DNA of 64,000 bases from Alteromonas australica (GTDB taxonomy: Bacteria; Pseudomonadota; Gammaproteobacteria; Enterobacterales; Alteromonadaceae), in the NCBI RefSeq assembly GCF_000730385.1, contig NZ_CP008849.1, forward strand, positions 1,798,001 through 1,862,000, written 5' to 3'. Position 1 is the stretch's first letter. Each line of letters opens with the position of its first letter. A program made the position numbers and the translations under genes. Of this stretch, positions 1 to 64,000 are shown piece by piece. Below the pieces are notes generated by a model. It was not told the origin of the DNA. It saw only the letters and a program-made list of their open reading frames with translations, and ran no database searches.

Positions 1-542
1 TGCAAGTCTAAGTACATGCTATAGGCCACTAAAATACTGTCGGTAGGTCGCCAGTGGCGAACCGTTACGCCAGCAGCCAAATATTCAAAGGGCGCTACGG
101 TCATTTCTTCAAGGGCGGCGTTAACACCATGGGCATAGTGAATAAGCACTTGTTGCTGGCTGGCGGGTAAGGTGTCGAAAACCTTTTGTGCGCGCTGAGA
201 AAATTGATGGAAACGGTGTTTTTTATCTAAATTAAGGGCGGCGCTTCCTACCCATTCAGACAATTCACCCGATGCAGTTCTGCGTTGTAAATCCATTTGA
301 AAAAACCTGTCTTGCCCATGGGCAAAGCCCAACGCGTAGGCAGCGTCGCGCTTATTTTGGGCAGTAATAATGGCATGGCCCATCTCGTCGCGAGACAACA
401 GGGTATTGGTGTGGATATGCTCAGTACTGGCATTACCGTCTAACGTGGGCAAACTTAGGTATAAGGAAAGGTAAATCGCGCCTATTCCTAATGCGATTAT
501 TGCAATAACGCTTAAAACCAACCACTTAATCCAAGTTAACAC
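1..542 (-). CDS. Penicillin acylase family N-terminal hydrolase, 5' part only
   Basis: About 180 codons are read leftward without a stop and run off the left edge. The product has an N-terminal membrane or signal segment (residues about 5-30, rich in Ile, Ala and Leu). It then matches the start of the penicillin amidase family: LSRDEMGHAII, then DAAYALGFAHGQDRFFQMDLQRR, then SGELSEWVG. This is the usual A-chain pattern of these Ntn hydrolases, which are made as a precursor and cut before a catalytic Ser; that Ser would lie beyond the edge. The start is GTG at 542, preceded by AAGGAG with 8 nt spacing; no ATG fits better. It is divergent from nagZ. Family members cleave amides such as beta-lactam side chains or acyl-homoserine lactones; the substrate cannot be told here. 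Confidence 0.8.
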   Translation of the reverse strand, partial: MLTWIKWLVLSVIAIIALGIGAIYLSLYLSLPTLDGNASTEHIHTNTLLSRDEMGHAIITAQNKRDAAYALGFAHGQDRFFQMDLQRRTASGELSEWVGSAALNLDKKHRFHQFSQRAQKVFDTLPASQQQVLIHYAHGVNAALEEMTVAPFEYLAAGVTVRHWRPTDSILVAYSMYLDL

Positions 543-628
543 GTGTATTACTCCTTTTTTTTATCTATCCTAACCACCGAAACTATAAAATTAAAGTGAT
601 GTTTTATGACAGGTGAAAAGAGGCAAGC

Positions 629-1651
629 ATGGGCCCGTTGATGTTAGATTGCGAGGCAGAGCGCTTACTGCCTGAAGAGAAAGAGAAATTATCACACCCG
701 GTCACCGGCGGGGTCATTCTTTTTAGTCGAAATTATTACAACAAAGCACAGCTAAGCGAACTCACCCGAGAAATTCGCGCGGCGGCAAACAAGCCCATTC
801 TTATTGCTGTGGATCACGAAGGCGGGCGAGTGCAACGCTTTCGAGACGGCTTCACGGCAATTCCTGCCATGGGGGCTATTTCTCAACTTACCGGCAACAC
901 AGCCGACGGGATAGCCTTAGCAAAGGCATGTGGTACTGCCTTTGCCTATGAATTAAAGCAACATTCTATCGATGTTAGTTTTGCGCCCGTGTTAGACATT
1001 AATGGGGTGTCTCAGGTGATTGGCGATAGGGCATTCGCCGATAATGCTAGCGAAGTGATTGCGCTTGCCACAGGCTTGATTACGGGGCTGCAAGCCTGTG
1101 ATATGCCAGCCATTGGAAAACATTTTCCTGGGCATGGCAGCGTAGCGCCAGACTCTCATGTGGCGTTACCCGTTGATGAACGGGAGTTCCACGCCATTGC
1201 ACAAACCGACATGGTGGTATTCGAGGCGCTGATTCAAGCGAATTTATTGCAAGGTATCATGCCTGCCCATGTCATCTATAAAGCGCTAGACAGTGCACCT
1301 GCAGGGTTTTCATCCTGGTGGCTTCAAACCCAGTTGCGCCAAGCTTTAGGGTTTAAAGGTGCCATATTTTCTGATGATTTATCGATGCACGGTGCCAGTG
1401 TGGCTGGCGATTATCCCGAACGGGCTAGGGCGGCGTTAAACGCGGGCTGCAACATGGTATTGGCCTGTAACAACGTGAAAGGGGCAGAAGCCATTTTGGA
1501 TGCACTTGAAACAGTGTGCGACGAGGCAACCTATACAAACAGCGTAGGACGCGACTCATTAAAAGCGATGTGTGACCTGCCTTTGCCAGCCCGCGCTGCT
1601 CAAGCATACCAACACGCAAAAGCGTTATTAAATCACTACCCAATAAACTAA
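629..1651 (+). CDS. nagZ: Beta-N-acetylhexosaminidase NagZ
   Basis: Cytoplasmic family 3 glycoside hydrolase that removes N-acetylglucosamine from anhydro-muropeptides during peptidoglycan recycling. The 340-residue length is normal. The N-terminus MGPLMLDCE resembles other NagZ proteins and fixes the start. The hallmark KHFPGHG is near residue 163 and is followed by DSHVALP, which carries the His-Asp acid/base pair. The nucleophile Asp is in FSDDLSMHGA near residue 248. The gene is divergent from the penicillin-acylase gene and convergent with the adenosyltransferase gene 12 nt downstream. In enteric bacteria nagZ lies in the same neighbourhood as mfd and lolC, as here. Confidence 0.95.
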   Translation: MGPLMLDCEAERLLPEEKEKLSHPVTGGVILFSRNYYNKAQLSELTREIRAAANKPILIAVDHEGGRVQRFRDGFTAIPAMGAISQLTGNTADGIALAKACGTAFAYELKQHSIDVSFAPVLDINGVSQVIGDRAFADNASEVIALATGLITGLQACDMPAIGKHFPGHGSVAPDSHVALPVDEREFHAIAQTDMVVFEALIQANLLQGIMPAHVIYKALDSAPAGFSSWWLQTQLRQALGFKGAIFSDDLSMHGASVAGDYPERARAALNAGCNMVLACNNVKGAEAILDALETVCDEATYTNSVGRDSLKAMCDLPLPARAAQAYQHAKALLNHYPIN

Positions 1652-1663
1652 GTGCTAAAGCGC

Positions 1664-2179
1664 TTATACTTTTATTTCTTCTACCCCAGCTTGCACATTC
1701 ATGTACCTTGCTAGGGTAAATAAGTAATCGGAAAGCCTGTTTAAATAAGCGGGCACTACGGGTGGTACGTTGTAGTGTTTGCTTAACGAGATTACCGCGC
1801 GCTCTGCTCGGCGACATACCGCACGGCACACATGGCATTGGGCGCCTGCTTTGCTTCCCCCGGGTAATACAAAATCGGTTTGCGGAGGCATTTTTTTGCT
1901 TAGCGCATCAATGTCTGTTTCCAGTGTCGCTACGTCATCTTGGGTAAGGGTAGAGCTTGCAGAAATGGCAAAACCGGCCTGAAACAAATTGCGCTGAATG
2001 GTGTAAATACTTTCTCTGTGTTCTGGGGCTGCTACGGCGGCAAGTAAGCCAAGTTGACTGTTTAGTTCGTCAATATCGCCATAGCTTTGCACTACCGTGT
2101 CGTCTTTTTCTACCCGTAATGCTTTGTCGGCATAAACTTGCGTGCTGCCTTTATCACCCGTTCTCGTATAAATTTTCAT
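1664..2179 (-). CDS. PduO-type cob(I)yrinic acid a,c-diamide / cob(I)alamin adenosyltransferase
   Basis: ATP-dependent corrinoid adenosyltransferase of the PduO family, 171 residues, which makes adenosylcobalamin in the cytoplasm. Signature elements are visible in order: the N-terminal ATP loop TRTGDKGST (residues 5-13), GDIDELNS (about 34-41), CRRAERAVISL (about 121-131) and the C-terminal NRLSDYLFTLARYMN (about 147-161). The start ATG at 2179 follows the end of the reading direction from csiV by only 8 nt, so it is probably cotranscribed with mfd and csiV. No other cobalamin biosynthesis gene is adjacent; the CbiM-like permease lies about 8 kb away and shares only a possible cobalt link. 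Confidence 0.9.
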   Translation of the reverse strand: MKIYTRTGDKGSTQVYADKALRVEKDDTVVQSYGDIDELNSQLGLLAAVAAPEHRESIYTIQRNLFQAGFAISASSTLTQDDVATLETDIDALSKKMPPQTDFVLPGGSKAGAQCHVCRAVCRRAERAVISLSKHYNVPPVVPAYLNRLSDYLFTLARYMNVQAGVEEIKV

Positions 2180-2187
2180 GAGCGCAA

Positions 2188-3753
2188 TTAATCCTTTTCT
2201 GCCGTAGGAGGTTGGTAGCGTCTTAGTTCTATGATCATGCCAAACAAGGGATGATCAAAGTAGTGCAGCTGCTTACTAATGACGCGACGCTGTTCGCTAA
2301 ATGGCACCGATGCTAATTTATACTCAGGTAATGTTTCAGAATTAAGTCGCCCATCTTCAGGTTGATTCGCAAAAGTATTGGTTGCTGAGCCACTTTCATC
2401 ACTGTCTATCAAATCGCTAAGGGGAATGGGTTGTCGATAAAACAAGTTACTGTCAATGTGTAAATAGGGTACGCGGTTAATGTATTTCAAAAACACCTTA
2501 ACATTGCCGTCTAGTTGCCAAATTGGGGGGCGAAATGCAGCATCTACCTTCAATAATTCATCGTTGCTTTGAGTGTGAGCATCGTCGTCAGTGAAGTGGT
2601 CAAACTCTACTGGGGTAGGTTGGGCTAACCGCTTCTCTAGGTTACTGAAAATGTCGTTTTGTGTTCCTGAACTTACTAGGCTGTCACTAGTTGGGCTAGC
2701 GTCTTCGTTGAGCTGAATTTTATTTTCGTGGTTTTCGACGCTGTCATCATTTTCACCACTTTCATCTGCCAGTGTACTGCCTGGTTCAAAAGCCGTTTGA
2801 ATGGGGTTACCCATAATATCGTAACTGTCTGCATAGTTTTTACCGGCGAATAACCGCACATTAAAGGCGTTGTCTTTGCCAAACATAACAGGCTGTCGCC
2901 ACACTACATGGAGTAATCGGGTGAGTTCTCTATTCTGGCGAATTTGTCGTGACAAGCTGGTAAGCTCTTGCGCTGACGCAGGCAATAGGTGCGCATGGCT
3001 GGCGTAAGGCCAATCGTTGCCTTCTGGGGTAATGGGCAAGGCCGCAGGTGCAGGCAAGCGATTATCAGGGTAATGGGTTTGCCATTCACCTTGTTCAAAG
3101 CTTAACCATGTGTCGGTGGTAAACGCGGGCTCGCAAAACTGGGTTTCGGGCACGGTCACCGGGTTAAATAAGGCGTTTTCTTCGGTATAAAAAGACAACC
3201 AATAGCCGGCTATGGTGTCTGCGCTTGGCCCATAATCTTTTGCATAAACGCTGAGCTCTTCAGCCGACGACGGGCTGGCTTCTTCTCTTTGAGTTGCGAA
3301 GGGTTGTATTACCTCGGGGCTTTCAACTGCCGGTGTTTGAGGCGAATCTTGTTCTGCTATTTCATCAGAAGGTATAGCGTCGTCAAACGTAAGGGTAATC
3401 AGCGATTCTTCAGGGTAGGGGGGAGGCGTGTCTGCCGTGCAACTGGGTAAATTCTGTTTTATCCAACGAATGTCTGGTCGAATAACATCGCCAATCACAT
3501 CGGCTTCAATATCCGGTGTTGCCAATGACGACACAAATTCAAATTGCTCGTCTAACTCGCTAAGCGACAGCTTTCTCTCAAAAACAATCACTTCTACGTC
3601 AAACCACCAGTCGTCGTTGGCCTGTGCCGATGACATCACTGTTAAGGCGCTTAGCAGTGCACTTGACACTAACATGGGCACCTTTCGAACTGAACACGAA
3701 CCTAACGAATGTGACTTAGCGCGTTTAATAGCGTGCTTGCGAGAAAACATCAT
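2188..3753 (-). CDS. csiV: CsiV-family peptidoglycan-binding protein
   Basis: Exported protein of the family that sits directly downstream of mfd in Vibrio and Alteromonadales. In Vibrio cholerae, CsiV binds peptidoglycan and supports PBP1A/LpoA. The mature start WWFDVEVIVFER is the most typical part of the family. A long basic stretch plus a hydrophobic segment ends at SSAQA-ND, a plausible signal cleavage. I place the start at ATG 3753, one base after the mfd stop, because AAGGAG lies 10 nt upstream; a start at 3783 would overlap mfd by 29 nt. The middle (roughly residues 110-190 and 320-390) is rich in Glu, Asp, Ser and Pro and looks disordered. The C-terminal part (VFLKYINRVPYLHID, then FDHPLFGMIIELRRY) resembles the conserved family tail. 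Confidence 0.78.
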   Translation of the reverse strand: MMFSRKHAIKRAKSHSLGSCSVRKVPMLVSSALLSALTVMSSAQANDDWWFDVEVIVFERKLSLSELDEQFEFVSSLATPDIEADVIGDVIRPDIRWIKQNLPSCTADTPPPYPEESLITLTFDDAIPSDEIAEQDSPQTPAVESPEVIQPFATQREEASPSSAEELSVYAKDYGPSADTIAGYWLSFYTEENALFNPVTVPETQFCEPAFTTDTWLSFEQGEWQTHYPDNRLPAPAALPITPEGNDWPYASHAHLLPASAQELTSLSRQIRQNRELTRLLHVVWRQPVMFGKDNAFNVRLFAGKNYADSYDIMGNPIQTAFEPGSTLADESGENDDSVENHENKIQLNEDASPTSDSLVSSGTQNDIFSNLEKRLAQPTPVEFDHFTDDDAHTQSNDELLKVDAAFRPPIWQLDGNVKVFLKYINRVPYLHIDSNLFYRQPIPLSDLIDSDESGSATNTFANQPEDGRLNSETLPEYKLASVPFSEQRRVISKQLHYFDHPLFGMIIELRRYQPPTAEKD

Positions 3754-3754
3754 G

Positions 3755-6700
3755 CTATCGCGACTCCTTGGCAAAATCGGCAATGATACCGCTTATCAGT
3801 GCAATACGTTGCTCTGCGGTTTCTGTATGTTTAACCACTCTTAATTTTTGGCTGCCTTCAAATTTGAAGGTATTCGGTTTAGTTTGTACTAACTGAATAA
3901 TAAAGCCGGGGTCTACTTTGGTGGTCTCTTTAAATTCAATAGTACCGCCTTGGGCAGACAAGTCTACTTTAAGTATACCTAAGGCCTCTGCTTTTATTTT
4001 TAGTTCAGCCACTTGCACGAGGTTTTTCGCAGCATCTGGCAGTAAGCCAAACCTGTCGATGCACTCTACCTGAAATTCATCAATATCATCTTGCGTGGCG
4101 CAACCGGCAAGGCGTTTGTACAACGACAAGCGAGTATTAACATCGGCAATGTAGTCTTCGGGTAACAAGGCTGGAATGCGAAGTTCAATTTCCGTATGGC
4201 CTGCTAAAGCGTCATCAAGCGAAGGCTCTTTCCCGTTTTTAAGGGCAGTAACGGCTTTATCTAGCATGTCCATATATAAACTAAAGCCAATGCTGGCGAT
4301 TTGACCTGATTGGTCATCACCTAAGAGTTCACCGGCTCCACGAATTTCCAAGTCGTGTGTGGCAAGCGCAAACCCTGCACCTAAGTCTTCTAATTGGGAG
4401 ATGGCATCCAGACGTTTAACCGCGTCTTTCGTCATTCGCTTAGGATGCGGAGTCAGTAAATAGGCGTAGGCTTGGTGATGGGAGCGACCCACCCGGCCAC
4501 GCAACTGGTGTAACTGTGCTAACCCTAAATGATCGGCTCTATCCATAATAATGGTGTTCGCGGTAGGCACATCAATACCGGTTTCAATAATGGTTGTACA
4601 CACCAATACATTGTATCTCTGGTGATAGAAGTCGCTCATCACACTTTCTAGTTCGCGCTCACGCATTTGCCCATGACCCATGGCAATGCGGGCTTCGGGC
4701 ACAATTTCGGCAATTTCTTCTACGGTTCGGGCAATGGTGTCTACTTCGTTGTGAAGGAAGTAAACCTGACCCCCGCGTAAAATTTCACGCATGATTGCTT
4801 CGCGGATTACGGCTTTATTGCGTTGCTGAACGAAGGTTTTTATCGACAGACGTCTTGCTGGCGCGGTGGCAATAATAGATAAGTCGCGCATACCCGATAG
4901 CGCCATATTCAAGGTTCTTGGAATAGGCGTGGCCGTTAGCGTTAATATGTCTACATCGGCGCGAAGCGACTTCAGTTTTTCTTTCTGGCGAACACCAAAT
5001 CTGTGTTCTTCGTCAATAATTACAAGGCCAAGGTCTTTAAACTTCAGCTCACTGGAAAGCAGTTTGTGGGTACCTACCACTATGTCTACTTTTCCTTCGG
5101 CTATGCGCTCTATAATACTTTTTTGTGCTTTACCGCTAACAAAACGGCTCATGACTTCAATTTCAAACGGCCACGCGGCAAAACGGTCTTTGAAGTTTTC
5201 ATGATGTTGCTGGGCAAGTAGGGTGGTGGGCACCAATATAGCCACCTGCTTACCTTGGTTTGCGGCAAGGAAAGCCGCGCGCATGGCTACCTCGGTTTTT
5301 CCAAAGCCCACGTCACCACACACCAACCTGTCCATGGCTTGCGGTTGCCCCATATCGTGAATAACCGCCGCAATGGCCTGCGCCTGATCGGGGGTTTCTT
5401 CAAAGGGGAAACTGTCTGCAAAGGCTTGGTAATCTTCCCAATTAATCGGGTAAGCGAAACCGGGCTTGGCAGCACGGCGGGCGTAAACGTCTAACAGTTC
5501 GGCGGCCACATCACGTACTTTTTCAGCGGCTTTTTGCTTGGCTTTCGACCAGGCATCCGACCCTAACGCATTAATGGGGGCGGTGTCTGCATCGCCGCCT
5601 GTGTAGCGTGAAATTAAATGCAGGGAAGCCACCGGCACGTACAGCTTCGATTGCTTGGCATATTCAATACACAGATACTCGGTAGCCACGCCACCGGCAT
5701 CCAAGGTTTGTAAGCCCAAGTATCTTCCCACACCATGATCGAGATGCACCACGGGCTGGCCAATAGACAGTTCGGCCAAATTTCGAATAATGGCGCTTTC
5801 GTCAGTGGCAGTGCGTTTGTCTCTGCGCCTGCGTTGGCTTACTTTGTGCCCAAGCAGTTCGGTTTCGGTAATGAACAGCAGTTCTTGTTGGTTATTCACC
5901 CATCTGAAACTGTGTTCCACCATGCCCACGGTAATACCTACTTGCTCGCCTTCACTTAAAAATGCATTGAGTGATGGCGTAAAACTCGGTTTTATACCGG
6001 CTTTTCGTAATACCGTTAATAGCCCTTCTTTACGGCCTTGGGTTTCTGCACAAAAGAGCACTTTGGCACCACGCTGGGTGGCGTCATTCAGCGTGTTAAT
6101 TAGCTGTTGCGCTGGGGCTTTTTTCTGCGAGTTAATGGCAATGTCGTCAAGCTTGTCGCAGCCAAGGTTAAATGCCCCAGGTTTGTCGTCCAATACGTAG
6201 GCGCTTAGCGAGGCTCTCGGCCATTGCTTTATGGCACCAAACAACTCGTTTATAGGCAAAAATAAATCTTCTGGAGGCAAGAAAGGGCGTGCCGGGTTAT
6301 AGCGGTATTGTTCGTAGCGCTCTTGAACATCGGCCCAGAAAAACTCGCTGGCGTCTTGTACATCTCCGTGCAATAACAACAGGCTTTTCGGGTGTAAATA
6401 ATCGAATAAAGTGGCGGTGGCTTCAAAAAATAGCGGTAAGTAATACTCTACGCCACTTGGCATTGTGCCTTTGGTAACCTGCGAAAATACCGACTCTTGC
6501 GCATTGTTGGCATCGAATTTTTCTAAAAACTGTTGCCTAAATAAATTCAGTGCCGCTTTATCGGTAGGGAACTCCCTGGCGGGTAATAAACGTATTTTGT
6601 CTACAGCATCACCAGAACGCTGGGTTTCGGTATCGAAAAAGCGAATGGAGTCTACTTCATCGTCAAATAAATCAATGCGGAAGGGTCTATCGCTGCCCAT

Positions 6701-7246
6701 AGGGAACAAGTCGATAATACTGCCACGTACCGAAAACTCGCTATGGCTCATTACTTGGCTTACATGCAAATAGCCCGCTTGCTCTAAGTTGCGTCTAAAT
6801 TGATCTCTGTCTAAGGTGTCCCCTTTATTTAGCATTAACAAGTATTTGGCTAAATAGTCGGTGGGGGCAAGGCGCTGCATCAGGGTGTTGATGGGCACAA
6901 TGAAAATGCCATCTACCTGTTGGGTAAACCTAAATAGGGTCTCTAAGCGCTGAGAAACAATGTCTTGATGGGGAGAGAAAGTGTCGTAAGGTAAGGTTTC
7001 CCAATCTGGAAACAGAGTAATAGGTACATTATCGTCGGCCATAAAAAAGGCCAATTCTTTTTCAAGTTTTAACGCCGATGGTGTGTCGGCGGTAATTAAA
7101 ACAATGGGGCCGTTATATTGTGCTTGGGCTTGTGCAATGCAAAGCGCCGGGCTGCTGCCTTGCAGTTGCCCCCAGTGTTTATGATCTTGAGAAGATGTGG
7201 CTTTTTTCTGCGCGGGTATTGGCAGTGATAATAGGGTCGCAGTCAT
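3755..7246 (-). CDS. mfd: Transcription-repair coupling factor Mfd
   Basis: A 1163-residue DNA translocase that removes RNA polymerase stalled at lesions and recruits UvrA; E. coli Mfd has 1148. The N-terminal UvrB-like region (residues about 1-350) is followed by the RNA-polymerase-interacting domain around residue 500 (DHGVGRYLGL). Walker A GDVGFGKTE is near residue 645 and DEEHRFGV near 745. Motif QLRGRVGRS and the C-terminal UvrA-binding domain complete it. The start at 7246 has AGGA just upstream. csiV follows with one base between stop and start. A PilZ-like gene lies upstream on the same strand and lolC is divergent, as near mfd in E. coli. Confidence 0.98.
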   Translation of the reverse strand: MTATLLSLPIPAQKKATSSQDHKHWGQLQGSSPALCIAQAQAQYNGPIVLITADTPSALKLEKELAFFMADDNVPITLFPDWETLPYDTFSPHQDIVSQRLETLFRFTQQVDGIFIVPINTLMQRLAPTDYLAKYLLMLNKGDTLDRDQFRRNLEQAGYLHVSQVMSHSEFSVRGSIIDLFPMGSDRPFRIDLFDDEVDSIRFFDTETQRSGDAVDKIRLLPAREFPTDKAALNLFRQQFLEKFDANNAQESVFSQVTKGTMPSGVEYYLPLFFEATATLFDYLHPKSLLLLHGDVQDASEFFWADVQERYEQYRYNPARPFLPPEDLFLPINELFGAIKQWPRASLSAYVLDDKPGAFNLGCDKLDDIAINSQKKAPAQQLINTLNDATQRGAKVLFCAETQGRKEGLLTVLRKAGIKPSFTPSLNAFLSEGEQVGITVGMVEHSFRWVNNQQELLFITETELLGHKVSQRRRRDKRTATDESAIIRNLAELSIGQPVVHLDHGVGRYLGLQTLDAGGVATEYLCIEYAKQSKLYVPVASLHLISRYTGGDADTAPINALGSDAWSKAKQKAAEKVRDVAAELLDVYARRAAKPGFAYPINWEDYQAFADSFPFEETPDQAQAIAAVIHDMGQPQAMDRLVCGDVGFGKTEVAMRAAFLAANQGKQVAILVPTTLLAQQHHENFKDRFAAWPFEIEVMSRFVSGKAQKSIIERIAEGKVDIVVGTHKLLSSELKFKDLGLVIIDEEHRFGVRQKEKLKSLRADVDILTLTATPIPRTLNMALSGMRDLSIIATAPARRLSIKTFVQQRNKAVIREAIMREILRGGQVYFLHNEVDTIARTVEEIAEIVPEARIAMGHGQMRERELESVMSDFYHQRYNVLVCTTIIETGIDVPTANTIIMDRADHLGLAQLHQLRGRVGRSHHQAYAYLLTPHPKRMTKDAVKRLDAISQLEDLGAGFALATHDLEIRGAGELLGDDQSGQIASIGFSLYMDMLDKAVTALKNGKEPSLDDALAGHTEIELRIPALLPEDYIADVNTRLSLYKRLAGCATQDDIDEFQVECIDRFGLLPDAAKNLVQVAELKIKAEALGILKVDLSAQGGTIEFKETTKVDPGFIIQLVQTKPNTFKFEGSQKLRVVKHTETAEQRIALISGIIADFAKESR

Positions 7247-7285
7247 GTGTTCCTAAAACTTTTAATACGTTTACGAAAGGCGTGT

Positions 7286-7885
7286 TTATTCGCCTGACTT
7301 TTTCTGTTGTGCGCGTTTACGAAGCTGTTGCGTTTGCAAATGTAAACTGGCTCGAACAAGCAGTTCCTGATCTTGCTCGCGTATGGTCGTGAAGATAAAG
7401 GCTATATGGTAATCATCCTCTACATTCTCGCAAGTAATTACTTCACCAAAGCAAAATATGGCCGCGGCCTCAGAATCTAAAAATAGCTTTATTTCGGCAA
7501 AGCTGCCTAGTTCGAACGGCGTGGCGCTTTTAATAACCACGCCGCCACCCCCAAACTTTACCGTTTCAAAACGATGGTCAGCTTGATCTTGCTGGTGCAA
7601 AATAAACGACATCATTAGGTCAATTTTTTTCGCCTGATGGTTAAGGTATTCGGTTAAGGCTTCAGCATGATCACTTAAGTGGCGCAGTGGCCGTAAGGCT
7701 TGGGCTTCTATACTCGCCATTTCACTGGCAATGCGAAATGCATAGGGCATAGCGGCGGCAAGTTCGTCTTCATCCTGAGGAACCGCATCATTGGGTACAG
7801 CAATAACATTGGCGTTTATGCTGTGCCCAATTGAAAAGTATTCTTCAAACTGTGCTTTTTTTTGTTCTAGGCTCAGGTTTTCCAC
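7286..7885 (-). CDS. PilZ-like protein with a non-canonical c-di-GMP motif
   Basis: A 199-residue cytoplasmic protein. Residues about 1-100 are helical and charged, with a possible coiled coil around residues 60-100. Residues about 105-185 read like a PilZ beta-barrel: FGGGGVVIKSATPFELGSFAEIKLFL followed later by FCFGEVITCE and YHIAFIF. The canonical RxxxR and (D/N)xSxxG binding motifs are not clearly present; FGGGGV sits where the second would be. It is either a non-binding PilZ or a divergent receptor. It lies 39 nt upstream of mfd on the same strand, and such a gene is often found there in Alteromonadales. The C-terminus is Lys/Gln-rich. Family call is moderate and function is unknown. Confidence 0.65.
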   Translation of the reverse strand: MENLSLEQKKAQFEEYFSIGHSINANVIAVPNDAVPQDEDELAAAMPYAFRIASEMASIEAQALRPLRHLSDHAEALTEYLNHQAKKIDLMMSFILHQQDQADHRFETVKFGGGGVVIKSATPFELGSFAEIKLFLDSEAAAIFCFGEVITCENVEDDYHIAFIFTTIREQDQELLVRASLHLQTQQLRKRAQQKKSGE

Positions 7886-8043
7886 TTCATTCTCCCGCCA
7901 CTTATCTTGTACGGCCAGTAGCTTACACGTAGTATACGCACTTTACTATTTTGAGATTAGCCCGTCATCTCGCCTTTTGAATAAGCTGGTTGCTTTTCAA
8001 TACGGATTAAACGAGAAAAGGGCACAACCGTTAGGGCGTAGCA

Positions 8044-9264
8044 TTGTTTTATCCTCTCTCTGCCTTTATTGCATATCGCTATGCGAAGTCTGGACCTAGC
8101 CAATCTGCAGGTGCAAACAGTTTTATTTCTTTTATTAATCGCTTTTCAGTGGCAGGCATCGCGCTGGGACTTACCGCGCTTATTATTGTTATTTCGGTAA
8201 TGAACGGGTTTGAAGGGCAGCTTAAAACCCGAATTCTCGGCATAGTGCCACACATTGAAGTACTGGGCGATGTAGATGAAAGCACGCTGAGCGCCTTGCC
8301 TCACGTTATAACAACGATGCCCTATAGAGAAACAGAAGCCGTGGTGCAGTCTCGCTCAGAGTTAAGGGGCGTGCAGGTGCATGGTGTGGTGCCCGACACT
8401 ATGATAGCCAATGCCATGGTGGCGCAACAAATGGAACAAGGGCGTTTTAATAGTCTTGAAGCGGGGCAATATCATGTGATTTTAGGCCGCGCGCTGGCCA
8501 TAAAACTAGACGCTAGAATAGGCGACCAACTGCGCATTATGGTCGCCGGTGCGAGTGTGTACACGCCATTTGGCCGCATGCCCAGTCAAAGGCTGGTTAC
8601 CATAAGTGGTATTTTTGATATGGGTTCGCAAATGGATGACAAAGCCATTTACATGCATAAAGATGACGTTAATCGACTATTGCGTGACCCAAAAGGCGCT
8701 GGGGAATCTACCCGCCTATTTTTAGATGATGCTTTTGAGTACGCGGTGCCTGTTGCGCAATTAAATGCACAGCAGCCAGGGCTGCAATTAAAAACCTGGC
8801 GAGAACGCCAAGGGCCGTTATTTGATGCGGTAAAAATGGAAAAAAACATGATGTTTCTCATGTTGGTGTTAATTATCGCTGTAGCCGCTTTTAATATTGT
8901 TTCTGCCTTAGTGATGGTGGTTTCTGAGAAGCAAGGGGACATTGCGGTGCTGCAAACCCAAGGCATGACCCCAAGTACCATAATGTGGATATTCATTTTC
9001 AATGGCTTATTTAATGGGGTAAAAGGCGCAAGTATAGGGCTAGTGTTGGGGGTGGTTGTTACCTTGCAGCTAAATACTTTCTTAGCTTGGATAGGCTCGC
9101 CTATCGCGCTGTCTGCCGATGGCCAAGGATTGCCTATTGATATGCGCCTATCGCAAATTATAACTGTTGTTTTACTTTCTTTACTACTTTGCCTATGTGC
9201 AAGTATTTATCCAGCCCGTAAAGCGATGAAAACCCAGCCATCTTTGGCACTTCAAAATGAATAA
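8044..9264 (+). CDS. lolC: Lipoprotein-releasing ABC transporter permease LolC
   Basis: Inner-membrane permease of the LolCDE exporter, which extracts outer-membrane lipoproteins and hands them to LolA. The 406 residues have the MacB/LolC fold: TM1 about 28-52 (AGIALGLTALIIVISVMNGF), a periplasmic domain to about 270, then three TMs (about 275-300, 320-345, 372-395). The C-terminus SIYPARKAMKTQPSLALQ is typical of the FtsX-like domain. The start is TTG at 8044, with AGGG upstream. Unlike the usual lolCDE operon no lolD follows; lolD and lolE are at 58952-60873. It could be called LolC/E, but its divergent position beside mfd supports LolC. Confidence 0.88.
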   Translation: MFYPLSAFIAYRYAKSGPSQSAGANSFISFINRFSVAGIALGLTALIIVISVMNGFEGQLKTRILGIVPHIEVLGDVDESTLSALPHVITTMPYRETEAVVQSRSELRGVQVHGVVPDTMIANAMVAQQMEQGRFNSLEAGQYHVILGRALAIKLDARIGDQLRIMVAGASVYTPFGRMPSQRLVTISGIFDMGSQMDDKAIYMHKDDVNRLLRDPKGAGESTRLFLDDAFEYAVPVAQLNAQQPGLQLKTWRERQGPLFDAVKMEKNMMFLMLVLIIAVAAFNIVSALVMVVSEKQGDIAVLQTQGMTPSTIMWIFIFNGLFNGVKGASIGLVLGVVVTLQLNTFLAWIGSPIALSADGQGLPIDMRLSQIITVVLLSLLLCLCASIYPARKAMKTQPSLALQNE

Positions 9265-9279
9265 GAATACGAATATGCC

Positions 9280-9308
9280 GTGCAAATAGTTGTGAAATTC
9301 ACTATACT
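9280..9308 (+). promoter_or_regulatory. Candidate sigma-70 promoter for the phosphoribosyltransferase gene
   Basis: A -10 TATACT at 9303-9308 lies 17 nt after a weak -35 GTGCAA (9280-9285). It lies in the 77-nt gap after lolC, about 34 nt before the start codon. The -10 is close to consensus and the -35 is poor, so the call is moderate. Confidence 0.45.
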
Positions 9309-9341
9309 CGCGGTCTTTTAAAGTTTGGCCAGTGGGACGTC

Positions 9342-9905
9342 ATGAATAAGAATTTTATTACCTCGCAATCGCTATTACAGGATTCCTTTCGCTTAGCGGC
9401 AAAGGTTTATGAGGACGGGTTTCGTCCCGACTTCATTATTGGTATTTGGCGTGGTGGGGCGCCAATTGGTATCGCGGTTCAAGAGTTCTTTGAATTTAAA
9501 GATACCCCTACTGATCATATTGCCGTTCGTACCTCTTCTTACTATGGCATTAATAAGCAATCGAAAGAAATCCGTGTTCACGGGTTACATTATTTGGTTG
9601 AAAACGCTAACGCCAACGATAAGCTATTAATTGTTGACGATGTGTTTGATTCTGGCCGCAGCGTAGATGCGCTTATAAAGCAAATTAACAAATTAATGCG
9701 CTTGAATATGCCCAAAGACATTCGTATTGCATGCCCGTGGTACAAGCCTCAAAATAACACCACTGACATAGTGCCAGATTACTATGTAAACGAAAGCGAT
9801 GAGTGGTTGGTGTTCCCTCACGAGATTGCAGGTTTATCTGAAGAAGAAATTCGTGAAGGTAAAGGCGAGCTGGCTGATGTTATGGATATTTTATTTAAAA
9901 AGTAG
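9342..9905 (+). CDS. Purine (hypoxanthine/xanthine-type) phosphoribosyltransferase
   Basis: Type I phosphoribosyltransferase of 187 residues, expected to convert a free purine base plus PRPP to the nucleotide in purine salvage. The PRPP loop LLIVDDVFDSGRS is at about residues 95-107. An upstream GIWRGGAPIG loop (residues 34-43) carries the PPi-binding turn. A flexible SSYYGI segment lies near residue 65. The C-terminal EWLVFPHE (about 160-167) is typical of the hood region of hypoxanthine/xanthine enzymes. It appears monocistronic: a promoter candidate at 9280-9308 and a strong terminator at 9957-9987 flank it. The exact base specificity cannot be read from the sequence. Confidence 0.85.
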   Translation: MNKNFITSQSLLQDSFRLAAKVYEDGFRPDFIIGIWRGGAPIGIAVQEFFEFKDTPTDHIAVRTSSYYGINKQSKEIRVHGLHYLVENANANDKLLIVDDVFDSGRSVDALIKQINKLMRLNMPKDIRIACPWYKPQNNTTDIVPDYYVNESDEWLVFPHEIAGLSEEEIREGKGELADVMDILFKK

Positions 9906-9956
9906 TCCGTACAAAACCAGCCTTAAACATGAAGTTTGCTGGTAAAGCCGAATCAC

Positions 9957-9987
9957 TAAAAACCGCTTTTATAAGCGGTTTTTTTAT
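9957..9987. terminator. Intrinsic terminator, A- and T-flanked, between convergent genes
   Basis: Stem AACCGCTT / AAGCGGTT with a TTAT-type loop, preceded by an A-run and followed by seven Ts. It can act in both directions. The T-run overlaps the stop codon of the CbiM-like permease gene (9984-9986). Confidence 0.9.
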
Positions 9988-10625
9988 TTGTCTAAATAAA
10001 ATTTATCTTGAAAAGTGTATACCCATTTGGGCTGGTAAATCACCAAAATAGTGATAGCCATGCCATTAATTAACGCTTCAGGAAATACGAGTAAGGGGGT
10101 GAGCAATAAATAATTATTGTAAATGGTGTCCCAGCTATACAGATTGTCGGCATAGTAATAGCCGCTTAGGGTGAGAATTTTAAGTGCGGTGGATAATGCC
10201 CCTGGAAAAAACGCGCACAAAAAAATGTAAACAAACAAATGTCTAGCAATGCGGTGAAACGTCAGCATAAGTACCAAGTAAGTGATACCTATGGGCAATA
10301 GCACGCCAAAAACGCCGTTTACACCGATACTTTGCCATGACCCATAGCCTGCGGCCGTTGCACCAACCAAGGTTAGGGTGGCGGTTATCACCGCGTAGCG
10401 AAAGCCCAGCATAAGGGTCACCGCACTCAACCCCAGAATATGCACGTTTAGCCCATCAAAAATACCTGCCCTAAACATCCACAACACGAAAAGGGTGGCA
10501 GCGGTGCCAAACACCAAATGTTGTTGGTGTTTGTCTTTTGATAAACCTATAAGCGAGATGTTCTTAATACTTATGGCAAGAACAAGGGCGTAAACGCCTA
10601 AACATACCCATTGAATTAACGTCAT
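9984..10625 (-). CDS. CbiM-like energy-coupling-factor permease (predicted membrane protein)
   Basis: A 213-residue polytopic membrane protein with about six hydrophobic segments, resembling the CbiM/COG3235 group. Supporting elements are a segment FDGLNVHILGLSAVTLMLGF (about 57-76), GVNGVFGVLLPIGITYLVL and FPEALINGMAITILVIY near the end. Classical CbiM proteins take up cobalt or nickel and carry an N-terminal Met-His metal site. That N-terminus is absent here, although the internal His of NVHILG is kept. No ATPase (CbiO) or CbiQ gene is adjacent, so it is an orphan S-component-like protein. The substrate is unknown. xthA starts a separate leftward unit just upstream. Confidence 0.7.
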   Translation of the reverse strand: MTLIQWVCLGVYALVLAISIKNISLIGLSKDKHQQHLVFGTAATLFVLWMFRAGIFDGLNVHILGLSAVTLMLGFRYAVITATLTLVGATAAGYGSWQSIGVNGVFGVLLPIGITYLVLMLTFHRIARHLFVYIFLCAFFPGALSTALKILTLSGYYYADNLYSWDTIYNNYLLLTPLLVFPEALINGMAITILVIYQPKWVYTFQDKFYLDK

Positions 10626-10654
10626 ATTCTGGTTCTTTGTTTAACCTATTGAAT

Positions 10655-11467
10655 TTACTCGCTAGTGTAGGTTGCCCAAATTGGCGCATGATCTGAGGGC
10701 TTTTCAATTCCTCTCAGTTCATAATCAATGCCCGCTTCAGACAAGTCAGCGTGCAAGCTTTGAGTGGCCAATATTAAATCAATACGTAAACCACGGTTAT
10801 CGTTAAAGCCTTTTGAGCGATAATCAAACCATGAGAACTTATCGTCTGTATCTGGGTTTAGGGTTCTAAAGCTGTCTTCAAAGCCCCAGTCTATTAGCGT
10901 GTTTAGCCATTGTCTTTCTTCAGGTAAGAAGCTGCATTTACCGGTACGTAGCCAACGCTTTTTGTTTTCTTCCCCAATGCCAATATCAAGGTCTGTGTGT
11001 GAAATATTCACATCTCCCATCACAATCACTTTTTCATCAGGGGTGTGGTAAGTATTCAAGTAATGCATTAAATCTTGATAAAACTTGCGCTTGGCTGGGT
11101 ATTTGGTTTCATGCTTTTCATTTTCACCCTGAGGGAAATACCCGTTTAGTATGGTAACCGGATCACCTTTATCGTCGGTGGTTTTTAAAATGATCATCCG
11201 TCTTTGGGCATCTTCTTCGTCAGTAGGAAAGCCTTTCTGGACAGACAAGGGTGCTTTTTTCGCTAAGAAGGCCACGCCGTAATGGCTTTTTTGACCGTGG
11301 AAAAACACCTGATATCCCATGGCTTCCACCGCTTCTACGGGAAATTGTTCGTCGTGAACCTTAATTTCCTGTAAACCTATTACGTCTGGCTGGTGGGTGT
11401 CTATTAATGCTTGCAACTGATGTAAGCGGGCTCTAATGCCATTGATATTAAAAGAGATAACCTTCAT
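10655..11467 (-). CDS. xthA: Exodeoxyribonuclease III / AP endonuclease
   Basis: Mg-dependent AP endonuclease and 3' phosphatase/exonuclease of base-excision repair, 270 residues against 268 in E. coli. All conserved blocks are present: FNINGIRAR (6-14), LQEIK with the metal-binding Glu (about 34), [21 protein letters not shown] (catalytic Asp-Asn, about 151-163), [21 protein letters not shown] and SDHAPIW with the catalytic His near residue 259. The start ATG at 11467 gives [12 protein letters not shown], identical in layout to the family. It is followed 30 nt later by the CbiM-like gene. Confidence 0.97.
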
Positions 11468-11521
11468 TTTACTTCTATTCCCATGGAAATTTTTTGTATT
11501 CTATCAAATTATTGCGCTGAA

Positions 11522-12205
11522 TTAACCGCAATACTCGTGGGGGAGCGGTTGTAAAGAAGCTTGATTCCCTAATGCTATTAAATGCGCAAACCATTGGTTT
11601 GCATCATCCACTACCCATGAAGAAAATTGCGCTTCGGTAACGCCTAATGTTTGGCAAAGCGGCGCAATACGGTTGTCGATATGAGCTTTAAAGGCCACCC
11701 AATGCTTGGCTTTACTGGCCATTTCGCCATAGTAATGGACAGGTAACGCAGGGCTTATTCGCTCGTTTCGATTTTGTATTCGGCGAACAAGCATATTTGC
11801 GCCCATTGAAGAGCCTAACCAAACATACATGGCAGCAATAACAGAAGAAATACTGTGGGTAAATGGGGCTTCGGTAATGGCAGCGTTCTCACGGTTTTTT
11901 TCCCGTTGCGGGGCATATTGCGCTAAGGCTTGTCGATCTGTTTTAAGCGACGCTAACACCTGAGAGGAGCCTAAAAAAGGCAGCATGCTGTCTATATTTA
12001 GGGCGCGTAAGCCGGCGCTGTTTGGTTGAGAGGTTAAATAAGCCGTGACATCTTCATGAAACTGACACATGGTTTGCAATACGGCACTGTATTGAATGAC
12101 GTCAATGGAATTAGACCGGTGAAACGAAGAAAAAGGCGCGGTGTTTTCCAATTCACGATGGCGTTCAGCCGTTTTTGTTTTTAATTCAGTAAATAATGTG
12201 TGCAT
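11522..12205 (-). CDS. Biliverdin-producing heme oxygenase (bacterial HemO/BphO type)
   Basis: A 227-residue helical protein matching the bacterial heme-oxygenase family, which opens heme to biliverdin, CO and iron. The proximal-His region is AERHRELE (about 14-21). The conserved distal helix appears as AAMYVWLGSSMGANMLVRRI (about 123-142), which corresponds to the Gly-rich helix over the heme. The partner genes usual for BphO (bacteriophytochrome) or for HemO (heme-uptake receptor) are not next to it. Downstream on the same strand is xthA at 54 nt. The ribosome-binding site is weak. The role could be iron release from heme or chromophore supply to a phytochrome elsewhere; neither is shown here. 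Confidence 0.8.
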   Translation of the reverse strand: MHTLFTELKTKTAERHRELENTAPFSSFHRSNSIDVIQYSAVLQTMCQFHEDVTAYLTSQPNSAGLRALNIDSMLPFLGSSQVLASLKTDRQALAQYAPQREKNRENAAITEAPFTHSISSVIAAMYVWLGSSMGANMLVRRIQNRNERISPALPVHYYGEMASKAKHWVAFKAHIDNRIAPLCQTLGVTEAQFSSWVVDDANQWFAHLIALGNQASLQPLPHEYCG

Positions 12206-12356
12206 ATAAAAGATTAATTATGTGAAGGCATGCTGATGGCGTTAATAACGGCATGGATGGTTTCCATGCTTCGCGAATAAATGTGTCCTGTTGAAGCATT
12301 TAGCATAGTAACAAGAAGGTTCCATTGAACCTAGTTTATTCTTTATGGCTTAGAGA

Positions 12357-12384
12357 TTGCGTAGCCATAGTTACAGGGTATACT
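12357..12384 (+). promoter_or_regulatory. Candidate sigma-70 promoter for the DUF2750 gene
   Basis: TTGCGT (12357-12362), a 16-nt spacer and TATACT (12379-12384). It overlaps the first codons of the longer TTG-initiated reading, so transcription would start near 12391 and support the GTG start at 12417. A small inverted repeat, GCATGGA/TCCATGC at 12251-12269, lies upstream in the divergent region. Confidence 0.5.
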
Positions 12385-12416
12385 TGCCGCTTTTAATTGC
12401 CACGAAGGTCGCCAAC

Positions 12417-12809
12417 GTGTTCCCCGATACTTTAACCAAAACCCTGAACGACGCTACGCTTGCTCAAGCAAAATCCCTATCTGCAGAAGACCGTCAAATG
12501 CTGGTGGTTACCTACGTACCAAAAGCAAAAGAAGTGTGGCTGGTTAAGGGGCAAGACGGTTTTGTGATGCTTGAGGATGACAATGAAGTACGCTTGCCTT
12601 TGTTTCCTCATGTGGATTTAGCACAAGATTGGGTCAATGAAAACGGCCTTGATAGCGAGTGTGTTGCCGTGGCCCTTGATGAGTTTACCCAAACGTGGTT
12701 GCCGGGACTGGCAAAAAATGGTGTGGAATTGGTGATGTTTCCCACGAAAAGTGATGAGCAGAATTTGGTGATGAGCGCCGACGATCTTGCCGCAGAATTG
12801 GCAAGCTAG
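12417..12809 (+). CDS. DUF2750 domain protein
   Basis: Small soluble acidic protein of 130 residues. It matches the DUF2750 pattern: WLVKGQDGFVMLED, then LPLFPHVDLAQDWV, then VALDEFTQTWLPGLAKNGVELVMFPT and a C-terminal SADDLAAEL. The function of the family is unknown. I choose GTG 12417 because GAAGG lies 8 nt upstream and a promoter candidate overlaps the longer TTG start at 12357. The SufE-family gene follows after 48 nt on the same strand, so the two may be cotranscribed. It is divergent from the heme oxygenase gene. Confidence 0.75.
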   Translation: MFPDTLTKTLNDATLAQAKSLSAEDRQMLVVTYVPKAKEVWLVKGQDGFVMLEDDNEVRLPLFPHVDLAQDWVNENGLDSECVAVALDEFTQTWLPGLAKNGVELVMFPTKSDEQNLVMSADDLAAELAS

Positions 12810-12857
12810 CTCGGTTGTTGATGGTTTAGTGTAGGCAAGAAGGTAAATTTATACGTT

Positions 12858-13301
12858 ATGTGTAGCAGTCAATTCCCATCGGACCCATTACCTATTGCGC
12901 AATCGGTCGCCAGTGCGAAAGGTTGGGATGGGGCTACGCGGGCAATGATGCTGGCAGCGAAGCAGTTGCCTATTTTGCCCGAAGCTTTGCGCACCGCACA
13001 GCATTATGTGCCAGGGTGCGACAGCGACGTATGGTTAGGTGAAGTGACATCAGATGCGTCGGCGTCAATGCAGGAAGAAACACACACCAATATCCCTACT
13101 ACGCTGGCCGCTTATTCACCCAGTAAAATTATTCGTGGCGTGCTGGCAGTATTGCTGGAAAAAGCGAATCAGCTAAGTGCTGAACAAAGACGGGCGTTTG
13201 ATTTTCATCAGTATTTACGTGAAAACAATCTAGAACGCCACTTAAGTCAGTCGCGAGCGAACGGGATCAATGCGGTGCTGGCAAGATTATCTGCGCTTTA
13301 G
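12858..13301 (+). CDS. SufE/CsdE-family sulfur acceptor protein
   Basis: A 147-residue protein of the SufE family, which accepts sulfane sulfur on a conserved Cys from a cysteine desulfurase (SufS or CsdA) for Fe-S or other thio-cofactor assembly. The active Cys is in VPGCDSDVWLG (about residue 53). The family core continues with SKIIRGVLAVLLEKAN (about 92-107), AFDFHQYL and LSQSRANGINAVL near the C-terminus. The partner desulfurase gene is not adjacent, which fits csdE- or sufE-like genes that stand apart. Its own terminator lies at 13324-13344. I cannot separate SufE from CsdE. Confidence 0.88.
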   Translation: MCSSQFPSDPLPIAQSVASAKGWDGATRAMMLAAKQLPILPEALRTAQHYVPGCDSDVWLGEVTSDASASMQEETHTNIPTTLAAYSPSKIIRGVLAVLLEKANQLSAEQRRAFDFHQYLRENNLERHLSQSRANGINAVLARLSAL

Positions 13302-13323
13302 TAAAAGGCAAAAAGCAAGAGGC

Positions 13324-13344
13324 AAACCGCTACACGCGGTTTTT
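13324..13344 (+). terminator. Intrinsic terminator after the SufE-family gene
   Basis: Stem AAACCGC/GCGGTTT with a TACAC loop and a short T-run. It overlaps the last codons of the convergent glycosyltransferase gene (stop at 13330-13332). Confidence 0.65.
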
Positions 13345-14613
13345 CGCTTCTATCCACTGCGACATGTATTTGCTGGCATTCAGCGATTGCTGCCATAGCA
13401 AGCCATGGAAAAATAAGGAGTCACGGTGGGCAGCAAGGCGCTGATGCAAGTTTTCCACGTGGTTTATAAATGCTGATGGCTGCACGTCTTTCTGGTAGCT
13501 AGAAAGCAGCGCTTGGCCTTTTTCCACTGCGGCCTGCCATTGGTCTTGATGATGATACAGGGCTGCTATAGCGTTGATCCACGGCTGTATTTGACTGTCC
13601 TTTTCACAGGGAGTGGGTAATAGCGCGCCACCCCACAGAGGGTTATGCTCGTCAGACTCGTTGGGGTCAAAAGACGGCAACAGCCCCTCAGCCCCCATGT
13701 CGGTGGTAAGGGTAGGGGTATTGCAGCGCATGGCATCTAACAACTTTCCTTTAATGCCCGCACCAAAGCGTATGGGGGCAAGCAGCAAGCGCGCCTGGGC
13801 AATAACGTTATCGGCATCTTCGGCCCATCCTTCCACATAAAACCCTTGCTTGGGATTATGCAGTTGGGTGGCCTTTTTCGGTGGGTATGCGCCATACACT
13901 TTCATGTTTACCGAAGGAAATGCTTTTCGTATAGCCGGCCACATGGCTTTAAGTTGTAAAACAGCATCCCAATTAGGGGCGTGGCGAAAGTTACCAATGG
14001 TCACGAGATCTTGCCTTTCCTCAAACGAGGGAGGGCTTTCTAGCGGTTTGCCTGCATCTAGCGGAAAATAATACAGTTGAGATTCGGGCACACGGTAAAC
14101 ATGTGTAAGCAGTTGGTATTCGGCGCTTGAGATGACCAGTGTGATATCACTACGTAATATGGCGCCTATCTCGCGCTGAGCGAGTGCAGTATTTAAGTGC
14201 GCCTTAGTCGCGTCGTTTTCCCGCTTCACCGCTTCAAAGCGTGCATGCCGTAAACTATGTAAGTCTTCAGTATTAAGAATGTGCAAGGCGTCTGGGCAGG
14301 TTTCTTTAACCCGCCATGCAAATTGCTCTTGTGTCATGTATCTATCGAACACCACTACCTGGGGTGCAAATTGCAAAAGTTGCTGGTTAAAGCTACTGCA
14401 GTTCAGTGCTACCGTTTCACAGTTAACCCCCAACGCGGTTAAATCTGCTTTATGTACACTGTCTGTGGCGGCTGTCACAAAAGTTACCGTATGCCCCTTG
14501 GCCACGAAGCTACGAATAAGGGAAAGCATGTTTTTCCCCGCCGCCGAAGAATTAGGTTCGGGCCATACATAGCCTATTACAAGAATATTAAGCAGTTTAT
14601 CTAACACAAGCAT
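13330..14613 (-). CDS. Glycosyltransferase, family 4-like
   Basis: A 427-residue GT-B glycosyltransferase. The N-terminal domain begins LNILVIGYVWPEPNSSAAGK (about 8-27), a typical acceptor-domain opening. The C-terminal domain contains LVTIGNFRHAPNWDAV (about 203-218), then FYVEGWAEDADNVIAQARLLLAPIRFGAGIKGKLLDAM, with the Gly-rich nucleotide-sugar loop and the conserved GAEGL at about 307-311. It stands alone rather than in a polysaccharide cluster, so donor and acceptor are unknown. It is convergent with the SufE-family gene and divergent from the HDOD gene. No membrane segment or signal is seen, so it should work at the cytoplasmic face. Confidence 0.85.
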   Translation of the reverse strand: MLVLDKLLNILVIGYVWPEPNSSAAGKNMLSLIRSFVAKGHTVTFVTAATDSVHKADLTALGVNCETVALNCSSFNQQLLQFAPQVVVFDRYMTQEQFAWRVKETCPDALHILNTEDLHSLRHARFEAVKRENDATKAHLNTALAQREIGAILRSDITLVISSAEYQLLTHVYRVPESQLYYFPLDAGKPLESPPSFEERQDLVTIGNFRHAPNWDAVLQLKAMWPAIRKAFPSVNMKVYGAYPPKKATQLHNPKQGFYVEGWAEDADNVIAQARLLLAPIRFGAGIKGKLLDAMRCNTPTLTTDMGAEGLLPSFDPNESDEHNPLWGGALLPTPCEKDSQIQPWINAIAALYHHQDQWQAAVEKGQALLSSYQKDVQPSAFINHVENLHQRLAAHRDSLFFHGLLWQQSLNASKYMSQWIEAKNRV

Positions 14614-14791
14614 TTAGTTTTACGTAATAAAAGCGCAAATTTTAGCATGGTGAAGCCGAAAGGCTGTAACATATTCTTCCTAGTCTAAACTCGAAAAATC
14701 CAGCGCAATGTACTAAAGATTGATTGAGCCTTTTAATAATGGCGTCTAATCTAACTATAAATAACCGTCCTTACTTGGAGCTAACACCGAC

Positions 14792-15637
14792 ATGAACATT
14801 TCAGAAATGACGGAAAAAGCGAACGATTTGTTTGTGCTGCCGGAATCGGTAACACGTCTAAAAGCGTGTATGGACGATCAGGCTTCCAGCATTGATGATA
14901 TTTCAGAAATTATTGCCTATGACCCTGCGCTTACCACGCAATTGCTTCGGGTGTCGAACTCCGCGCTTTATCGTTTTCCCAATCGAATTGATACCGTCAC
15001 TAAAGCCATTCAGGTGGTGGGCACGCGGTCTACCTACGACCTTGCGTTAGCTTACGGTGTGAGTCACGCATTCAAAGATATTGATAGTCAAATAATTGAT
15101 TTGGATAAATTTTGGGAGCAAAGTGTGTCGTGTGGCTTGTTGGCTAAGTATTTCACTGACGTCAGAAATATTCGAGAGCCTGAGCGACTGTTCGTTGCTG
15201 GCCTTTTGCACAATATTGGTGAGCTTGTGGCGGTTACCTTCAACCCCGATGGCGTGAAAAAATGCCAACGGTTTACTGCTCAAGTGTCTCCAGTAGAGTT
15301 ACAACGAGCGGTGTTTGGGTTTACTTACACCGAGTTAAGTGCGTCGCTTATTAAGGCTTGGTCGCTGCCTGAGACTATTTATCAACCCATTTCCATGATG
15401 AACAAAACAGAGACCCCCTCTAGCGATGTGGAAACCTGTATTTTGCAGCTATCTTACGTTTTAGCGCTTGATAACGTTAACCCGGAAATTTACCCCAGTT
15501 ATAACAATTTAGAACCACACCTACCGCAACAGCTAGCCTTAGACGACAATGATCTGGAAGATGCGCTAGATATTACGAACTTACAATGCGTGTCGGTTAT
15601 TTCGCTGTTTAACCCCAGTGCGTTTATGTTGTATTAA
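14792..15637 (+). CDS. HDOD domain signalling protein
   Basis: A 281-residue single-domain HDOD protein. The HDOD fold is an HD-like helical domain without the full metal site. Residues about 14-210 show the pattern: LPESVTRLKACMDDQASSIDDISEIIAYDPALTTQLLRVSNSALYRF, then AIQVVGTRSTYDLALAYGV and LFVAGLLHNIGELV. The HN in LLHNIGEL replaces the HD dyad, so no phosphohydrolase activity is expected. The start has GGAG 14 nt upstream. Such proteins often act in motility, stress or c-di-GMP networks; the target is not evident. A symmetric hairpin follows the stop. Confidence 0.85.
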   Translation: MNISEMTEKANDLFVLPESVTRLKACMDDQASSIDDISEIIAYDPALTTQLLRVSNSALYRFPNRIDTVTKAIQVVGTRSTYDLALAYGVSHAFKDIDSQIIDLDKFWEQSVSCGLLAKYFTDVRNIREPERLFVAGLLHNIGELVAVTFNPDGVKKCQRFTAQVSPVELQRAVFGFTYTELSASLIKAWSLPETIYQPISMMNKTETPSSDVETCILQLSYVLALDNVNPEIYPSYNNLEPHLPQQLALDDNDLEDALDITNLQCVSVISLFNPSAFMLY

Positions 15638-15666
15638 GGCTACGCTCACAAACGGTTGTAGCCTTA
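15635..15666. terminator. Symmetric hairpin between convergent genes, possible terminator
   Basis: Perfect 9-bp stem TAAGGCTAC/GTAGCCTTA with a 14-nt loop, beginning in the stop codon of the HDOD gene. There is no good T-run on either side, so termination is only probable. Confidence 0.45.
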
Positions 15667-15693
15667 TTGAACAAGCAACGTTGCTGGCGTTAC

Positions 15694-16509
15694 CTAGTCG
15701 AAAACCGCCACGGTTTGTCTGCTAATAGCAATGACTTCGTTATGTTTATCCCAAATGGTAGCTTCGGTGTGACCGTATCCATCTGCGGCTTGTCGCGTAT
15801 GCGCTTTATACGCAAACCAGTCGGTGGGTGACACTGGCTTATGCGGGTGAATAAACTCAATATTCCAGCTGACGGTACTTGCCGGAGCAGGGAATTTCAT
15901 CATCTGTAGCAGAGTAGGCGGCCAAGCATCAATAAGGGTGATGATGTGAGCATCGTTAATGCTAGCAGGTGGCTGCTTAAAGCGCATAAAGCCATGGTAT
16001 ATGCTGTCTTTTTTACGTGTGAAAGGAATACCGCCAGCGTCGATGGCTAAGTCAAAATGACGCAGAAATTTAGGGGTTACCTTGGGTATCTGGGGAATAA
16101 ACTTGGCTTTGGTGGGTTCAGGCATGCCGTGAATTTCGGTATTTTCTACCCGTATGCCCGATTTTCTACCAATACCAAAACAGGCTTGCACGAAAATACA
16201 ACTTTTTCCCTGTTGCGTGGCGTGAGCAATAAACTGAGAGACATTTTTGCCTTCTCTTAATTTTGTAACTTCAATGGAAAAAGGTTCATCTAACGATAAC
16301 GGCCCAACGAAGTTAGTGGTGAAAGAACGCAAAACGCGACTTTCTTCAACCTGTTGCCTTATTGCACTGTACAGCATACCTGCGGTTATGCCACCAAACG
16401 CAGTGCGTCCTTGCCCCCAATTTTTGGGAATAATAAGATTATCTACTTTCCAGCTATTGTCTGAAACCGCATCTAATGCAGGTAACGTTAAAAGTGAATC
16501 TACTGTCAT
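15694..16509 (-). CDS. Acyl-CoA thioesterase, TesB-like double hotdog
   Basis: A 271-residue protein with two hotdog halves, of the TesB-like thioesterase group that hydrolyses acyl-CoA to free acid and CoA. The first half has WGQGRTAFGGITAGMLYSAI (about 31-50), the usual hotdog helix with its Gly-rich start. The strand pattern FSIEVTKLREGKNVSQFIAHATQQGKSCIFVQACFG follows. The second half contains ITLIDAWPPTLLQMMKFPAPASTVSWNIEFIHP with the conserved Asp, and ends with HTEATIWDKHNEVIAISRQTVAVF. It stands alone, divergent from an MFS transporter. Chain-length preference is unknown. Confidence 0.85.
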   Translation of the reverse strand: MTVDSLLTLPALDAVSDNSWKVDNLIIPKNWGQGRTAFGGITAGMLYSAIRQQVEESRVLRSFTTNFVGPLSLDEPFSIEVTKLREGKNVSQFIAHATQQGKSCIFVQACFGIGRKSGIRVENTEIHGMPEPTKAKFIPQIPKVTPKFLRHFDLAIDAGGIPFTRKKDSIYHGFMRFKQPPASINDAHIITLIDAWPPTLLQMMKFPAPASTVSWNIEFIHPHKPVSPTDWFAYKAHTRQAADGYGHTEATIWDKHNEVIAISRQTVAVFD

Positions 16510-16681
16510 TGTAATCCATCTGGTCTGATCAGTTAGGGTGTCATCATCCTACATCAAGCGGCAGTGAACAGAAAGTCTGACTCAACATTTCTTCTTATGT
16601 TAACAAATAACTAACAATTAGTTGCCACTTAATTAACTAGGTGCGTAGACTAGCCGTTCAACCTATTTAAAAGGGAATGGT

Positions 16682-18028
16682 ATGGCTTTAACTCATGCTC
16701 ACGGGCTTCCAGCTAACGAGAATGCAGCACCTTCGCGGCGGTATCGCAATTATGTCCTCTTTGTACTTACCTTAGTGTATGCCTTTAACTTTATTGATAG
16801 GCAAATTATCGGCATTTTATCCCCGTTCATCAAGGCCGACTTGGGCCTTGACGATGCGCAGTTAGGCTGGCTAAAAGGGATTTATTTTGCGCTGCTTTAT
16901 ACTGTGATGGGTATCCCAATCGCATGGCTGGCAGACCGATACAGTCGCGTGAATATTATTGCTATTTCGTTAACCTTATGGAGTGGTTTCACCGCGGCAT
17001 CTGGGTTAGCAGCTAACTACGTACAACTCGCCGTGGCGCGAATTGGTGTGGGCATAGGCGAAGCGGGTGGAAGCCCTCCTTCACACAGCATTATTTCTGA
17101 CCTGTTTCCAAAAGAGAAGCGGGCGGGTGCGTTAGCTATTTATTCGCTTGGTATTCCTTTCGGTGTGATGTTAGCGTTTTTTGCCTCTGCATTCTTTTTG
17201 CAGGGAGGAACCGCCGATTGGCGAACGGTGATGTACAGTGTGGGCATTCCCGGTGTGCTATTGGCCTTGCTTTTAAAATTTACCGTTAAAGAACCGGTGA
17301 GAACCCAATCTCAGCCTCAGTCTGAATCTCAGGCTTCTCACGCGCCAACAGCGCAAAAAGCCAGTGTGACCGCGTCGCTAAAAACCTTGTTGAAAGTGCC
17401 TACATGGTGGGGCATGGCACTGGGGATTTCCTTTGGCTCCTTCGGTAACTATGCTATCTCCACTTGGGTAATAGACTATTACGTCAGGGCGTTTGCTGGG
17501 CTGGATATTACGCAATTACTCATTGTGTTTGGCATTATAAACGGCACCGCATACGCCGCTGGCGTTTGGTTAGGGGGTTATGTGGCCGACAAATGGGGCA
17601 AGAAAAACAAAAAAGCGTATGCGTTATTGCCGGCTATCGCATTAATTATTGGCGTGCCCGCCTTTTACTTTTCGTTGCAAGTACAAGATTTGTGGTTGTC
17701 TGTGGGGTTAATGGGCTTTTTATTGTTTACCAGCGGTTCGTACTTAGGACCAAGCTTCGCAATGGCACAAACTCTAGCACCGCTTAATGTGCGCGCTATG
17801 TCTACCGCATTATTTTTCTTTGTACTTAATATTATTGCATTAGGTGGTGGCCCTACGTTAACCGGTGTTATTAGTCAGGCCTTGGTTCCTTCATTAGGTG
17901 AAACGGAAGCATTGCGCACAGCGCTCTTGTATCTGTTAATTCCTTATGGGCTGTCTATTATGGTGTTCTTATGGACAAGCACCAAGATAGTCAAAGATTG
18001 GGAGATGGCAGAGCGTCGGGGCCTGTAG
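16682..18028 (+). CDS. MFS transporter, spinster-like
   Basis: A 448-residue major facilitator with about 12 membrane helices. The N-half has NFIDRQIIGILSPFIKADLGL and the A-motif-like IAWLADRYSR (about 80-89), then VGIGEAGGSPPSHSIISDLFPKEKRAGALAIYSLGIPFG, which is the spinster-type signature. A polar Ser/Gln-rich loop (about 216-240) separates the two halves. The second A-like motif is GGYVADKWGKKNKKAY. The group moves lipids, sugars or organic acids in different bacteria, and no substrate can be assigned. The start has AAGGG upstream. A strong terminator follows. Confidence 0.88.
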   Translation: MALTHAHGLPANENAAPSRRYRNYVLFVLTLVYAFNFIDRQIIGILSPFIKADLGLDDAQLGWLKGIYFALLYTVMGIPIAWLADRYSRVNIIAISLTLWSGFTAASGLAANYVQLAVARIGVGIGEAGGSPPSHSIISDLFPKEKRAGALAIYSLGIPFGVMLAFFASAFFLQGGTADWRTVMYSVGIPGVLLALLLKFTVKEPVRTQSQPQSESQASHAPTAQKASVTASLKTLLKVPTWWGMALGISFGSFGNYAISTWVIDYYVRAFAGLDITQLLIVFGIINGTAYAAGVWLGGYVADKWGKKNKKAYALLPAIALIIGVPAFYFSLQVQDLWLSVGLMGFLLFTSGSYLGPSFAMAQTLAPLNVRAMSTALFFFVLNIIALGGGPTLTGVISQALVPSLGETEALRTALLYLLIPYGLSIMVFLWTSTKIVKDWEMAERRGL

Positions 18029-18040
18029 TAGACTCTGTAC

Positions 18041-18084
18041 CCTTATTAGGTGCTTAATCGCTAAGTACCTAATAAGGTTTTTTT
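18041..18084 (+). terminator. Strong intrinsic terminator after the MFS gene
   Basis: A long stem, CCTTATTAGGTGCTTA pairing with TAAGTACCTAATAAGG with one mismatch, followed by seven Ts. Confidence 0.92.
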
Positions 18085-18143
18085 AGGTTAACGCCATCGG
18101 TTTTTAATGCTATTAGCAGTACGTCAGTGAAAGGAGCATATCA

Positions 18144-18950
18144 TTGTCGCAATCATCATTAACGTTTCATTTTGCCCACGCAAATGGTTTCCCTGCGGCA
18201 AGTTACAACACATTATTTTCTTATCTTCCTGATCATTTTCAACGCCTACATGTGAGTATGTTCGGTCACGATGATGCCTTGCCAGTAAACGGTAATTGGC
18301 GAAATCAAGTGAAAGAGCTAATTAACCACGTTGAACGGGAAAACCGGGATGAGCGCGGTGTGTTTGCCGTGGGTCATTCCTTTGGGGCGGTTATCTCCTA
18401 TATGGCAGCGTGTGAGGCGCCTCATTTGTTTCGCGGTGTCATCATGCTAGACCCGCCGCTTGTGGTAGGGCCCATGAGCCACTTCTTCCGTTTTGCCAAG
18501 AAAACACCGTTAATTAACAAGCTTACACCAGCAAAACTTGCTGAAACTCGTAACACGCGCTGGCCAGCTAACACAGATTTAGACGCGTACTTTCATGGCA
18601 AAGCCTTGTTTCGCAATATGGATAAACGATGCGTACGGGATTACGTGAAAAGCGTTATTCATCATCAAGGTGATGAGGCCAGATTAGGTTTTAAAGCTGA
18701 TGTGGAAGCGGCATTGTTTAGAAATGTGCCACACAATTTGGGACGATATAAAGGTAAATTATCGTGCCCCGCGCTACTTGTTACGGGTAAGCAAAGCCAG
18801 GTGTGCAAGCCCACAATGTACACCAGGTTAATGAAGCAAAATGCAATCACTCATACGAGTTTAGAAGGGGGACATATGTTTCCGTTAGAACACCCAGAAA
18901 ACGTGGCTAATTTGATATCAACCACGTTGTCTAAGTGGAATGCGCGCTAG
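18144..18950 (+). CDS. Alpha/beta hydrolase
   Basis: A 268-residue alpha/beta-hydrolase fold protein. The nucleophile elbow is VGHSFGAVI (Ser near residue 78). An oxyanion-type HANGFPAASY lies near residues 11-20. The likely catalytic His is in GGHMFPLEHP near residue 248. The acid may be in the segment after LLVTGKQSQVCKP. The start is TTG at 18144, with AAAGGAG 7 nt upstream. It probably hydrolyses an ester or similar bond; the substrate is unknown. It is convergent with glgC, with a long palindrome at its stop codon. Confidence 0.83.
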   Translation: MSQSSLTFHFAHANGFPAASYNTLFSYLPDHFQRLHVSMFGHDDALPVNGNWRNQVKELINHVERENRDERGVFAVGHSFGAVISYMAACEAPHLFRGVIMLDPPLVVGPMSHFFRFAKKTPLINKLTPAKLAETRNTRWPANTDLDAYFHGKALFRNMDKRCVRDYVKSVIHHQGDEARLGFKADVEAALFRNVPHNLGRYKGKLSCPALLVTGKQSQVCKPTMYTRLMKQNAITHTSLEGGHMFPLEHPENVANLISTTLSKWNAR

Positions 18951-18969
18951 GTACACCAGGTGTACCTAG
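18947..18969. repeat. Perfect 11-bp inverted repeat between convergent genes
   Basis: CTAGGTACACC and its reverse complement around a single A. It includes the TAG stop of the hydrolase gene. There is no T-run, so it may act as an mRNA 3' stabiliser or weak bidirectional barrier rather than a classic terminator. Confidence 0.6.
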
Positions 18970-18989
18970 TATGGTAGTGTTATTGCTCA

Positions 18990-20264
18990 TTACACGGCGG
19001 CTAAGCCACCCACAGGTTGGCCAAGCATTTCACGGGTAACCAATACCACGCCTTTTTCAGATACTCTGAATCCTCTTGCCCTGTCTGCGTCATGATCGTA
19101 GCCAATGACAGTGCCCTCGGGTACGGTGCAGCCTCGGTCGATAATCACCTTTTTAAGCTTGCAGTGGCGCATAATCTCAACATCAGGAAGAATAACCGCA
19201 TCTTCAATTAGGCCATAGGAGTGGACACGTACATTTGAAAAACAGATGGACGCACGCAATGTTGAGCCTGAAATAATACAGCCTCCAGACACCACTGAGT
19301 TAATAGCTTCACCGCGCCTGTCGTGGTCTTCCCACACAAACTTCGCCGGGGGAAGTTGCTCTTGGTAAGTCCAAATCGGCCACTTTTGATCGTAGAGATT
19401 GAGCTGTGGCACGGGCGCAACCATTTCCATATTGGCTTCCCAGAAGGAGTCGATGGTGCCTACGTCGCGCCAATAGGCATTATCGCCGCCACTGCTTTCA
19501 AACGGGAAGGCATAAACAGGGTGGTCTTTAATAATGGAAGGAATAATATCCTTACCAAAGTCACGCTGTGAGCCTGAGGTTTCCGCGTCTCTGCGTAGTT
19601 GCTCGAATAAAAATTCGGTGTCGAATACGTAATTGCCCATTGAGGCTAGGCATCGGGTGTCGTCGTTGGGCAAAGGAGCAGGGTGTTCGGGTTTTTCTTG
19701 AAAGCCATTAATACGAAGGTTTTCATCTACTGACATTACCCCGAATGCGCCTGCGGCTTCTTCAATGGGAACCGACATACAGGAGACGGTCATTTTCGCA
19801 CCAGATTCTTTGTGGTGCGCCAGCATGGCGCCATAGTCCATTCGGTAAATATGGTCGCCAGACAAAATCATAACGTACTTAGGTAACTCGTCGCGGATAA
19901 TATCAATGTTTTGAAAAACTGCGTCTGCGGTGCCTTCATACCAGCTATCGGAAAATCGTTGAGACGCGGGGAGTATTTCTACTGATTCACCGAGTTCTTT
20001 TTTGAAGTGCCCCCAGCCGCGTACAAGGTGTCGAATAAGCGAGTGTGATTTATATTGGGTGACTACACCAACCCGTCGAATACCTGAATTAATGCAATTA
20101 GAGAGTGGGAAGTCGATAATTCTAAATTTACCGCCAAAATAAAGCGCCGGTTTTGCGCGCCATGTGGTCAGTTCATGCAGTCTAGACCCCTTACCGCCAG
20201 CTAAGATGAGCGCGTAGGTATCGCGAGTCAAGTTACTGATATAGCGTGAACTGTTATCTGCCAT
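18990..20264 (-). CDS. glgC: Glucose-1-phosphate adenylyltransferase GlgC
   Basis: Makes ADP-glucose from glucose-1-phosphate and ATP, the committed step of bacterial glycogen synthesis. The 424 residues compare with 431 in E. coli. The nucleotide loop [15 protein letters not shown] is at about 18-32, [16 protein letters not shown] at about 47-62, [11 protein letters not shown] at about 109-119 and the C-terminal left-handed helix with repeated hexapeptides from about 290. The start has GGAG 9 nt upstream. No other glg gene is in the window. The upstream gap holds LacI-type palindromes, consistent with carbon-source control, which I infer rather than see. Confidence 0.97.
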
Positions 20265-20433
20265 ATCTTATTTCTCCATCATTGAGACACAAAACTGCAG
20301 TGTCGGCGAGCTTAAGCTCTGTTTGAATAGGTGCCAAGAAAGCATGACAGGGGATGGTATGTAAACCCTGACACTTGGCTTGTAGATAACCTAACTTCAT
20401 ATTACACAAGAATAATTAGAATGCCATGGGGTT

Positions 20434-20449
20434 TTGCATACGTATGTAA
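20434..20449. promoter_or_regulatory. CG-centred palindrome, possible LacI-family operator
   Basis: TTGCATACGTATGTAA, symmetric except one pair, centred on CG, about 180 nt upstream of glgC. It has the size and symmetry of a LacI-family operator. Confidence 0.4.
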
Positions 20450-20474
20450 AATAATCGTGATCGTCGCCGAAATG

Positions 20475-20490
20475 TGGGAAACGTTTCCAT
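20475..20490. promoter_or_regulatory. LacI/PurR-type operator palindrome
   Basis: Contains the perfect 12-bp palindrome GGAAACGTTTCC (20477-20488) with an AAACGTTT core, typical of LacI-family sites. It could serve glgC on the left or the SRPBCC gene on the right. Confidence 0.5.
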
Positions 20491-20518
20491 ATAATGTGAA
20501 ACACAAGGCTGTAGTTAA

Positions 20519-20533
20519 GAATAATCATTCTCA
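20519..20533. promoter_or_regulatory. Fur-box-like site upstream of the SRPBCC gene
   Basis: GAATAATCATTCTCA matches the 7-1-7 Fur pattern at 11 of 14 informative positions by my hand count. It lies about 84 nt before the SRPBCC start codon. Confidence 0.4.
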
Positions 20534-20616
20534 ACTTTAACCAGGGCTACTAAGTTTGTTAATTAAATGTTATGTTTGATGCGATAGCAACTCTTTAACT
20601 ACCAGTGGAGAACTAG

Positions 20617-21150
20617 ATGGCGTTTTTAAAAAAGCTCTTAATAGGCATAGGTGCGTTAATCGTGATTGTCTGTGTTATTGGTTTCTTCTTGCCCAGTGAA
20701 TACAGTGTGGAACGTCGCATTCTTATTAAAGCCAACCCCAGTGAAGTTTATCCTGAAGTGGTGGATTTAAAAGCGTGGCAAAAATGGGGTGTTTGGTTTA
20801 AACGGGATCCAAACATGGTCATTGACTACAGTGGCCCAGACAGAGCAATTGGTATGCGTTCTGTGTGGCAAAGTGCCACAGAAGGCAATGGTGAAATGGA
20901 AATTACCCAGCTAGTACATAACAAAAATGTGGAGTATAGACTGTATTTTCCCGATTTTGATATGGGATCCACAGGTTCTGTATCGCTTACGCCCACGGAA
21001 GAAGGCACCTTGGTGACCTGGACCGATGAAGGCGAGGTAGGCATGAACCCGGTTGATCGTTATTTTGTACTCATGATTGATGGTTTAATTGGTCCCGATT
21101 TTGAAATGGGGTTAGAGAATTTGAAAACGGTGATTGAAAACCAAAGTTAG
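20617..21150 (+). CDS. SRPBCC (polyketide cyclase/START-like) protein with N-terminal membrane anchor
   Basis: A 177-residue protein. Residues about 4-25 are one hydrophobic helix (LLIGIGALIVIVCVIGFFL), likely an anchor or uncleaved signal. Residues 30-175 fit the SRPBCC ligand-binding fold: YSVERRILIKANPSEVYPEVVDLKAWQKW is the typical opening, followed by strands rich in polar/hydrophobic alternation and the long C-terminal helix MGLENLKTVIE. The start has GGAG 6 nt upstream. The ligand is unknown. It may be iron-regulated if the Fur-like site is real. It looks monocistronic. Confidence 0.82.
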   Translation: MAFLKKLLIGIGALIVIVCVIGFFLPSEYSVERRILIKANPSEVYPEVVDLKAWQKWGVWFKRDPNMVIDYSGPDRAIGMRSVWQSATEGNGEMEITQLVHNKNVEYRLYFPDFDMGSTGSVSLTPTEEGTLVTWTDEGEVGMNPVDRYFVLMIDGLIGPDFEMGLENLKTVIENQS

Positions 21151-21281
21151 CCTTCATGTGCTGCTACGTTGTGAACCCCCAGGGTTAGCAACCGATAGCG
21201 TTAAAATCAGAGGGGTAAAGTGGTTAGATTAAAAAGTGATCTAAATTTTGCTGGTGACTTTAACAATGTGGATGTAAATGC

Positions 21282-21310
21282 AAAAAGGGTCGTGAAAACG
21301 GCCCTTTTTT
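21282..21310 (+). terminator. Intrinsic terminator
   Basis: AAAAAGGGTCG pairs with CGGCCCTTTTT (one T-G pair) around a short TGAAAA loop, ending in six Ts. It lies 130 nt after the SRPBCC stop, in a 204-nt gap; the space before it could carry a small RNA or just a 3' UTR. Confidence 0.85.
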
Positions 21311-21354
21311 GTGGTTGAGTATATCTTATTGCCCAGTCGGAGAGCCTACACCCA

Positions 21355-22542
21355 ATGGCAAATAATAAGCGTCGTTTAATTCTAGCGCTGGCTTTTAACA
21401 AACTCGCGGATTTATTGGCATCCGCAAAAACCACCTTGCCCGCATTGTTGCTTTCCCTTTCTGCACCCGTATGGATGGTGGCCTGGTTGGTGCCTATTCG
21501 CGAGTCTGGCGCACTGTTACCACAAGCTTTTATTGGCGTTTATTTACGTAAACACGAAGCTCGTCATCATGTATGGCGCCTTGGAATGGCCTTACAAATT
21601 TGCGCCATTACCACCACCTTGCTTGCCGCCTTAGTGCTAAGTGGTGTGGCTGCGGGCGCCGTTGTGCTAACGGCGCTTGTTGCCTTAAGCATAGGCCGTT
21701 CGGCGTGTTCTCTTACCATTAAAGATATGGAAGCCGATGTCGCAGAAAAAGGGGAACGGGGCAGGCTGGTGGGCATTGCTTCAACGGCGTCAGGTTTAAT
21801 GACATTGTGTGTGGCGGTGCCATTAGTTTATTACCAACAAGCGTTGCAAAACTATGCGGTGATTGGATTGGTTGCAGGGTCTAGCGTGTCGTTTATCATC
21901 ACGCTTCTTTGTTTACTGCCTGTTAAAACCTATGTGAAAGCCGAGGACAATAACAAGGGCCAAGAAGGGAGCGATGATGAAAATCGCCGGCTATTAAGTG
22001 TTAATTTTGATAGAACGGTTTACACCTTTATTGCAGTAAGAGGGTTGTTTGTTCATTCGGCATTAGTGGCACCTTATTTTATGCTTGAGAGCGATCAAAA
22101 GGCCACTTCCTTGTTGCCCGTGTATCTGGCCGCACAAGCATTGGCCGCGTTATTGTCGTCTTTTTTATGGGGAAAGGTCGCTGATAAAAGCGCGAGAAGC
22201 ACCTTGCAGATAGCCGGTATATTGGCGTTAAGCGCGTGCGTGGCATTGCTTGTATTTAACCCTAATGGTTTGTGGTTTTCAGCATTACTCTTTTTTGTTT
22301 TGTCTGTTGCTCACGCTGGGGTGAGAACCGGCAGAAAAACCTACAGTTTAGACGTGAAAGAGGGGCAAGGTCGCACAGAATTAGTCGGGTTTTCCAATAC
22401 CGCCATAGGGCTGATACTGCTGGCATTTGGCGGGTTGTACGCGTTTCTTTCGTCGGTTTTGACCTTCTCTGTTGTGTATATTATGGCCGCTATGCTGGTG
22501 GTGGCCATCATCAGTACAATTTTATTGCCTAAAGAAAAGTGA
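21355..22542 (+). CDS. MFS transporter, substrate unknown
   Basis: A 395-residue membrane protein with about 12 hydrophobic helices and a central polar loop (about 190-215, rich in Glu, Asp and Asn). Typical MFS features are WLVPIRESGALLPQAFIGVYLRK in the first helices, DMEADVAEKGERGRLVG as a cytoplasmic loop and LWGKVADKSARSTLQIAG as the half-repeat A-motif. The loop DVKEGQGRTELVGFSNTAIGLIL is well formed. No close subgroup is recognised. It lies between two terminators and so is transcribed alone; its stop codon sits inside the downstream terminator stem. Confidence 0.8.
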   Translation: MANNKRRLILALAFNKLADLLASAKTTLPALLLSLSAPVWMVAWLVPIRESGALLPQAFIGVYLRKHEARHHVWRLGMALQICAITTTLLAALVLSGVAAGAVVLTALVALSIGRSACSLTIKDMEADVAEKGERGRLVGIASTASGLMTLCVAVPLVYYQQALQNYAVIGLVAGSSVSFIITLLCLLPVKTYVKAEDNNKGQEGSDDENRRLLSVNFDRTVYTFIAVRGLFVHSALVAPYFMLESDQKATSLLPVYLAAQALAALLSSFLWGKVADKSARSTLQIAGILALSACVALLVFNPNGLWFSALLFFVLSVAHAGVRTGRKTYSLDVKEGQGRTELVGFSNTAIGLILLAFGGLYAFLSSVLTFSVVYIMAAMLVVAIISTILLPKEK

Positions 22543-22565
22543 TGCTGTGGTACAGCATCACTTTT
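22535..22565. terminator. Bidirectional intrinsic terminator between MFS gene and liuE
   Basis: Perfect 14-bp stem AAAAGTGATGCTGT/ACAGCATCACTTTT with a 3-nt loop. A-run and T-run allow both directions. The MFS stop codon TGA is in the left arm. It ends the liu operon on the other strand. Confidence 0.9.
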
Positions 22566-22593
22566 ACGTTGCCCAGAAGCGCGTTGACGGGAA

Positions 22594-23490
22594 TTATCCG
22601 TTTAGCAAAGCGTTTGCGACTTTTGATTCTACCGGGCGTTGGGTTATTTCAGACACAAACGCTGAGGCTTTTAAGAGCAAATCCATGTTGACGCCAGTGT
22701 CTATTGCCATGCCGTTAAGCATATAAAGTAAATCTTCCGTAGCCACATTTCCGCTGGCGCCATTGGCATATGGGCACCCGCCTAACCCTGCTATGGCGCT
22801 GTCAATACTGGCAATGCCGTAATCAAGGGCGGCATAAATGTTAGCTAGAGCCTGCCCATAGGTATCGTGAAAGTGTATACCAATATTGGCCATAGGAACC
22901 TGCTTGCCCACGGCGTCGAGCATATGCTTGGTTTGCGTGGGTGTGCCAACGCCAATGGTGTCGCCCAAGGAAATTTCGTAACACCCCATGTCGTGTAAGC
23001 GCCGTGCAATATGCGCCACATTTTCTGGGGGAATATCCCCTTCATAAGGGCAGCCCATCACACATGAAACATAGCCCCTTACGGGTAATTCATACCGCTT
23101 GGCTAGCTCGATGACAGGCGCAAACCGGTCAAGGCTTTCGTCTACGGAACAGTTGATGTTTTTTTGCGAAAAGCGCTCTGATGCCGAGCCGAATATGGCG
23201 ACTTCATCTACACCACTGTCTAACGCGTCTTCAAAGCCTTGGGTATTCGGTGTAAGCGCTGAATAGGTGACACCTTCAACTCTGTCTATATGGGTAAACA
23301 CTTGTGCTGAGTTAGCCATCTGTGGCACCCATTTAGGAGAGACAAAACTGCCCCCCTCAATGTAACTCAACCCACTTTGAGAGAGTAGATTAATCAGGTT
23401 AATTTTGTGCTCAACAGAAAATGGGCTTTTCTCATTTTGCAGGCCATCTCTTGGCCCCACTTCCACAATCCTCACTTGCTTAGGCAACAT
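22594..23490 (-). CDS. liuE: Hydroxymethylglutaryl-CoA lyase
   Basis: Cleaves HMG-CoA to acetoacetate and acetyl-CoA, the last step of leucine breakdown. It has 298 residues in a TIM barrel: VEVGPRDGLQNEK (9-21) carries the metal-binding Asp, HFHDTYGQALAN the His ligands (about 202-213), and GLGGCPYANGASGNVATED (about 232-250) is the lyase signature with the catalytic Cys. The start has AGGAG close upstream. It is the last gene of the leftward liu operon, 10 nt after liuD, and ends at a strong terminator. Confidence 0.95.
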   Translation of the reverse strand: MLPKQVRIVEVGPRDGLQNEKSPFSVEHKINLINLLSQSGLSYIEGGSFVSPKWVPQMANSAQVFTHIDRVEGVTYSALTPNTQGFEDALDSGVDEVAIFGSASERFSQKNINCSVDESLDRFAPVIELAKRYELPVRGYVSCVMGCPYEGDIPPENVAHIARRLHDMGCYEISLGDTIGVGTPTQTKHMLDAVGKQVPMANIGIHFHDTYGQALANIYAALDYGIASIDSAIAGLGGCPYANGASGNVATEDLLYMLNGMAIDTGVNMDLLLKASAFVSEITQRPVESKVANALLNG

Positions 23491-23500
23491 AGTTTAGCTC

Positions 23501-25528
23501 CTAATCGGTTGTATGTGGCGTAAATGCAAACAGGGCTGCACCGCCATCAACTAACTCGCCTACCGCATAATAATACTCGTCTACTTTTCCATCACTAGGG
23601 GCGGTGATAGTGTGTTCCATTTTCATCGCTTCCATTATTAACAAGGGGTCGCCCCGCTTTACATGCTCTTCGGGGGGAACCAGATGCGCCACAATCGTAC
23701 CGTTCATTGGTGCTGTTGTATTCGTATCTTTACTGTCGCTACCATCCAGCCCTAAATCAGGGGGTATAAGTTGAAAGTTAGTACATATCCCTGCATTTAA
23801 CAGGCTAAATTGTGAATTATGCTTGACCACCGTAAACGCCGATTTCACTTCACCAATGGTGGCCTGCAAGGTGTTGCCATTGAGCGAGCCTGATACAACA
23901 ACCTCTTGTTCAGGTAACTTGATACGCCACTGGCGCGGCTCAGTCACGGTTAAGCGCTTGATATGTTGCACTTCAACACGAATAGTGTGGTTATTTACTT
24001 CAAGAGACAGGGTTTCTTCATAGGTGGAATTCGCCCGCCATGTGCCCAGTTGTTGCCAAGGGGAGGTGTGATCGCGTTCGCTAACGTGTCGCCCCATTTT
24101 TTCGTTGGAGGCTCTGTCTAACAAAACGTAAAGTGCCATGGCGGGTAATGGAAGCCCACGTGATTCGCTTTCGTCAAAAGTTAATTGATCCGCGAATTTC
24201 TCTATAAAGGTGGTCGTAAGCTCGGCTTGTTTAAACGCCTGACTATTGGCGACCTTGCGTAAAAAGGGAATGTTAGTGGTCGCGCCGCTAATATGGTAAT
24301 CCCCTAGGGCTTGATACAAACGGCTTAACGCTAATTCTCGGTTTTCTCCCCACACCACCAATTTGGCGATCATGGGGTCGTAATACACAGAAACATCGTC
24401 GCCCTGTGTCACCCCAGTATCCACCCGAATAAAGGCATTGGTGGCGGGGGGCTTTAACAGGGCTAAATGACCTGTGGAAGGCAGAAAGTCGTTGTCCGCA
24501 TCTTCTGCGTAAATACGCGCTTCAAATGCATGCCCTTGGCATTTCAATTCTGCTTGCGTTTTGGGCAGTGGCTTTTTGTCGGCAACCTGTAATTGCCAAG
24601 CGACCAAATCTTCACCGGTGATCATTTCGGTAACGGGGTGCTCAACTTGCAAACGGGTGTTCATCTCCATGAAATAAAAGGCACCGTCGTCATCCAGTAG
24701 AAACTCCACGGTACCTGCGCCTACATAGTGAATTGCACTAGCGGCTTTTAGCGCGGCTTCGCCCATTTGTTCACGCACACCTTCGGGCATATTGGGCGCC
24801 GGTGCTTCTTCAATAATTTTCTGATGTCTGCGTTGTACCGAGCAATCCCGCTCAAAGAGGTAGACACCCTGACCAAAGGTATCGCAAAAAACTTGTATTT
24901 CAACGTGTCGGGGGCGAGTAAGGTATTTTTCTACCAACATGTGATCGTCGCCAAAGCTGGCCATAGATTCCCGTTTAGCGGCTTGCAGCGCTGGGTAAAA
25001 CTCGTCTTCATGCCAAATTTGACGCATGCCTTTGCCGCCGCCTCCTGCTGCCGCTTTCAGTAATACAGGGTAGCCCATGTCATCGGCTGCTTTCTTAAGC
25101 GTTGCGGGAGTTTGATCATCGCCATGGTAACCAGGCACCAAAGGTACGCCTGCCTCTTCCATAATACGCTTTGCCGCTGACTTCGAGCCCATGGCTTGTA
25201 TTGCACTGGCGGGCGGGCCAACAAACACAAGGTTGTTGGCTTCACATTGTTGTGCAAAATCAGCATTTTCAGATAAAAAACCGTACCCAGGGTGAATGGC
25301 GTCTACCCTTAAGTTTTTGGCATGGGAAATAATGGCTTCATACTTCAGGTAACTGTCTTTTGAAGGGGCAGGGCCCAATAACACCGCTTCGTCTGCCATG
25401 TTAACGTGCATGGCGTTGCAGTCTGCCTGTGAATAAACCGCCACGGTCTGTATACCCAGTTGTTTTGCCGTTTTGATTACGCGGCAGGCAATTTCACCAC
25501 GGTTTGCAATGAGTAGTTTTTTTATCAT
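23501..25528 (-). CDS. liuD: Methylcrotonyl-CoA carboxylase, biotin-carrying alpha subunit
   Basis: Biotin carboxylase and biotin carrier of 3-methylcrotonyl-CoA carboxylase. The biotin-carboxylase ATP-grasp domain spans about residues 1-450, starting MIKKLLIANRGEIACRVI and including AAAGGGGKGMR (about 163-173) and EMNTRLQVEHPVTE. The biotinyl domain at the end has the target Lys in MEAMKMEHT (about 643). I choose ATG 25528: AGGAG is 8 nt upstream and the liuC stop is 2 nt before, so translation is coupled. A start 18 nt earlier would overlap liuC. Its partner LiuB is in the same operon. Confidence 0.95.
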   Translation of the reverse strand: MIKKLLIANRGEIACRVIKTAKQLGIQTVAVYSQADCNAMHVNMADEAVLLGPAPSKDSYLKYEAIISHAKNLRVDAIHPGYGFLSENADFAQQCEANNLVFVGPPASAIQAMGSKSAAKRIMEEAGVPLVPGYHGDDQTPATLKKAADDMGYPVLLKAAAGGGGKGMRQIWHEDEFYPALQAAKRESMASFGDDHMLVEKYLTRPRHVEIQVFCDTFGQGVYLFERDCSVQRRHQKIIEEAPAPNMPEGVREQMGEAALKAASAIHYVGAGTVEFLLDDDGAFYFMEMNTRLQVEHPVTEMITGEDLVAWQLQVADKKPLPKTQAELKCQGHAFEARIYAEDADNDFLPSTGHLALLKPPATNAFIRVDTGVTQGDDVSVYYDPMIAKLVVWGENRELALSRLYQALGDYHISGATTNIPFLRKVANSQAFKQAELTTTFIEKFADQLTFDESESRGLPLPAMALYVLLDRASNEKMGRHVSERDHTSPWQQLGTWRANSTYEETLSLEVNNHTIRVEVQHIKRLTVTEPRQWRIKLPEQEVVVSGSLNGNTLQATIGEVKSAFTVVKHNSQFSLLNAGICTNFQLIPPDLGLDGSDSKDTNTTAPMNGTIVAHLVPPEEHVKRGDPLLIMEAMKMEHTITAPSDGKVDEYYYAVGELVDGGAALFAFTPHTTD

Positions 25529-25530
25529 GG

Positions 25531-26319
25531 TTATTGCTCCTGCCAACGGGCAACGCGCTTCTCTAAAAAGGCTGACAGGCCTTCTTGCCCTTCTTCTGAC
25601 ACCCGCACTTTTGCAATGCGCTGGCTTGTTTCATTCATTAAGGTTTCATTAATAGGCTTATTCGCCACAAACTCCACCAAGGATTTTGCTTGGCTAACGG
25701 CTTGCGGGCCATTTTTTAATAGCCCGTGGATAATGTGATCTATGGTGCTGTCTAGCTCGTCTTCGGTTACGGATTCGCTTAATAAACCCAGGCGGCGGGC
25801 GCGTCTAGCCGAAAATACTTCTGCGGTTTGAAAGTAACGTCGACAAACCCGAGTGCCCATTGCTTCGATGACATAGGGGCTAATGGTGGCGGGAATAAGC
25901 CCAATTTTCACTTCACTTAAACAAAACTTACTTAACTTGCTGCCTATGGCAATGTCACAACAGGCAATCAGGCCTACGGCACCGCCAAATGCCGCCCCTT
26001 GTACCCGTGCTATGGTGGTTTTAGGCAAGCTGTAAAGGGTATGCAGCATAGTGGCTAACTTCATGGCATCAGCATGGTTTTCTTGCTCGCTGTAGCTGGC
26101 CATTTTCTTCATCCATTGCGCATCGGCCCCGGCGCTAAAACTTTTGCCTTCCGCCTTAAGCACGACCGCTCTAACCTGGCTATCTTGTGCGGCTTTCTCG
26201 AAATAGTGGGTTAGGGTGCTTATCATGGCGTCGTTAAATGCATTGTGTTTCTCTGCACGGTTAAGCGTGATAAGTGCAACCTGCCTTTGATCAACTTCAT
26301 AGGTAACGTCTTGGTGCAT
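25531..26319 (-). CDS. liuC: Methylglutaconyl-CoA hydratase (crotonase family)
   Basis: Hydrates 3-methylglutaconyl-CoA to HMG-CoA in leucine catabolism. A 262-residue crotonase fold: ALITLNRAEKHNAFNDAMI (14-32), FSAGADAQWMKKM (about 61-73) forming the CoA-binding and oxyanion site, and AFGGAVGLIACCDIAI (about 109-124), with SEVKIGLIPATISPYV (about 134-149) supplying the catalytic Glu. The assignment over a general enoyl-CoA hydratase comes from its place between liuB and liuD. The start has AAGGAGA 5-6 nt upstream. Confidence 0.92.
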   Translation of the reverse strand: MHQDVTYEVDQRQVALITLNRAEKHNAFNDAMISTLTHYFEKAAQDSQVRAVVLKAEGKSFSAGADAQWMKKMASYSEQENHADAMKLATMLHTLYSLPKTTIARVQGAAFGGAVGLIACCDIAIGSKLSKFCLSEVKIGLIPATISPYVIEAMGTRVCRRYFQTAEVFSARRARRLGLLSESVTEDELDSTIDHIIHGLLKNGPQAVSQAKSLVEFVANKPINETLMNETSQRIAKVRVSEEGQEGLSAFLEKRVARWQEQ

Positions 26320-26351
26320 TTTGATTCTCCTTACACTTTATTCGAAAAACA

Positions 26352-27959
26352 CTACATTCGAAAAACACCAAACTTGGTGTCTTCAATGGGGCGGTTAAGC
26401 GCAGAGGCTAAAGAGAGGCCTAATACGGTTCGGGTGTCAGCGGGGTCGATGACACCGTCGTCCCATAAGCGTGCTGAGGCATAGTAGGGGTGTCCCTGTT
26501 TTTCGTAGTTATCAAGAATAGGCTGCTTAAAGCGGTTTTGCTCCTCTTGACTCCAAGGTGTGCCTTCACGGGCTTTTTGATCGGCTTTTACCTGCGCAAG
26601 TACGCCAGCAGCTTGCTCGCCTCCCATGACCGAAATGCGAGCATTTGGCCACATAAATAGAAAGCGAGGGTCGTAGGCGCGGCCACACATGCCATAGTTC
26701 CCGGCACCAAAACTGCCGCCAATTATGACAGTCAGTTTGGGGACATTGGCGCAAGCAACCGCGGTGACCATTTTTGCTCCGTGTTTGGCTATACCGCCGT
26801 GCTCATACTGCTTGCCTACCATGAAGCCGGTGATATTTTGTAAAAAAACCAAAGGAATTTTTCGCATTGCACATAGTTCGACAAAGTGAGCACCTTTTAG
26901 CGCGCTTTCACCAAACAATATGCCGTTGTTCGCAACAATGCCGACAGGGTAGCCAAAAATATCGGCAAAACCACACACTAGGGTGGTGCCGTAGAGGGGT
27001 TTAAACTCATCAAATTGAGAATCATCCACAATGCGGGCGATAACTTCTCGTACATCATAGGTTTGCCTGCTATCTGATGGCACTATGCCGTAAATTTCTG
27101 AGGCCTGATAACGCGGGCAAACCGCAGGCTTTGGGGGCAGGCTATGCTGGGTATCTCTATTGAGTCTTGCCACTGCGTCTCTTGCCAACTGTAAGGCGTG
27201 ATGATCATTGTTGGCTAGGTGATCGGCTACCCCTGAAATACGGGTATGGACGTCGCCGCCACCAAGCTCTTCTGCGGTGACTACTTCGCCTGTGGCCGCT
27301 TTTACCAGTGGCGGGCCGCCCAGGAAGATAGTGGCTTGTTCTTTTACAATAATACTCTCATCAGCCATGGCCGGCACATAAGCCCCCCCAGCGGTACAAG
27401 ACCCCATTACTACTGCTATTTGTGGAATGTTATTGGCAGACATGTTGGCTTGATTAAAGAAAATGCGACCAAAATGTTCTTTATCTGGAAATACGTCGTC
27501 TTGTCGGGGCAGGTTTGCACCACCTGAATCCACTAAATAGATGCAGGGTAGGTGATTTTGTTCGGCAATCGTTTGTGCGCGTAAATGCTTTTTCACTGTT
27601 AGGGGATAGTAGGTGCCCCCTTTTACCGTGGCATCGTTAGCCACAATCATGCACAAAGTACCGTGAATTTGCCCAATACCGGCCACAACGCCTGCGCAAG
27701 GGACGTAGTCGTCATAAACTTCCCATGCGGCAAGTTGGCCAATTTCTAAAAAGGGTGTGTCGGCATCTAACAATACGTTTATTCTGTCTCGGGGAAGCAA
27801 TTTCCCCCTTGCTAGATGGCGCTCGGCGGCACTTTCGCCTCCGCCTTTTTTAATGGTGCTTACTTTGTTTGTTAAATCGTCGACTAAGGTTTGCATATGC
27901 TGTGCGTTGTTTGCAAACCCATCGGATTTCACATTAATTTTGGATTGTAGAACGGGCAT
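26352..27959 (-). CDS. liuB: Methylcrotonyl-CoA carboxylase, carboxyltransferase beta subunit
   Basis: Carboxyltransferase subunit that moves CO2 from biotin on LiuD to 3-methylcrotonyl-CoA. It has 535 residues with the two crotonase-like halves of acyl-CoA carboxylases. [14 protein letters not shown] is near residues 47-60. [29 protein letters not shown] (about 145-173) is the MCC-type signature. The second half has [20 protein letters not shown] and [33 protein letters not shown]. The start has AAGGAGG upstream. It lies between liuA and liuC. Confidence 0.96.
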
Positions 27960-28033
27960 GCCCCCTCCTTAATTCACATCGCTTCTGTCGTGTCGGTGTG
28001 TTTTTATTTTTGTTTTAATGCGCATTAACCGGA

Positions 28034-29203
28034 TTAAGCCGATTCGTTGAATAGTTCTCGGCCTATGAGCATGCGTCGAATTTCAGACGTGCCAGCGCCA
28101 ATTTCATATAACTTTGCGTCTCGCAATAACCGGCCTGTGGGGTATTCATTAATGTAGCCATTGCCACCGAGCAACTGGATAGCATCTAGCGCTATTTTGG
28201 TGGCGAGTTCAGCGGCGTAAAGAATGGCGCCGGCGGCATCTTTTCGTGTGGTTTCCCCTCTGTCACAAGATTTCGCCACCGTGTATACGTAGGCTCGCGC
28301 CGCGTTCATTTGCGTGTACATGTCGGCAACCTTGCCTTGTACCAACTGAAACTGGCCAATAGACTGTCCAAATTGCTCTCTATCGTGAATATAGGGCACC
28401 ACAATATCCATGCACGCTTGCATGATGCCAAGAGGGCCGCCAGACAGTACTAGCCGCTCGTAATCTAAGCCGCTCATGAGTACTCTTACGCCTTCTCCTT
28501 CTTGCCCCAAGATGTTCTGGGCCGGTACTTCGCAGTCTTCAAATACAAGTTCACAGGTGTTTGACGAGCGCATGCCTAATTTGTCTAGCTTTTGTGCACG
28601 GCTAAAGCCTGCAAAGTCGCGCTCTACAATGAAGGCCGTTATGCCTTTTGCACCTGCGCTAACATCGGTTTTTGCATAAATGACAAAGGTATGAGCATCA
28701 GGGCCGTTGGTTATCCACATTTTGTTGCCGTTTAAAATGTATTTATCGCCCCTTTTTTCGGCACGAAGTTTCATACTTACTACGTCTGAGCCCGCGTTAG
28801 GTTCGCTCATGGCCAGGGCACCTATGTGTTCCCCCGAGACAAGCTTTGGTAGGTATTTTTCTTTTTGTTGTTCATTGCCGTTTTTAAAAATCTGGTTTAC
28901 GCACAAATTTGAATGGGCACCGTAACTTAAGCCTATACCAGCAGAGGCTCGACTGACTTCTTCCATGGCCACCGTGTGCGCTAGGTACCCCATGTCTGCC
29001 CCACCGTATTGCTCACTTACTGTGACACCCAATAGCCCCATTTCACCTAATTTGGGCCACAAGGCGTTGGGAAACTGATTGCTTGTATCGGCGTGTTCAG
29101 CGAGGGGGGCAATTTCACTTTTGGCAAAATGGTAAACGTGCTGGCGCAGCATGTCTATTTCTTCGCCTAAACCAAAATTAAGGGTAGGGTAGGCAGTGTT
29201 CAT
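28034..29203 (-). CDS. liuA: Isovaleryl-CoA dehydrogenase
   Basis: FAD-dependent acyl-CoA dehydrogenase that converts isovaleryl-CoA to 3-methylcrotonyl-CoA and passes electrons to ETF. 389 residues from the chosen start. [11 protein letters not shown] (about 128-138) contacts [21 protein letters not shown] follows, and [18 protein letters not shown] (about 238-255) holds the Glu that is the catalytic base in isovaleryl-CoA dehydrogenases. QLLGGNGY and [16 protein letters not shown] close it. The start at 29203 overlaps the liuR stop as ATGA and has GAGG 9 nt upstream; a longer reading to 29245 would invade liuR. Confidence 0.96.
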
Positions 29204-29607
29204 GCAATTTTTCCTCTTTTTAGTTCTTCGAGTTCTTCGCGGCAACGTGCTTCTACATCATCTAATTCCGTCATTAGCATTTGTATGTCTTCAAGCTGCT
29301 GGTGTAGTACCGCCCGCTTTTTTTCTGTCATGGCTAACATGGCCTCAAGTTGAACCGCGGAATTTGGGTTCGCGTCGTACATTTCAAACAGTGTTTTTAC
29401 TTCTGCCAGGGAAAAGCCAAGACGTTTGCCCCGCAGGATCAGTTTTAAGCGCACACGATCTTTATTGTCGTAAATGCGGTTTTGTCCGGTTCTTTTGGGG
29501 CTTAGCAGGCCTTGCTCTTCGTAAAAGCGAATTGAACGAGGCGTAATATCAAACTCTTTTGCTAGCTCACCAATCGCATAGGTGGCTTCATTATTTTGGG
29601 TGATCAT
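29200..29607 (-). CDS. liuR: MerR-family regulator LiuR
   Basis: A 135-residue MerR-type regulator of branched-chain amino acid and isovalerate catabolism. The winged-helix start [30 protein letters not shown] lies near residues 9-38. A long dimerisation helix follows (about 80-130), ending in a charged tail. No Cys cluster typical of metal sensors is seen, which fits an acyl-CoA or metabolite sensor. I choose ATG 29607, with AAGG 8 nt upstream, over 29637. It is the first gene of the operon and overlaps liuA by 4 nt. Two palindromic operators lie upstream. Confidence 0.92.
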
Positions 29608-29690
29608 TGCACCTACCTTTTTTCGTACAAATAACAAGCGCTGTTTTTAAATTGCACTGTTAGTGATTGTTGACACACGTTTGTGAGAGG

Positions 29691-29706
29691 TTTACGTTAA
29701 CGTTAA
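29691..29706. promoter_or_regulatory. LiuR-type operator 1
   Basis: TTTACGTTAACGTTAA, a near-palindrome of the type known for LiuR in gammaproteobacteria, 84 nt before liuR on its strand. Confidence 0.7.
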
Positions 29707-29712
29707 TTACAT

Positions 29713-29728
29713 TTTACGTTAAGGTAAA
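29713..29728. promoter_or_regulatory. LiuR-type operator 2
   Basis: TTTACGTTAAGGTAAA, symmetric at the ends (TTTAC...GTAAA). Its start is 22 bp from the start of operator 1, about two helix turns. It lies between liuR and the divergent thiolase gene and could serve both. Confidence 0.7.
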
Positions 29729-29861
29729 GTAACATTTTGCTAACGTCAATTTTTCATGTGGGCGGTGAGCAGTTCCCACATTAATGAGTGTCTACATTTG
29801 TATACGCATGTGTAGAGCTACTTAGTTAAGTAGCTGAATTTGAATAAAATAGGGGCTAAAA

Positions 29862-31037
29862 ATGAGCGAAGAATCTGTAGTGATAGTGGCGGCTAAACGT
29901 ACGCCAATGGGGGGCTTTAATGGCTCGTTATCTGGTGTTACTGCTACCGACCTTGGTGCAACGGCGATAAAAGCGGCGTATGAATCGGTTGGCGGCGACA
30001 ATATCGACGAAGTTATCATGGGTTGTGTGCTGCCTGCTGGTCTCGGACAGTCTCCTGCTCGTCAAGCGTCATTAGCCGCAGGTCTGCCGCTTGGCGCTGG
30101 TGTAACCACTATCAATAAAGTATGCGGTTCAGGCCTTAAAGCAGTCATGCTTGCTCACGACCTTATTAAAGCGGGCAGTGCTACAAGTATTGTCGCTGGC
30201 GGCATGGAAAGTATGAGTAATGCACCGTATTTATTGCCCAAAGCCCGAAGCGGTTATCGTATGGGCCACGGCCAAGTACTCGATCATATGATGCTTGATG
30301 GTCTGGAAAACGCTTACGACGGAAAGGCAATGGGCTGCTTTGCTCAATCTACGGCGGATGAACAAAATATTAGTCGTGGAGATATGGATGAATTCGCCTT
30401 AAGTTCGTTGTCTAAAGCTCACGAAGCCATTAATAGTGGTGGCTTTAGTGATGAAATAGTCGAGGTTACTATTAAGACTAGAAAAGGCGACGTGGTGGTA
30501 GACACCGATGAAGGCCCGGGTAATGCCAGACCTGAGAAAATACCCACATTGCGCCCGGCATTCACCAAAGACGGTACGGTCACCGCAGCCAATTCAAGTT
30601 CTATCTCCGATGGTGCGGCGGCATTGGTGGTGATGAGTGAGTCGAAAGCCGCTGAGTTAGGGTTAACCCCACTGGCGAAAGTGGTCGCTCATGCCACCCA
30701 TTCTATTGAACCTGAAAATTTCACACTTGCGCCAGTGGGGGCGATGAAGAAGGTTTTAGAAAAAGCGAATTGGGTTAAAGAAGAAGTGGATTTGTTCGAA
30801 ATCAACGAAGCGTTCGCAATGGTCACTATGATGGCTATTCGTCAGTTACAATTAGATGAAAAGAAAGTGAATGTTAAAGGAGGCGCCTGTGCTCTTGGTC
30901 ATCCTATTGGCGCATCTGGGGCAAGAATCTTAGTGACGTTACTTCATGCATTAAAGCAAAAAAATGCACGAAAAGGGATTGCCTCTTTATGCATTGGTGG
31001 TGGCGAAGGTGTCGCCTTGGCTGTGGAAATGCTTTAA
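29862..31037 (+). CDS. Acetyl-CoA C-acetyltransferase (thiolase)
   Basis: A 391-residue biosynthetic-type thiolase that interconverts acetoacetyl-CoA and two acetyl-CoA. The acylated Cys is in NKVCGSGLKAVM (about residue 88), the His in ALGHPIGASGAR (about 347) and the second Cys in SLCIGGGEG (about 377). It is divergent from the liu operon across the LiuR-type sites, so it likely handles acetoacetyl-CoA derived from leucine breakdown. The enzyme that activates acetoacetate (CoA transferase or synthetase) is not here. A strong terminator follows. Confidence 0.93.
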   Translation: MSEESVVIVAAKRTPMGGFNGSLSGVTATDLGATAIKAAYESVGGDNIDEVIMGCVLPAGLGQSPARQASLAAGLPLGAGVTTINKVCGSGLKAVMLAHDLIKAGSATSIVAGGMESMSNAPYLLPKARSGYRMGHGQVLDHMMLDGLENAYDGKAMGCFAQSTADEQNISRGDMDEFALSSLSKAHEAINSGGFSDEIVEVTIKTRKGDVVVDTDEGPGNARPEKIPTLRPAFTKDGTVTAANSSSISDGAAALVVMSESKAAELGLTPLAKVVAHATHSIEPENFTLAPVGAMKKVLEKANWVKEEVDLFEINEAFAMVTMMAIRQLQLDEKKVNVKGGACALGHPIGASGARILVTLLHALKQKNARKGIASLCIGGGEGVALAVEML

Positions 31038-31063
31038 CGTTAGCGTATAACGAAATTCATCAT

Positions 31064-31103
31064 AAACATCATTGGTTTGCTTGACGAATCAATGATGTTT
31101 TTT
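31064..31103 (+). terminator. Intrinsic terminator after the thiolase
   Basis: Perfect 11-bp stem AAACATCATTG/CAATGATGTTT with a 15-nt loop and a T-run. Confidence 0.88.
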
Positions 31104-31486
31104 GTTGCGTTGAGGTCAAGGTAAAAAAGACTGGCACTTTATGTACATCCTTGGTGGCGTTTGTCTTAGATTAGGCCTATGCTATTTGCCAGATTTTCGG
31201 TATTGATGAAAATGATGGGAAAAAATGCGCATCTTTTCCACGCGCTGTTGGCGAGCGTGATGGGAAAAAGAGAAAAGCATTTACCAAAGTTTTACAGAAC
31301 TGCAAACTGATGTTTGCAAACGTGCTGCTATCATGAAGGGATATTCACACTAAAATAGGGAAATTTGCTGGAAATTGCATGCAACGTGAGCATGCGAGAG
31401 AGGGTCGTGTTGCATTTTAATGCTTAACAAAAGATACTGATGCCTCAATAAAAATTTAAAAGTAAGTATTCCTTGGGTGGTGTTGT
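31104..31486. other. Long leader upstream of the SBP-GGDEF gene
   Basis: 383 nt without a gene. It holds a 12-nt direct repeat (TGATGGGAAAAA at 31213-31224 and 31258-31269) and an inverted repeat at 31301-31318. No RNA family is recognised. Confidence 0.5.
31301..31318. promoter_or_regulatory. Inverted repeat, possible operator
   Basis: TGCAAAC and its exact complement around TGAT, 169 nt before the SBP-GGDEF start. It has the size of a dimeric regulator site; the regulator is unknown. Confidence 0.35.
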
Positions 31487-32938
31487 TTGAATCTTATTGC
31501 GCGGTTAAGCGTTAGCGTTTTGTTTATCAGTTTGCTGTGGTCGCCGTTTGCCACGGCACAGCTTGCACAAGCACCAACCTCTGATACAACCTCATCTATT
31601 CTCCCCGATAATACCATTTCTTATTGCGTGGATCCTGACTGGGCACCCTACGAGGCTATTCGCAACGGCCAGCATATAGGGATATCCGCCGACTATATGC
31701 GAATAATTTCTGATTATACAGGTATCGCTTTTCAATTGGTTCCTACAGAGAGCTGGCAGGAAAGTTTAGAGTTTGTGCAAGCGGGCAAGTGTCAGATGAT
31801 TTCTATGCTTAACGTGTCAGATTTTAGGAAGCAATTTTTAGATTTTTCTATCCCTTATTTTGAAGCCCCTAATATTTTGGTCGCCAGAAAGGGAACGCCT
31901 ATTTTGCAAGGGTATGCGGGTATTGGTAATCGTTCTGTGGGTATTGTAAAAGGTTATCGACAAGTTGAGTACATTACCCGTTATTATCCGGAATTACGCT
32001 TAAAATTGATTAAGTCTGAGCGTGAAGGGTTGCTGCAATTAATGCAGGGCGAATTTGATGTCATGGTGGGCTCATTAATGAGCGTGAATACGCACATTAA
32101 TAATCAGAATATTCAGGATGTTGCCATAGTGGGCTACGCCGAACCTTTTGACTCCCTTGGCTTTGGGGTGAACAAGTCAATCAGCGATATTCTGCCCATT
32201 ATTAATCAAGCTATTGCGATTATTCCAGAAACTAAGCGTGTGGAGATATACCGTCAGTGGAACGATGTACAAGTGCGCTATCAACGGGATTATGTGAAGC
32301 TGGTCATGACCCTGATGTTTGTGCTGCTTGTGGTGATAGGGCTAGTTTGGCGCAATAGAACGGTGGCACTATACAAGCGCTTAATGAAACAGAAAAATGC
32401 AGAAATTGAGTCTTTGCAAACCACGCTATTAGACAGAAACCGTACCTTGGAATTTCTGTCAGCCCATGACTCGCTGACCGGGTTGTATAATCGTAATCAC
32501 ATGATTCAAAAAGCGGAAGAAGAAATTTCACGCTTTTTACGATTTCATACTCGGGCGTCGTTAATTGTGCTTGAGTTAATCCCCACAAAAGACAGAAGGC
32601 ATGAGACTGACCCTCAACATTGTGAGCAAGTGCTAAAAATACTGGCTTCGGTTTGTTTGGCTACGGTGAGGGAGGTTGACGTGGTGTCACGCTTTTCAGG
32701 TGAGCAATTTGCCGTATTGTGCCCACAAACCAATTTGGCAGAAGGTGAAGTCCTCGCCGAGCGTCTAATTACCGCCGTTACGGCCAATAGGGATATTACC
32801 GAGGCAGATATGACAGTGGCGGTGGGGTTGTCTGACTTAAAAGAAGGCGAAGGCTTTCCTGACTGGTTTGAACGCACGCACAAAGCGCTTTATCAATCGA
32901 AGCGACTGGGGTTCGGTAAATTAGCCATTGCTGAATAG
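31487..32938 (+). CDS. Periplasmic-sensor protein: SBP_bac_3 domain, TM helix and GGDEF domain with degenerate motif
   Basis: A 483-residue membrane sensor. A signal peptide (1-25) is followed by a solute-binding domain of the amino-acid-binding type (about 40-265, opening ISYCVDPDWAPYEAI). One TM helix spans about 270-290, and a GGDEF domain about 320-480. The domain opening DSLTGLYNRNHM is intact, but the signature reads SGEQF instead of GG(D/E)EF. The RxxD inhibitory site is kept exactly five residues before it (REVD). Periplasmic ligand binding would control the cytoplasmic domain; reduced or lost cyclase activity, or a receptor role, is my inference. The start is TTG at 31487 with a weak GGTGG upstream. 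Confidence 0.85.
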   Translation: MNLIARLSVSVLFISLLWSPFATAQLAQAPTSDTTSSILPDNTISYCVDPDWAPYEAIRNGQHIGISADYMRIISDYTGIAFQLVPTESWQESLEFVQAGKCQMISMLNVSDFRKQFLDFSIPYFEAPNILVARKGTPILQGYAGIGNRSVGIVKGYRQVEYITRYYPELRLKLIKSEREGLLQLMQGEFDVMVGSLMSVNTHINNQNIQDVAIVGYAEPFDSLGFGVNKSISDILPIINQAIAIIPETKRVEIYRQWNDVQVRYQRDYVKLVMTLMFVLLVVIGLVWRNRTVALYKRLMKQKNAEIESLQTTLLDRNRTLEFLSAHDSLTGLYNRNHMIQKAEEEISRFLRFHTRASLIVLELIPTKDRRHETDPQHCEQVLKILASVCLATVREVDVVSRFSGEQFAVLCPQTNLAEGEVLAERLITAVTANRDITEADMTVAVGLSDLKEGEGFPDWFERTHKALYQSKRLGFGKLAIAE

Positions 32939-32997
32939 GGCGTTAGTTTATATCACGCCTTTAGCTTTAAAACCTAACCCCAGTTGAACAACACCGC

Positions 32998-34659
32998 TTA
33001 AGAGATCATAGGTTCGCAGGACCATTGGTGCCCTTCAAATTTAACGCGGCTTCTGTCGTATTCTCTATCTGACCGCCACGCGCGATTGTTTAACTTAGCG
33101 GAAACCCCAGGGTATAGCCGTTTGTTGGCAATGAGTTTTATATCAGAGTGATATCTATCTTTGGTTTCTTTGACTTCGAGGACTTTGCTTTCAATCCATT
33201 CTAAAAGGGCAGATTCATTGTTAAACATTTCCAAAGCATCAGCCACTTTGGCTTTAAGTTCTTTCGGTACCTTTTTGCTTTTAAGAATGTTTATTTTTTC
33301 TTTGTGCTTTGAATTATTTTCTCTGATTTGACGAAGCAGTTCGTCTAATGCTTCTTTGCGCTCAATGAGTAAATTAAAGCCAGGACTAAAATCAACTTGT
33401 AGTGTGCTGCCAGAGATTGCCCCTAATGTCCCTGCCTCGACCTTATCTTGACTGATAATGTCGCAGGCAAATAGGTTGCCCATCGGATTATCGATGTTCC
33501 CCACGGTAACCGATCCGGCGCAGCGTAACCTGCTGTAAGCGAGTTGTCTGCCAATGGTGATATTGCCTGCACACTGGATATCTATGCCTTGTCCATGTTG
33601 AACATGAACGCTACCCGCGGCTATCAGCTGACAGTTAAATTCACCGGGGTTGTCATTCACTTTGCCCATGGCACCTTCGGTGATAATAATGTCGCCGTCA
33701 GACTCAATGCGTGCTGATTCTACAAAACCATTTATGGTGACATCGCCTTTCGCTTTAATTTCCATCTTTTCGGTAACGTCACCGTTCACCAAGACTGCGC
33801 CTTCATAAGTCACATGCCCCGTACCTACATTCACGCCGCTACATATGAAGGTGTCGTCAATGTTCATGGTTTGGTCTTGGTATTTAGGCATACCGGCAAT
33901 GGTGGAAACGAGAATGTTCTGATCGCTGTCTGACTGGGCGGTACCTTTCCCGTGGCGAAACTCCACCCATTCACCGGGTTTAGGGTCAAGCAAATTACCT
34001 TTTACATCAAACCCGGTGCGACCTGGTGTAGGCTCAGTCCGTCTTAATACGGGCACATTTGCCTTTACGCAAATGACTTCCCCAAGATTGCGCATATCGA
34101 CGCGTTCGCCTGCACCTGTTTGAGGGCGAAGTACGCGCTCTAACGCGTTGGGAACCAAAGGAATGAAACGAGATGAGCGCCCGTTTCTTGCGGGTAAGCC
34201 TTTCGCGACAGTTTTTTCTATTATGGTGCCGGGTGGGGCCGTTTTCGCCTCTTTCAGCATAGATTGGATGATTTTTGTGCCTAAACCGCGGCGAATGTTA
34301 TTTTTTAATGCGAGGGATTTCAGTGTACCTAAGCTGGGAAGCTTTCCGCCATAGGGCGTGGTAAGCACTAAGTTGGCAGACATGCCGTCTTCGGGAATGC
34401 GATAGACGACTTCCGCGTTTTTCCGTTCACCAATACGTTCCTGAACCACAGTGCCATCGCCAGTTTTAAAATAGTGGTTTGCGGTATCGCAGGCTGACTT
34501 TAGTGCCGTGTCTGAAACAAATAAGCGTTTAGTTTCACCTTTTTCTAATTCAAGCTTTATCGCCCGTTCATCCACCTCTTTATTAAACTCTGAGGGGGAC
34601 AGCGAAAGATTGATATATGTTCTTGTTTTGTCGAAGCTAATAGTTACGCCGTTCATCAC
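32998..34659 (-). CDS. FapA/DUF342 family protein
   Basis: A 553-residue cytoplasmic protein of the DUF342 family, called FapA in Vibrio vulnificus, where it takes part in flagellar-pole and PTS-linked signalling. The N-terminal part (about 1-250) contains RTEPTPGRTGFDVKGN and a conserved GKGT segment. A right-handed beta-helix (about 260-410) shows repeated Gly-Asp turns such as VNGDV, AKGDVTING and ESDGDIIITEG. A coiled coil (about 425-500) is rich in Lys and Glu. The start is GTG 34659 or ATG 34656; AGGA is upstream. It stands alone and is convergent with the SBP-GGDEF gene. Confidence 0.85.
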   Translation of the reverse strand: MMNGVTISFDKTRTYINLSLSPSEFNKEVDERAIKLELEKGETKRLFVSDTALKSACDTANHYFKTGDGTVVQERIGERKNAEVVYRIPEDGMSANLVLTTPYGGKLPSLGTLKSLALKNNIRRGLGTKIIQSMLKEAKTAPPGTIIEKTVAKGLPARNGRSSRFIPLVPNALERVLRPQTGAGERVDMRNLGEVICVKANVPVLRRTEPTPGRTGFDVKGNLLDPKPGEWVEFRHGKGTAQSDSDQNILVSTIAGMPKYQDQTMNIDDTFICSGVNVGTGHVTYEGAVLVNGDVTEKMEIKAKGDVTINGFVESARIESDGDIIITEGAMGKVNDNPGEFNCQLIAAGSVHVQHGQGIDIQCAGNITIGRQLAYSRLRCAGSVTVGNIDNPMGNLFACDIISQDKVEAGTLGAISGSTLQVDFSPGFNLLIERKEALDELLRQIRENNSKHKEKINILKSKKVPKELKAKVADALEMFNNESALLEWIESKVLEVKETKDRYHSDIKLIANKRLYPGVSAKLNNRAWRSDREYDRSRVKFEGHQWSCEPMIS

Positions 34660-34833
34660 TACTTAAATTCCTTTGGACAGCAAACGTCATTGTTATCTTT
34701 GTTTATCGGCTAGGCTTTGCCACACATGAATGTCATTTGTTCGCGTTAAGCAAATTTATGCCATTTATGTAGGCGGGCTTCGCTACTTTCCTTGGTAGAC
34801 GAAAGACTAATTTAATGCCCTTAAGATAATAGG

Positions 34834-36261
34834 TCAAAGGTTTTCAGCATATTGATAAAGTGCACGCAGTATGGCTTGTTTTTCTGGGTTATCACTGTGT
34901 ACTTGAGCCAGCTGCTCTAAACGCAGCATATAAGGCTCTAGCGTGATTGAAGCCGGTGACTGGGCATCGGTTAAGCGCGCTTGCCGGTGGCGCTGCCACT
35001 TGGTCATTTCATCAAATGTTAGGGTGTTAGGGAAATTTCTCGCCCGATACCTAAATAGCTGGCTTTTCAATCTTGGGTGCTGAGTTTGATCACTCAGTGC
35101 AGCTAAGGCATCAGGTGTCGCCTCTAGTACCTGCTCACACCAACGTCTGTCTTCGTCGTTTAAAAAACCTCCACTGTACAAAGCATGATCAACATCTTGA
35201 TCGTCATCAAACTCACCGTCTTCAAACACCTTTGAGAGTTTTAGGGCGAGGTCGGTGTGCTGAGAGAGGCGGCGGTAGTTTTCTAAACAGGTGTCTCTGT
35301 CTAAGCCCAGTCTATCGGCATTCTCTTGTGTCATGGCCTTCGCCGTGGTGACAAAAGGAGAACGGTTTACATGAATAAGCTTTAATCCTGGCCGCGACGA
35401 TTGTCCTAACGCCTCTTGTGAACGGTAAAGGTTTGCTTTTATTTCTTCTGCGGTGTCATTCAGTAGGCCATCCACAGGTTTTGATAAATCAATAGCAATC
35501 ACCGCATTGCCGTTAGTCGGGTGCTTTGCAATTGGCATTATCCAGGTGCAGCATCCCTGACGAGCGGGGAGTTTGGACGAAATATGAAGCAAAACAGACG
35601 GCTTGGTAAGGTCAATTTGCTGCCATACATTATGCTTAATACGCAATGAGAAAGCATATTCAAACAGCCTGGGCTGGGCGTTTTTCATCAGCTTTGCCAG
35701 CGCAATGGTGGCGTACACGTCACTAAGTGCGTCGTGGGCATTCTCGTGGCTGATGTTATTGGCTTGGGTTAACGCTTCAAGTTTAAAACTGGGTGAGCCA
35801 TCTTCTTTGGTTGGCCAATTTATACCCTCAGGTCGCAAGGCATAGCAAGCTCTCGCGACATCGATGATGTCCCAGCGGCTATTGCCATTTCGCCACTCTC
35901 TGGCATAGGGGTCATAAAAGTTTCGGTAAAACAGAAAACGAGCAACTTCATCATCAAACCTAATGCTGTTAAACCCCACACTACACGTGTTGGGCGTCGC
36001 CATTTCCTCGTAAATGCGCTTAGCGAAATCGGCTTCATTACTGCCATCCCGAAGGGTTTGCTGCGGAGTAATGCCCGTGACCAAACAGGCTTCTGGATGG
36101 GGAAGGTAATCATTCGCGATGGCACTCATGATATTGATAGGTTTACCAATAATGTTGAGATCGCTATCGGTGCGAATTGCCGCAAACTGGCAAGGCATGT
36201 CTTTTTGTGGGCTGGTACCAAACGTTTCAAAATCGTACCAGAGAAAAGAGGGTTCGTGCAT
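34834..36261 (-). CDS. sbcB: Exodeoxyribonuclease I
   Basis: Degrades single-stranded DNA 3' to 5' in recombination and mismatch repair. From ATG 36261 the protein has 475 residues, the same length as E. coli ExoI; a longer reading to 36330 lacks support. The DEDDh exonuclease begins FLWYDFETFGTSPQKDMPCQFAAIRTD (6-32), followed by GFNSIRFDDEVARFLFYRNFYDPYA (about 107-131) and HDALSDVYATIALAKL (about 186-201). The SH3-like and helical C-terminal domains are recognisable, with DEDRRWCEQVL. The ribosome-binding site is weak. It is divergent from the CBS gene. Confidence 0.96.
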   Translation of the reverse strand: MHEPSFLWYDFETFGTSPQKDMPCQFAAIRTDSDLNIIGKPINIMSAIANDYLPHPEACLVTGITPQQTLRDGSNEADFAKRIYEEMATPNTCSVGFNSIRFDDEVARFLFYRNFYDPYAREWRNGNSRWDIIDVARACYALRPEGINWPTKEDGSPSFKLEALTQANNISHENAHDALSDVYATIALAKLMKNAQPRLFEYAFSLRIKHNVWQQIDLTKPSVLLHISSKLPARQGCCTWIMPIAKHPTNGNAVIAIDLSKPVDGLLNDTAEEIKANLYRSQEALGQSSRPGLKLIHVNRSPFVTTAKAMTQENADRLGLDRDTCLENYRRLSQHTDLALKLSKVFEDGEFDDDQDVDHALYSGGFLNDEDRRWCEQVLEATPDALAALSDQTQHPRLKSQLFRYRARNFPNTLTFDEMTKWQRHRQARLTDAQSPASITLEPYMLRLEQLAQVHSDNPEKQAILRALYQYAENL

Positions 36262-36521
36262 TGCGTTACTATTGCTTAATTGAATAAAGATATTGAGGCG
36301 AAGTGTACACTGGCTGTAGTGGTTTACCAAACTTATCCACTAGACACCATATTTACACCAACCTTATGCTGGAAAAAGTAGCCGAAAATTAGATTTGTGA
36401 CTAATCTTGAAAGGTGAGGTTAATTTAACTTCATATCTAAATAATATTAACAATATGCAGTGCCGTAACGCCATTGCCAGCAGTAACCGACAACCATGTG
36501 CGCTTCGGCAGGGAGAAATGT

Positions 36522-36941
36522 ATGGAATCGTTGCAAGTCAGTGACTATATGAATGTGCATCCGGTAAAATTGAATCCAGAGATGACGGTTGCTGAAGCTG
36601 TAGAAGCGCTATTAATCAGTGGGCAAAGTGGCGGGCCAGTTATTGATAAAAAAGGGAAGGTGGTTGGCTTTTTGTCTGAGCAAGATTGCATCGCGCAGAT
36701 GATTGCTTCAAGTTATTATCGAGAACAAATTTGTCGGGTATCAGAGATGATGCGAACGCCAGTGATCTCCATTAAGCCTTACTTATCTGTGATTGAGTTA
36801 GCGCAGTTACTTATTCGCGATAAACCCAGGGTGTATCCCGTGGTTGATGATGACGGCGTTTTACTGGGGACGATTAACCGTTCGTCGGTACTTAAAGCCA
36901 TTGATATTCAATTACGGTCAGGTTATCAGCAGGCCAGTTAG
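36522..36941 (+). CDS. CBS-pair protein
   Basis: A 139-residue protein made of two CBS domains (about 5-62 and 70-130), a fold that binds adenine nucleotides and acts as a small energy or ligand sensor. VSDYMNVHPVKLNPEMTVAEAVEALLISGQSGGPVID opens the first. VSEMMRTPVISIKPYLSVIELAQLL opens the second, which ends VLLGTINRSSVLKAI. The start at 36522 has GGGAG 6 nt upstream and is better than the TTG at 36474. It stands alone; its partner or target is unknown. Confidence 0.85.
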   Translation: MESLQVSDYMNVHPVKLNPEMTVAEAVEALLISGQSGGPVIDKKGKVVGFLSEQDCIAQMIASSYYREQICRVSEMMRTPVISIKPYLSVIELAQLLIRDKPRVYPVVDDDGVLLGTINRSSVLKAIDIQLRSGYQQAS

Positions 36942-36986
36942 CGAAACGTGTTTTTTCGGTTAGCCAGTACCAATGAATGTTGCAAT

Positions 36987-37009
36987 AAAAAGGCCGCTTT
37001 TCAGCGGCC
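36987..37009 (-). terminator. Intrinsic terminator of the phytase operon
   Basis: GGCCGC/GCGGCC stem with a 6-nt loop; the T-run is on the minus strand only. It lies 86 nt after the phytase stop, so it ends the leftward operon. Confidence 0.8.
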
Positions 37010-37094
37010 GAATTTGCCTTACTTTTTTATTTATTGGTTTTTATTTTTGTCATTATTTCGCCCATAGCGTGTACGTCTACATCGCTTGAAACCC

Positions 37095-38879
37095 TTAGTT
37101 AGCGGCATTTAGGCTACGTATGGCGTGAGCCAGTGATGCACCGGTTACTATTTTAAAGTTTTGTTTTTCACTGGGCATAATGTTTCTGCCATCCTGAACC
37201 ACGAATATTCCCTCACTAAATTCGCCACCAAAGTTATAATTAGAGGTCGCTAAGCCATCGGTTTCCGATGCGCCATCAATGCTTTTTTCTCGATTCGCGG
37301 CAACTTCAATCATGCCAATCAACGAAAAGGTGTGATCGGTGGAATAGACAGCGTATTGATTGTTTCCTTGGCTGGATGCAATCAAATAGCGCACACCATC
37401 CACATCAAACAAACTTAACCCTTCAACATCACTTTCTACGGGCGCAGTGATGGTGATGGCAAGCTGTGGGCTGGCCTGTGTTTGATTTACATCTAGTGTC
37501 CATACACCTGTGCTTTCTTCCCCAAGGTATGCCACCCCCTTTTGTGTATCAACCACACAGCCTTCTGGTTGCGAGGGCAAGGTGAAGGCGTGCACCATGC
37601 TTGCATCAATGTTACCGCTATCAGGGTTCAAACTAAGCTGATAACGCAAATATTCGCCACTGGTACTGTTCACCAATACATCAATATTGCCGTTGTGGTT
37701 AAACGCACAGAGGCCGTATATGTCTGAAAGTGGTGTGGGTATATCTGACAATAAAGCCAATTCGCCGCTGCCTTGTGCCACAGATAAAACAGACAGGCTA
37801 TTGTGGGTTCTATTACTCGCAATGGCGAGCGCGTTAATGGGCGTACCAGTAGGCGTTACGCCCGCTGACGATATGGCGACGACTTCCACATTATTCACCT
37901 TACCAATGGGGTGGCTAGCCATGCGCTTTCCTTGCAGGCTATACGTGTTTAGTGCGCCTTTTTTGTCGGTGCCAATAATCAGGCTTTGCGCTGGGGACTG
38001 ACTGTTATACCAAATAGCGGGGTCGTCAGCCGCGTCGCCATAGTTATCCACGGGCGTGGTTTCGTACACGGCGAGTAATGGTATCGCTGTAGATTGCGAA
38101 GACGCTGCTGGGGCATCACAGGCGCTAAGTTTATCGGTAAGGCTTGCCGCATAAACCGCGCCCGTTTCGTCATCGTTAACATACAGCATGGGCACTGGGG
38201 TATCGGGCGAATCTGGTGATGAAAAACGGACTAATTCAGGAGCAATGTCCTTATCAAAAGAAAAGTAATGACGGGCACATTGGGTTTGCAGCCACACACC
38301 GCTGTGCGCTGGGCTTACCCACGCCACTAACGGGCCAGTAGCGTGCGAATAGCCTGTTGCCACCCCTTCTACTGGGGTGTCAGGCTGATAGAATTGCAAT
38401 GATTTCGATACTTCATGTTCTGGGTGCAATGGCATGGCCCAAAGACCCGAAAATTCATCGGCAAGGAATAAGGTGGCGCTTTTTAGCTGCGTGTTTTCTG
38501 CTTCCGTTATCGCACAGCTTTTTATGCCAGGGCCGATGGCGAAAGAACGCAATAGAGTGGGGGTATTGCCCCGCCATTCGTAGTGGTGCAGCATGTTTTC
38601 GGCATCAACATTAATCATGTGATAATAGGCGCCGATTTTTCCTGCACAAAGCGCTTCAACGCCCTTGCTAAACAGTGTGTCTACATGTGAAGGTGACGCT
38701 GAACGTATGTCGCTAGGCAGCGGGTATTCCGCCAGCTCATGTTCAACGGCTTGCAGCGCAAGTGGGGGCGTTGCGTTTTCTGTGTTGGTGGCGCAGGCAC
38801 TGCAACCGAGTGCAACGAAAAGGGATAAAGCCCAACGAAGGGGAGTAGGAAGAAGCGTGGGTATGGATAGCGCTGTCAT
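37095..38879 (-). CDS. Beta-propeller phytase (3-phytase), two-domain, lipoprotein-like
   Basis: A 594-residue exported protein. A signal with a lipobox-like end VALGC (Cys 26), then Ser at +2, suggests outer-membrane anchoring by Lol rules. Residues about 270-590 are a typical Ca-dependent beta-propeller phytase: DAADDPAIW (about 280-288), GTDKKGALNTYSLQGK, NNVEV and EGCVVDTQKGVAYLGEESTGVW. Residues about 45-265 look like a second, degenerate propeller without the DDPAIW motif, as in two-domain phytases where the first domain aids catalysis. It acts on phytate to release phosphate. The start is 2 nt after the phosphatase stop. Confidence 0.88.
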   Translation of the reverse strand: MTALSIPTLLPTPLRWALSLFVALGCSACATNTENATPPLALQAVEHELAEYPLPSDIRSASPSHVDTLFSKGVEALCAGKIGAYYHMINVDAENMLHHYEWRGNTPTLLRSFAIGPGIKSCAITEAENTQLKSATLFLADEFSGLWAMPLHPEHEVSKSLQFYQPDTPVEGVATGYSHATGPLVAWVSPAHSGVWLQTQCARHYFSFDKDIAPELVRFSSPDSPDTPVPMLYVNDDETGAVYAASLTDKLSACDAPAASSQSTAIPLLAVYETTPVDNYGDAADDPAIWYNSQSPAQSLIIGTDKKGALNTYSLQGKRMASHPIGKVNNVEVVAISSAGVTPTGTPINALAIASNRTHNSLSVLSVAQGSGELALLSDIPTPLSDIYGLCAFNHNGNIDVLVNSTSGEYLRYQLSLNPDSGNIDASMVHAFTLPSQPEGCVVDTQKGVAYLGEESTGVWTLDVNQTQASPQLAITITAPVESDVEGLSLFDVDGVRYLIASSQGNNQYAVYSTDHTFSLIGMIEVAANREKSIDGASETDGLATSNYNFGGEFSEGIFVVQDGRNIMPSEKQNFKIVTGASLAHAIRSLNAAN

Positions 38880-38881
38880 TA

Positions 38882-39844
38882 TTATTTCTCTAATTTCTTG
38901 ATGTGGTGGGAATAGATAAGTTGGCCGTTGTGGTCAATAAAGCGAAAGGTTAATAACGCATTATTAAGGCTTACGGCAACGAAGCCACCGGTAGATTTTG
39001 CAAATTGGGTAAAGTCGTATTGCCCCACAGGGCGCACTTCAGAGCCGCCGCCAGAGACAATATGCACCAGTTCGCTGCCCGCAATTTGATTATGTTGTAA
39101 ATCGTGCTCATGCCCTGCGATATAGGCATTCACCTGATATTTTTCAAAAATAGGTTCAAGCACGTCTTTAATGGCGTCCGTTTTTCCGTAGCGCTTACCG
39201 CTGGAATAAAGAGGATGGTGCCCTATAACAATTTTCCATGTGGCCTGGCTGTTAGCCAATTTGTCGTTAATCCACGCCAATTGTTCTTCATGCCCCTGTG
39301 AATAGGCGTTGCGATATTTTTCTTCAAACGCATAGTCAGGGTTTAGCGGGCTGGTGTCGATAAACAGCAACTGAACCTGTTGCTGGTTGTCCAATGTGAT
39401 GTACTTTTCATAATACTGCGAAGGCATTTGCCAGCGACGGCTAACCTGGCTGTAATCGATTTGCGCTTGCCAATTTCCTCGATAATCATGGTTGCCTAGC
39501 ACTGGGTACCAGTCAATAAACAAATGTGGATAGTGATAGATGTTTTCAAAGGAGGTTATCCAATAGGGGTCGTGTATTGATGCAACACCATTGTCGTAGA
39601 AATTGTCGCCCGTGGTCACAATAAACTCGGCATCCAACTGATAACTGGCGATATCTAACCATTTCGCCACCTCTTTTTGATAAAAATGGCCGTTTCTGCC
39701 CCAATCGCCCAGTACCAGAAAGGAAACCCCTTGGGCTTCTGTGGGTACGCCTTTAATAGCATGTTGTTTGTAATAGTCTAATGAAGTGGTTTGCGCTGAA
39801 CATAGTGAACAGGCCAATAACCAACCTAGTAAAAATAGTCGCAT
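38882..39844 (-). CDS. Purple-acid-type metallophosphatase (TRAP-like), secreted
   Basis: A 320-residue phosphatase with a signal peptide (MRLFLLGWLLACSLCSAQ). All five metal-ligand blocks are present in order: LGDWG (about 43), TGDNFYDNG (about 75-83), LGNHDYRG (about 114-121), IGHHPLYSSG (about 206-215) and GHEHDLQH (about 243-250). This is the tartrate-resistant acid phosphatase type with a Tyr in GDNFY. It likely removes phosphate from organic monoesters outside the cytoplasm. I start at ATG 39844 because the signal begins there; an upstream start at 39886 adds a non-signal stretch. It sits between the receptor and the phytase. Confidence 0.9.
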   Translation of the reverse strand: MRLFLLGWLLACSLCSAQTTSLDYYKQHAIKGVPTEAQGVSFLVLGDWGRNGHFYQKEVAKWLDIASYQLDAEFIVTTGDNFYDNGVASIHDPYWITSFENIYHYPHLFIDWYPVLGNHDYRGNWQAQIDYSQVSRRWQMPSQYYEKYITLDNQQQVQLLFIDTSPLNPDYAFEEKYRNAYSQGHEEQLAWINDKLANSQATWKIVIGHHPLYSSGKRYGKTDAIKDVLEPIFEKYQVNAYIAGHEHDLQHNQIAGSELVHIVSGGGSEVRPVGQYDFTQFAKSTGGFVAVSLNNALLTFRFIDHNGQLIYSHHIKKLEK

Positions 39845-39868
39845 GAAGTTGTCTCTGTTGTATCGATA

Positions 39869-39888
39869 GGGTGCGCTCACGCGCACCC
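39869..39888. repeat. GC-rich intercistronic hairpin
   Basis: Perfect 8-bp stem GGGTGCGC/GCGCACCC with a TCAC loop, 25 nt after the receptor stop on the operon strand, no T-run. It may stabilise the receptor mRNA end or lower downstream expression. Confidence 0.6.
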
Positions 39889-39913
39889 GCTTAGCTTGGT
39901 ATAGGGCAAATAA

Positions 39914-42619
39914 TTAGCGTAGCTGCCACGTAAAGCCAACTTGGTAAGTGCGGCCATATTCTTCATATTGCGCATTTTTGTTGCGCGTATCGAAGTAGTT
40001 GTAGAAAGGTTCATCGGTGAGGTTAACGGCATTGAAGTACAATTGCATGTCGTCGTTGATAAAGTACTTAGCCATGAAGTCTACCTGGGTGTGATCATCT
40101 TCAAAGCGCAGCATATCGCCGTCAATTTCTTCAAAGTTTTCGCTCTTATAGGTCATGGCTAAGCGTAAACTAAAGGCGTTAGCTTCGTAGCCGAACGTGA
40201 GGTTACCCACCCGATCTGACTGGTTCGGCAATTGGGTTTCGTAGGTTTCACCTTCCAGATAAGTGGTGGCTTCTGAGTCGGTAAAGGTGGCATTGGCGGC
40301 CACTAAGAAACCGTTATTAAATGCCTTCACCCACGATAGCTCTAAGCCGTGTAAGGTGGCGGTGTCACCATTAATAGCTTGTATTACCTCGTCGTAACCT
40401 TCCCAGCCTTCTGTGCCCGCTACATCGGCAAATACAACAAAGTTGTCGATATCTTTGTAGAAGTAACCTGCTGATAATACGCCAATGTCGCCTGGGTAGT
40501 ATTCCAATGCAATGTCGATGTTCTGTGCTTCATACGGATTTAGCTCAGGATTACCCACTTCAGCTTCGCGCTCAGTAACAAATTCGCCATCATCTTCTTC
40601 GGTTTTACTTTCAATGATTTGAAAGGCCGCCACATCTTCGAATTTAGGGCGAGAAATGGTTTGTGTATAGGCGCCTCTAAGTTGAAGCTTTTCAGAAAAG
40701 CTGTAACGCACGTTGATGCTTGGCAGCCAATGATCGTAATCTTTGTCAGAAGCCCAAGGGGTGTTAACCACTTCTTCAACATCAGTTTCTTCATTTTCGA
40801 TTAGCTCTACACGCATTCCCTCGGTGGAGAAATCTGTGCTTTCATAGCGTACACCTGCCACAATGTGCCAGTTGTTAATATCCACACTGCCCATGACGTA
40901 GGCGGCAAAAATATCTTCTTGGTTAACATAGGTTGCGCCATTAGATTCAATTTCTGAATCGAGTTCAGCTAACTCTAGGTTACTGCGGTTAGTGTTAAAG
41001 AAATCTCGCAGTCCAGTACGATCTAAACTTGGGCCAAAGTCACCTAGGCTGTAGTCTGGCGACGCACCCGCAAAATCAGCGGGGGCAATATCGTCAAAAT
41101 CACCATCATAAATGAAGATTTGGCTATCTCTGTCTTTTTCTCTGGTGCGATACTTAGTCCCCATTTTTAACTCACCTTTATAGTCACCTAAGGTGATAGG
41201 GCGAGTTAAATCAAGTTTGAAGCTGGTTTCCGTATCTTTTGTGTAGTTATCTTCAAACGCGATTTCATCCAGTTCATAGGTAGACAAATCCATGGCGTCA
41301 GCATCTTGGGTGACTTGTGGGATCATGGTTTCCAAGTTACTTTCAATGCTGTCGTTTTCGGTGACGAAATCGTAATAGAGCGCATTAGGTTCATCTTCAT
41401 CCGACATTGCATAGCCAACTTGCCAATCTGCCTGCCACGTGTCGAGTTGATGCTCACCGCCTAAGGCTACAGTAAATATACTTTGGCTTTCGTATCTGTC
41501 TTTGCTTGAACGAACAATTTCTGAGTCTTCACCGTCGAAGGTAAAGGCATTCGCCATACGGTACTCATCGTCTGAAAACTCACTGTACAAAGTGCGCAAG
41601 AAGTATTGGTTATTAAAATCGGGACGGTAATCAAAGTTTACCGCTGCACCCAAACGTTCGCGGGTAATAGAGTAATGACGTTGTTCAACTTCATCATCGC
41701 CATTGCTTTCTATGTTGTCAGACCCAAACTCACGGTCGAAGTAGGACAGGGCCGCGGCCACGCCAAAGTCGGGGGTGATTTTTTGCGTAAACGTGCCAGA
41801 AATTTTAGGGCTAGTTTCGTCGCGCAGGTCATTTTGACTGGCTTGCACGGTCACGCTGGCGGTGTCTTGCTGCTTATCAAATGCGCTAACGCTCTTTACA
41901 GACACAGAGCCGCCAATGGCATCACCGTCCATATCTGGCGTGACGGATTTAGACACTTCTAGCGTTTGAATGAGTTCTGAAGGAATAACGTCTAGCGCCA
42001 CAGAACGCACGCCAGATTCTGGTGATGGAATGTTTAACCCGTTAATTACCACATTATTCAGGTTAGGGTCGATACCGCGAATACCAACAAAGCGTCCTTC
42101 ACCTTGATCTCGTTCTATGGTGAGGCCAGGCAAACGTTGGAGGGACTCTGCAGCATTTTGATCGGGGAATTGACCAATGGCGTCAGCAGAAACCACATTT
42201 GAAATTCTATTCGACACACGTTGCTGGTTGATTGCGCTGGCTTGACTACTACGTTGGCCCAGCACCAGTAGCTCTTCTAACGTATCGTCTTCACCTAATA
42301 CGACAACCGGCGTAATGGTTTGGTCATCAGAAACCGTAATAGGAATACGCTTGGTTTGCTCACCAAGGTAACTCACTTCAAGGGTATAGTTGCCCGCAGG
42401 GACAGAAGGAAAACGGAATGAACCGTCGCGACGAGACTCTGTCACCAAATTTAATTCTTTGATTTTAATTTTTGCGCCCACGTAAACCCGCGCTTCGGCG
42501 CTGTCATTAATTTGCCCGGCAATAGCGCCATCCCCAGCAAGGGCTTGCTGAGAAATAGACATGCCTAACGCAGCGATACAAGCAATCGTTAACGGTTTAA
42601 GACGATTATTCATTTTCAT
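39914..42619 (-). CDS. TonB-dependent outer-membrane receptor of the phytase operon
   Basis: A 901-residue outer-membrane receptor. A signal peptide (about 1-28, ending QQALAGD) is followed by a carboxypeptidase-like regulatory domain (about 30-110), a TonB-box-like TLEELLVLG (about 113-121), the plug domain (about 130-250, with GRFVGIRGIDPNLNNVVING and DAIGGSVSVKS) and a 22-strand type barrel ending in RTYQVGFTWQLR. It belongs to the large marine/Caulobacter type of receptor. Its place ahead of two phosphatases and behind a Pho box suggests uptake of phytate or another organic phosphate; the substrate is inferred. The ribosome-binding site is weak. Confidence 0.92.
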   Translation of the reverse strand: MKMNNRLKPLTIACIAALGMSISQQALAGDGAIAGQINDSAEARVYVGAKIKIKELNLVTESRRDGSFRFPSVPAGNYTLEVSYLGEQTKRIPITVSDDQTITPVVVLGEDDTLEELLVLGQRSSQASAINQQRVSNRISNVVSADAIGQFPDQNAAESLQRLPGLTIERDQGEGRFVGIRGIDPNLNNVVINGLNIPSPESGVRSVALDVIPSELIQTLEVSKSVTPDMDGDAIGGSVSVKSVSAFDKQQDTASVTVQASQNDLRDETSPKISGTFTQKITPDFGVAAALSYFDREFGSDNIESNGDDEVEQRHYSITRERLGAAVNFDYRPDFNNQYFLRTLYSEFSDDEYRMANAFTFDGEDSEIVRSSKDRYESQSIFTVALGGEHQLDTWQADWQVGYAMSDEDEPNALYYDFVTENDSIESNLETMIPQVTQDADAMDLSTYELDEIAFEDNYTKDTETSFKLDLTRPITLGDYKGELKMGTKYRTREKDRDSQIFIYDGDFDDIAPADFAGASPDYSLGDFGPSLDRTGLRDFFNTNRSNLELAELDSEIESNGATYVNQEDIFAAYVMGSVDINNWHIVAGVRYESTDFSTEGMRVELIENEETDVEEVVNTPWASDKDYDHWLPSINVRYSFSEKLQLRGAYTQTISRPKFEDVAAFQIIESKTEEDDGEFVTEREAEVGNPELNPYEAQNIDIALEYYPGDIGVLSAGYFYKDIDNFVVFADVAGTEGWEGYDEVIQAINGDTATLHGLELSWVKAFNNGFLVAANATFTDSEATTYLEGETYETQLPNQSDRVGNLTFGYEANAFSLRLAMTYKSENFEEIDGDMLRFEDDHTQVDFMAKYFINDDMQLYFNAVNLTDEPFYNYFDTRNKNAQYEEYGRTYQVGFTWQLR

Positions 42620-42661
42620 TATTTATCCATTTTCTAAGTATGAAGAGTGCGATGCACGGCT

Positions 42662-42694
42662 AAAGTAGAAAGCGCATGTGACAATTCTGTGACG
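42662..42694 (-). promoter_or_regulatory. Pho box and -10 ahead of the phytase operon
   Basis: On the minus strand CGTCACAGAATTGTCACA (42694-42677) has two GTCA repeats 11 nt apart, the spacing of the PhoB box. Nine bases later comes TACTTT (42667-42662), a fair -10. The box would replace the -35, as in PhoB-activated promoters. The receptor ATG is 58 nt from the box. Confidence 0.65.
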
Positions 42695-42918
42695 TAGGGG
42701 AGATAAAAAACCAAGGAATGATGGATTTTAGCCTTAGATAAAAAACAGTGAGCTAAAATGACCCGTTATTAAGTTTATGAATTTAAATGAAATAATTGGA
42801 TTTTATCGTAGCTTTTCCTTTCGCTGACATCCGCTTGTCATATTCGTGAGCCAAAGTGACCCTCGACAATACCTGTGAAAGTGGGATATTTCACAGAAAA
42901 TTTAACCTTGAGTTTTAC

Positions 42919-43830
42919 ATGTTCAAATTACGTAATCACACCCAGTTTGGCCACCATAAAGGGTGGTTAGTATTCACCGTCGCCGTGTTATCTCTGGCAC
43001 TGGTGTTAAGTCTTAATGCGGGTAGCCCGAAGCTATTTGCCGAAATTTCATGGCTAGACATACTCGGGGAAGGCAGCATTGTTTTACTGACGTTGGCGTG
43101 GATCTTATCTGCGTTGGCGAGCCGGCCACCAGGCAAAGTGACGCGCTATATTGTGATTGGCCTGGGGTGTATTTTATTTTCGGCCAGCCTCGATTTACTC
43201 GATGAATTTCTGCGTTATCCCCCTGCGTCCCATTGGCTCAGTATGATTGAATCTTTTCCTGCTGTAGTTGGAATGTTAGTGATGACCGGGGCCTTGTATT
43301 TATGGCACCACGAACAGCGGGCGATTAATATTCAGTTGCGACGAAGAGAGTGGGATTATCGCGATCATGGTGAAATAGACCCCATTACGCAGCTTTATCG
43401 CGGGGAGTATTGGCAAGCCCGCGCGGCAGCGTTTCAGGAAAGTGGGGGGAACGGTTATGTTGCCATTATAGATATCAATGATTTTTCCTACTTTAACGAG
43501 CGCTATGGGCAAGCTGAAGGTGACCGATATCTGCATGAAGTGGCGCAATTACTTATTATGAATTTACGGCAGCAAGATTTGGCCTGTCGGTATGCAGGGG
43601 ACAGATTCGCGCTTTTATTGCCCGACGTATGTGAAACCCAAGCCTATAATATTGTAAAACAAATTTGCATTAGCATTGAGCATGTCGCCTTTAGACATCA
43701 AGCAAGTGCAGAGGCGATTTATACCAGTGCCCGCGCCGAAGTGGCTCAGCTTACGCCAGTATCCCATTTACCCAACATTCTTAGAGGTATGTTGGGTAAG
43801 TTAGAGAAAGGCCAGAGGACTGCTGCCTAA
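42919..43830 (+). CDS. Membrane protein with degenerate GGDEF domain
   Basis: A 303-residue protein with about four hydrophobic segments (residues about 15-35, 45-68, 75-97 and 112-130) and a C-terminal GGDEF-like domain (about 150-290). The domain opening reads DPITQLYRGEY, lacking the usual Asn-Arg, and the signature reads AGDRF. The RxxD site (RQQD) is kept five residues before. Cyclase activity is doubtful; c-di-GMP binding at the RxxD site is possible. The start ATG 42919 fits the first membrane segment better than GTG 42856. Its stop overlaps the AraC start as TAATG, so the two are translationally coupled. Confidence 0.8.
   Translation: MFKLRNHTQFGHHKGWLVFTVAVLSLALVLSLNAGSPKLFAEISWLDILGEGSIVLLTLAWILSALASRPPGKVTRYIVIGLGCILFSASLDLLDEFLRYPPASHWLSMIESFPAVVGMLVMTGALYLWHHEQRAINIQLRRREWDYRDHGEIDPITQLYRGEYWQARAAAFQESGGNGYVAIIDINDFSYFNERYGQAEGDRYLHEVAQLLIMNLRQQDLACRYAGDRFALLLPDVCETQAYNIVKQICISIEHVAFRHQASAEAIYTSARAEVAQLTPVSHLPNILRGMLGKLEKGQRTAA
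43768..43799. repeat. Perfect 11-bp inverted repeat at the end of the GGDEF gene
   Basis: TTACCCAACAT and its exact complement around a 10-nt loop, 31 nt before the AraC start codon. It can form a strong mRNA hairpin before the coupled start or serve as a DNA operator. Confidence 0.65.
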
Positions 43831-44861
43831 TGGCACTGACGTCGCCACCGTTGCCAGTTAGCAAACACGATAAGGTGATCCCCGGTTATCACTTTGTGTG
43901 CGCCGTGCTAGCTATTGCTGAACCTCGGGGCGTGTCTGTGCATAAGTTATTGAGAGGCACAGGGATATTTGACGATGCGATAACCCCTAATTTGCGGGTA
44001 AGTGGTAAACAACTTATCGCCTTAATAGGCAATGTACAAAGCTATTGTAAAGCGAAAGACGCCAGCTTTCTTATTGGCAAGCATTTGGCCAATGCCTTGT
44101 TAAACCATGAATTTTCGTCCATCAAAGACGCGGGCAGCCTAACTCAGGTGATACGACTGGTCACCACACAGCGTTGGCTGTGTTTACCGTTAGTGTCTTT
44201 TGCACGCTATGAAGTGAATGAGAATAGTCTGTGGGTAGCAAGGGATGCCATGGGGTGCAGCAAAATTTGGCCATTTGTAATGCAAATTAGCCTATCCATG
44301 TTAGTGGCATTTGCGAAAGCGAGCAGTAAAACCCGCCTGCCGTTTCATTTTGGCATGACGGCGTCTCGGCCACGTAATATTGAAGATTTTGAAACCTATT
44401 TAGGTTTGCGATTAAATTTTAATGCCCCTTTTATGTCGTTGATGCTGCCTAAAGGAAGTGTGCTGGCCCCCTTTGAACGCGGGAATGTGGGTGGGGAAGC
44501 GCAGCATGGCTCTCTCGTTGAGCCTGAAATTGGCACCCATACCAGCAGTGACGCTACACTGAGTATACTCGATAAGGTGAGATTACTTACTGAGCATAAT
44601 TTGCACGCCAGCTTGCCCGATGCGGCCGCCGAGTTTTCAATGAGTGCTGCCACCTTTAAGCGCAAACTAAAAGAGCACGAATACAGTTATCGTGCGCTTA
44701 CAGAAGAGGTAAGGCGAGAGCAGGCAATCGTATTGTTGGCAATGAAAAAGCTTAACAATGAACAAAGTGCCTCTGAAATGGCATTTTCCGATTTGCCTAA
44801 TTTTAGGCGGGCGGTTAAGCGACTGACGGGCCATACGCCAAGTGAACTAAGGGCGCTATAA
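43830..44861 (+). CDS. AraC-family transcriptional regulator
   Basis: A 343-residue regulator. The N-terminal part (about 15-205) fits the arabinose-binding-like domain of the OruR/ArgR-type AraC group (GVSVHKLLRGTGI, then VRLVTTQRWLC-like core). The C-terminal DNA-binding domain (about 245-343) has two helix-turn-helix units: LPDAAAEFSMSAATFKRKLKEHEYSYRAL and ASEMAFSDLPNFRRAVKRLTGHTPSEL. Its start overlaps the stop of the GGDEF gene by one base. Downstream, the NhaC gene starts 67 nt later and may be a target or operon partner. The effector is unknown. Confidence 0.88.
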   Translation: MALTSPPLPVSKHDKVIPGYHFVCAVLAIAEPRGVSVHKLLRGTGIFDDAITPNLRVSGKQLIALIGNVQSYCKAKDASFLIGKHLANALLNHEFSSIKDAGSLTQVIRLVTTQRWLCLPLVSFARYEVNENSLWVARDAMGCSKIWPFVMQISLSMLVAFAKASSKTRLPFHFGMTASRPRNIEDFETYLGLRLNFNAPFMSLMLPKGSVLAPFERGNVGGEAQHGSLVEPEIGTHTSSDATLSILDKVRLLTEHNLHASLPDAAAEFSMSAATFKRKLKEHEYSYRALTEEVRREQAIVLLAMKKLNNEQSASEMAFSDLPNFRRAVKRLTGHTPSELRAL

Positions 44862-44928
44862 TTACTTTGCTTTAGCCAAAAAACCTTTTATCCTCTTAGG
44901 CTTATTTTGCAAACCATAAATTACCTAA

Positions 44929-46299
44929 GTGAGCGCTGTGCAATCTTCTACGTCACCTAACGATTTGTCCTCCCCAAAGACTACGCCTTTAGCCCCTAAC
45001 TTACTGGGCTTAACCCCCATTTTGTTGTTTGTAGTGCTGGTGGTAGCAACAGGCCTACTTACCAACGATATAACGGCTATGCCCATCTTGGTGGCGTTTT
45101 TTATTAGTGCGGGGTATGGATTGTGTTTAAACCCGAAGGGAAAAAAAGAGACATTTGCTGATAAAGTTCAAACGTTTTGCAAAGGCGGCGGTGATAAAAA
45201 TATTATTTTGTTAGTACTGATATTCTTACTTGCTGGCGCATTTTACGCGGTCACTATCGACATTGGTGCCCGTGATGCCACGGTTAATATGGCACTTCAG
45301 TTTGTGCCAAGCGCCATGATTTTACCGGGGCTTTTCCTCATTTGCTGTTTTATTTCTTTTGCAATGGGCACCTCCATGGGCACCATTACTGCCCTTTCAC
45401 CCATCGGCGCTGGCTTGGCTACCAGTTTGGGATTACCCATTGAGTTAGCCCTTGGCATTGTGGTGGGTGGCGCAATGTTTGGTGACAACCTGTCTTTTGT
45501 ATCAGATACCACCATTGCTGCAACCCGAACGCAAGGGGTGATGCTTAAAGACAAATTCAGGGCAAATTTAATGGTGGCGTTACCGGCGTGTTTAGTGACG
45601 CTGGCCTTATTGTTATTCATTGATGTTGATACGTCTGAGTTGGTTGAGGCCGGTGCATATGACCTATGGCGCATTTTACCTTACGTACTTATCATTGTAT
45701 TTGCACTTACCGGCTTTAATGTGATTACTGTATTGGCGGTAGGCATTATTACCGCTTGTGTGGTGGGCTTAGTTCAAGACAGTTTCACCTTGCTTACCAT
45801 GATGCACAGTATTCAAAAAGGCATGGGCTGGATGCAAGATTTGGCCATGATTGCTATTACCATTGGAGGCATAGTGGCACTTATGCATGCTAATGGTGGG
45901 ATAGCTTGGCTTATAGACAGGCTTACCCGTCGAGTAAGCAGCAAAAAAGGGGCAGAGTTCAGTATTGCTGGTTTGGTCAGTTTCTTAGATGTGACAACGG
46001 CAAACAATACGATTGCCATTGTGACCGCCGGCCCCATTGCCCGTGATCTTAATGAAAAGTATGGCGTTGATCCTAGGCGCACCGCCTCACTGCTTGATAT
46101 TTTCTCATGCAGCTTTCAAGGCTTAGTCCCCTATGGCGCACAATTATTGAGCGCTGCTGCCGTTGTCGGTATTTCTCCACTAGCGATAACACCTTATTGT
46201 TGGTATCCCATGCTTATTTTCGTGTTCGGCTTACTGGCTATTTGGTTTAACTTTCCCCAATTCAGCCAAAAAAATGATGACGGGCTAAGCCAAGCTTAG
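44929..46299 (+). CDS. NhaC-type Na+/H+ antiporter
   Basis: A 456-residue inner-membrane protein with about 11-12 helices. The family hallmark GGAMFGDNLSFVSDTTIAATRTQG is at about residues 183-206, with FAMGTSMGTITALSPIG (about 143-159) before it and FLDVTTANNTIAIVTAGPIA (about 351-370) after. This fits the NhaC antiporters of marine bacteria, which use proton and sodium gradients or exchange organic acids. GTG start at 44929; the site upstream is weak. It follows the AraC gene on the same strand. Confidence 0.88.
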   Translation: MSAVQSSTSPNDLSSPKTTPLAPNLLGLTPILLFVVLVVATGLLTNDITAMPILVAFFISAGYGLCLNPKGKKETFADKVQTFCKGGGDKNIILLVLIFLLAGAFYAVTIDIGARDATVNMALQFVPSAMILPGLFLICCFISFAMGTSMGTITALSPIGAGLATSLGLPIELALGIVVGGAMFGDNLSFVSDTTIAATRTQGVMLKDKFRANLMVALPACLVTLALLLFIDVDTSELVEAGAYDLWRILPYVLIIVFALTGFNVITVLAVGIITACVVGLVQDSFTLLTMMHSIQKGMGWMQDLAMIAITIGGIVALMHANGGIAWLIDRLTRRVSSKKGAEFSIAGLVSFLDVTTANNTIAIVTAGPIARDLNEKYGVDPRRTASLLDIFSCSFQGLVPYGAQLLSAAAVVGISPLAITPYCWYPMLIFVFGLLAIWFNFPQFSQKNDDGLSQA

Positions 46300-46408
46300 G
46301 CCGTTATCAGAATTACGCTGGAAATTTCGGTCGGCTTCTTCTAGGATCGTCATCCTTTTTATCACTGCCTTTCAGGGCAAGCCTTACAATAGTCATTAGG
46401 ATGTTATT

Positions 46409-49400
46409 TTGTCTGCACCCATTGCGATTAAACCGCTCTACGAACAACTGGATAACTGCTTAATTAACGATAAATTCAGGCTTAAGCGTCGAATTCAGCA
46501 ATTAGCGAAGCAGATAAAAGACAAGGGTGATAAATCGGCAAATAGCGCGGGTGATGAGCGGCTTGCCGCAGAGCATGAAAAATTGCTCGCAGACCTTCAA
46601 AAGTCGGTGTCAGCGTGTGAACTTCGCCAACAAAATTTACCAGAAGTAAGCTATCCGCCGCTGCCGGTGAGTGACAAAAAAGACGATATTAAGGCCGCCA
46701 TTGCCGCGCACCAGGTGGTAATTGTGGCGGGTGAAACCGGCTCGGGTAAAACCACCCAGTTGCCTAAAATATGCCTTGAGTTAGGGCGGGGCGTGAAGGG
46801 CATGATTGCCCATACACAACCACGGCGACTGGCTGCGCGCAGCGTAGCCACACGTATTGCTGAAGAGTTGAACACACCATTAGGTGAAAAAGTAGGGTTT
46901 AAAATCCGATTTAGCGATCAGGTGAGTGAACGTAGCTACGTGAAACTCATGACGGATGGAATGTTGCTCGCTGAAATGCAACAAGACAGGTTTTTAAATC
47001 AATATGACACCATTATTATTGATGAAGCCCACGAGCGCAGCCTAAACATTGATTTCTTGCTTGGTTACTTGAAACAACTATTGGCGAAGCGCCCCGATTT
47101 AAAGCTTATTATTACCTCAGCGACTATCGATCCGCAGCGCTTTTCTCGGCACTTTAATCATGCCCCTGTAATTGAAGTTAGTGGCCGAACTTACCCCGTT
47201 GAAATTCGCTATCATGACCCCGACGAAGCGAATAATGATGGCGATCAAAGTGATGCCATCGTTAAAGCGGTTGATGAGCTTATGGGCGAAGCGCCTGGGG
47301 ATATTCTGGTGTTTCTGAGTGGAGAGCGCGACATTCGCGATACCCAAGATGCCTTAAGCCGCCAACAATATCGAAATACCGAAATAGTGCCCCTGTACGC
47401 AAGATTGTCAGCGGCGGAACAAAACCGAATTTTTCAATCCCATACGGGCAGGCGCATTGTTCTAGCAACCAACGTTGCGGAAACCTCGCTGACAGTACCG
47501 GGTATTAAATATGTCATCGACCCAGGGACCGCTCGTATTTCTCGTTATAGCGCGAGAAGTAAAGTACAGCGCTTGCCAATTGAACCCATTTCACAAGCTT
47601 CAGCCAACCAAAGGGCAGGGCGATGCGGTCGTGTGTCTGATGGTATTTGTATTCGTTTATACAGTGAACAGGATTATTTAGGGCGTCCAGCTTTTACTGA
47701 CCCAGAAATTCTGCGTACTAATTTGGCGTCGGTTATTCTGCAAATGTTGGCGTTGGGGTTAGGTGATATTGCCGCGTTTCCTTTTGTACAGCCGCCTGAC
47801 AATAGAAACATTAACGATGGCTTTAGGTTGCTTGAAGAAATTCAAGCCATTGGAAAAAGCAAAGGCCGCATGCAGCTTACTAAGTTGGGGCGTCAGATTG
47901 CCCGCCTTCCTATTGACCCCCGTTATGCGCGTATGGTGGTAGAAGCAGAGCGTACCAATGCACTACAAGAGGTTATGGTTATTGCGGCAGGCTTGTCCAT
48001 TCAAGACCCACGAGAGCGTCCACAAGATAAACGCCAGCAAGCCGACGAAAAGCATGCCGAATACGCCGACAAAGACTCAGACTTTATCAGTCTCCTTAAC
48101 GTATGGAACGGCTTTAGAGAACAACAAAATGCCCTTAGCCAAAATCAATTACGAAAATGGTGTAAACAGCAGTTTATCAATTATTTGCGTATGCGCGAAT
48201 GGCAAGACATTGTAAGCCAATTAAAGAAATCCATTGCTGAGTTAGGCTTTGGCATTGTTAAACAAGAGGCCGACTACCAGTCTATTCATCAGGCCATTGC
48301 CAGCGGTTTATTGTCTCACTTAGGCTTTAAAGATAAAGACAGAGAGTACTTAGGTTCTCGCAATACCCGCTTTATGATTTTCCCCGGTTCAGGGTTAGCA
48401 AAGTCACAACCCAAGTGGGTCATGGCTGCGGAGTTAGTCGAAACATCAAAATTGTTCGCCCGTATGGTGGCGAAAATTGATCCTACGTGGATAGAGCCCT
48501 TGGCGGAACATGTGACGCAATCTAGCTTCTCTGAGCCCCATTGGTCGAAAAAACGCGGGGCGGTAATCGCGTTTGAGAAGGTTACCCTGTTTGGTTTACC
48601 CATTGTCATGAAACGGGCCAAAGTGTATAGCCAAATTGACCCACCAGTGTGTCACGACTTATTTATTCGCGAAGCCTTGGTAGAAGGTAATACCAAATTA
48701 AATTTTGCCTTTCTTAAGGACAACCAAGCGCTTCTTGCGCAAGCGGATGAATTTGAGCAAAAGACCCGTCGCAGGGATTTAATCGTTGATGATGAGGAGC
48801 TAGTTAGCTTCTACGCCTCACGAATTCCTACCGATGCCAATAACGAGGCCGGGTTCAAAAAGTGGTTTAAGCTGAAAGGAAGCAATGATGCGCTGACCTT
48901 TAGTGAAGACGACGTTTACAAGCAGCAGCCAGGACAGGCGATAGAAAACGCGTTTCCTGATGTTTGGCGTCAGGGCAATATTACCTTACCTTTGCGCTAT
49001 CACTTCGAACCGAACGCTGAGGATGATGGGGTGACGGTGCTTATACCTTTGCCTGTGTTGAATCAAGTAGAAGAGGTAGGCTTCGATTGGCAGGTTCCTG
49101 GGTTGCGCCATGACCGCATTGTGGCCATGATTCGTTCACTGCCAAAGCGTTTACGTCGTAATTTTGTGCCTGCCCCGAATTTTGCCGATGCTTGCATGGC
49201 CGATATGAGTGAAACCGATAAAAACGGGCGTCCTATATCGCTAGTGGAAGCAGTAACGCATAAGCTTCGTAAAATGACCGGTATAACCATTGATGAAGAA
49301 GAGTGGAATTTTGCTGCGCTAGATAAGCATTTAATCATGCATTTTGCGGTGGTGGATGATGATGGCAATGTGATTGCTAAAAACGACAGTTTGCATGAGT

Positions 49401-50332
49401 TGAAACAAGCTTGTGCGGGGCAAGTTAAGCAAACCTTTGAAAAAGCAGCCACCCCAGAGTTAGAGCGAAATGACTTGGTGGAATGGGATTTTGATCGCTT
49501 ACCCACCACTTTTGTGCAAAAGGTAGGCGGCTTTGAGGTTCAGGCATTCCCTGCATTAGTTGAGCGCGGGGACAAAGTTGATATTGCGCTGATTGATGAA
49601 CAAGAAAAAGCACAGGCATTGCATCGAAAGGGGGTCAATGTTCTGATAAAAAATGCCATGCCTTCGCCGCTCAATTATTTACAAAACAAACTGCCAAATA
49701 AAGCCAAGTTGGGATTGTATTTCAACCCTTTTGGGCAAATAAAAGCGTTAGTTGATGACTGCATCTTTGCCGGTATTGATGCGTTGGTAGGCGACTATAC
49801 GCAGCAGCATCAAACTGACGTGCGAAGCAAAGCCGACTTTGACGCATGTGTGGATGAAGTCAGAGCAAACATAAACGACAGGGTACTGCATATTGCCACT
49901 CAGGTTGAAAAAGGGTTAACCCTTGCTCATCAATGCCAAAAGCAAATGAAAGGGAATGTGCCGCTTACTATGATTAATGCATTGGGTGATTGTAAAGCGC
50001 ACCTCGCGTCTTTGGTTTTCCCTGGTTTCGTCTCATCCATTGGTGAAGCAAGGCTTGATGATTGGAATCGATACATAACAGGGCTTTCCCGTCGTTTGGA
50101 AAAGCTGCCTATCGATCCGAATAAAGATCGCATGCACCAAATGACCATTGAAAAAGCCACGGCTGAATGGGAAAAAGCGTGCGCTAAATATCCAAAAGGG
50201 AAGGTTCCGCAAGGGCTGCTGGACGTGCGCTGGATGATAGAGGAATTGCGTGTGTCGTTATTTGCGCAGCAATTAGGAACGGCATACCCCATTTCGGCAA
50301 AACGAATTTCACTTTTTTTGGCTGACTTTTAA
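46409..50332 (+). CDS. hrpA: ATP-dependent RNA helicase HrpA
   Basis: A 1307-residue DEAH helicase, close to the 1300 of E. coli HrpA, which rescues stalled ribosomes and processes some mRNAs. Walker A GETGSGKTTQ is near residues 109-118, DEAH near 206-209, SATIDPQRFSRHF near 234 and QRAGRCGR near 399-406. The helicase-associated domain and the large C-terminal DUF3418 region follow. The start is TTG 46409, with AGGA 9 nt upstream; the protein opening and length agree with the family. It stands alone, with a two-tier hairpin after its stop. Confidence 0.96.
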   Translation: MSAPIAIKPLYEQLDNCLINDKFRLKRRIQQLAKQIKDKGDKSANSAGDERLAAEHEKLLADLQKSVSACELRQQNLPEVSYPPLPVSDKKDDIKAAIAAHQVVIVAGETGSGKTTQLPKICLELGRGVKGMIAHTQPRRLAARSVATRIAEELNTPLGEKVGFKIRFSDQVSERSYVKLMTDGMLLAEMQQDRFLNQYDTIIIDEAHERSLNIDFLLGYLKQLLAKRPDLKLIITSATIDPQRFSRHFNHAPVIEVSGRTYPVEIRYHDPDEANNDGDQSDAIVKAVDELMGEAPGDILVFLSGERDIRDTQDALSRQQYRNTEIVPLYARLSAAEQNRIFQSHTGRRIVLATNVAETSLTVPGIKYVIDPGTARISRYSARSKVQRLPIEPISQASANQRAGRCGRVSDGICIRLYSEQDYLGRPAFTDPEILRTNLASVILQMLALGLGDIAAFPFVQPPDNRNINDGFRLLEEIQAIGKSKGRMQLTKLGRQIARLPIDPRYARMVVEAERTNALQEVMVIAAGLSIQDPRERPQDKRQQADEKHAEYADKDSDFISLLNVWNGFREQQNALSQNQLRKWCKQQFINYLRMREWQDIVSQLKKSIAELGFGIVKQEADYQSIHQAIASGLLSHLGFKDKDREYLGSRNTRFMIFPGSGLAKSQPKWVMAAELVETSKLFARMVAKIDPTWIEPLAEHVTQSSFSEPHWSKKRGAVIAFEKVTLFGLPIVMKRAKVYSQIDPPVCHDLFIREALVEGNTKLNFAFLKDNQALLAQADEFEQKTRRRDLIVDDEELVSFYASRIPTDANNEAGFKKWFKLKGSNDALTFSEDDVYKQQPGQAIENAFPDVWRQGNITLPLRYHFEPNAEDDGVTVLIPLPVLNQVEEVGFDWQVPGLRHDRIVAMIRSLPKRLRRNFVPAPNFADACMADMSETDKNGRPISLVEAVTHKLRKMTGITIDEEEWNFAALDKHLIMHFAVVDDDGNVIAKNDSLHELKQACAGQVKQTFEKAATPELERNDLVEWDFDRLPTTFVQKVGGFEVQAFPALVERGDKVDIALIDEQEKAQALHRKGVNVLIKNAMPSPLNYLQNKLPNKAKLGLYFNPFGQIKALVDDCIFAGIDALVGDYTQQHQTDVRSKADFDACVDEVRANINDRVLHIATQVEKGLTLAHQCQKQMKGNVPLTMINALGDCKAHLASLVFPGFVSSIGEARLDDWNRYITGLSRRLEKLPIDPNKDRMHQMTIEKATAEWEKACAKYPKGKVPQGLLDVRWMIEELRVSLFAQQLGTAYPISAKRISLFLADF

Positions 50333-50336
50333 TCGC

Positions 50337-50386
50337 GCTAGCAACATGAATACTAAGTGTTTTTTGCAACACTTTGTGATGCTAGC
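50337..50386. repeat. Two-tier stem-loop after hrpA
   Basis: An outer stem GCTAGCA/TGCTAGC (50337-50343, 50380-50386) encloses an inner stem AAGTGTT/AACACTT (50355-50361, 50368-50374) with a TTTTGC loop. No final T-run, so it may be an mRNA 3' structure rather than a terminator. Confidence 0.5.
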
Positions 50387-50496
50387 CAATGCCGCGCGAA
50401 GGGATATTTGCTTGGCCAGATTGACAACGGCAGCGCATCGCCCTATAACAAGAAGAGCGTTTGAGGTTTACGGATAAGGTATCAGGAGAAGTAGAG

Positions 50497-50799
50497 ATGT
50501 TGGGATATGACGATAAGCGCAATTTTTTCAGGATGATGGTAAATTCGCCTTGTCAGTTGCAGGTTACCGACGATGAATCAAGTCGTACAATGCAAGCCAT
50601 GTGTAAGGACATTAGTGCGACGGGTATGTCACTAGAAGTTGATGAGCCATCCATCGAAATAGGCACCCAAGTGAGTGTTGCTATTGACTCACCCAGCTCT
50701 CAAGTTCCTTCTCTTGCTGCCATTGCCACTGTGGTGCGCTGTGTGCCAGAAGGCGACTCTAGTTGCATTGTTGGCGTTGAAATTTCTGAGATGAAATAA
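50497..50799 (+). CDS. Small PilZ-domain c-di-GMP receptor
   Basis: A 100-residue single-domain PilZ protein with an intact c-di-GMP site: RNFFR (about 8-12, the RxxxR motif) and DISATG (about 41-46, the (D/N)xSxxG motif). It probably acts by binding c-di-GMP and touching a partner; the partner is unknown. I start at ATG 50497 because AGGAG lies 8 nt upstream; TTG at 50461 would add residues with no support. It has its own terminator. Confidence 0.85.
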   Translation: MLGYDDKRNFFRMMVNSPCQLQVTDDESSRTMQAMCKDISATGMSLEVDEPSIEIGTQVSVAIDSPSSQVPSLAAIATVVRCVPEGDSSCIVGVEISEMK

Positions 50800-50851
50800 C
50801 ACCCTGTTGGGTTATTTCAGGGCAGGGGCACAGTATTGACGAGGCTGTGCT

Positions 50852-50889
50852 AAAAGGGCGAGAATAGGGCTTACCTGTCTCGCCTTTTT
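50852..50889 (+). terminator. Intrinsic terminator after the PilZ gene
   Basis: GGCGAGA/TCTCGCC stem with A-run before and five Ts after. Confidence 0.85.
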
Positions 50890-50951
50890 GTTGATTCTAA
50901 AAATACAATTAACGCATTCAATTAAATCGTTTGTCTTTTTCTTCCCTATTC

Positions 50952-50970
50952 GATAATAATTCTCATTAAC
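50952..50970 (+). promoter_or_regulatory. Fur box upstream of the DUF2061 gene
   Basis: GATAATAATTCTCATTAAC matches the 19-bp Fur consensus at 15 positions by hand count, and the 7-1-7 form at 12 of 14. It lies 32 nt before the start codon. Confidence 0.6.
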
Positions 50971-51002
50971 ATCTTTTGAGAACTTATTCAGGAACCATCA
51001 TT

Positions 51003-51230
51003 ATGAAAAAGACAATCACTTTTGCCGTTATGCACTTTTCCGTGGCATTTACCGTGGCGTACTTATTAACAGGCAGCCTTGTCGTCGGTGGCGCAGTGGC
51101 GCTTGTTGAACCGGCGATTAACACGGTGGCATTTTATTTCCACGAACTGGTATGGAAAAAAATTGAAAGCACTAAGGCCGATAACCAGCAAGAAGAAGGG
51201 TTCGGCCAAGCGATGACATTGGCGTCTTAA
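51003..51230 (+). CDS. DUF2061 small membrane protein
   Basis: A 75-residue protein with two hydrophobic segments (about 5-22 and 24-41) and the DUF2061 pattern: FAVMHFSVAFTVAYLLTGSLVVGGAVALVEPAINTVAFYFHE, then a basic-acidic cytoplasmic tail. The function of the family is unknown. The start ATG 51003 has AGGA 9 nt upstream; the reading from 50976 adds nine residues without support. A Fur box lies directly upstream, so iron control is likely. Confidence 0.82.
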   Translation: MKKTITFAVMHFSVAFTVAYLLTGSLVVGGAVALVEPAINTVAFYFHELVWKKIESTKADNQQEEGFGQAMTLAS

Positions 51231-51312
51231 TTTCACCGTTTAGTGGCAAGCTATTCCATAGATGACTTTGCTATGCCTTTCATTACTGTGGTGATAAGAG
51301 AGCCCAATTGTG

Positions 51313-52503
51313 TTAATCAGTGACTTCGCACACCAAGCCTTTGAGATAATATCCTTCAGGGTAGCTGCCAATAATAGGGTGGTCGGAGGCTTGGCTTAAA
51401 CGCCCCACAATTTTAATGGTTCGCCCCGCGTCAAGGGCAGCATCTGCCACAATTTTCTGAAATAAATCGGCAGGCATTAACCCTGAACAACTAAACGTAA
51501 GTAACAAGCCTCCAGCTTTAACGGCATGAATGCCATACATATTGATATCTTTGTACCCTCGCGAGGCTCTATTTAACGTAGCTTTACTGTCGACAAATTT
51601 TGGTGGGTCAAGAATGACCATGTCAAATTGTGTCCCCTCTTCGTGATAGGCTCGCAGTGCTTTAAATACGTCTTTGTTCACATAGTGACTTTTACTGGCA
51701 TCGAGATGATTGATGTCCACATGATGTTTGGCCAAATCTAGCGCGGGTTGCGACACATCCACATTAGTCACCGAGGCTGCACCACCGGCCAATGCATAGC
51801 ATGAAAATGTGCCCGTGTAGCTGAAGCAGTTTAAAACGTGAGCATCTTTCGCAAAATGACCGGCCGCGGCGCGGCTGTCTCTTTGGTCTAAATAAAACCC
51901 TGTTTTATGACCATTAACAATATCCACCACGATGGATAAGCCATTTTCTTTTACGGTAACCTGCTCGGGCGGATTACCAGCCAATACACCAGTGACAGGG
52001 GCGAGACCTTCCTTTTTCCTTACGTCTACATCACTTCGCTCATACACATGGGTGTCAGGTAAAAGCTTGGTGATGGCCCACACAATTTTACTTCGGTGCT
52101 TTTCTGCGCCCGCGCTTAACAGTTGAACCACGGCAACATTGTCGTACACATCAATAGTGACACCGGGTAAGCCATCGCTTTCCGACGCAATCCAGCGAAA
52201 AGCGTTGGTTTGAGTGGGGTCGAAAAGCCGCCGTCTTAGTGACAGAGCAGCGTCCATTTTTCTTAAGAAAAAGCCGTTATCGATACTTTCCTCTTTTTTA
52301 AACGTCCACATGCGAACACGAATTTGCGAATCAGGCGAAAAAGCACCGCGGCCCAACCAATCACCATTAGCATCAAACACCTCTACGGTATCGCCACTTT
52401 TGGCGCGCCCTTTGACTTCGGCAATGGCGCTTTCAAATACCCAAGGGTGACGGCGTCTAAGGGATTTATCTCTATTCGTGTTTAAAACGATGTGTGCTGA
52501 CAT
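51313..52503 (-). CDS. rlmI: 23S rRNA (cytosine1962-C5)-methyltransferase RlmI
   Basis: A 396-residue SAM-dependent rRNA methylase. An N-terminal PUA domain (about 1-75, opening LRRRHPWVFESAI) is followed by the Rossmann methylase. The SAM site is NCFSYTGTFSCYALAGGAASVTNVD (about 225-249), the catalytic DPPKF is near 304-308 and TFSCSG near 338-343 carries the likely catalytic Cys. The start ATG 52503 has GAGAG close upstream. It stands alone, convergent with the DUF2061 gene and divergent from the oxidoreductase gene. Confidence 0.93.
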   Translation of the reverse strand: MSAHIVLNTNRDKSLRRRHPWVFESAIAEVKGRAKSGDTVEVFDANGDWLGRGAFSPDSQIRVRMWTFKKEESIDNGFFLRKMDAALSLRRRLFDPTQTNAFRWIASESDGLPGVTIDVYDNVAVVQLLSAGAEKHRSKIVWAITKLLPDTHVYERSDVDVRKKEGLAPVTGVLAGNPPEQVTVKENGLSIVVDIVNGHKTGFYLDQRDSRAAAGHFAKDAHVLNCFSYTGTFSCYALAGGAASVTNVDVSQPALDLAKHHVDINHLDASKSHYVNKDVFKALRAYHEEGTQFDMVILDPPKFVDSKATLNRASRGYKDINMYGIHAVKAGGLLLTFSCSGLMPADLFQKIVADAALDAGRTIKIVGRLSQASDHPIIGSYPEGYYLKGLVCEVTD

Positions 52504-52737
52504 GTGACTCTCTGTTTTCGTATATCGCTAAGGCAAGGGGGCAAACGTTGCGACACCCTCCGAAGTGCAAAGTCTCGCACCCGCCTGTGTTTAGCGGCGA
52601 AGTATAGCGATTATTGCAATCCTGTGCGACCATTTACGCCTGAGTTAGACGCGGGATGGCCTAGTGTGTCAAAAATCTGTGTGCGATTTTCGCCATGCTT
52701 ACGTATTAGCGTTATTCATTAGGTAAAAAGGAAAAAC

Positions 52738-53718
52738 ATGCGATTTGTCGACTACCAAAAAGGCGGAGAGCCTGATTCACTTTTTATTGCCCAAGCCGAA
52801 GCGCCTGCACTCACAGCGGGTAAGGTAAGGGTAAGGGTGCGTGGGTTTGGGATTAACCGTGCAGATACGTTACAGCGGCAAGGTCGCTATCCTCCACCGC
52901 CGGGGGAAAGTGAAATTTTGGGCCTTGAGGTTGCTGGCACAGTGATAGAGGTGGCTGATGATGTCAATCATTGGAAAGTGGGCGACAATGTATTTGGCTT
53001 AGTGGCCGGTGGCGGCTATGCGGAAGAAGTGGTGGTGCTAAGTTCTCATTTAATGCCAATGCCGGAAGCGCTTAGTTTTGCTGAGGCTGCTGGTTTAGCC
53101 GAAGTGTTTTTAACCGCCTTTCAATGTTTACGGACGATTGCCCATGTCAAACCCGCAGACAAGGTGTTAATACATGGTGGTGCGAGCGGGGTAGGTTTGG
53201 CGGCCACTCAGTTATGTCGGCTTTGGGGAATTGAGGCTGCCGTTACCGCGTCATCGCCTGAAAAACTAGCGTACTGTGAACAAAATGGTGCCGCACTTTG
53301 CATAAACTACACTCAAGATGATTTTGCGAAAGTGATTAACCAAGCCTGGCCGGAAGGTGTCAGCATGGTATTAGATATGGTGGCGGGCGACTATCTTAAT
53401 CGCAACCTGTCAGTGTTACGTCAAGACGGTATAGTGGTGTACCTTGCTATGCTTGCCGGGCGCTATGCCGATAATCTCGATATGGCGTTATTGCTGGGTA
53501 AACGTGCCCGAATACAGGGCACAACATTGAGAAACAGAAGCGATGAGTACAAAAGTCAGTTGGTGGCGGATTTTAGCGCCACTTGTTTACCGGCGTTCAA
53601 CAGCGGTGCTCTGAAGGTCAACTTAGACACCCAATACCGTATTGACGATATTGCAAAGGCGCACCAACGTTTAGAGCACAATAACACCCAAGGTAAACTT
53701 GTGGTGTGTTGGTCTTAA
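52738..53718 (+). CDS. NAD(P)H-quinone oxidoreductase, PIG3 type
   Basis: A 326-residue zinc-free medium-chain dehydrogenase/reductase. [29 protein letters not shown] (about 40-68) is the PIG3-type opening. The nucleotide-binding motif is [17 protein letters not shown] (about 143-159). It likely reduces quinones with NADPH. The start has AAGGAAAAA upstream. Its stop codon shares the TTAA tetranucleotide with the rnhA stop on the other strand, so the two genes overlap by 4 nt at their 3' ends. Confidence 0.9.
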
Positions 53719-54191
53719 GCGCCCACGAAGCCTTCATCAGGTGTGGTGGGTTTCGATTCTGCGGCGGTGCGGGCTAAGGTATCGCATCGCTCGTTTTCAG
53801 GGTGGCCAGAATGGCCTTTAACCCAATGCCAGTTAACGTTATGAGCTTTGACTGCTTCATCTAAGCGTTTCCACAAATCGGCATTCTTTACGGCTTTTTT
53901 ATCTGCGGTTCGCCAGCCATTTTTTCGCCAGTTGTGGATCCATTGGTTAATGCCATTTTTCACATACTGGCTATCTGTAGTGAGTTCTACGTTGCAGGCT
54001 TCGGTTAAGCTATTAAGTGCTTCAATGGGCGCGAGTAGCTCCATCCGGTTATTGGTGGTGTGCGCAAAGCCATGGCTCAGTTCCTTTCGATGCCCTTTGT
54101 AAATCAATACTGCGCCATAACCGCCCGGCCCAGGGTTGCCAAGACATGAGCCATCAGTAAATATGTGAATTGTTTTGTTTGACACAGCCAC
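53715..54191 (-). CDS. rnhA: Ribonuclease HI
   Basis: Cleaves RNA in RNA/DNA hybrids. 158 residues (155 in E. coli). The four carboxylates are visible: [11 protein letters not shown] (Asp 12), NNRMELLA (Glu about 50), [11 protein letters not shown] (Asp about 72) and ERCDTLAR (Asp about 136), with KGHSGH before the last. It is divergent from dnaQ, the arrangement widely found in gammaproteobacteria. Confidence 0.97.
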
Positions 54192-54285
54192 CTCTTAAAT
54201 TTTTTATCGGAATTGCGCTTTTCCCTTAGCCTAGCGCAAAGGGGTTGATATACTAACAAAAAATATTCGTTGCAGCAGAGGTATC

Positions 54286-55005
54286 ATGCGTCAGATTGTT
54301 TTAGATACAGAAACCACCGGTATTGAGCCTAAAGAAGGTCACCGCATCATTGAAATCGGGTGTGTAGAAGTGGTGAACCGTAAGCTAACGGGGAATCACT
54401 TTCATGTTTACATCAACCCTGGACGTCAAATAGAACAAGAAGCCATAGAGGTGCACGGGATCACTAATGAGTTTTTGCAAGACAAGCCTGTCTTTGCAGA
54501 TGTCGCTCAAGATTTCGTGAATTTTATCCGAGGCGCGCAACTGGTTATTCATAATGCGCCCTTTGACGTGGGCTTTATGGATCACGAATTTGCCATGGAG
54601 CCGTCCACGAAAGGTGTCGTGACTCGAGATATATGCGACGTTTTAGATACTCTGATGTTAGCGCGCAAGATGCACCCGGGGCAAAAAAACAACCTTGATG
54701 CATTGTGTCGCCGGTACGGTATAGACAACAGCCACCGAACACTGCACGGCGCGTTATTGGATGCTGAAATATTGGCTGACGTTTACCTGCTTATGACCGG
54801 TGGGCAAACTAAGCTTAAATTAGCGTCAAGTGGCAGTAGTGAAGGTGATAGTAATGAAGTACGCCCAATCCAACGTACTGCAAATAAATTAAAGGTTATT
54901 AAAGCCAGCGCCGATGAGTTACTACAGCATGAAGCGCGCCTAGATATCGTAAAAGATGCCGGTGGCAAATGCTTATGGCGTCCAGACAGCGTGGAGCCTT
55001 CATAA
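54286..55005 (+). CDS. dnaQ: DNA polymerase III epsilon subunit (proofreading exonuclease)
   Basis: A 239-residue DEDDh exonuclease of the replicative polymerase. Exo I VLDTETTGIEPKEGHRIIEIG (5-25), Exo II HNAPFDVGFMDHE (about 97-109) and Exo III HGALLDAEILADVYL (about 154-168) are complete. The C-terminal tail for binding the alpha subunit follows. The start has AGAGG upstream. It is divergent from rnhA and followed by the TIGR03503 gene. Confidence 0.97.
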   Translation: MRQIVLDTETTGIEPKEGHRIIEIGCVEVVNRKLTGNHFHVYINPGRQIEQEAIEVHGITNEFLQDKPVFADVAQDFVNFIRGAQLVIHNAPFDVGFMDHEFAMEPSTKGVVTRDICDVLDTLMLARKMHPGQKNNLDALCRRYGIDNSHRTLHGALLDAEILADVYLLMTGGQTKLKLASSGSSEGDSNEVRPIQRTANKLKVIKASADELLQHEARLDIVKDAGGKCLWRPDSVEPS

Positions 55006-55068
55006 TCGAACGTACTTAGTACAGCTAAAAATATCGGCCACAGCAATTAGGTAATAGGAGAGCAGCGA

Positions 55069-56511
55069 GTGAAGGGGATGGGTAAATTATGGCGAATAGT
55101 ATATCTGACATTACTGATATCCCTTCCGTCCTTGGCTCAGCAATCTGATGAGACAGGTAACGCTGCTGATGCATCATCGCCATTGTCTTCGCTAGGTGAT
55201 GAGTACGAAAACTCAATTAAATTACTGCAAAATCGCTTCCGCGTGGATCACAACGTCAAAGAAGTGACGATGATTTTCTTTCGCGAGTACGGCTCAGCGC
55301 CGGTCGTACTCGTGCGCCCTGATGGCTCAAAGATATTTCAGGGGCGTTTTGATGAAGAAAAAGTGGCGTGGTATGACGCTGATACTTTCGACATGATTAC
55401 CATTAAAGACCCTGTACCTGGTCCGTGGCAAGCCGTCGGGCAGGTGTTGCCGAATAGCCGCGTAATGGTTATTTCGGATATTGAGCTTAATGCGCAGCCT
55501 TTACCCCCAATATTGTTTTCAGGTGAAATTTTAAAATCTACGGCCTACCTCACCAATGGGGGAAAACCCATAGAAAATAGTTTGTTCAGAGATGTGGTAG
55601 AACTCAGTATCGATTTTCTGAGCACTAACAACCCTAACTTTGACAACTTTGCCACTAATGACCAAGAAATAGCCCGTTTCGAAGATAACGGTAGAGGCAT
55701 GGATGAAAGGCCGGCCGATGGGGTATTTACAGGGCAATTCAACTTAAACATCGCGCCAGGTGAATGGAAGCCAAAGTTTACCGTTAAAACGCCAATGTTT
55801 ACCCGTGAACACATTGACCCTCCGATAGTGCTGCATCCAAACCCTGTATCTATTACCGTGGAAACTGATGGAGGCGGTGAGGGTTACCATAAACTTATTA
55901 TTGATGTGAATAGAGCGTTGGTGGACATTCAATCACTATTGATTGATGGCAAGGTGCGCTACCCCAATACCGATGTACAGAATTTTTCATTAACAGAAGG
56001 TGGCGATGAAGCGCGAGAACACCTTATTGTGGCTTATGAAGAAGGTATCTTTCGCATTAAACTTACTGCCTATGGAACCACCACCGACGGGCGCGATTTT
56101 ATTCTCGATGTGCCGGAGTACAGTTTTTTGGCGGACGCCCCTGAGCCTGAAATTATCGACCCCTTGATTGATGGCGAAGACCCAATTGTTGACGGAAGTG
56201 AAGAAATACCTTTAATCGGGACGTCGTTTGAGTCGGACGAAGAGGTGCCCAGCGCGCCAGTTGAAGACAACATGGACTCGTCAACACTCATCATTTTATT
56301 AGCTGCCGTGAATGGCTCTATTTTGTTTATAGGCGTGCTTGCCGCCGTGTTTATTGTATTTAGGCGTCGTAAAGCCAAACAAAGACCTACTTTATCGGCT
56401 AAACAAGCGGCATCCGACAAAAAGCCGGTGACTGAAGAAGGATTGTCTCTTGAGGCGGAACCGAAAGGTTTGAAAAAGTGGTTGGGCATTTTTAGCAAGA
56501 AAAAATCGTAA
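55069..56511 (+). CDS. TIGR03503 family exported membrane protein
   Basis: A 480-residue protein typical of the dnaQ-tRNA neighbourhood in Alteromonadales and Shewanella. A signal peptide (about 1-24, LISLPSLAQQ) is followed by a long periplasmic region (about 30-395) with beta-rich blocks such as REYGSAPVVLVRPDGSKI and MDERPADGVFTGQF, then an acidic linker (about 365-405), one TM helix (about 412-434, LIILLAAVNGSILFIGVLAAVFIVF) and a basic tail ending in GLKKWLGIFSKKKS. The function is unknown. GTG start 55069 has AGGAG upstream. It is probably cotranscribed with dnaQ (63 nt gap). Confidence 0.85.
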   Translation: MKGMGKLWRIVYLTLLISLPSLAQQSDETGNAADASSPLSSLGDEYENSIKLLQNRFRVDHNVKEVTMIFFREYGSAPVVLVRPDGSKIFQGRFDEEKVAWYDADTFDMITIKDPVPGPWQAVGQVLPNSRVMVISDIELNAQPLPPILFSGEILKSTAYLTNGGKPIENSLFRDVVELSIDFLSTNNPNFDNFATNDQEIARFEDNGRGMDERPADGVFTGQFNLNIAPGEWKPKFTVKTPMFTREHIDPPIVLHPNPVSITVETDGGGEGYHKLIIDVNRALVDIQSLLIDGKVRYPNTDVQNFSLTEGGDEAREHLIVAYEEGIFRIKLTAYGTTTDGRDFILDVPEYSFLADAPEPEIIDPLIDGEDPIVDGSEEIPLIGTSFESDEEVPSAPVEDNMDSSTLIILLAAVNGSILFIGVLAAVFIVFRRRKAKQRPTLSAKQAASDKKPVTEEGLSLEAEPKGLKKWLGIFSKKKS

Positions 56512-56622
56512 CCCCTTCACGTGGCATTGTCGATTAATTGCCCTTCATTGAATTATATTTCGACATTGTGACTAATTTACAGCCAAACAGTGCTCAGATG
56601 ACAATTTTATTGCTAAAAAGCG

Positions 56623-56651
56623 TTGACTCCACTTAGGGGAATACGTATTAT
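56623..56651 (+). promoter_or_regulatory. Strong promoter of the tRNA-Asp cluster
   Basis: TTGACT (56623-56628), a 17-nt spacer and TATTAT (56646-56651), followed by a GC-rich discriminator (CTGCGCCGC), the pattern of stable-RNA promoters under stringent control. Confidence 0.88.
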
Positions 56652-56716
56652 CTGCGCCGCAGTGAGGGCACGGGGTTAAAGCAACCCAATCAACTCACTG
56701 ATAACATTGAAAATGT

Positions 56717-56793
56717 GGAGCGGTAGTTCAGTTGGTTAGAATACCGGCCTGTCACGCCGGGGGTCGCGGGTTCGAGTCCCGTCCGCTCCGCCA
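56717..56793 (+). tRNA. tRNA-Asp (GTC), copy 1
   Basis: 77 nt including encoded CCA. Acceptor GGAGCGG/CCGCTCC, anticodon loop CTGTCAC (GTC), T-loop TTCGAGT. Identical to the next three copies. Confidence 0.98.
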
Positions 56794-56821
56794 CTTTCAA
56801 TGGTATAACTAAAAGGTCTTC

Positions 56822-56898
56822 GGAGCGGTAGTTCAGTTGGTTAGAATACCGGCCTGTCACGCCGGGGGTCGCGGGTTCGAGTCCCGTCCGCTCCGCCA
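56822..56898 (+). tRNA. tRNA-Asp (GTC), copy 2
   Basis: Same 77 nt with encoded CCA; 28 nt after copy 1. Confidence 0.98.
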
Positions 56899-56928
56899 TT
56901 TAGTTATACAGCGCAATCTCGATTATGT

Positions 56929-57005
56929 GGAGCGGTAGTTCAGTTGGTTAGAATACCGGCCTGTCACGCCGGGGGTCGCGGGTTCGAGTCCCGTCCGCTC
57001 CGCCA
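56929..57005 (+). tRNA. tRNA-Asp (GTC), copy 3
   Basis: Same 77 nt with encoded CCA; 30 nt after copy 2. Confidence 0.98.
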
Positions 57006-57037
57006 TTAATCGAGTATAAGCGCGCTTCCCATATTGC

Positions 57038-57114
57038 GGAGCGGTAGTTCAGTTGGTTAGAATACCGGCCTGTCACGCCGGGGGTCGCGGGTTCGAGTCC
57101 CGTCCGCTCCGCCA
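57038..57114 (+). tRNA. tRNA-Asp (GTC), copy 4
   Basis: Same 77 nt with encoded CCA; 32 nt after copy 3 and last before the terminator. Confidence 0.98.
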
Positions 57115-57177
57115 TTTCAAGCACGTTTAAAGATGCGCAGTTCTGCGTATTTCCTCTTTCCAAAACACGTTTTTGTG

Positions 57178-57199
57178 TTGGCTTTTTGCCAATTTTTTT
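57178..57199 (+). terminator. Intrinsic terminator of the tRNA-Asp operon
   Basis: TTGGC/GCCAA stem with a five-T loop and seven Ts after. A weaker AACAC/GTGTT hairpin precedes it. Confidence 0.88.
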
Positions 57200-57322
57200 C
57201 GTATGTTCATTGACTTATCATAATTGCATGTAATGCTTATTGCTATGCTTAAGTTTTGATGTAATTTCCTTAAATGCCGTTGTATTTTTTCCTTCCCCTA
57301 TTTTTATACGTGAGTCTTGCTT

Positions 57323-58876
57323 ATGACTCGTAATGAACAAAAACAATTTTTTGTGGCGGATAATTTAAAAGCCGTTGCGGTATCTTTGTTGAGTGTTTCG
57401 CTGATTACCCTTTTGTTGGGCATATTGATGTTTGCAGTGATCCGAGGACAAGAAGAAGCGCGCGCCCGCGACATTTTAGACAGTGTAAGAGCTATCTTCC
57501 AAGACGCAGAACGCACGATTGATTACCTCAATATGTTGCCCTACGACACCTGTACCATGGAAAACTTGTCGGAAATGCGCAAAACCCTATTTCGCTCTCG
57601 CTTTGTAAAAGAAATTGGCTTCTATGAAGATGGACTTTTGGTGTGTAGTACGTATTTGGGGGTTTTAGACGAACCCTTCAAAGAAGCACCACCGGATTTC
57701 TATACAGGGTTAAATGATGCTTTTTGGATTAATACGCCCCTTAAATTATTTGAAGCGCAAGCCACAGGTACCATCGTCAAACGGGGAAAATACAACGCCG
57801 TGCTGAATATGGATGGGGTGGTAGGCTTTAGTAGTTCTCAAGACTGGCAACTTATATATAACGGCGAACAGTTTTATCATATTGCCGGTAACCCGCGTTT
57901 AATCGAAAACACTGTCAATAAAGATGAACAACAGTATATAAACCGTTATTTCTCACTGTCCTTCTTTATGTGTGATGAGCGGTATTCAAATACGTGTCTG
58001 AAAGTGCAATCGGACAAAGGTCGTTTGTTTAGTTTACACAACAGTAAGTTAGTTTTATTCATTTTTATTATGCTTACCACGGCGGCGCTATCGCACATGG
58101 TAACCTTTAATTATCTGCGCCGACGTCGGTCGATTGAATACAGAATTACAAATGGCCTTGCACACAATAAGTTTTTTTGCCTCTATCAACCCTTTGTGGA
58201 TTTAGCCTCTAGACAGGTCATTGGCTGCGAAGTATTAAGTCGTTTTGAAGACGAATTTGGCCCTATCTACCCAGATGAGTTTATTCCACAGGTAAGAGAG
58301 CAGGAAAAAACCTGGGAATTTACCATGGTGATGATTAAATCAGCGATGGAAGAACTTAACGCAAACCCTGATATTCCCGAAGGATTTAAGGTTTCCTTTA
58401 ATTTATTCCCTTCCGACTTTACTCGCGAAAGTGCGTTAGATCTTGATTGGATCTTAGAGATAAACGAGAAGAACTTTAAGATTGTGCTTGAGATCACTGA
58501 AGACGAGCAACTGGCAACTCACAGTGCGGTGAAGCATATTAAAGCCCTGAAAAGCAAAGGTTTCATGGTAGCCATTGATGATTTCGGCGTGGGGTATTCT
58601 AATTTAAGCCAACTTAAATCTCTTAATTGTGACTTCTTAAAGATAGATCGCAGCTTTGTAATGGACATGGAAGATAACAGTATTCGTTCTTCGCTTATTC
58701 CGCATATCGTCAATATTGCTGAAGGGCTTAATGTAACGCTTATTGCTGAAGGTGTAGAAAACATAGACCAGTGCAAAGAATTGAATGATATGGCGGTAAA
58801 ATATGGCCAAGGCTGGTTATTTGGTAAACCACAAGCTGCGAAAAGTTTAGCTGCTGCGATTAAAGCGTCGACATAG
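57323..58876 (+). CDS. CSS-motif EAL c-di-GMP phosphodiesterase
   Basis: A 517-residue membrane protein. TM1 (about 17-40), a periplasmic CSS-type region (about 45-240, with CTMENL and the LVCSTYLG Cys motif), TM2 (about 245-265), then an EAL domain (about 275-510). The catalytic signature reads EVL with SRFED (Glu near 301), DDFGVGYSNL (about 418-427) is complete, and LKIDRSFV and IAEGVEN are kept, so hydrolysis of c-di-GMP to pGpG is likely. CSS domains often sense redox through their Cys pair. The start ATG 57323 is preferred to the TTG 6 nt earlier. Confidence 0.9.
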   Translation: MTRNEQKQFFVADNLKAVAVSLLSVSLITLLLGILMFAVIRGQEEARARDILDSVRAIFQDAERTIDYLNMLPYDTCTMENLSEMRKTLFRSRFVKEIGFYEDGLLVCSTYLGVLDEPFKEAPPDFYTGLNDAFWINTPLKLFEAQATGTIVKRGKYNAVLNMDGVVGFSSSQDWQLIYNGEQFYHIAGNPRLIENTVNKDEQQYINRYFSLSFFMCDERYSNTCLKVQSDKGRLFSLHNSKLVLFIFIMLTTAALSHMVTFNYLRRRRSIEYRITNGLAHNKFFCLYQPFVDLASRQVIGCEVLSRFEDEFGPIYPDEFIPQVREQEKTWEFTMVMIKSAMEELNANPDIPEGFKVSFNLFPSDFTRESALDLDWILEINEKNFKIVLEITEDEQLATHSAVKHIKALKSKGFMVAIDDFGVGYSNLSQLKSLNCDFLKIDRSFVMDMEDNSIRSSLIPHIVNIAEGLNVTLIAEGVENIDQCKELNDMAVKYGQGWLFGKPQAAKSLAAAIKAST

Positions 58877-58951
58877 CGGCTTTAAGCTATTGGCGCGGAA
58901 GGGCTTCCGCGCTACCATGCATGCATAAAGTAAAAGGACATAGAAAGTTGC

Positions 58952-59632
58952 ATGCAAGACGTATTACATTGCCATAAAGTCAGTAAAACTTATGCGGATG
59001 GTGAAACCACTACCCCTGTATTACACCACGTCTCGTTGTCGGTAAAACCGGGGGAGCAAGTGGCAATTCTCGGTAGCTCTGGTTCGGGGAAGAGTACCTT
59101 GCTGCATATCCTTGCCGGTCTAGACAAACCCAGTGAAGGTGACGTCTTTTTCCAAGATAAAAAAATCACCGCATTAAATAGTGCCCAGCTGGCTGCCTTA
59201 CGCAATCAGGAAATGGGCTTTATTTATCAGTTTCACCATCTTCTTGGTGAGTTCACCGCCTTAGAAAATGTGGCTATGCCGTTACGTATCGGTGGCGAAA
59301 GTGCCGCAAGGGCGAGTCAGAAAGCCCAAGTGTTACTAGAAGAAGTGGGGCTGGCGCATCGTATGGCGCATTTACCTCATGCCTTGTCGGGAGGGGAGCG
59401 TCAACGTGTCGCTATTGCTAGAGCGCTCGTGAACGACCCTGCGGTTGTGTTAGCAGACGAGCCAACAGGTAATTTGGATGATTCTACCGGCGAACAGGTC
59501 TATCAATTAATTGAAAAACTCAGCCGCGATAAACAAACCGCGTTTGTGGTGGTGACTCATGACACCGCGCTTGCCTCTCGTATGGATCGTATCCTTCGCA
59601 TAAAAGATGGCATTCTAAGTACGCAAAACTAG
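58952..59632 (+). CDS. lolD: Lipoprotein-releasing ABC transporter ATPase LolD
   Basis: A 226-residue ABC ATPase of the MacB/LolD group that powers lipoprotein release. Walker A GSSGSGKSTLL (about 41-51), Q-loop region YQFHHLLGEFTALEN, signature LSGGERQRVAIARAL (about 146-160) and Walker B VVLADEPTGNLD (about 167-178) are complete. It is followed 11 nt later by lolE. lolC, normally its upstream neighbour, is about 50 kb to the left on the same strand. Confidence 0.95.
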   Translation: MQDVLHCHKVSKTYADGETTTPVLHHVSLSVKPGEQVAILGSSGSGKSTLLHILAGLDKPSEGDVFFQDKKITALNSAQLAALRNQEMGFIYQFHHLLGEFTALENVAMPLRIGGESAARASQKAQVLLEEVGLAHRMAHLPHALSGGERQRVAIARALVNDPAVVLADEPTGNLDDSTGEQVYQLIEKLSRDKQTAFVVVTHDTALASRMDRILRIKDGILSTQN

Positions 59633-59643
59633 GGCAGGTTAAC

Positions 59644-60873
59644 GTGAAACTAGCATGGCAGTTGGCGCGCCGTTTTCGGCATGCAAAAACGCAAAACAGG
59701 TTTATTTCCTTTATTTCCCTCTCTTCTACCTTTGGCATTGGACTAGGCTGCTTCGTTCTTATCATTTTATTGAGCGTGATGAACGGCTTCGAGCGTGAAT
59801 TGACCCATCGAATTCTTTCGGTTGTGGCTCACGGTGAGCTTTACAGTGTGGATAGCACGGGGATTGAAAATTTAGACGCTCAATTGTATCGGCTCAATGA
59901 CGACCCTCGGGTAGAAAGTGTTGTGCCTTACACCGAACTTACCGGTATGTTGCAGTTTAAAGGTGAGCTAAAGGCAGTTTCTCTTACTGGAATAGACGTT
60001 AATAATGACCCTAGTGCATTCAAACAACAAGTCAGCGAAGATAGCTGGCGCGCGTTTCAAGGCAATAAAGACGGGGTATTGGTGGGCAAGGGCATTGCCA
60101 ATAAGTTAGGCATTTCAAAAGGCGATGCTGTGCAAGCATTGATTCCGGTTACCCATGCTGACTTGCGTTTTTCAGCGCCTACCACAGTAACCTTAATCGT
60201 GGCGGGTGTGATCAGTGTTGGCGGAGAGCTTGATAATCACATTGGTGTTATGCATTTAGCAAAAGCCTCTTCCGCTGCCGGTTTGACAGGGAAAGCCATG
60301 GGGCTTAGATTTCGCTTGTACGATCCTTTCTCTGCTTACAGCACCATGCGTGATATTGGCTATAGTTATCCGCAAGCGGTGTATATGTCTGACTGGACCC
60401 GCACTCAAGGGCACCTTTACAAAGATATACAGTTAGTGAGAACCGTGGTGTACATCGCGTTGGTTTTAGTGATAGCGGTGGCCTGTTTTAATATTGTGTC
60501 TTCGTTGGTGATGGCGGTAAAAGAAAAGCAAGCGTCTATTGCAATTTTGAAAACCATGGGGGCCTCAGACAGCTTAATTCGACAAACATTTATGCTGCAA
60601 GGGGCGTTGAATGGCCTCGTGGGTATGTCAGTCGGGGTGGGCTTAGCGGTTATCATCGCGCCTAATTTGTCGGCAATAGTGAAAAGTGTGGAAACGGCAT
60701 TAGGCATTAGCCTGCTGTCTGGCGACATTTATTTTATCGACTTTTTGCCCTCGCAATTGCATTGGGCAGACGTTGGGGTAACCATAGTGGTGGCACTGAC
60801 TTTGTCAGTGCTAGCCACATTATACCCAGCGCATAAAGCCGCCAAAATATCGCCTGCTGAGTCTTTGCATTAG
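59644..60873 (+). CDS. lolE: Lipoprotein-releasing ABC transporter permease LolE
   Basis: A 409-residue permease, partner of LolC and LolD in the inner membrane. It has TM1 (about 22-47, SSTFGIGLGCFVLIILLSVMNGF), a periplasmic domain to about 265, and three C-terminal helices (about 270-300, 315-345, 375-398), ending TLYPAHKAAKISPAESLH. GTG start at 59644 with AGG upstream. The adjacency to lolD supports LolE rather than LolC. A bidirectional terminator follows. Confidence 0.92.
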   Translation: MKLAWQLARRFRHAKTQNRFISFISLSSTFGIGLGCFVLIILLSVMNGFERELTHRILSVVAHGELYSVDSTGIENLDAQLYRLNDDPRVESVVPYTELTGMLQFKGELKAVSLTGIDVNNDPSAFKQQVSEDSWRAFQGNKDGVLVGKGIANKLGISKGDAVQALIPVTHADLRFSAPTTVTLIVAGVISVGGELDNHIGVMHLAKASSAAGLTGKAMGLRFRLYDPFSAYSTMRDIGYSYPQAVYMSDWTRTQGHLYKDIQLVRTVVYIALVLVIAVACFNIVSSLVMAVKEKQASIAILKTMGASDSLIRQTFMLQGALNGLVGMSVGVGLAVIIAPNLSAIVKSVETALGISLLSGDIYFIDFLPSQLHWADVGVTIVVALTLSVLATLYPAHKAAKISPAESLH

Positions 60874-60893
60874 TGATTAAATAGCAGGCAAAT

Positions 60894-60920
60894 AAAAAGG
60901 GGCGATTCAGCCCCTTTTTT
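60894..60920. terminator. Bidirectional intrinsic terminator between lolE and the symporter
   Basis: AAAAAGGGGC/GCCCCTTTTTT with a GATTCA loop; A- and T-runs allow both directions. Confidence 0.92.
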
Positions 60921-60944
60921 AATTAAATGTGAGTATGCATAGAT

Positions 60945-62294
60945 TTATGCATCATTTTTATCGAAATGTTTAAAGTCGACATCTTCTTCTTTTTGCCCCG
61001 CTTTCGGGTTGTTGAAGACATCTTCATCTAATGCACCTTCACTCTTCGCCACTACGCATGACACCATACAGTCGCCGGTAATATTCACCGCCGTGCGGGT
61101 CATATCAAGGAGGCGGTCTACACCAATAATAAGTGCAATACCTTCCACTGGCAGGTTCACCTGCTGTAACACCATCGCCAACATGACTAAACCCACGCCG
61201 GGTACACCCGCGGTGCCAATAGAGGCTAAAGTTGCGGTAAGAATTACCATGAGGTAATCGCTCATCGATAAGTCTACACCGTAAACCTGAGCAATAAATA
61301 CCGTGGCAACCCCCTGCATAATGGCTGTACCATCCATATTAATGGTAGCGCCAAGAGGGAGAGTAAATGACGAAACAGAGTTACCTATTCCCAACTTATT
61401 GCGTGCGGTCTCCATGGTGACTGGCAAAGTCGCACTGCTACTAGAAGTACTAAACGCGAAGATAGCCGCGTCGCGCATTTTGCGAAGCAGCATCAGGGGG
61501 CTTAATCCACTGAGGGTTTTAAGCAATACCGAGTAAGTCACTAGGCCGTGCAATATAAGCACCCCAAATACCAGGAAGAAGTATTTGGCTAGGCCCAATA
61601 TGGTTTCCGCCCCTATGGTAGCGAAAAGTTTGGCCATTAACACGAATACACCGTAAGGCGCGAGGTTCATAATAATGGTAACCAAACGCATAACCACGGT
61701 ATTCAAATCTTCAAATACTGCACTTAATCGCTTACCCGCTTCTCCGGTCATGGCCATAGCCACACCAAATAATACGGCAAACACAATAATTTGTAGCATG
61801 TTGCCTTGTGCCAACGAATTGACTGGGTTGCTAGGCACCATGTTAATAATGACGTCGCCCAAGCTCGGCGCTTCTTTCGCTTGATAGGTGGTTTCGGTGC
61901 TAAGACTTAGGCCTTCGCCTGGCGAAACCAGTAAAGCCATACTCATAGCCAGTGTGATAGCAATGGCGGTTGTGACAATATACAAACCAACCGATTTAAT
62001 GCCTAAGCGACCCAATTTACTGGGGTCAGACAAGGCGCTGGTGCCACAGACTAAGGAAACGAAAACCAACGGGACAACCAGCATTTTTAAGCTGTCGATG
62101 AATATTTGGCCTAAGGTAGAAAATATACCTTCGACGAAAATGTCATACGTGGAAAGCGTCATACCGAATATCGAAAACTGAAAATCTCCGCTATCATCGA
62201 ACAAGAGCTGGAGCAATAAACCAACAACAAAACCGGCAGCCATGCCGAAAAAGATCCTGGCGGTTAAACTATATTTATGTGCGGATTGAGACAT
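60945..62294 (-). CDS. Dicarboxylate/amino acid:cation symporter (DAACS)
   Basis: A 449-residue glutamate-transporter-fold protein. Hairpin 1 has SSSSATLPVTMETARNKLG (about 288-306), TM7 has NMDGTAIMQG (about 320-329), hairpin 2 has GTAGVPGVGLVM (about 358-369) and TM8 ends DRLLDMTRTAVNITGDCMVSCVVAKSEG (about 394-421). These are the cation- and substrate-binding elements. It probably imports glutamate, aspartate or C4-dicarboxylates with Na+ or H+. The tail is acidic. AGGGA lies upstream of the start. It stands alone. Confidence 0.92.
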   Translation of the reverse strand: MSQSAHKYSLTARIFFGMAAGFVVGLLLQLLFDDSGDFQFSIFGMTLSTYDIFVEGIFSTLGQIFIDSLKMLVVPLVFVSLVCGTSALSDPSKLGRLGIKSVGLYIVTTAIAITLAMSMALLVSPGEGLSLSTETTYQAKEAPSLGDVIINMVPSNPVNSLAQGNMLQIIVFAVLFGVAMAMTGEAGKRLSAVFEDLNTVVMRLVTIIMNLAPYGVFVLMAKLFATIGAETILGLAKYFFLVFGVLILHGLVTYSVLLKTLSGLSPLMLLRKMRDAAIFAFSTSSSSATLPVTMETARNKLGIGNSVSSFTLPLGATINMDGTAIMQGVATVFIAQVYGVDLSMSDYLMVILTATLASIGTAGVPGVGLVMLAMVLQQVNLPVEGIALIIGVDRLLDMTRTAVNITGDCMVSCVVAKSEGALDEDVFNNPKAGQKEEDVDFKHFDKNDA

Positions 62295-62408
62295 TTAGAT
62301 TCCCTGAGCATTTTTATATTTTTAGTCACAGTTAGTGTGCCAGATTCTTTTGATTTTTAAACATAAAAAACGACGCAATTGTCATTTATAGAGGTTCAGG
62401 AACGAATT

Positions 62409-64000
62409 ATGCCACTAAATACGCGATCATTGACTCAGGCACTCTTTATTATTAGTACAATTTTCACTCTGTTTGCTTGTGGCGGAGGAGGCTCTGTGTC
62501 ACGGGACGACAGCACCGATTCGGGAAGTTCTGACGGGTCGTCGGCCACCATAGTGGTAACCTTGAGTCTTGAAAACGACGCAGGGGTAAGTGACAAATCT
62601 CTCACCATTAATAACCCCCTTACTTTAGTTGCAGAGGTGAAAGACACCAACGGCAATCCTCAGTCAGATAGATTACTTACCTTCGCGATAAGCGAACCTA
62701 CGTTAGCCAATTTTAGTAATGATATTGCGACTGCGCGCACTAACGAAGACGGTATTGCCAGCATAGGCTTAACGGTAGGTACTGCCTCTGGTGATGGTGA
62801 AATTACCGCAAGCTTATCGTCTGGAGAAAGCGGAACCACAACCTTTTCTTCTGAAGGTAGTGGGGGGGCCAATATACAACCTGCGTCTTTGTTATTGTAT
62901 GCCAGTGCGGTGCAGTTAGCGTCCAGTGGCAATGATGAAATAGAACTTATTGCGTTGGTAAAAAATGAGCAAAGCGTGCTAGTAGAGGGCGTGGAAGTGA
63001 GCTTCTCAGCCCCTAGTGATGCAGGTGTCGAGCTCCAACTGACGCAGTCGGTTACAGCGGCAGACGGCACCGCTCGCGCTATTATTACCTCTCAAAACGA
63101 TGCTTCTAACAGAGACGTTAGAATTACTGCACAAACTGGCACCTTGGTGGAGTACGTAGATATTGAGGTATCAGGCACAGAAGTGACCATTAACGGAGCC
63201 ACTTCGGTTATCTTAAATGACACTGTGGAATATACGTTAAGAGTGCAAGACTCGGATGGAGAAGCCTTGCCTAATCAAACGATTACCCTAACGCCCGGTA
63301 CAGGAACACTGTCTACCACTTCAGTGGTGTCAGGTGCCGATGGCCAGGCGAGTGTTTTCTATACGGCCACCACCTCAGGAGAAGACAGTTTTAGCGCCGC
63401 TGCGTTATCGGCTCTGTTTGTACAAAAGATTCAAGTTCAACAAGACGAATTTGAATTTGTGCAGGCGCCGACCGAGGAAGTCGCACTATCAACCAGTGCC
63501 ACTATTGTGGGGCGTTGGCAGCGCGATAATAGCGCTTTGGAGGGAAGAGAGGTAAGAATAACGGCCTCTAGGGGCACGGTCACCACAGCGCAACCTCTTG
63601 TGACAGACAACAATGGTGAGTTTTCCTTTGATATTGTGTCGGACAATGCGGGTTTTTCCACGATTACGGCGTCAGGGTTAGGTACAGATGGAAGCGAAGA
63701 GGTGGTCGCTACGCTAGAGGTAGAGTTTATCGCTACAACCCCCTATTACATACAAGTAGATGCCTCCACAGAAATTTTAGGGCCCGACGGTCAAACCAGC
63801 TCTATTACCGCCATTATTAGAGATGAAAACGATAACTTAGTGAAAGGGGCATTGGTGTCGTTTAATGTAGATGACCCTTCCACGGGGACAATATCTCCGT
63901 CTCAGGCTACCACTGACAGTAATGGTATTGCTACTACGGTTTACACCTCAGGTGCCGTGTCGAGTCATGAATCTGTAGTGATTACAGCACAAGCGGTAGA
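62409..64000 (+). CDS. Large Ig-like-repeat (Big_1-type) lipoprotein, 5' part
   Basis: An open reading of 530 codons with no stop, running off the right edge. ATG 62409 has AGGA 8 nt upstream. A signal with lipobox LFAC (Cys 24), followed by GGGGS and a Ser/Asp-rich linker, predicts a lipoprotein sorted to the outer membrane (no Asp at +2). Several Ig-like repeats of about 90-110 residues follow, each with a turn of the type D-x-(N/D)-G-x-A before paired strands: TNEDGIASI (about 113-121), AADGTARAII (about 218-227), GADGQASVFY, DNNGEFSFDI and DSNGIATTVY. This is the invasin/intimin-type Big_1 architecture. It is probably a surface adhesin; the ligand is unknown. Confidence 0.88.
   Translation, partial: MPLNTRSLTQALFIISTIFTLFACGGGGSVSRDDSTDSGSSDGSSATIVVTLSLENDAGVSDKSLTINNPLTLVAEVKDTNGNPQSDRLLTFAISEPTLANFSNDIATARTNEDGIASIGLTVGTASGDGEITASLSSGESGTTTFSSEGSGGANIQPASLLLYASAVQLASSGNDEIELIALVKNEQSVLVEGVEVSFSAPSDAGVELQLTQSVTAADGTARAIITSQNDASNRDVRITAQTGTLVEYVDIEVSGTEVTINGATSVILNDTVEYTLRVQDSDGEALPNQTITLTPGTGTLSTTSVVSGADGQASVFYTATTSGEDSFSAAALSALFVQKIQVQQDEFEFVQAPTEEVALSTSATIVGRWQRDNSALEGREVRITASRGTVTTAQPLVTDNNGEFSFDIVSDNAGFSTITASGLGTDGSEEVVATLEVEFIATTPYYIQVDASTEILGPDGQTSSITAIIRDENDNLVKGALVSFNVDDPSTGTISPSQATTDSNGIATTVYTSGAVSSHESVVITAQAV

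Follow-up and report, generated by a model that had tools for sequence, protein, structure and literature searches.

A TonB receptor–phytase operon of Alteromonas australica as one half of a putative phosphate-starvation divergon with a degenerate GGDEF protein and an AraC regulator

In Flavobacterium johnsoniae, a phytase and its neighbouring TonB transporter (Fjoh_1367/Fjoh_1368) are reported to be induced by phosphate depletion (PMC8115612). The Alteromonas australica locus described here likewise has a PF02333 phytase neighbouring a TonB-dependent transporter. The Flavobacterium pair differs in belonging to another phylum, and the available part of that report mentions neither a GGDEF-AraC partner nor an ACP5-type phosphatase. 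PhoB of Caulobacter controls TonB receptors and a phytase, which the available text does not describe as a single operon accompanied by a divergent signalling pair (PMC11208175). The phytase gene of Alteromonas macleodii MIT1002 is described, in the portion of the source available, as up-regulated in co-culture with Prochlorococcus (PMC6972757). The RapA/LapD system of Pseudomonas fluorescens is a low-phosphate c-di-GMP circuit in which, according to the accessible text, the Pho-box-controlled RapA degrades c-di-GMP (PMC3032545). Our locus resembles that circuit in having a c-di-GMP-type signalling gene behind a Pho-box-like repeat, and differs in that the gene encodes a degenerate GGDEF protein, with an AraC regulator, beside a phytase operon. 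The receptor–phytase operon itself is of an already known type; the variation lies in the conserved divergent signalling pair and in the switch from one phytase family to another within this locus. A literature search that covered few subscription journals found no account of a GGDEF-AraC partner of a phytase locus.

The window analysed is a stretch of 64,000 nucleotides from the host genome, a single contig of 4.31 Mb. The receptor, phosphatase, and phytase frames are all complete, run leftward, and belong to the families first given for them (Table 1). Two nucleotides separate the phosphatase stop from the phytase start, and a terminator-like hairpin about 85 nt past the phytase stop closes the leftward operon. 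The first-pass annotation had described three genes for exported proteins in one tightly spaced leftward unit with its own terminator, and the frames, families, and hairpin were found as claimed. Its term "self-contained" does not hold. The divergent GGDEF-AraC pair, preceded by a Pho-box-like repeat of its own, is linked to the receptor at least as tightly as the phytase is; among family genomes with the receptor, the GGDEF gene is adjacent in 79 of 89 and the phytase linked in 70 of 89. The receptor-phosphatase-phytase unit is one half of a divergon whose other half is the GGDEF-AraC pair. A contig scan with the phytase gave one hit, a nearly identical locus in Alteromonas profundi (97% in the phytase).

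Table 1 Features of the divergon, in window coordinates
Feature	Coordinates	Strand	Remarks
Terminator-like hairpin	36992..37009	-	7-pair stem, 6 G-C pairs, T-rich tail
Beta-propeller phytase	37095..38879	-	PF02333; signal-like N-terminus
ACP5/TRAP-type purple acid phosphatase	38882..39886	-	ORF from GTG; likely ATG start 39844
TonB-dependent receptor, N-terminal carboxypeptidase-regulatory-like domain	39914..42619	-	TIGR01782
Pho-box-like direct repeat, receptor side	42678..42695	-	two heptamers, 11-nt period; 76 nt 5' of receptor start
Pho-box-like direct repeat, GGDEF side	42824..42841	+	before divergent GGDEF gene
Membrane protein (predicted), degenerate GGDEF domain	42919..43830	+	RYAGDRF motif, I-site RQQD; ORF readable from GTG 42856
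AraC-family regulator	43830..44861	+	1-base overlap with GGDEF gene

The window receptor has a plug and a barrel and matches the TonB-Xanth-Caul model TIGR01782 at 8.3e-168 (560 bits, cut-off 310). Among solved structures, no chain matched it at 1e-10. In one related locus (L078, genome G034) the receptor gene, of 742 residues, is broken by about 300 nt near residue 285.

The phosphatase matches Metallophos (PF00149, 1.9e-21), and the solved structures nearest to it are those of mammalian ACP5/TRAP purple acid phosphatases (1war, 9.1e-39). Among the 28 phosphatases of more than 300 residues from the window and the genus loci, the DWG, GDxxY, GNHD, and GHxH motifs occur in all 28 and GHHP in 27. 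By these motifs and its solved relatives, the protein is assigned to the ACP5/TRAP purple acid phosphatases. The original description of a purple-acid-type enzyme with all metal ligands is thus upheld, the ligand motifs being present and conserved in relatives.

The phytase matches PF02333 at 1.1e-57 (196 bits, cut-off 21), with the match limited to residues 255-587, and its closest solved relatives are Bacillus-type beta-propeller 3-phytases (3amr, 5e-48). The positions DDP, SNR, YG, PEG, EE, D-EG, SSQG, ETDG, and QDG are conserved across almost the whole set of 70 aligned phytases. A lysine commonly assigned to the propeller active site is a threonine in the window phytase and in most relatives. 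Dual-domain beta-propeller phytases such as PhyH combine an incomplete N-terminal propeller with a complete C-terminal one. The window protein has the same arrangement, with an N-terminal part that is strongly degenerate and shorter than in 63 of the 70 aligned phytases (measured on stop-to-stop frames). Its N-terminal stretch of about 200 residues is related to the C-terminal domain (profile E 1.3e-18, 11% identity in a local alignment) and aligns with only the later part of it, approximately columns 105-320 of the 320-column C-terminal profile. For many relatives, the PF02333 model recognises the N-terminal part as well. No second complete propeller was found in the window phytase, its N-terminal part being incomplete, degenerate, and without the catalytic motifs. 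The description "two-propeller" therefore applies to the intact C-terminal propeller and, for the N-terminal one, only to a remnant; judged by its motifs, the enzyme has a single catalytic propeller, which starts near residue 255. The phytase had also been credited with a lipobox-like signal. Neither a canonical lipobox nor a loose pattern was found within the first 90 residues of the window frame; the loose pattern occurs in that stretch in 33 of the 70 related phytases.

Conservation of the locus was followed through 59 genomes of the genus, 246 of the family, and 394 of the order, the last set overlapping the family set. The searches scored the best candidates per genome (receptor, up to 15 in the genus and 3 in the family; GGDEF, up to 39, 9, and 5 in genus, family, and order), and absences are absences at that depth. 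Within the genus, the receptor was found in 46 of 59 genomes, the phytase in 45, and the GGDEF orthologue in 45. Phytase and GGDEF gene are present in the same 45 and absent from the same 14 genomes; these genomes are related, so they do not amount to 59 independent observations. Phytase and receptor share a contig in 44 of the 45 phytase genomes, and in the 45th (G053) two contig ends cut through the phosphatase between them. Their linkage in the genus is not chance. The three-gene order, sought in relatives as had been proposed, recurs in 28 of the 45 genus phytase operons, G053 included, but is not essential.

In the family, the phytase occurs in 81 and the GGDEF gene in 91 of the 246 genomes. 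Directly upstream of the 30 best-scoring family phytases, all from outside the genus, lies a phosphatase in 20 cases and a receptor in 9. The GGDEF gene stands divergently beside the receptor in 79 of its 91 carriers, 67 of them with a linked phytase and 12 without. The other 12 carriers comprise five with the gene near a phytase but without a receptor hit at the threshold, three with it beside a more distant receptor, and four with the genes on other contigs. Ten genomes are exceptions of another kind: four have the phytase without a receptor or GGDEF hit, five have the receptor alone, and one, lacking a GGDEF hit, has linked receptor and phytase genes. In L186, from one of the four phytase-only genomes, a receptor-type gene immediately precedes the phytase.

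Across the order, 39 of 394 genomes carry the GGDEF gene, 21 of them outside the family. In 19 of these 21, a phytase lies within about 4.5 kb on the opposite strand (read by hand); the other two genomes are 60% and 80% complete and have a receptor adjacent to the GGDEF gene. Conversely, 6 of the 25 non-family phytase genomes in the order draw gave no GGDEF hit, and two of these six phytase hits are fragmentary. At G456:C1:3868943-3872223, a phytase match lies about 0.4 kb from a divergent GGDEF match, with no space for a receptor between them.

The hydrolases are less constant. A phosphatase match occurs in 31 of the 59 genus genomes, including two remnants of 66 residues and one gene split over contig ends. 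A full phosphatase gene is absent from 17 of the 45 genus phytase operons, 15 without a match and two with remnants (L034 and L035, where the 66 residues remain between receptor and phytase). On a tree of 82 receptors, the small phosphatase was gained or lost at least 11 times. The whole hydrolase set changed at least 18 times on this tree, and the propeller phytase was exchanged with other sets at least six times. The tree is a quick one without bootstrap and with a long-branch warning; it omits L054 (no receptor), L078 (broken receptor), L170, L185, and L186, and labels L072 as phosphatase-only, its further enzyme having been found later. The frequent absence and repeated change of the phosphatase weaken the proposal that it finishes the lower inositol phosphates, which does not stand as an obligatory step.

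Forty family stretches (L147-L186) were fetched. In 11 of them a phytase is lacking and the gene after the receptor encodes another, larger phosphatase (four were scanned against Pfam and the rest assigned by similarity), so not every such receptor need carry phytate. One family locus has a 291-residue phosphoesterase. Three (L159-L161) have a histidine-type phosphatase, and two of the three encode an additional purple-acid-type enzyme. In L160 the histidine phosphatase matches a solved MINPP at 6.6e-75, and those of L159 and L161 are 43-44% identical to the MINPP of L072. MINPP (7zgf) belongs to PF00328, a family unrelated to the propeller phytases, and is found in L072 and L159-L161 and absent from the window. 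In L159-L161 it sits on the same AraC-GGDEF divergon, with receptors only 30-31% identical to that of the window; this lineage thus supports the locus more than the receptor.

L072 (G030:C3:60000-69700) belongs to the genus. Here a MINPP gene (7zgf, 1.2e-70) immediately precedes the receptor gene and is read in the same direction, giving the order MINPP-receptor-phosphatase, with the receptor matching at 66% and the phosphatase at 56%. No propeller phytase and no GGDEF hit were found in this genome, the only such genus genome with receptor and phosphatase, and no good Pho-box-like repeat was found at the locus (best score 11). An integrase-core transposase-type gene lies about 2 kb beyond the phosphatase. 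The MINPP of L072 beside an orthologous receptor and phosphatase is the best sequence evidence for an inositol polyphosphate substrate. These arrangements indicate that the hydrolase in the locus is exchangeable and that MINPP takes the place of the propeller phytase in two lineages, and replacement of one enzyme by an unrelated one with the same presumed substrate points to inositol phosphates.

Phosphatase and phytase could instead each have a substrate of its own and be united only by a common Pho promoter, with the receptor serving a general organic-phosphate ligand. The many changes of the small phosphatase and of the hydrolase set on the receptor tree would fit such an arrangement, as would the 11 loci with a larger phosphatase in place of the phytase. 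We regard it as unlikely, given that two unrelated phytase folds occur with the same receptor family and divergon and that receptor and phytase go together throughout the genus phytase genomes. Phytate or inositol phosphates remain the best guess for the substrate, as first suggested, and the guess now has independent support from the MINPP exchange and the conserved Pho-box-like repeats.

The repeats were scored out of 14 against an assumed heptamer consensus. In the genus (46 loci, 45 fetched plus the window), the best repeat reached at least 12 in 43 loci, which are related, against 26 of 920 shuffles, which keep base but not dinucleotide content and ignore kinship. By direction, the receptor side reached this score in 41 of the 46 and the GGDEF side in 32. 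The same threshold was reached in the family on the receptor side by 25 of 38 loci (shuffles, 6 of 760) and on the GGDEF side by 17 of 38 (7 of 760). The best score is only 11 in L067, L072, and L076. A scan of the host's own genome with a similar Pho-box pattern, allowing up to three mismatches, gave 1013 sites against 854 for the reversed pattern; with so little excess, we relied on conservation instead. The three best forward-strand sites listed adjoin genes that, by eye, were not recognised as Pho genes. The conserved box-like repeats, set against the weak genome-wide signal, make the locus a candidate member of the Pho regulon, with putative binding by PhoB.

Elsewhere in the host genome (G000:C1, about 784-796 kb; stretches L145, L112, and L146) lie phoB-like and phoR-like genes and pstS (PF12849). 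Repeats near phoB score only 11 of 14, and others nearby in the phoB-phoR-pstS stretch score 12. Further on from pstS come two ORFs, a Thr-rich lipoprotein-like one of 1361 residues and one of 919 residues that begins, by eye, like a TonB-type receptor. This stretch with its Pho-box-like repeats is a candidate second phosphate outer-membrane locus.

Iron uptake is the classical role of TonB receptors, and phytate is an iron chelator. The receptor might accordingly import iron-phytate or iron, with the phytase freeing the metal and the locus serving iron rather than phosphorus nutrition. We think this very improbable in view of the Pho-box-like repeats on both sides and partner enzymes that are phosphatases of several kinds. 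Fur control was considered for the window intergenic region and rejected, no Fur-like site rising above shuffles: the best Fur-box there scores 11 of 19, equalled or beaten by 187 of 200 shuffles.

The divergent gene encodes a protein that scores above the Pfam GGDEF cut-off and is predicted, from its hydrophobic N-terminus, to be located in the membrane. Aligned with PleD, its motif reads RYAGDRF where PleD has RYGGEEF, and the intact GG(D/E)EF active site of a diguanylate cyclase was not found in the window protein. The departure is conserved. Among 83 aligned relatives, the glutamate of GG(D/E)EF is replaced by arginine in 79 and the first glycine by alanine in 80; the motif's D and F are kept in all 83, and types of the A-G-D-R-F or A-S-D-R-F form account for 78 (62+9+5+2, summed over the listed variants of the two residues ahead of the motif). 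Nine further family and order matches, some overlapping with the 83, have AGDRF (seven) or AGDCF (two). Directly after the conserved F, where PleD has a lysine, the motif types listed have serine or some other residue. The I-site R and D are each kept in 80 of 83 relatives, the metal aspartate in 78, and the guanine-site asparagine in 79, with these roles taken from PleD. Another GGDEF protein of the window, at 31487-32938, combines a solute-binding domain with the motif SGEQF, so odd GGDEF motifs are not confined to the divergent gene.

The protein might nonetheless be an active diguanylate cyclase, raising c-di-GMP at low phosphate and so linking phytate use to particle attachment. Its above-threshold GGDEF score and largely conserved metal, guanine-site, and I-site residues speak for such activity, and a Pho-controlled c-di-GMP enzyme exists in Pseudomonas fluorescens, although RapA is, in the accessible text, a phosphodiesterase and so of opposite sign (PMC3032545). 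The near-uniform loss of the motif glutamate and first glycine, together with replacement of the lysine after the F, makes cyclase activity doubtful in our judgement. A degenerate motif with a retained I-site suggests nucleotide binding without normal cyclase activity, and the GGDEF protein is probably a nucleotide receptor.

An AraC gene occupies the matching place in all 45 genus loci that have the GGDEF gene (window included) and in 37 of 38 family loci, and the N-terminal part of the GGDEF protein contains invariant acidic residues. We tentatively suggest, as a possibility that falls somewhat short of likely, that the two genes form a dedicated cassette in which the putative pseudo-GGDEF protein reads c-di-GMP or GTP and, through AraC and on top of PhoB, licenses inositol-phosphate scavenging with whichever phytase fold is present. 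In such a cassette the protein would perhaps also sense a periplasmic signal through its invariant acidic residues.

Taken as a whole, the locus is in our view quite likely a PhoB-type phosphate-starvation divergon for inositol polyphosphate use, where ligand, PhoB binding, order of hydrolysis, and the part played by the GGDEF-AraC pair are deduced from sequence comparison. Phosphate shortage would cause PhoB to bind both boxes, one at either side of the intergenic region. Leftward expression would supply a TonB receptor that brings phytate, probably metal-bound, through the outer membrane and a periplasmic or outer-membrane phytase that removes phosphate, with the purple acid phosphatase as an optional, broad addition. 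Rightward, the membrane degenerate-GGDEF protein, which probably binds GTP or c-di-GMP without making c-di-GMP, and the AraC regulator would probably tune the locus.

The capacity of marine bacteria to use phytate is often assessed by a phytase gene alone. At this locus the stable core is the receptor with the signalling pair, and the enzymes are exchanged; receptor and pair thus offer a genomic marker for inositol-phosphate use that is independent of enzyme fold. The cassette, if true, would extend across eight or more families of the order. The locus also suggests that phosphate starvation and a conserved pseudo-GGDEF protein are connected, a link that can be put to the test and may help to show how such bacteria decide when to use the phosphorus of phytate.
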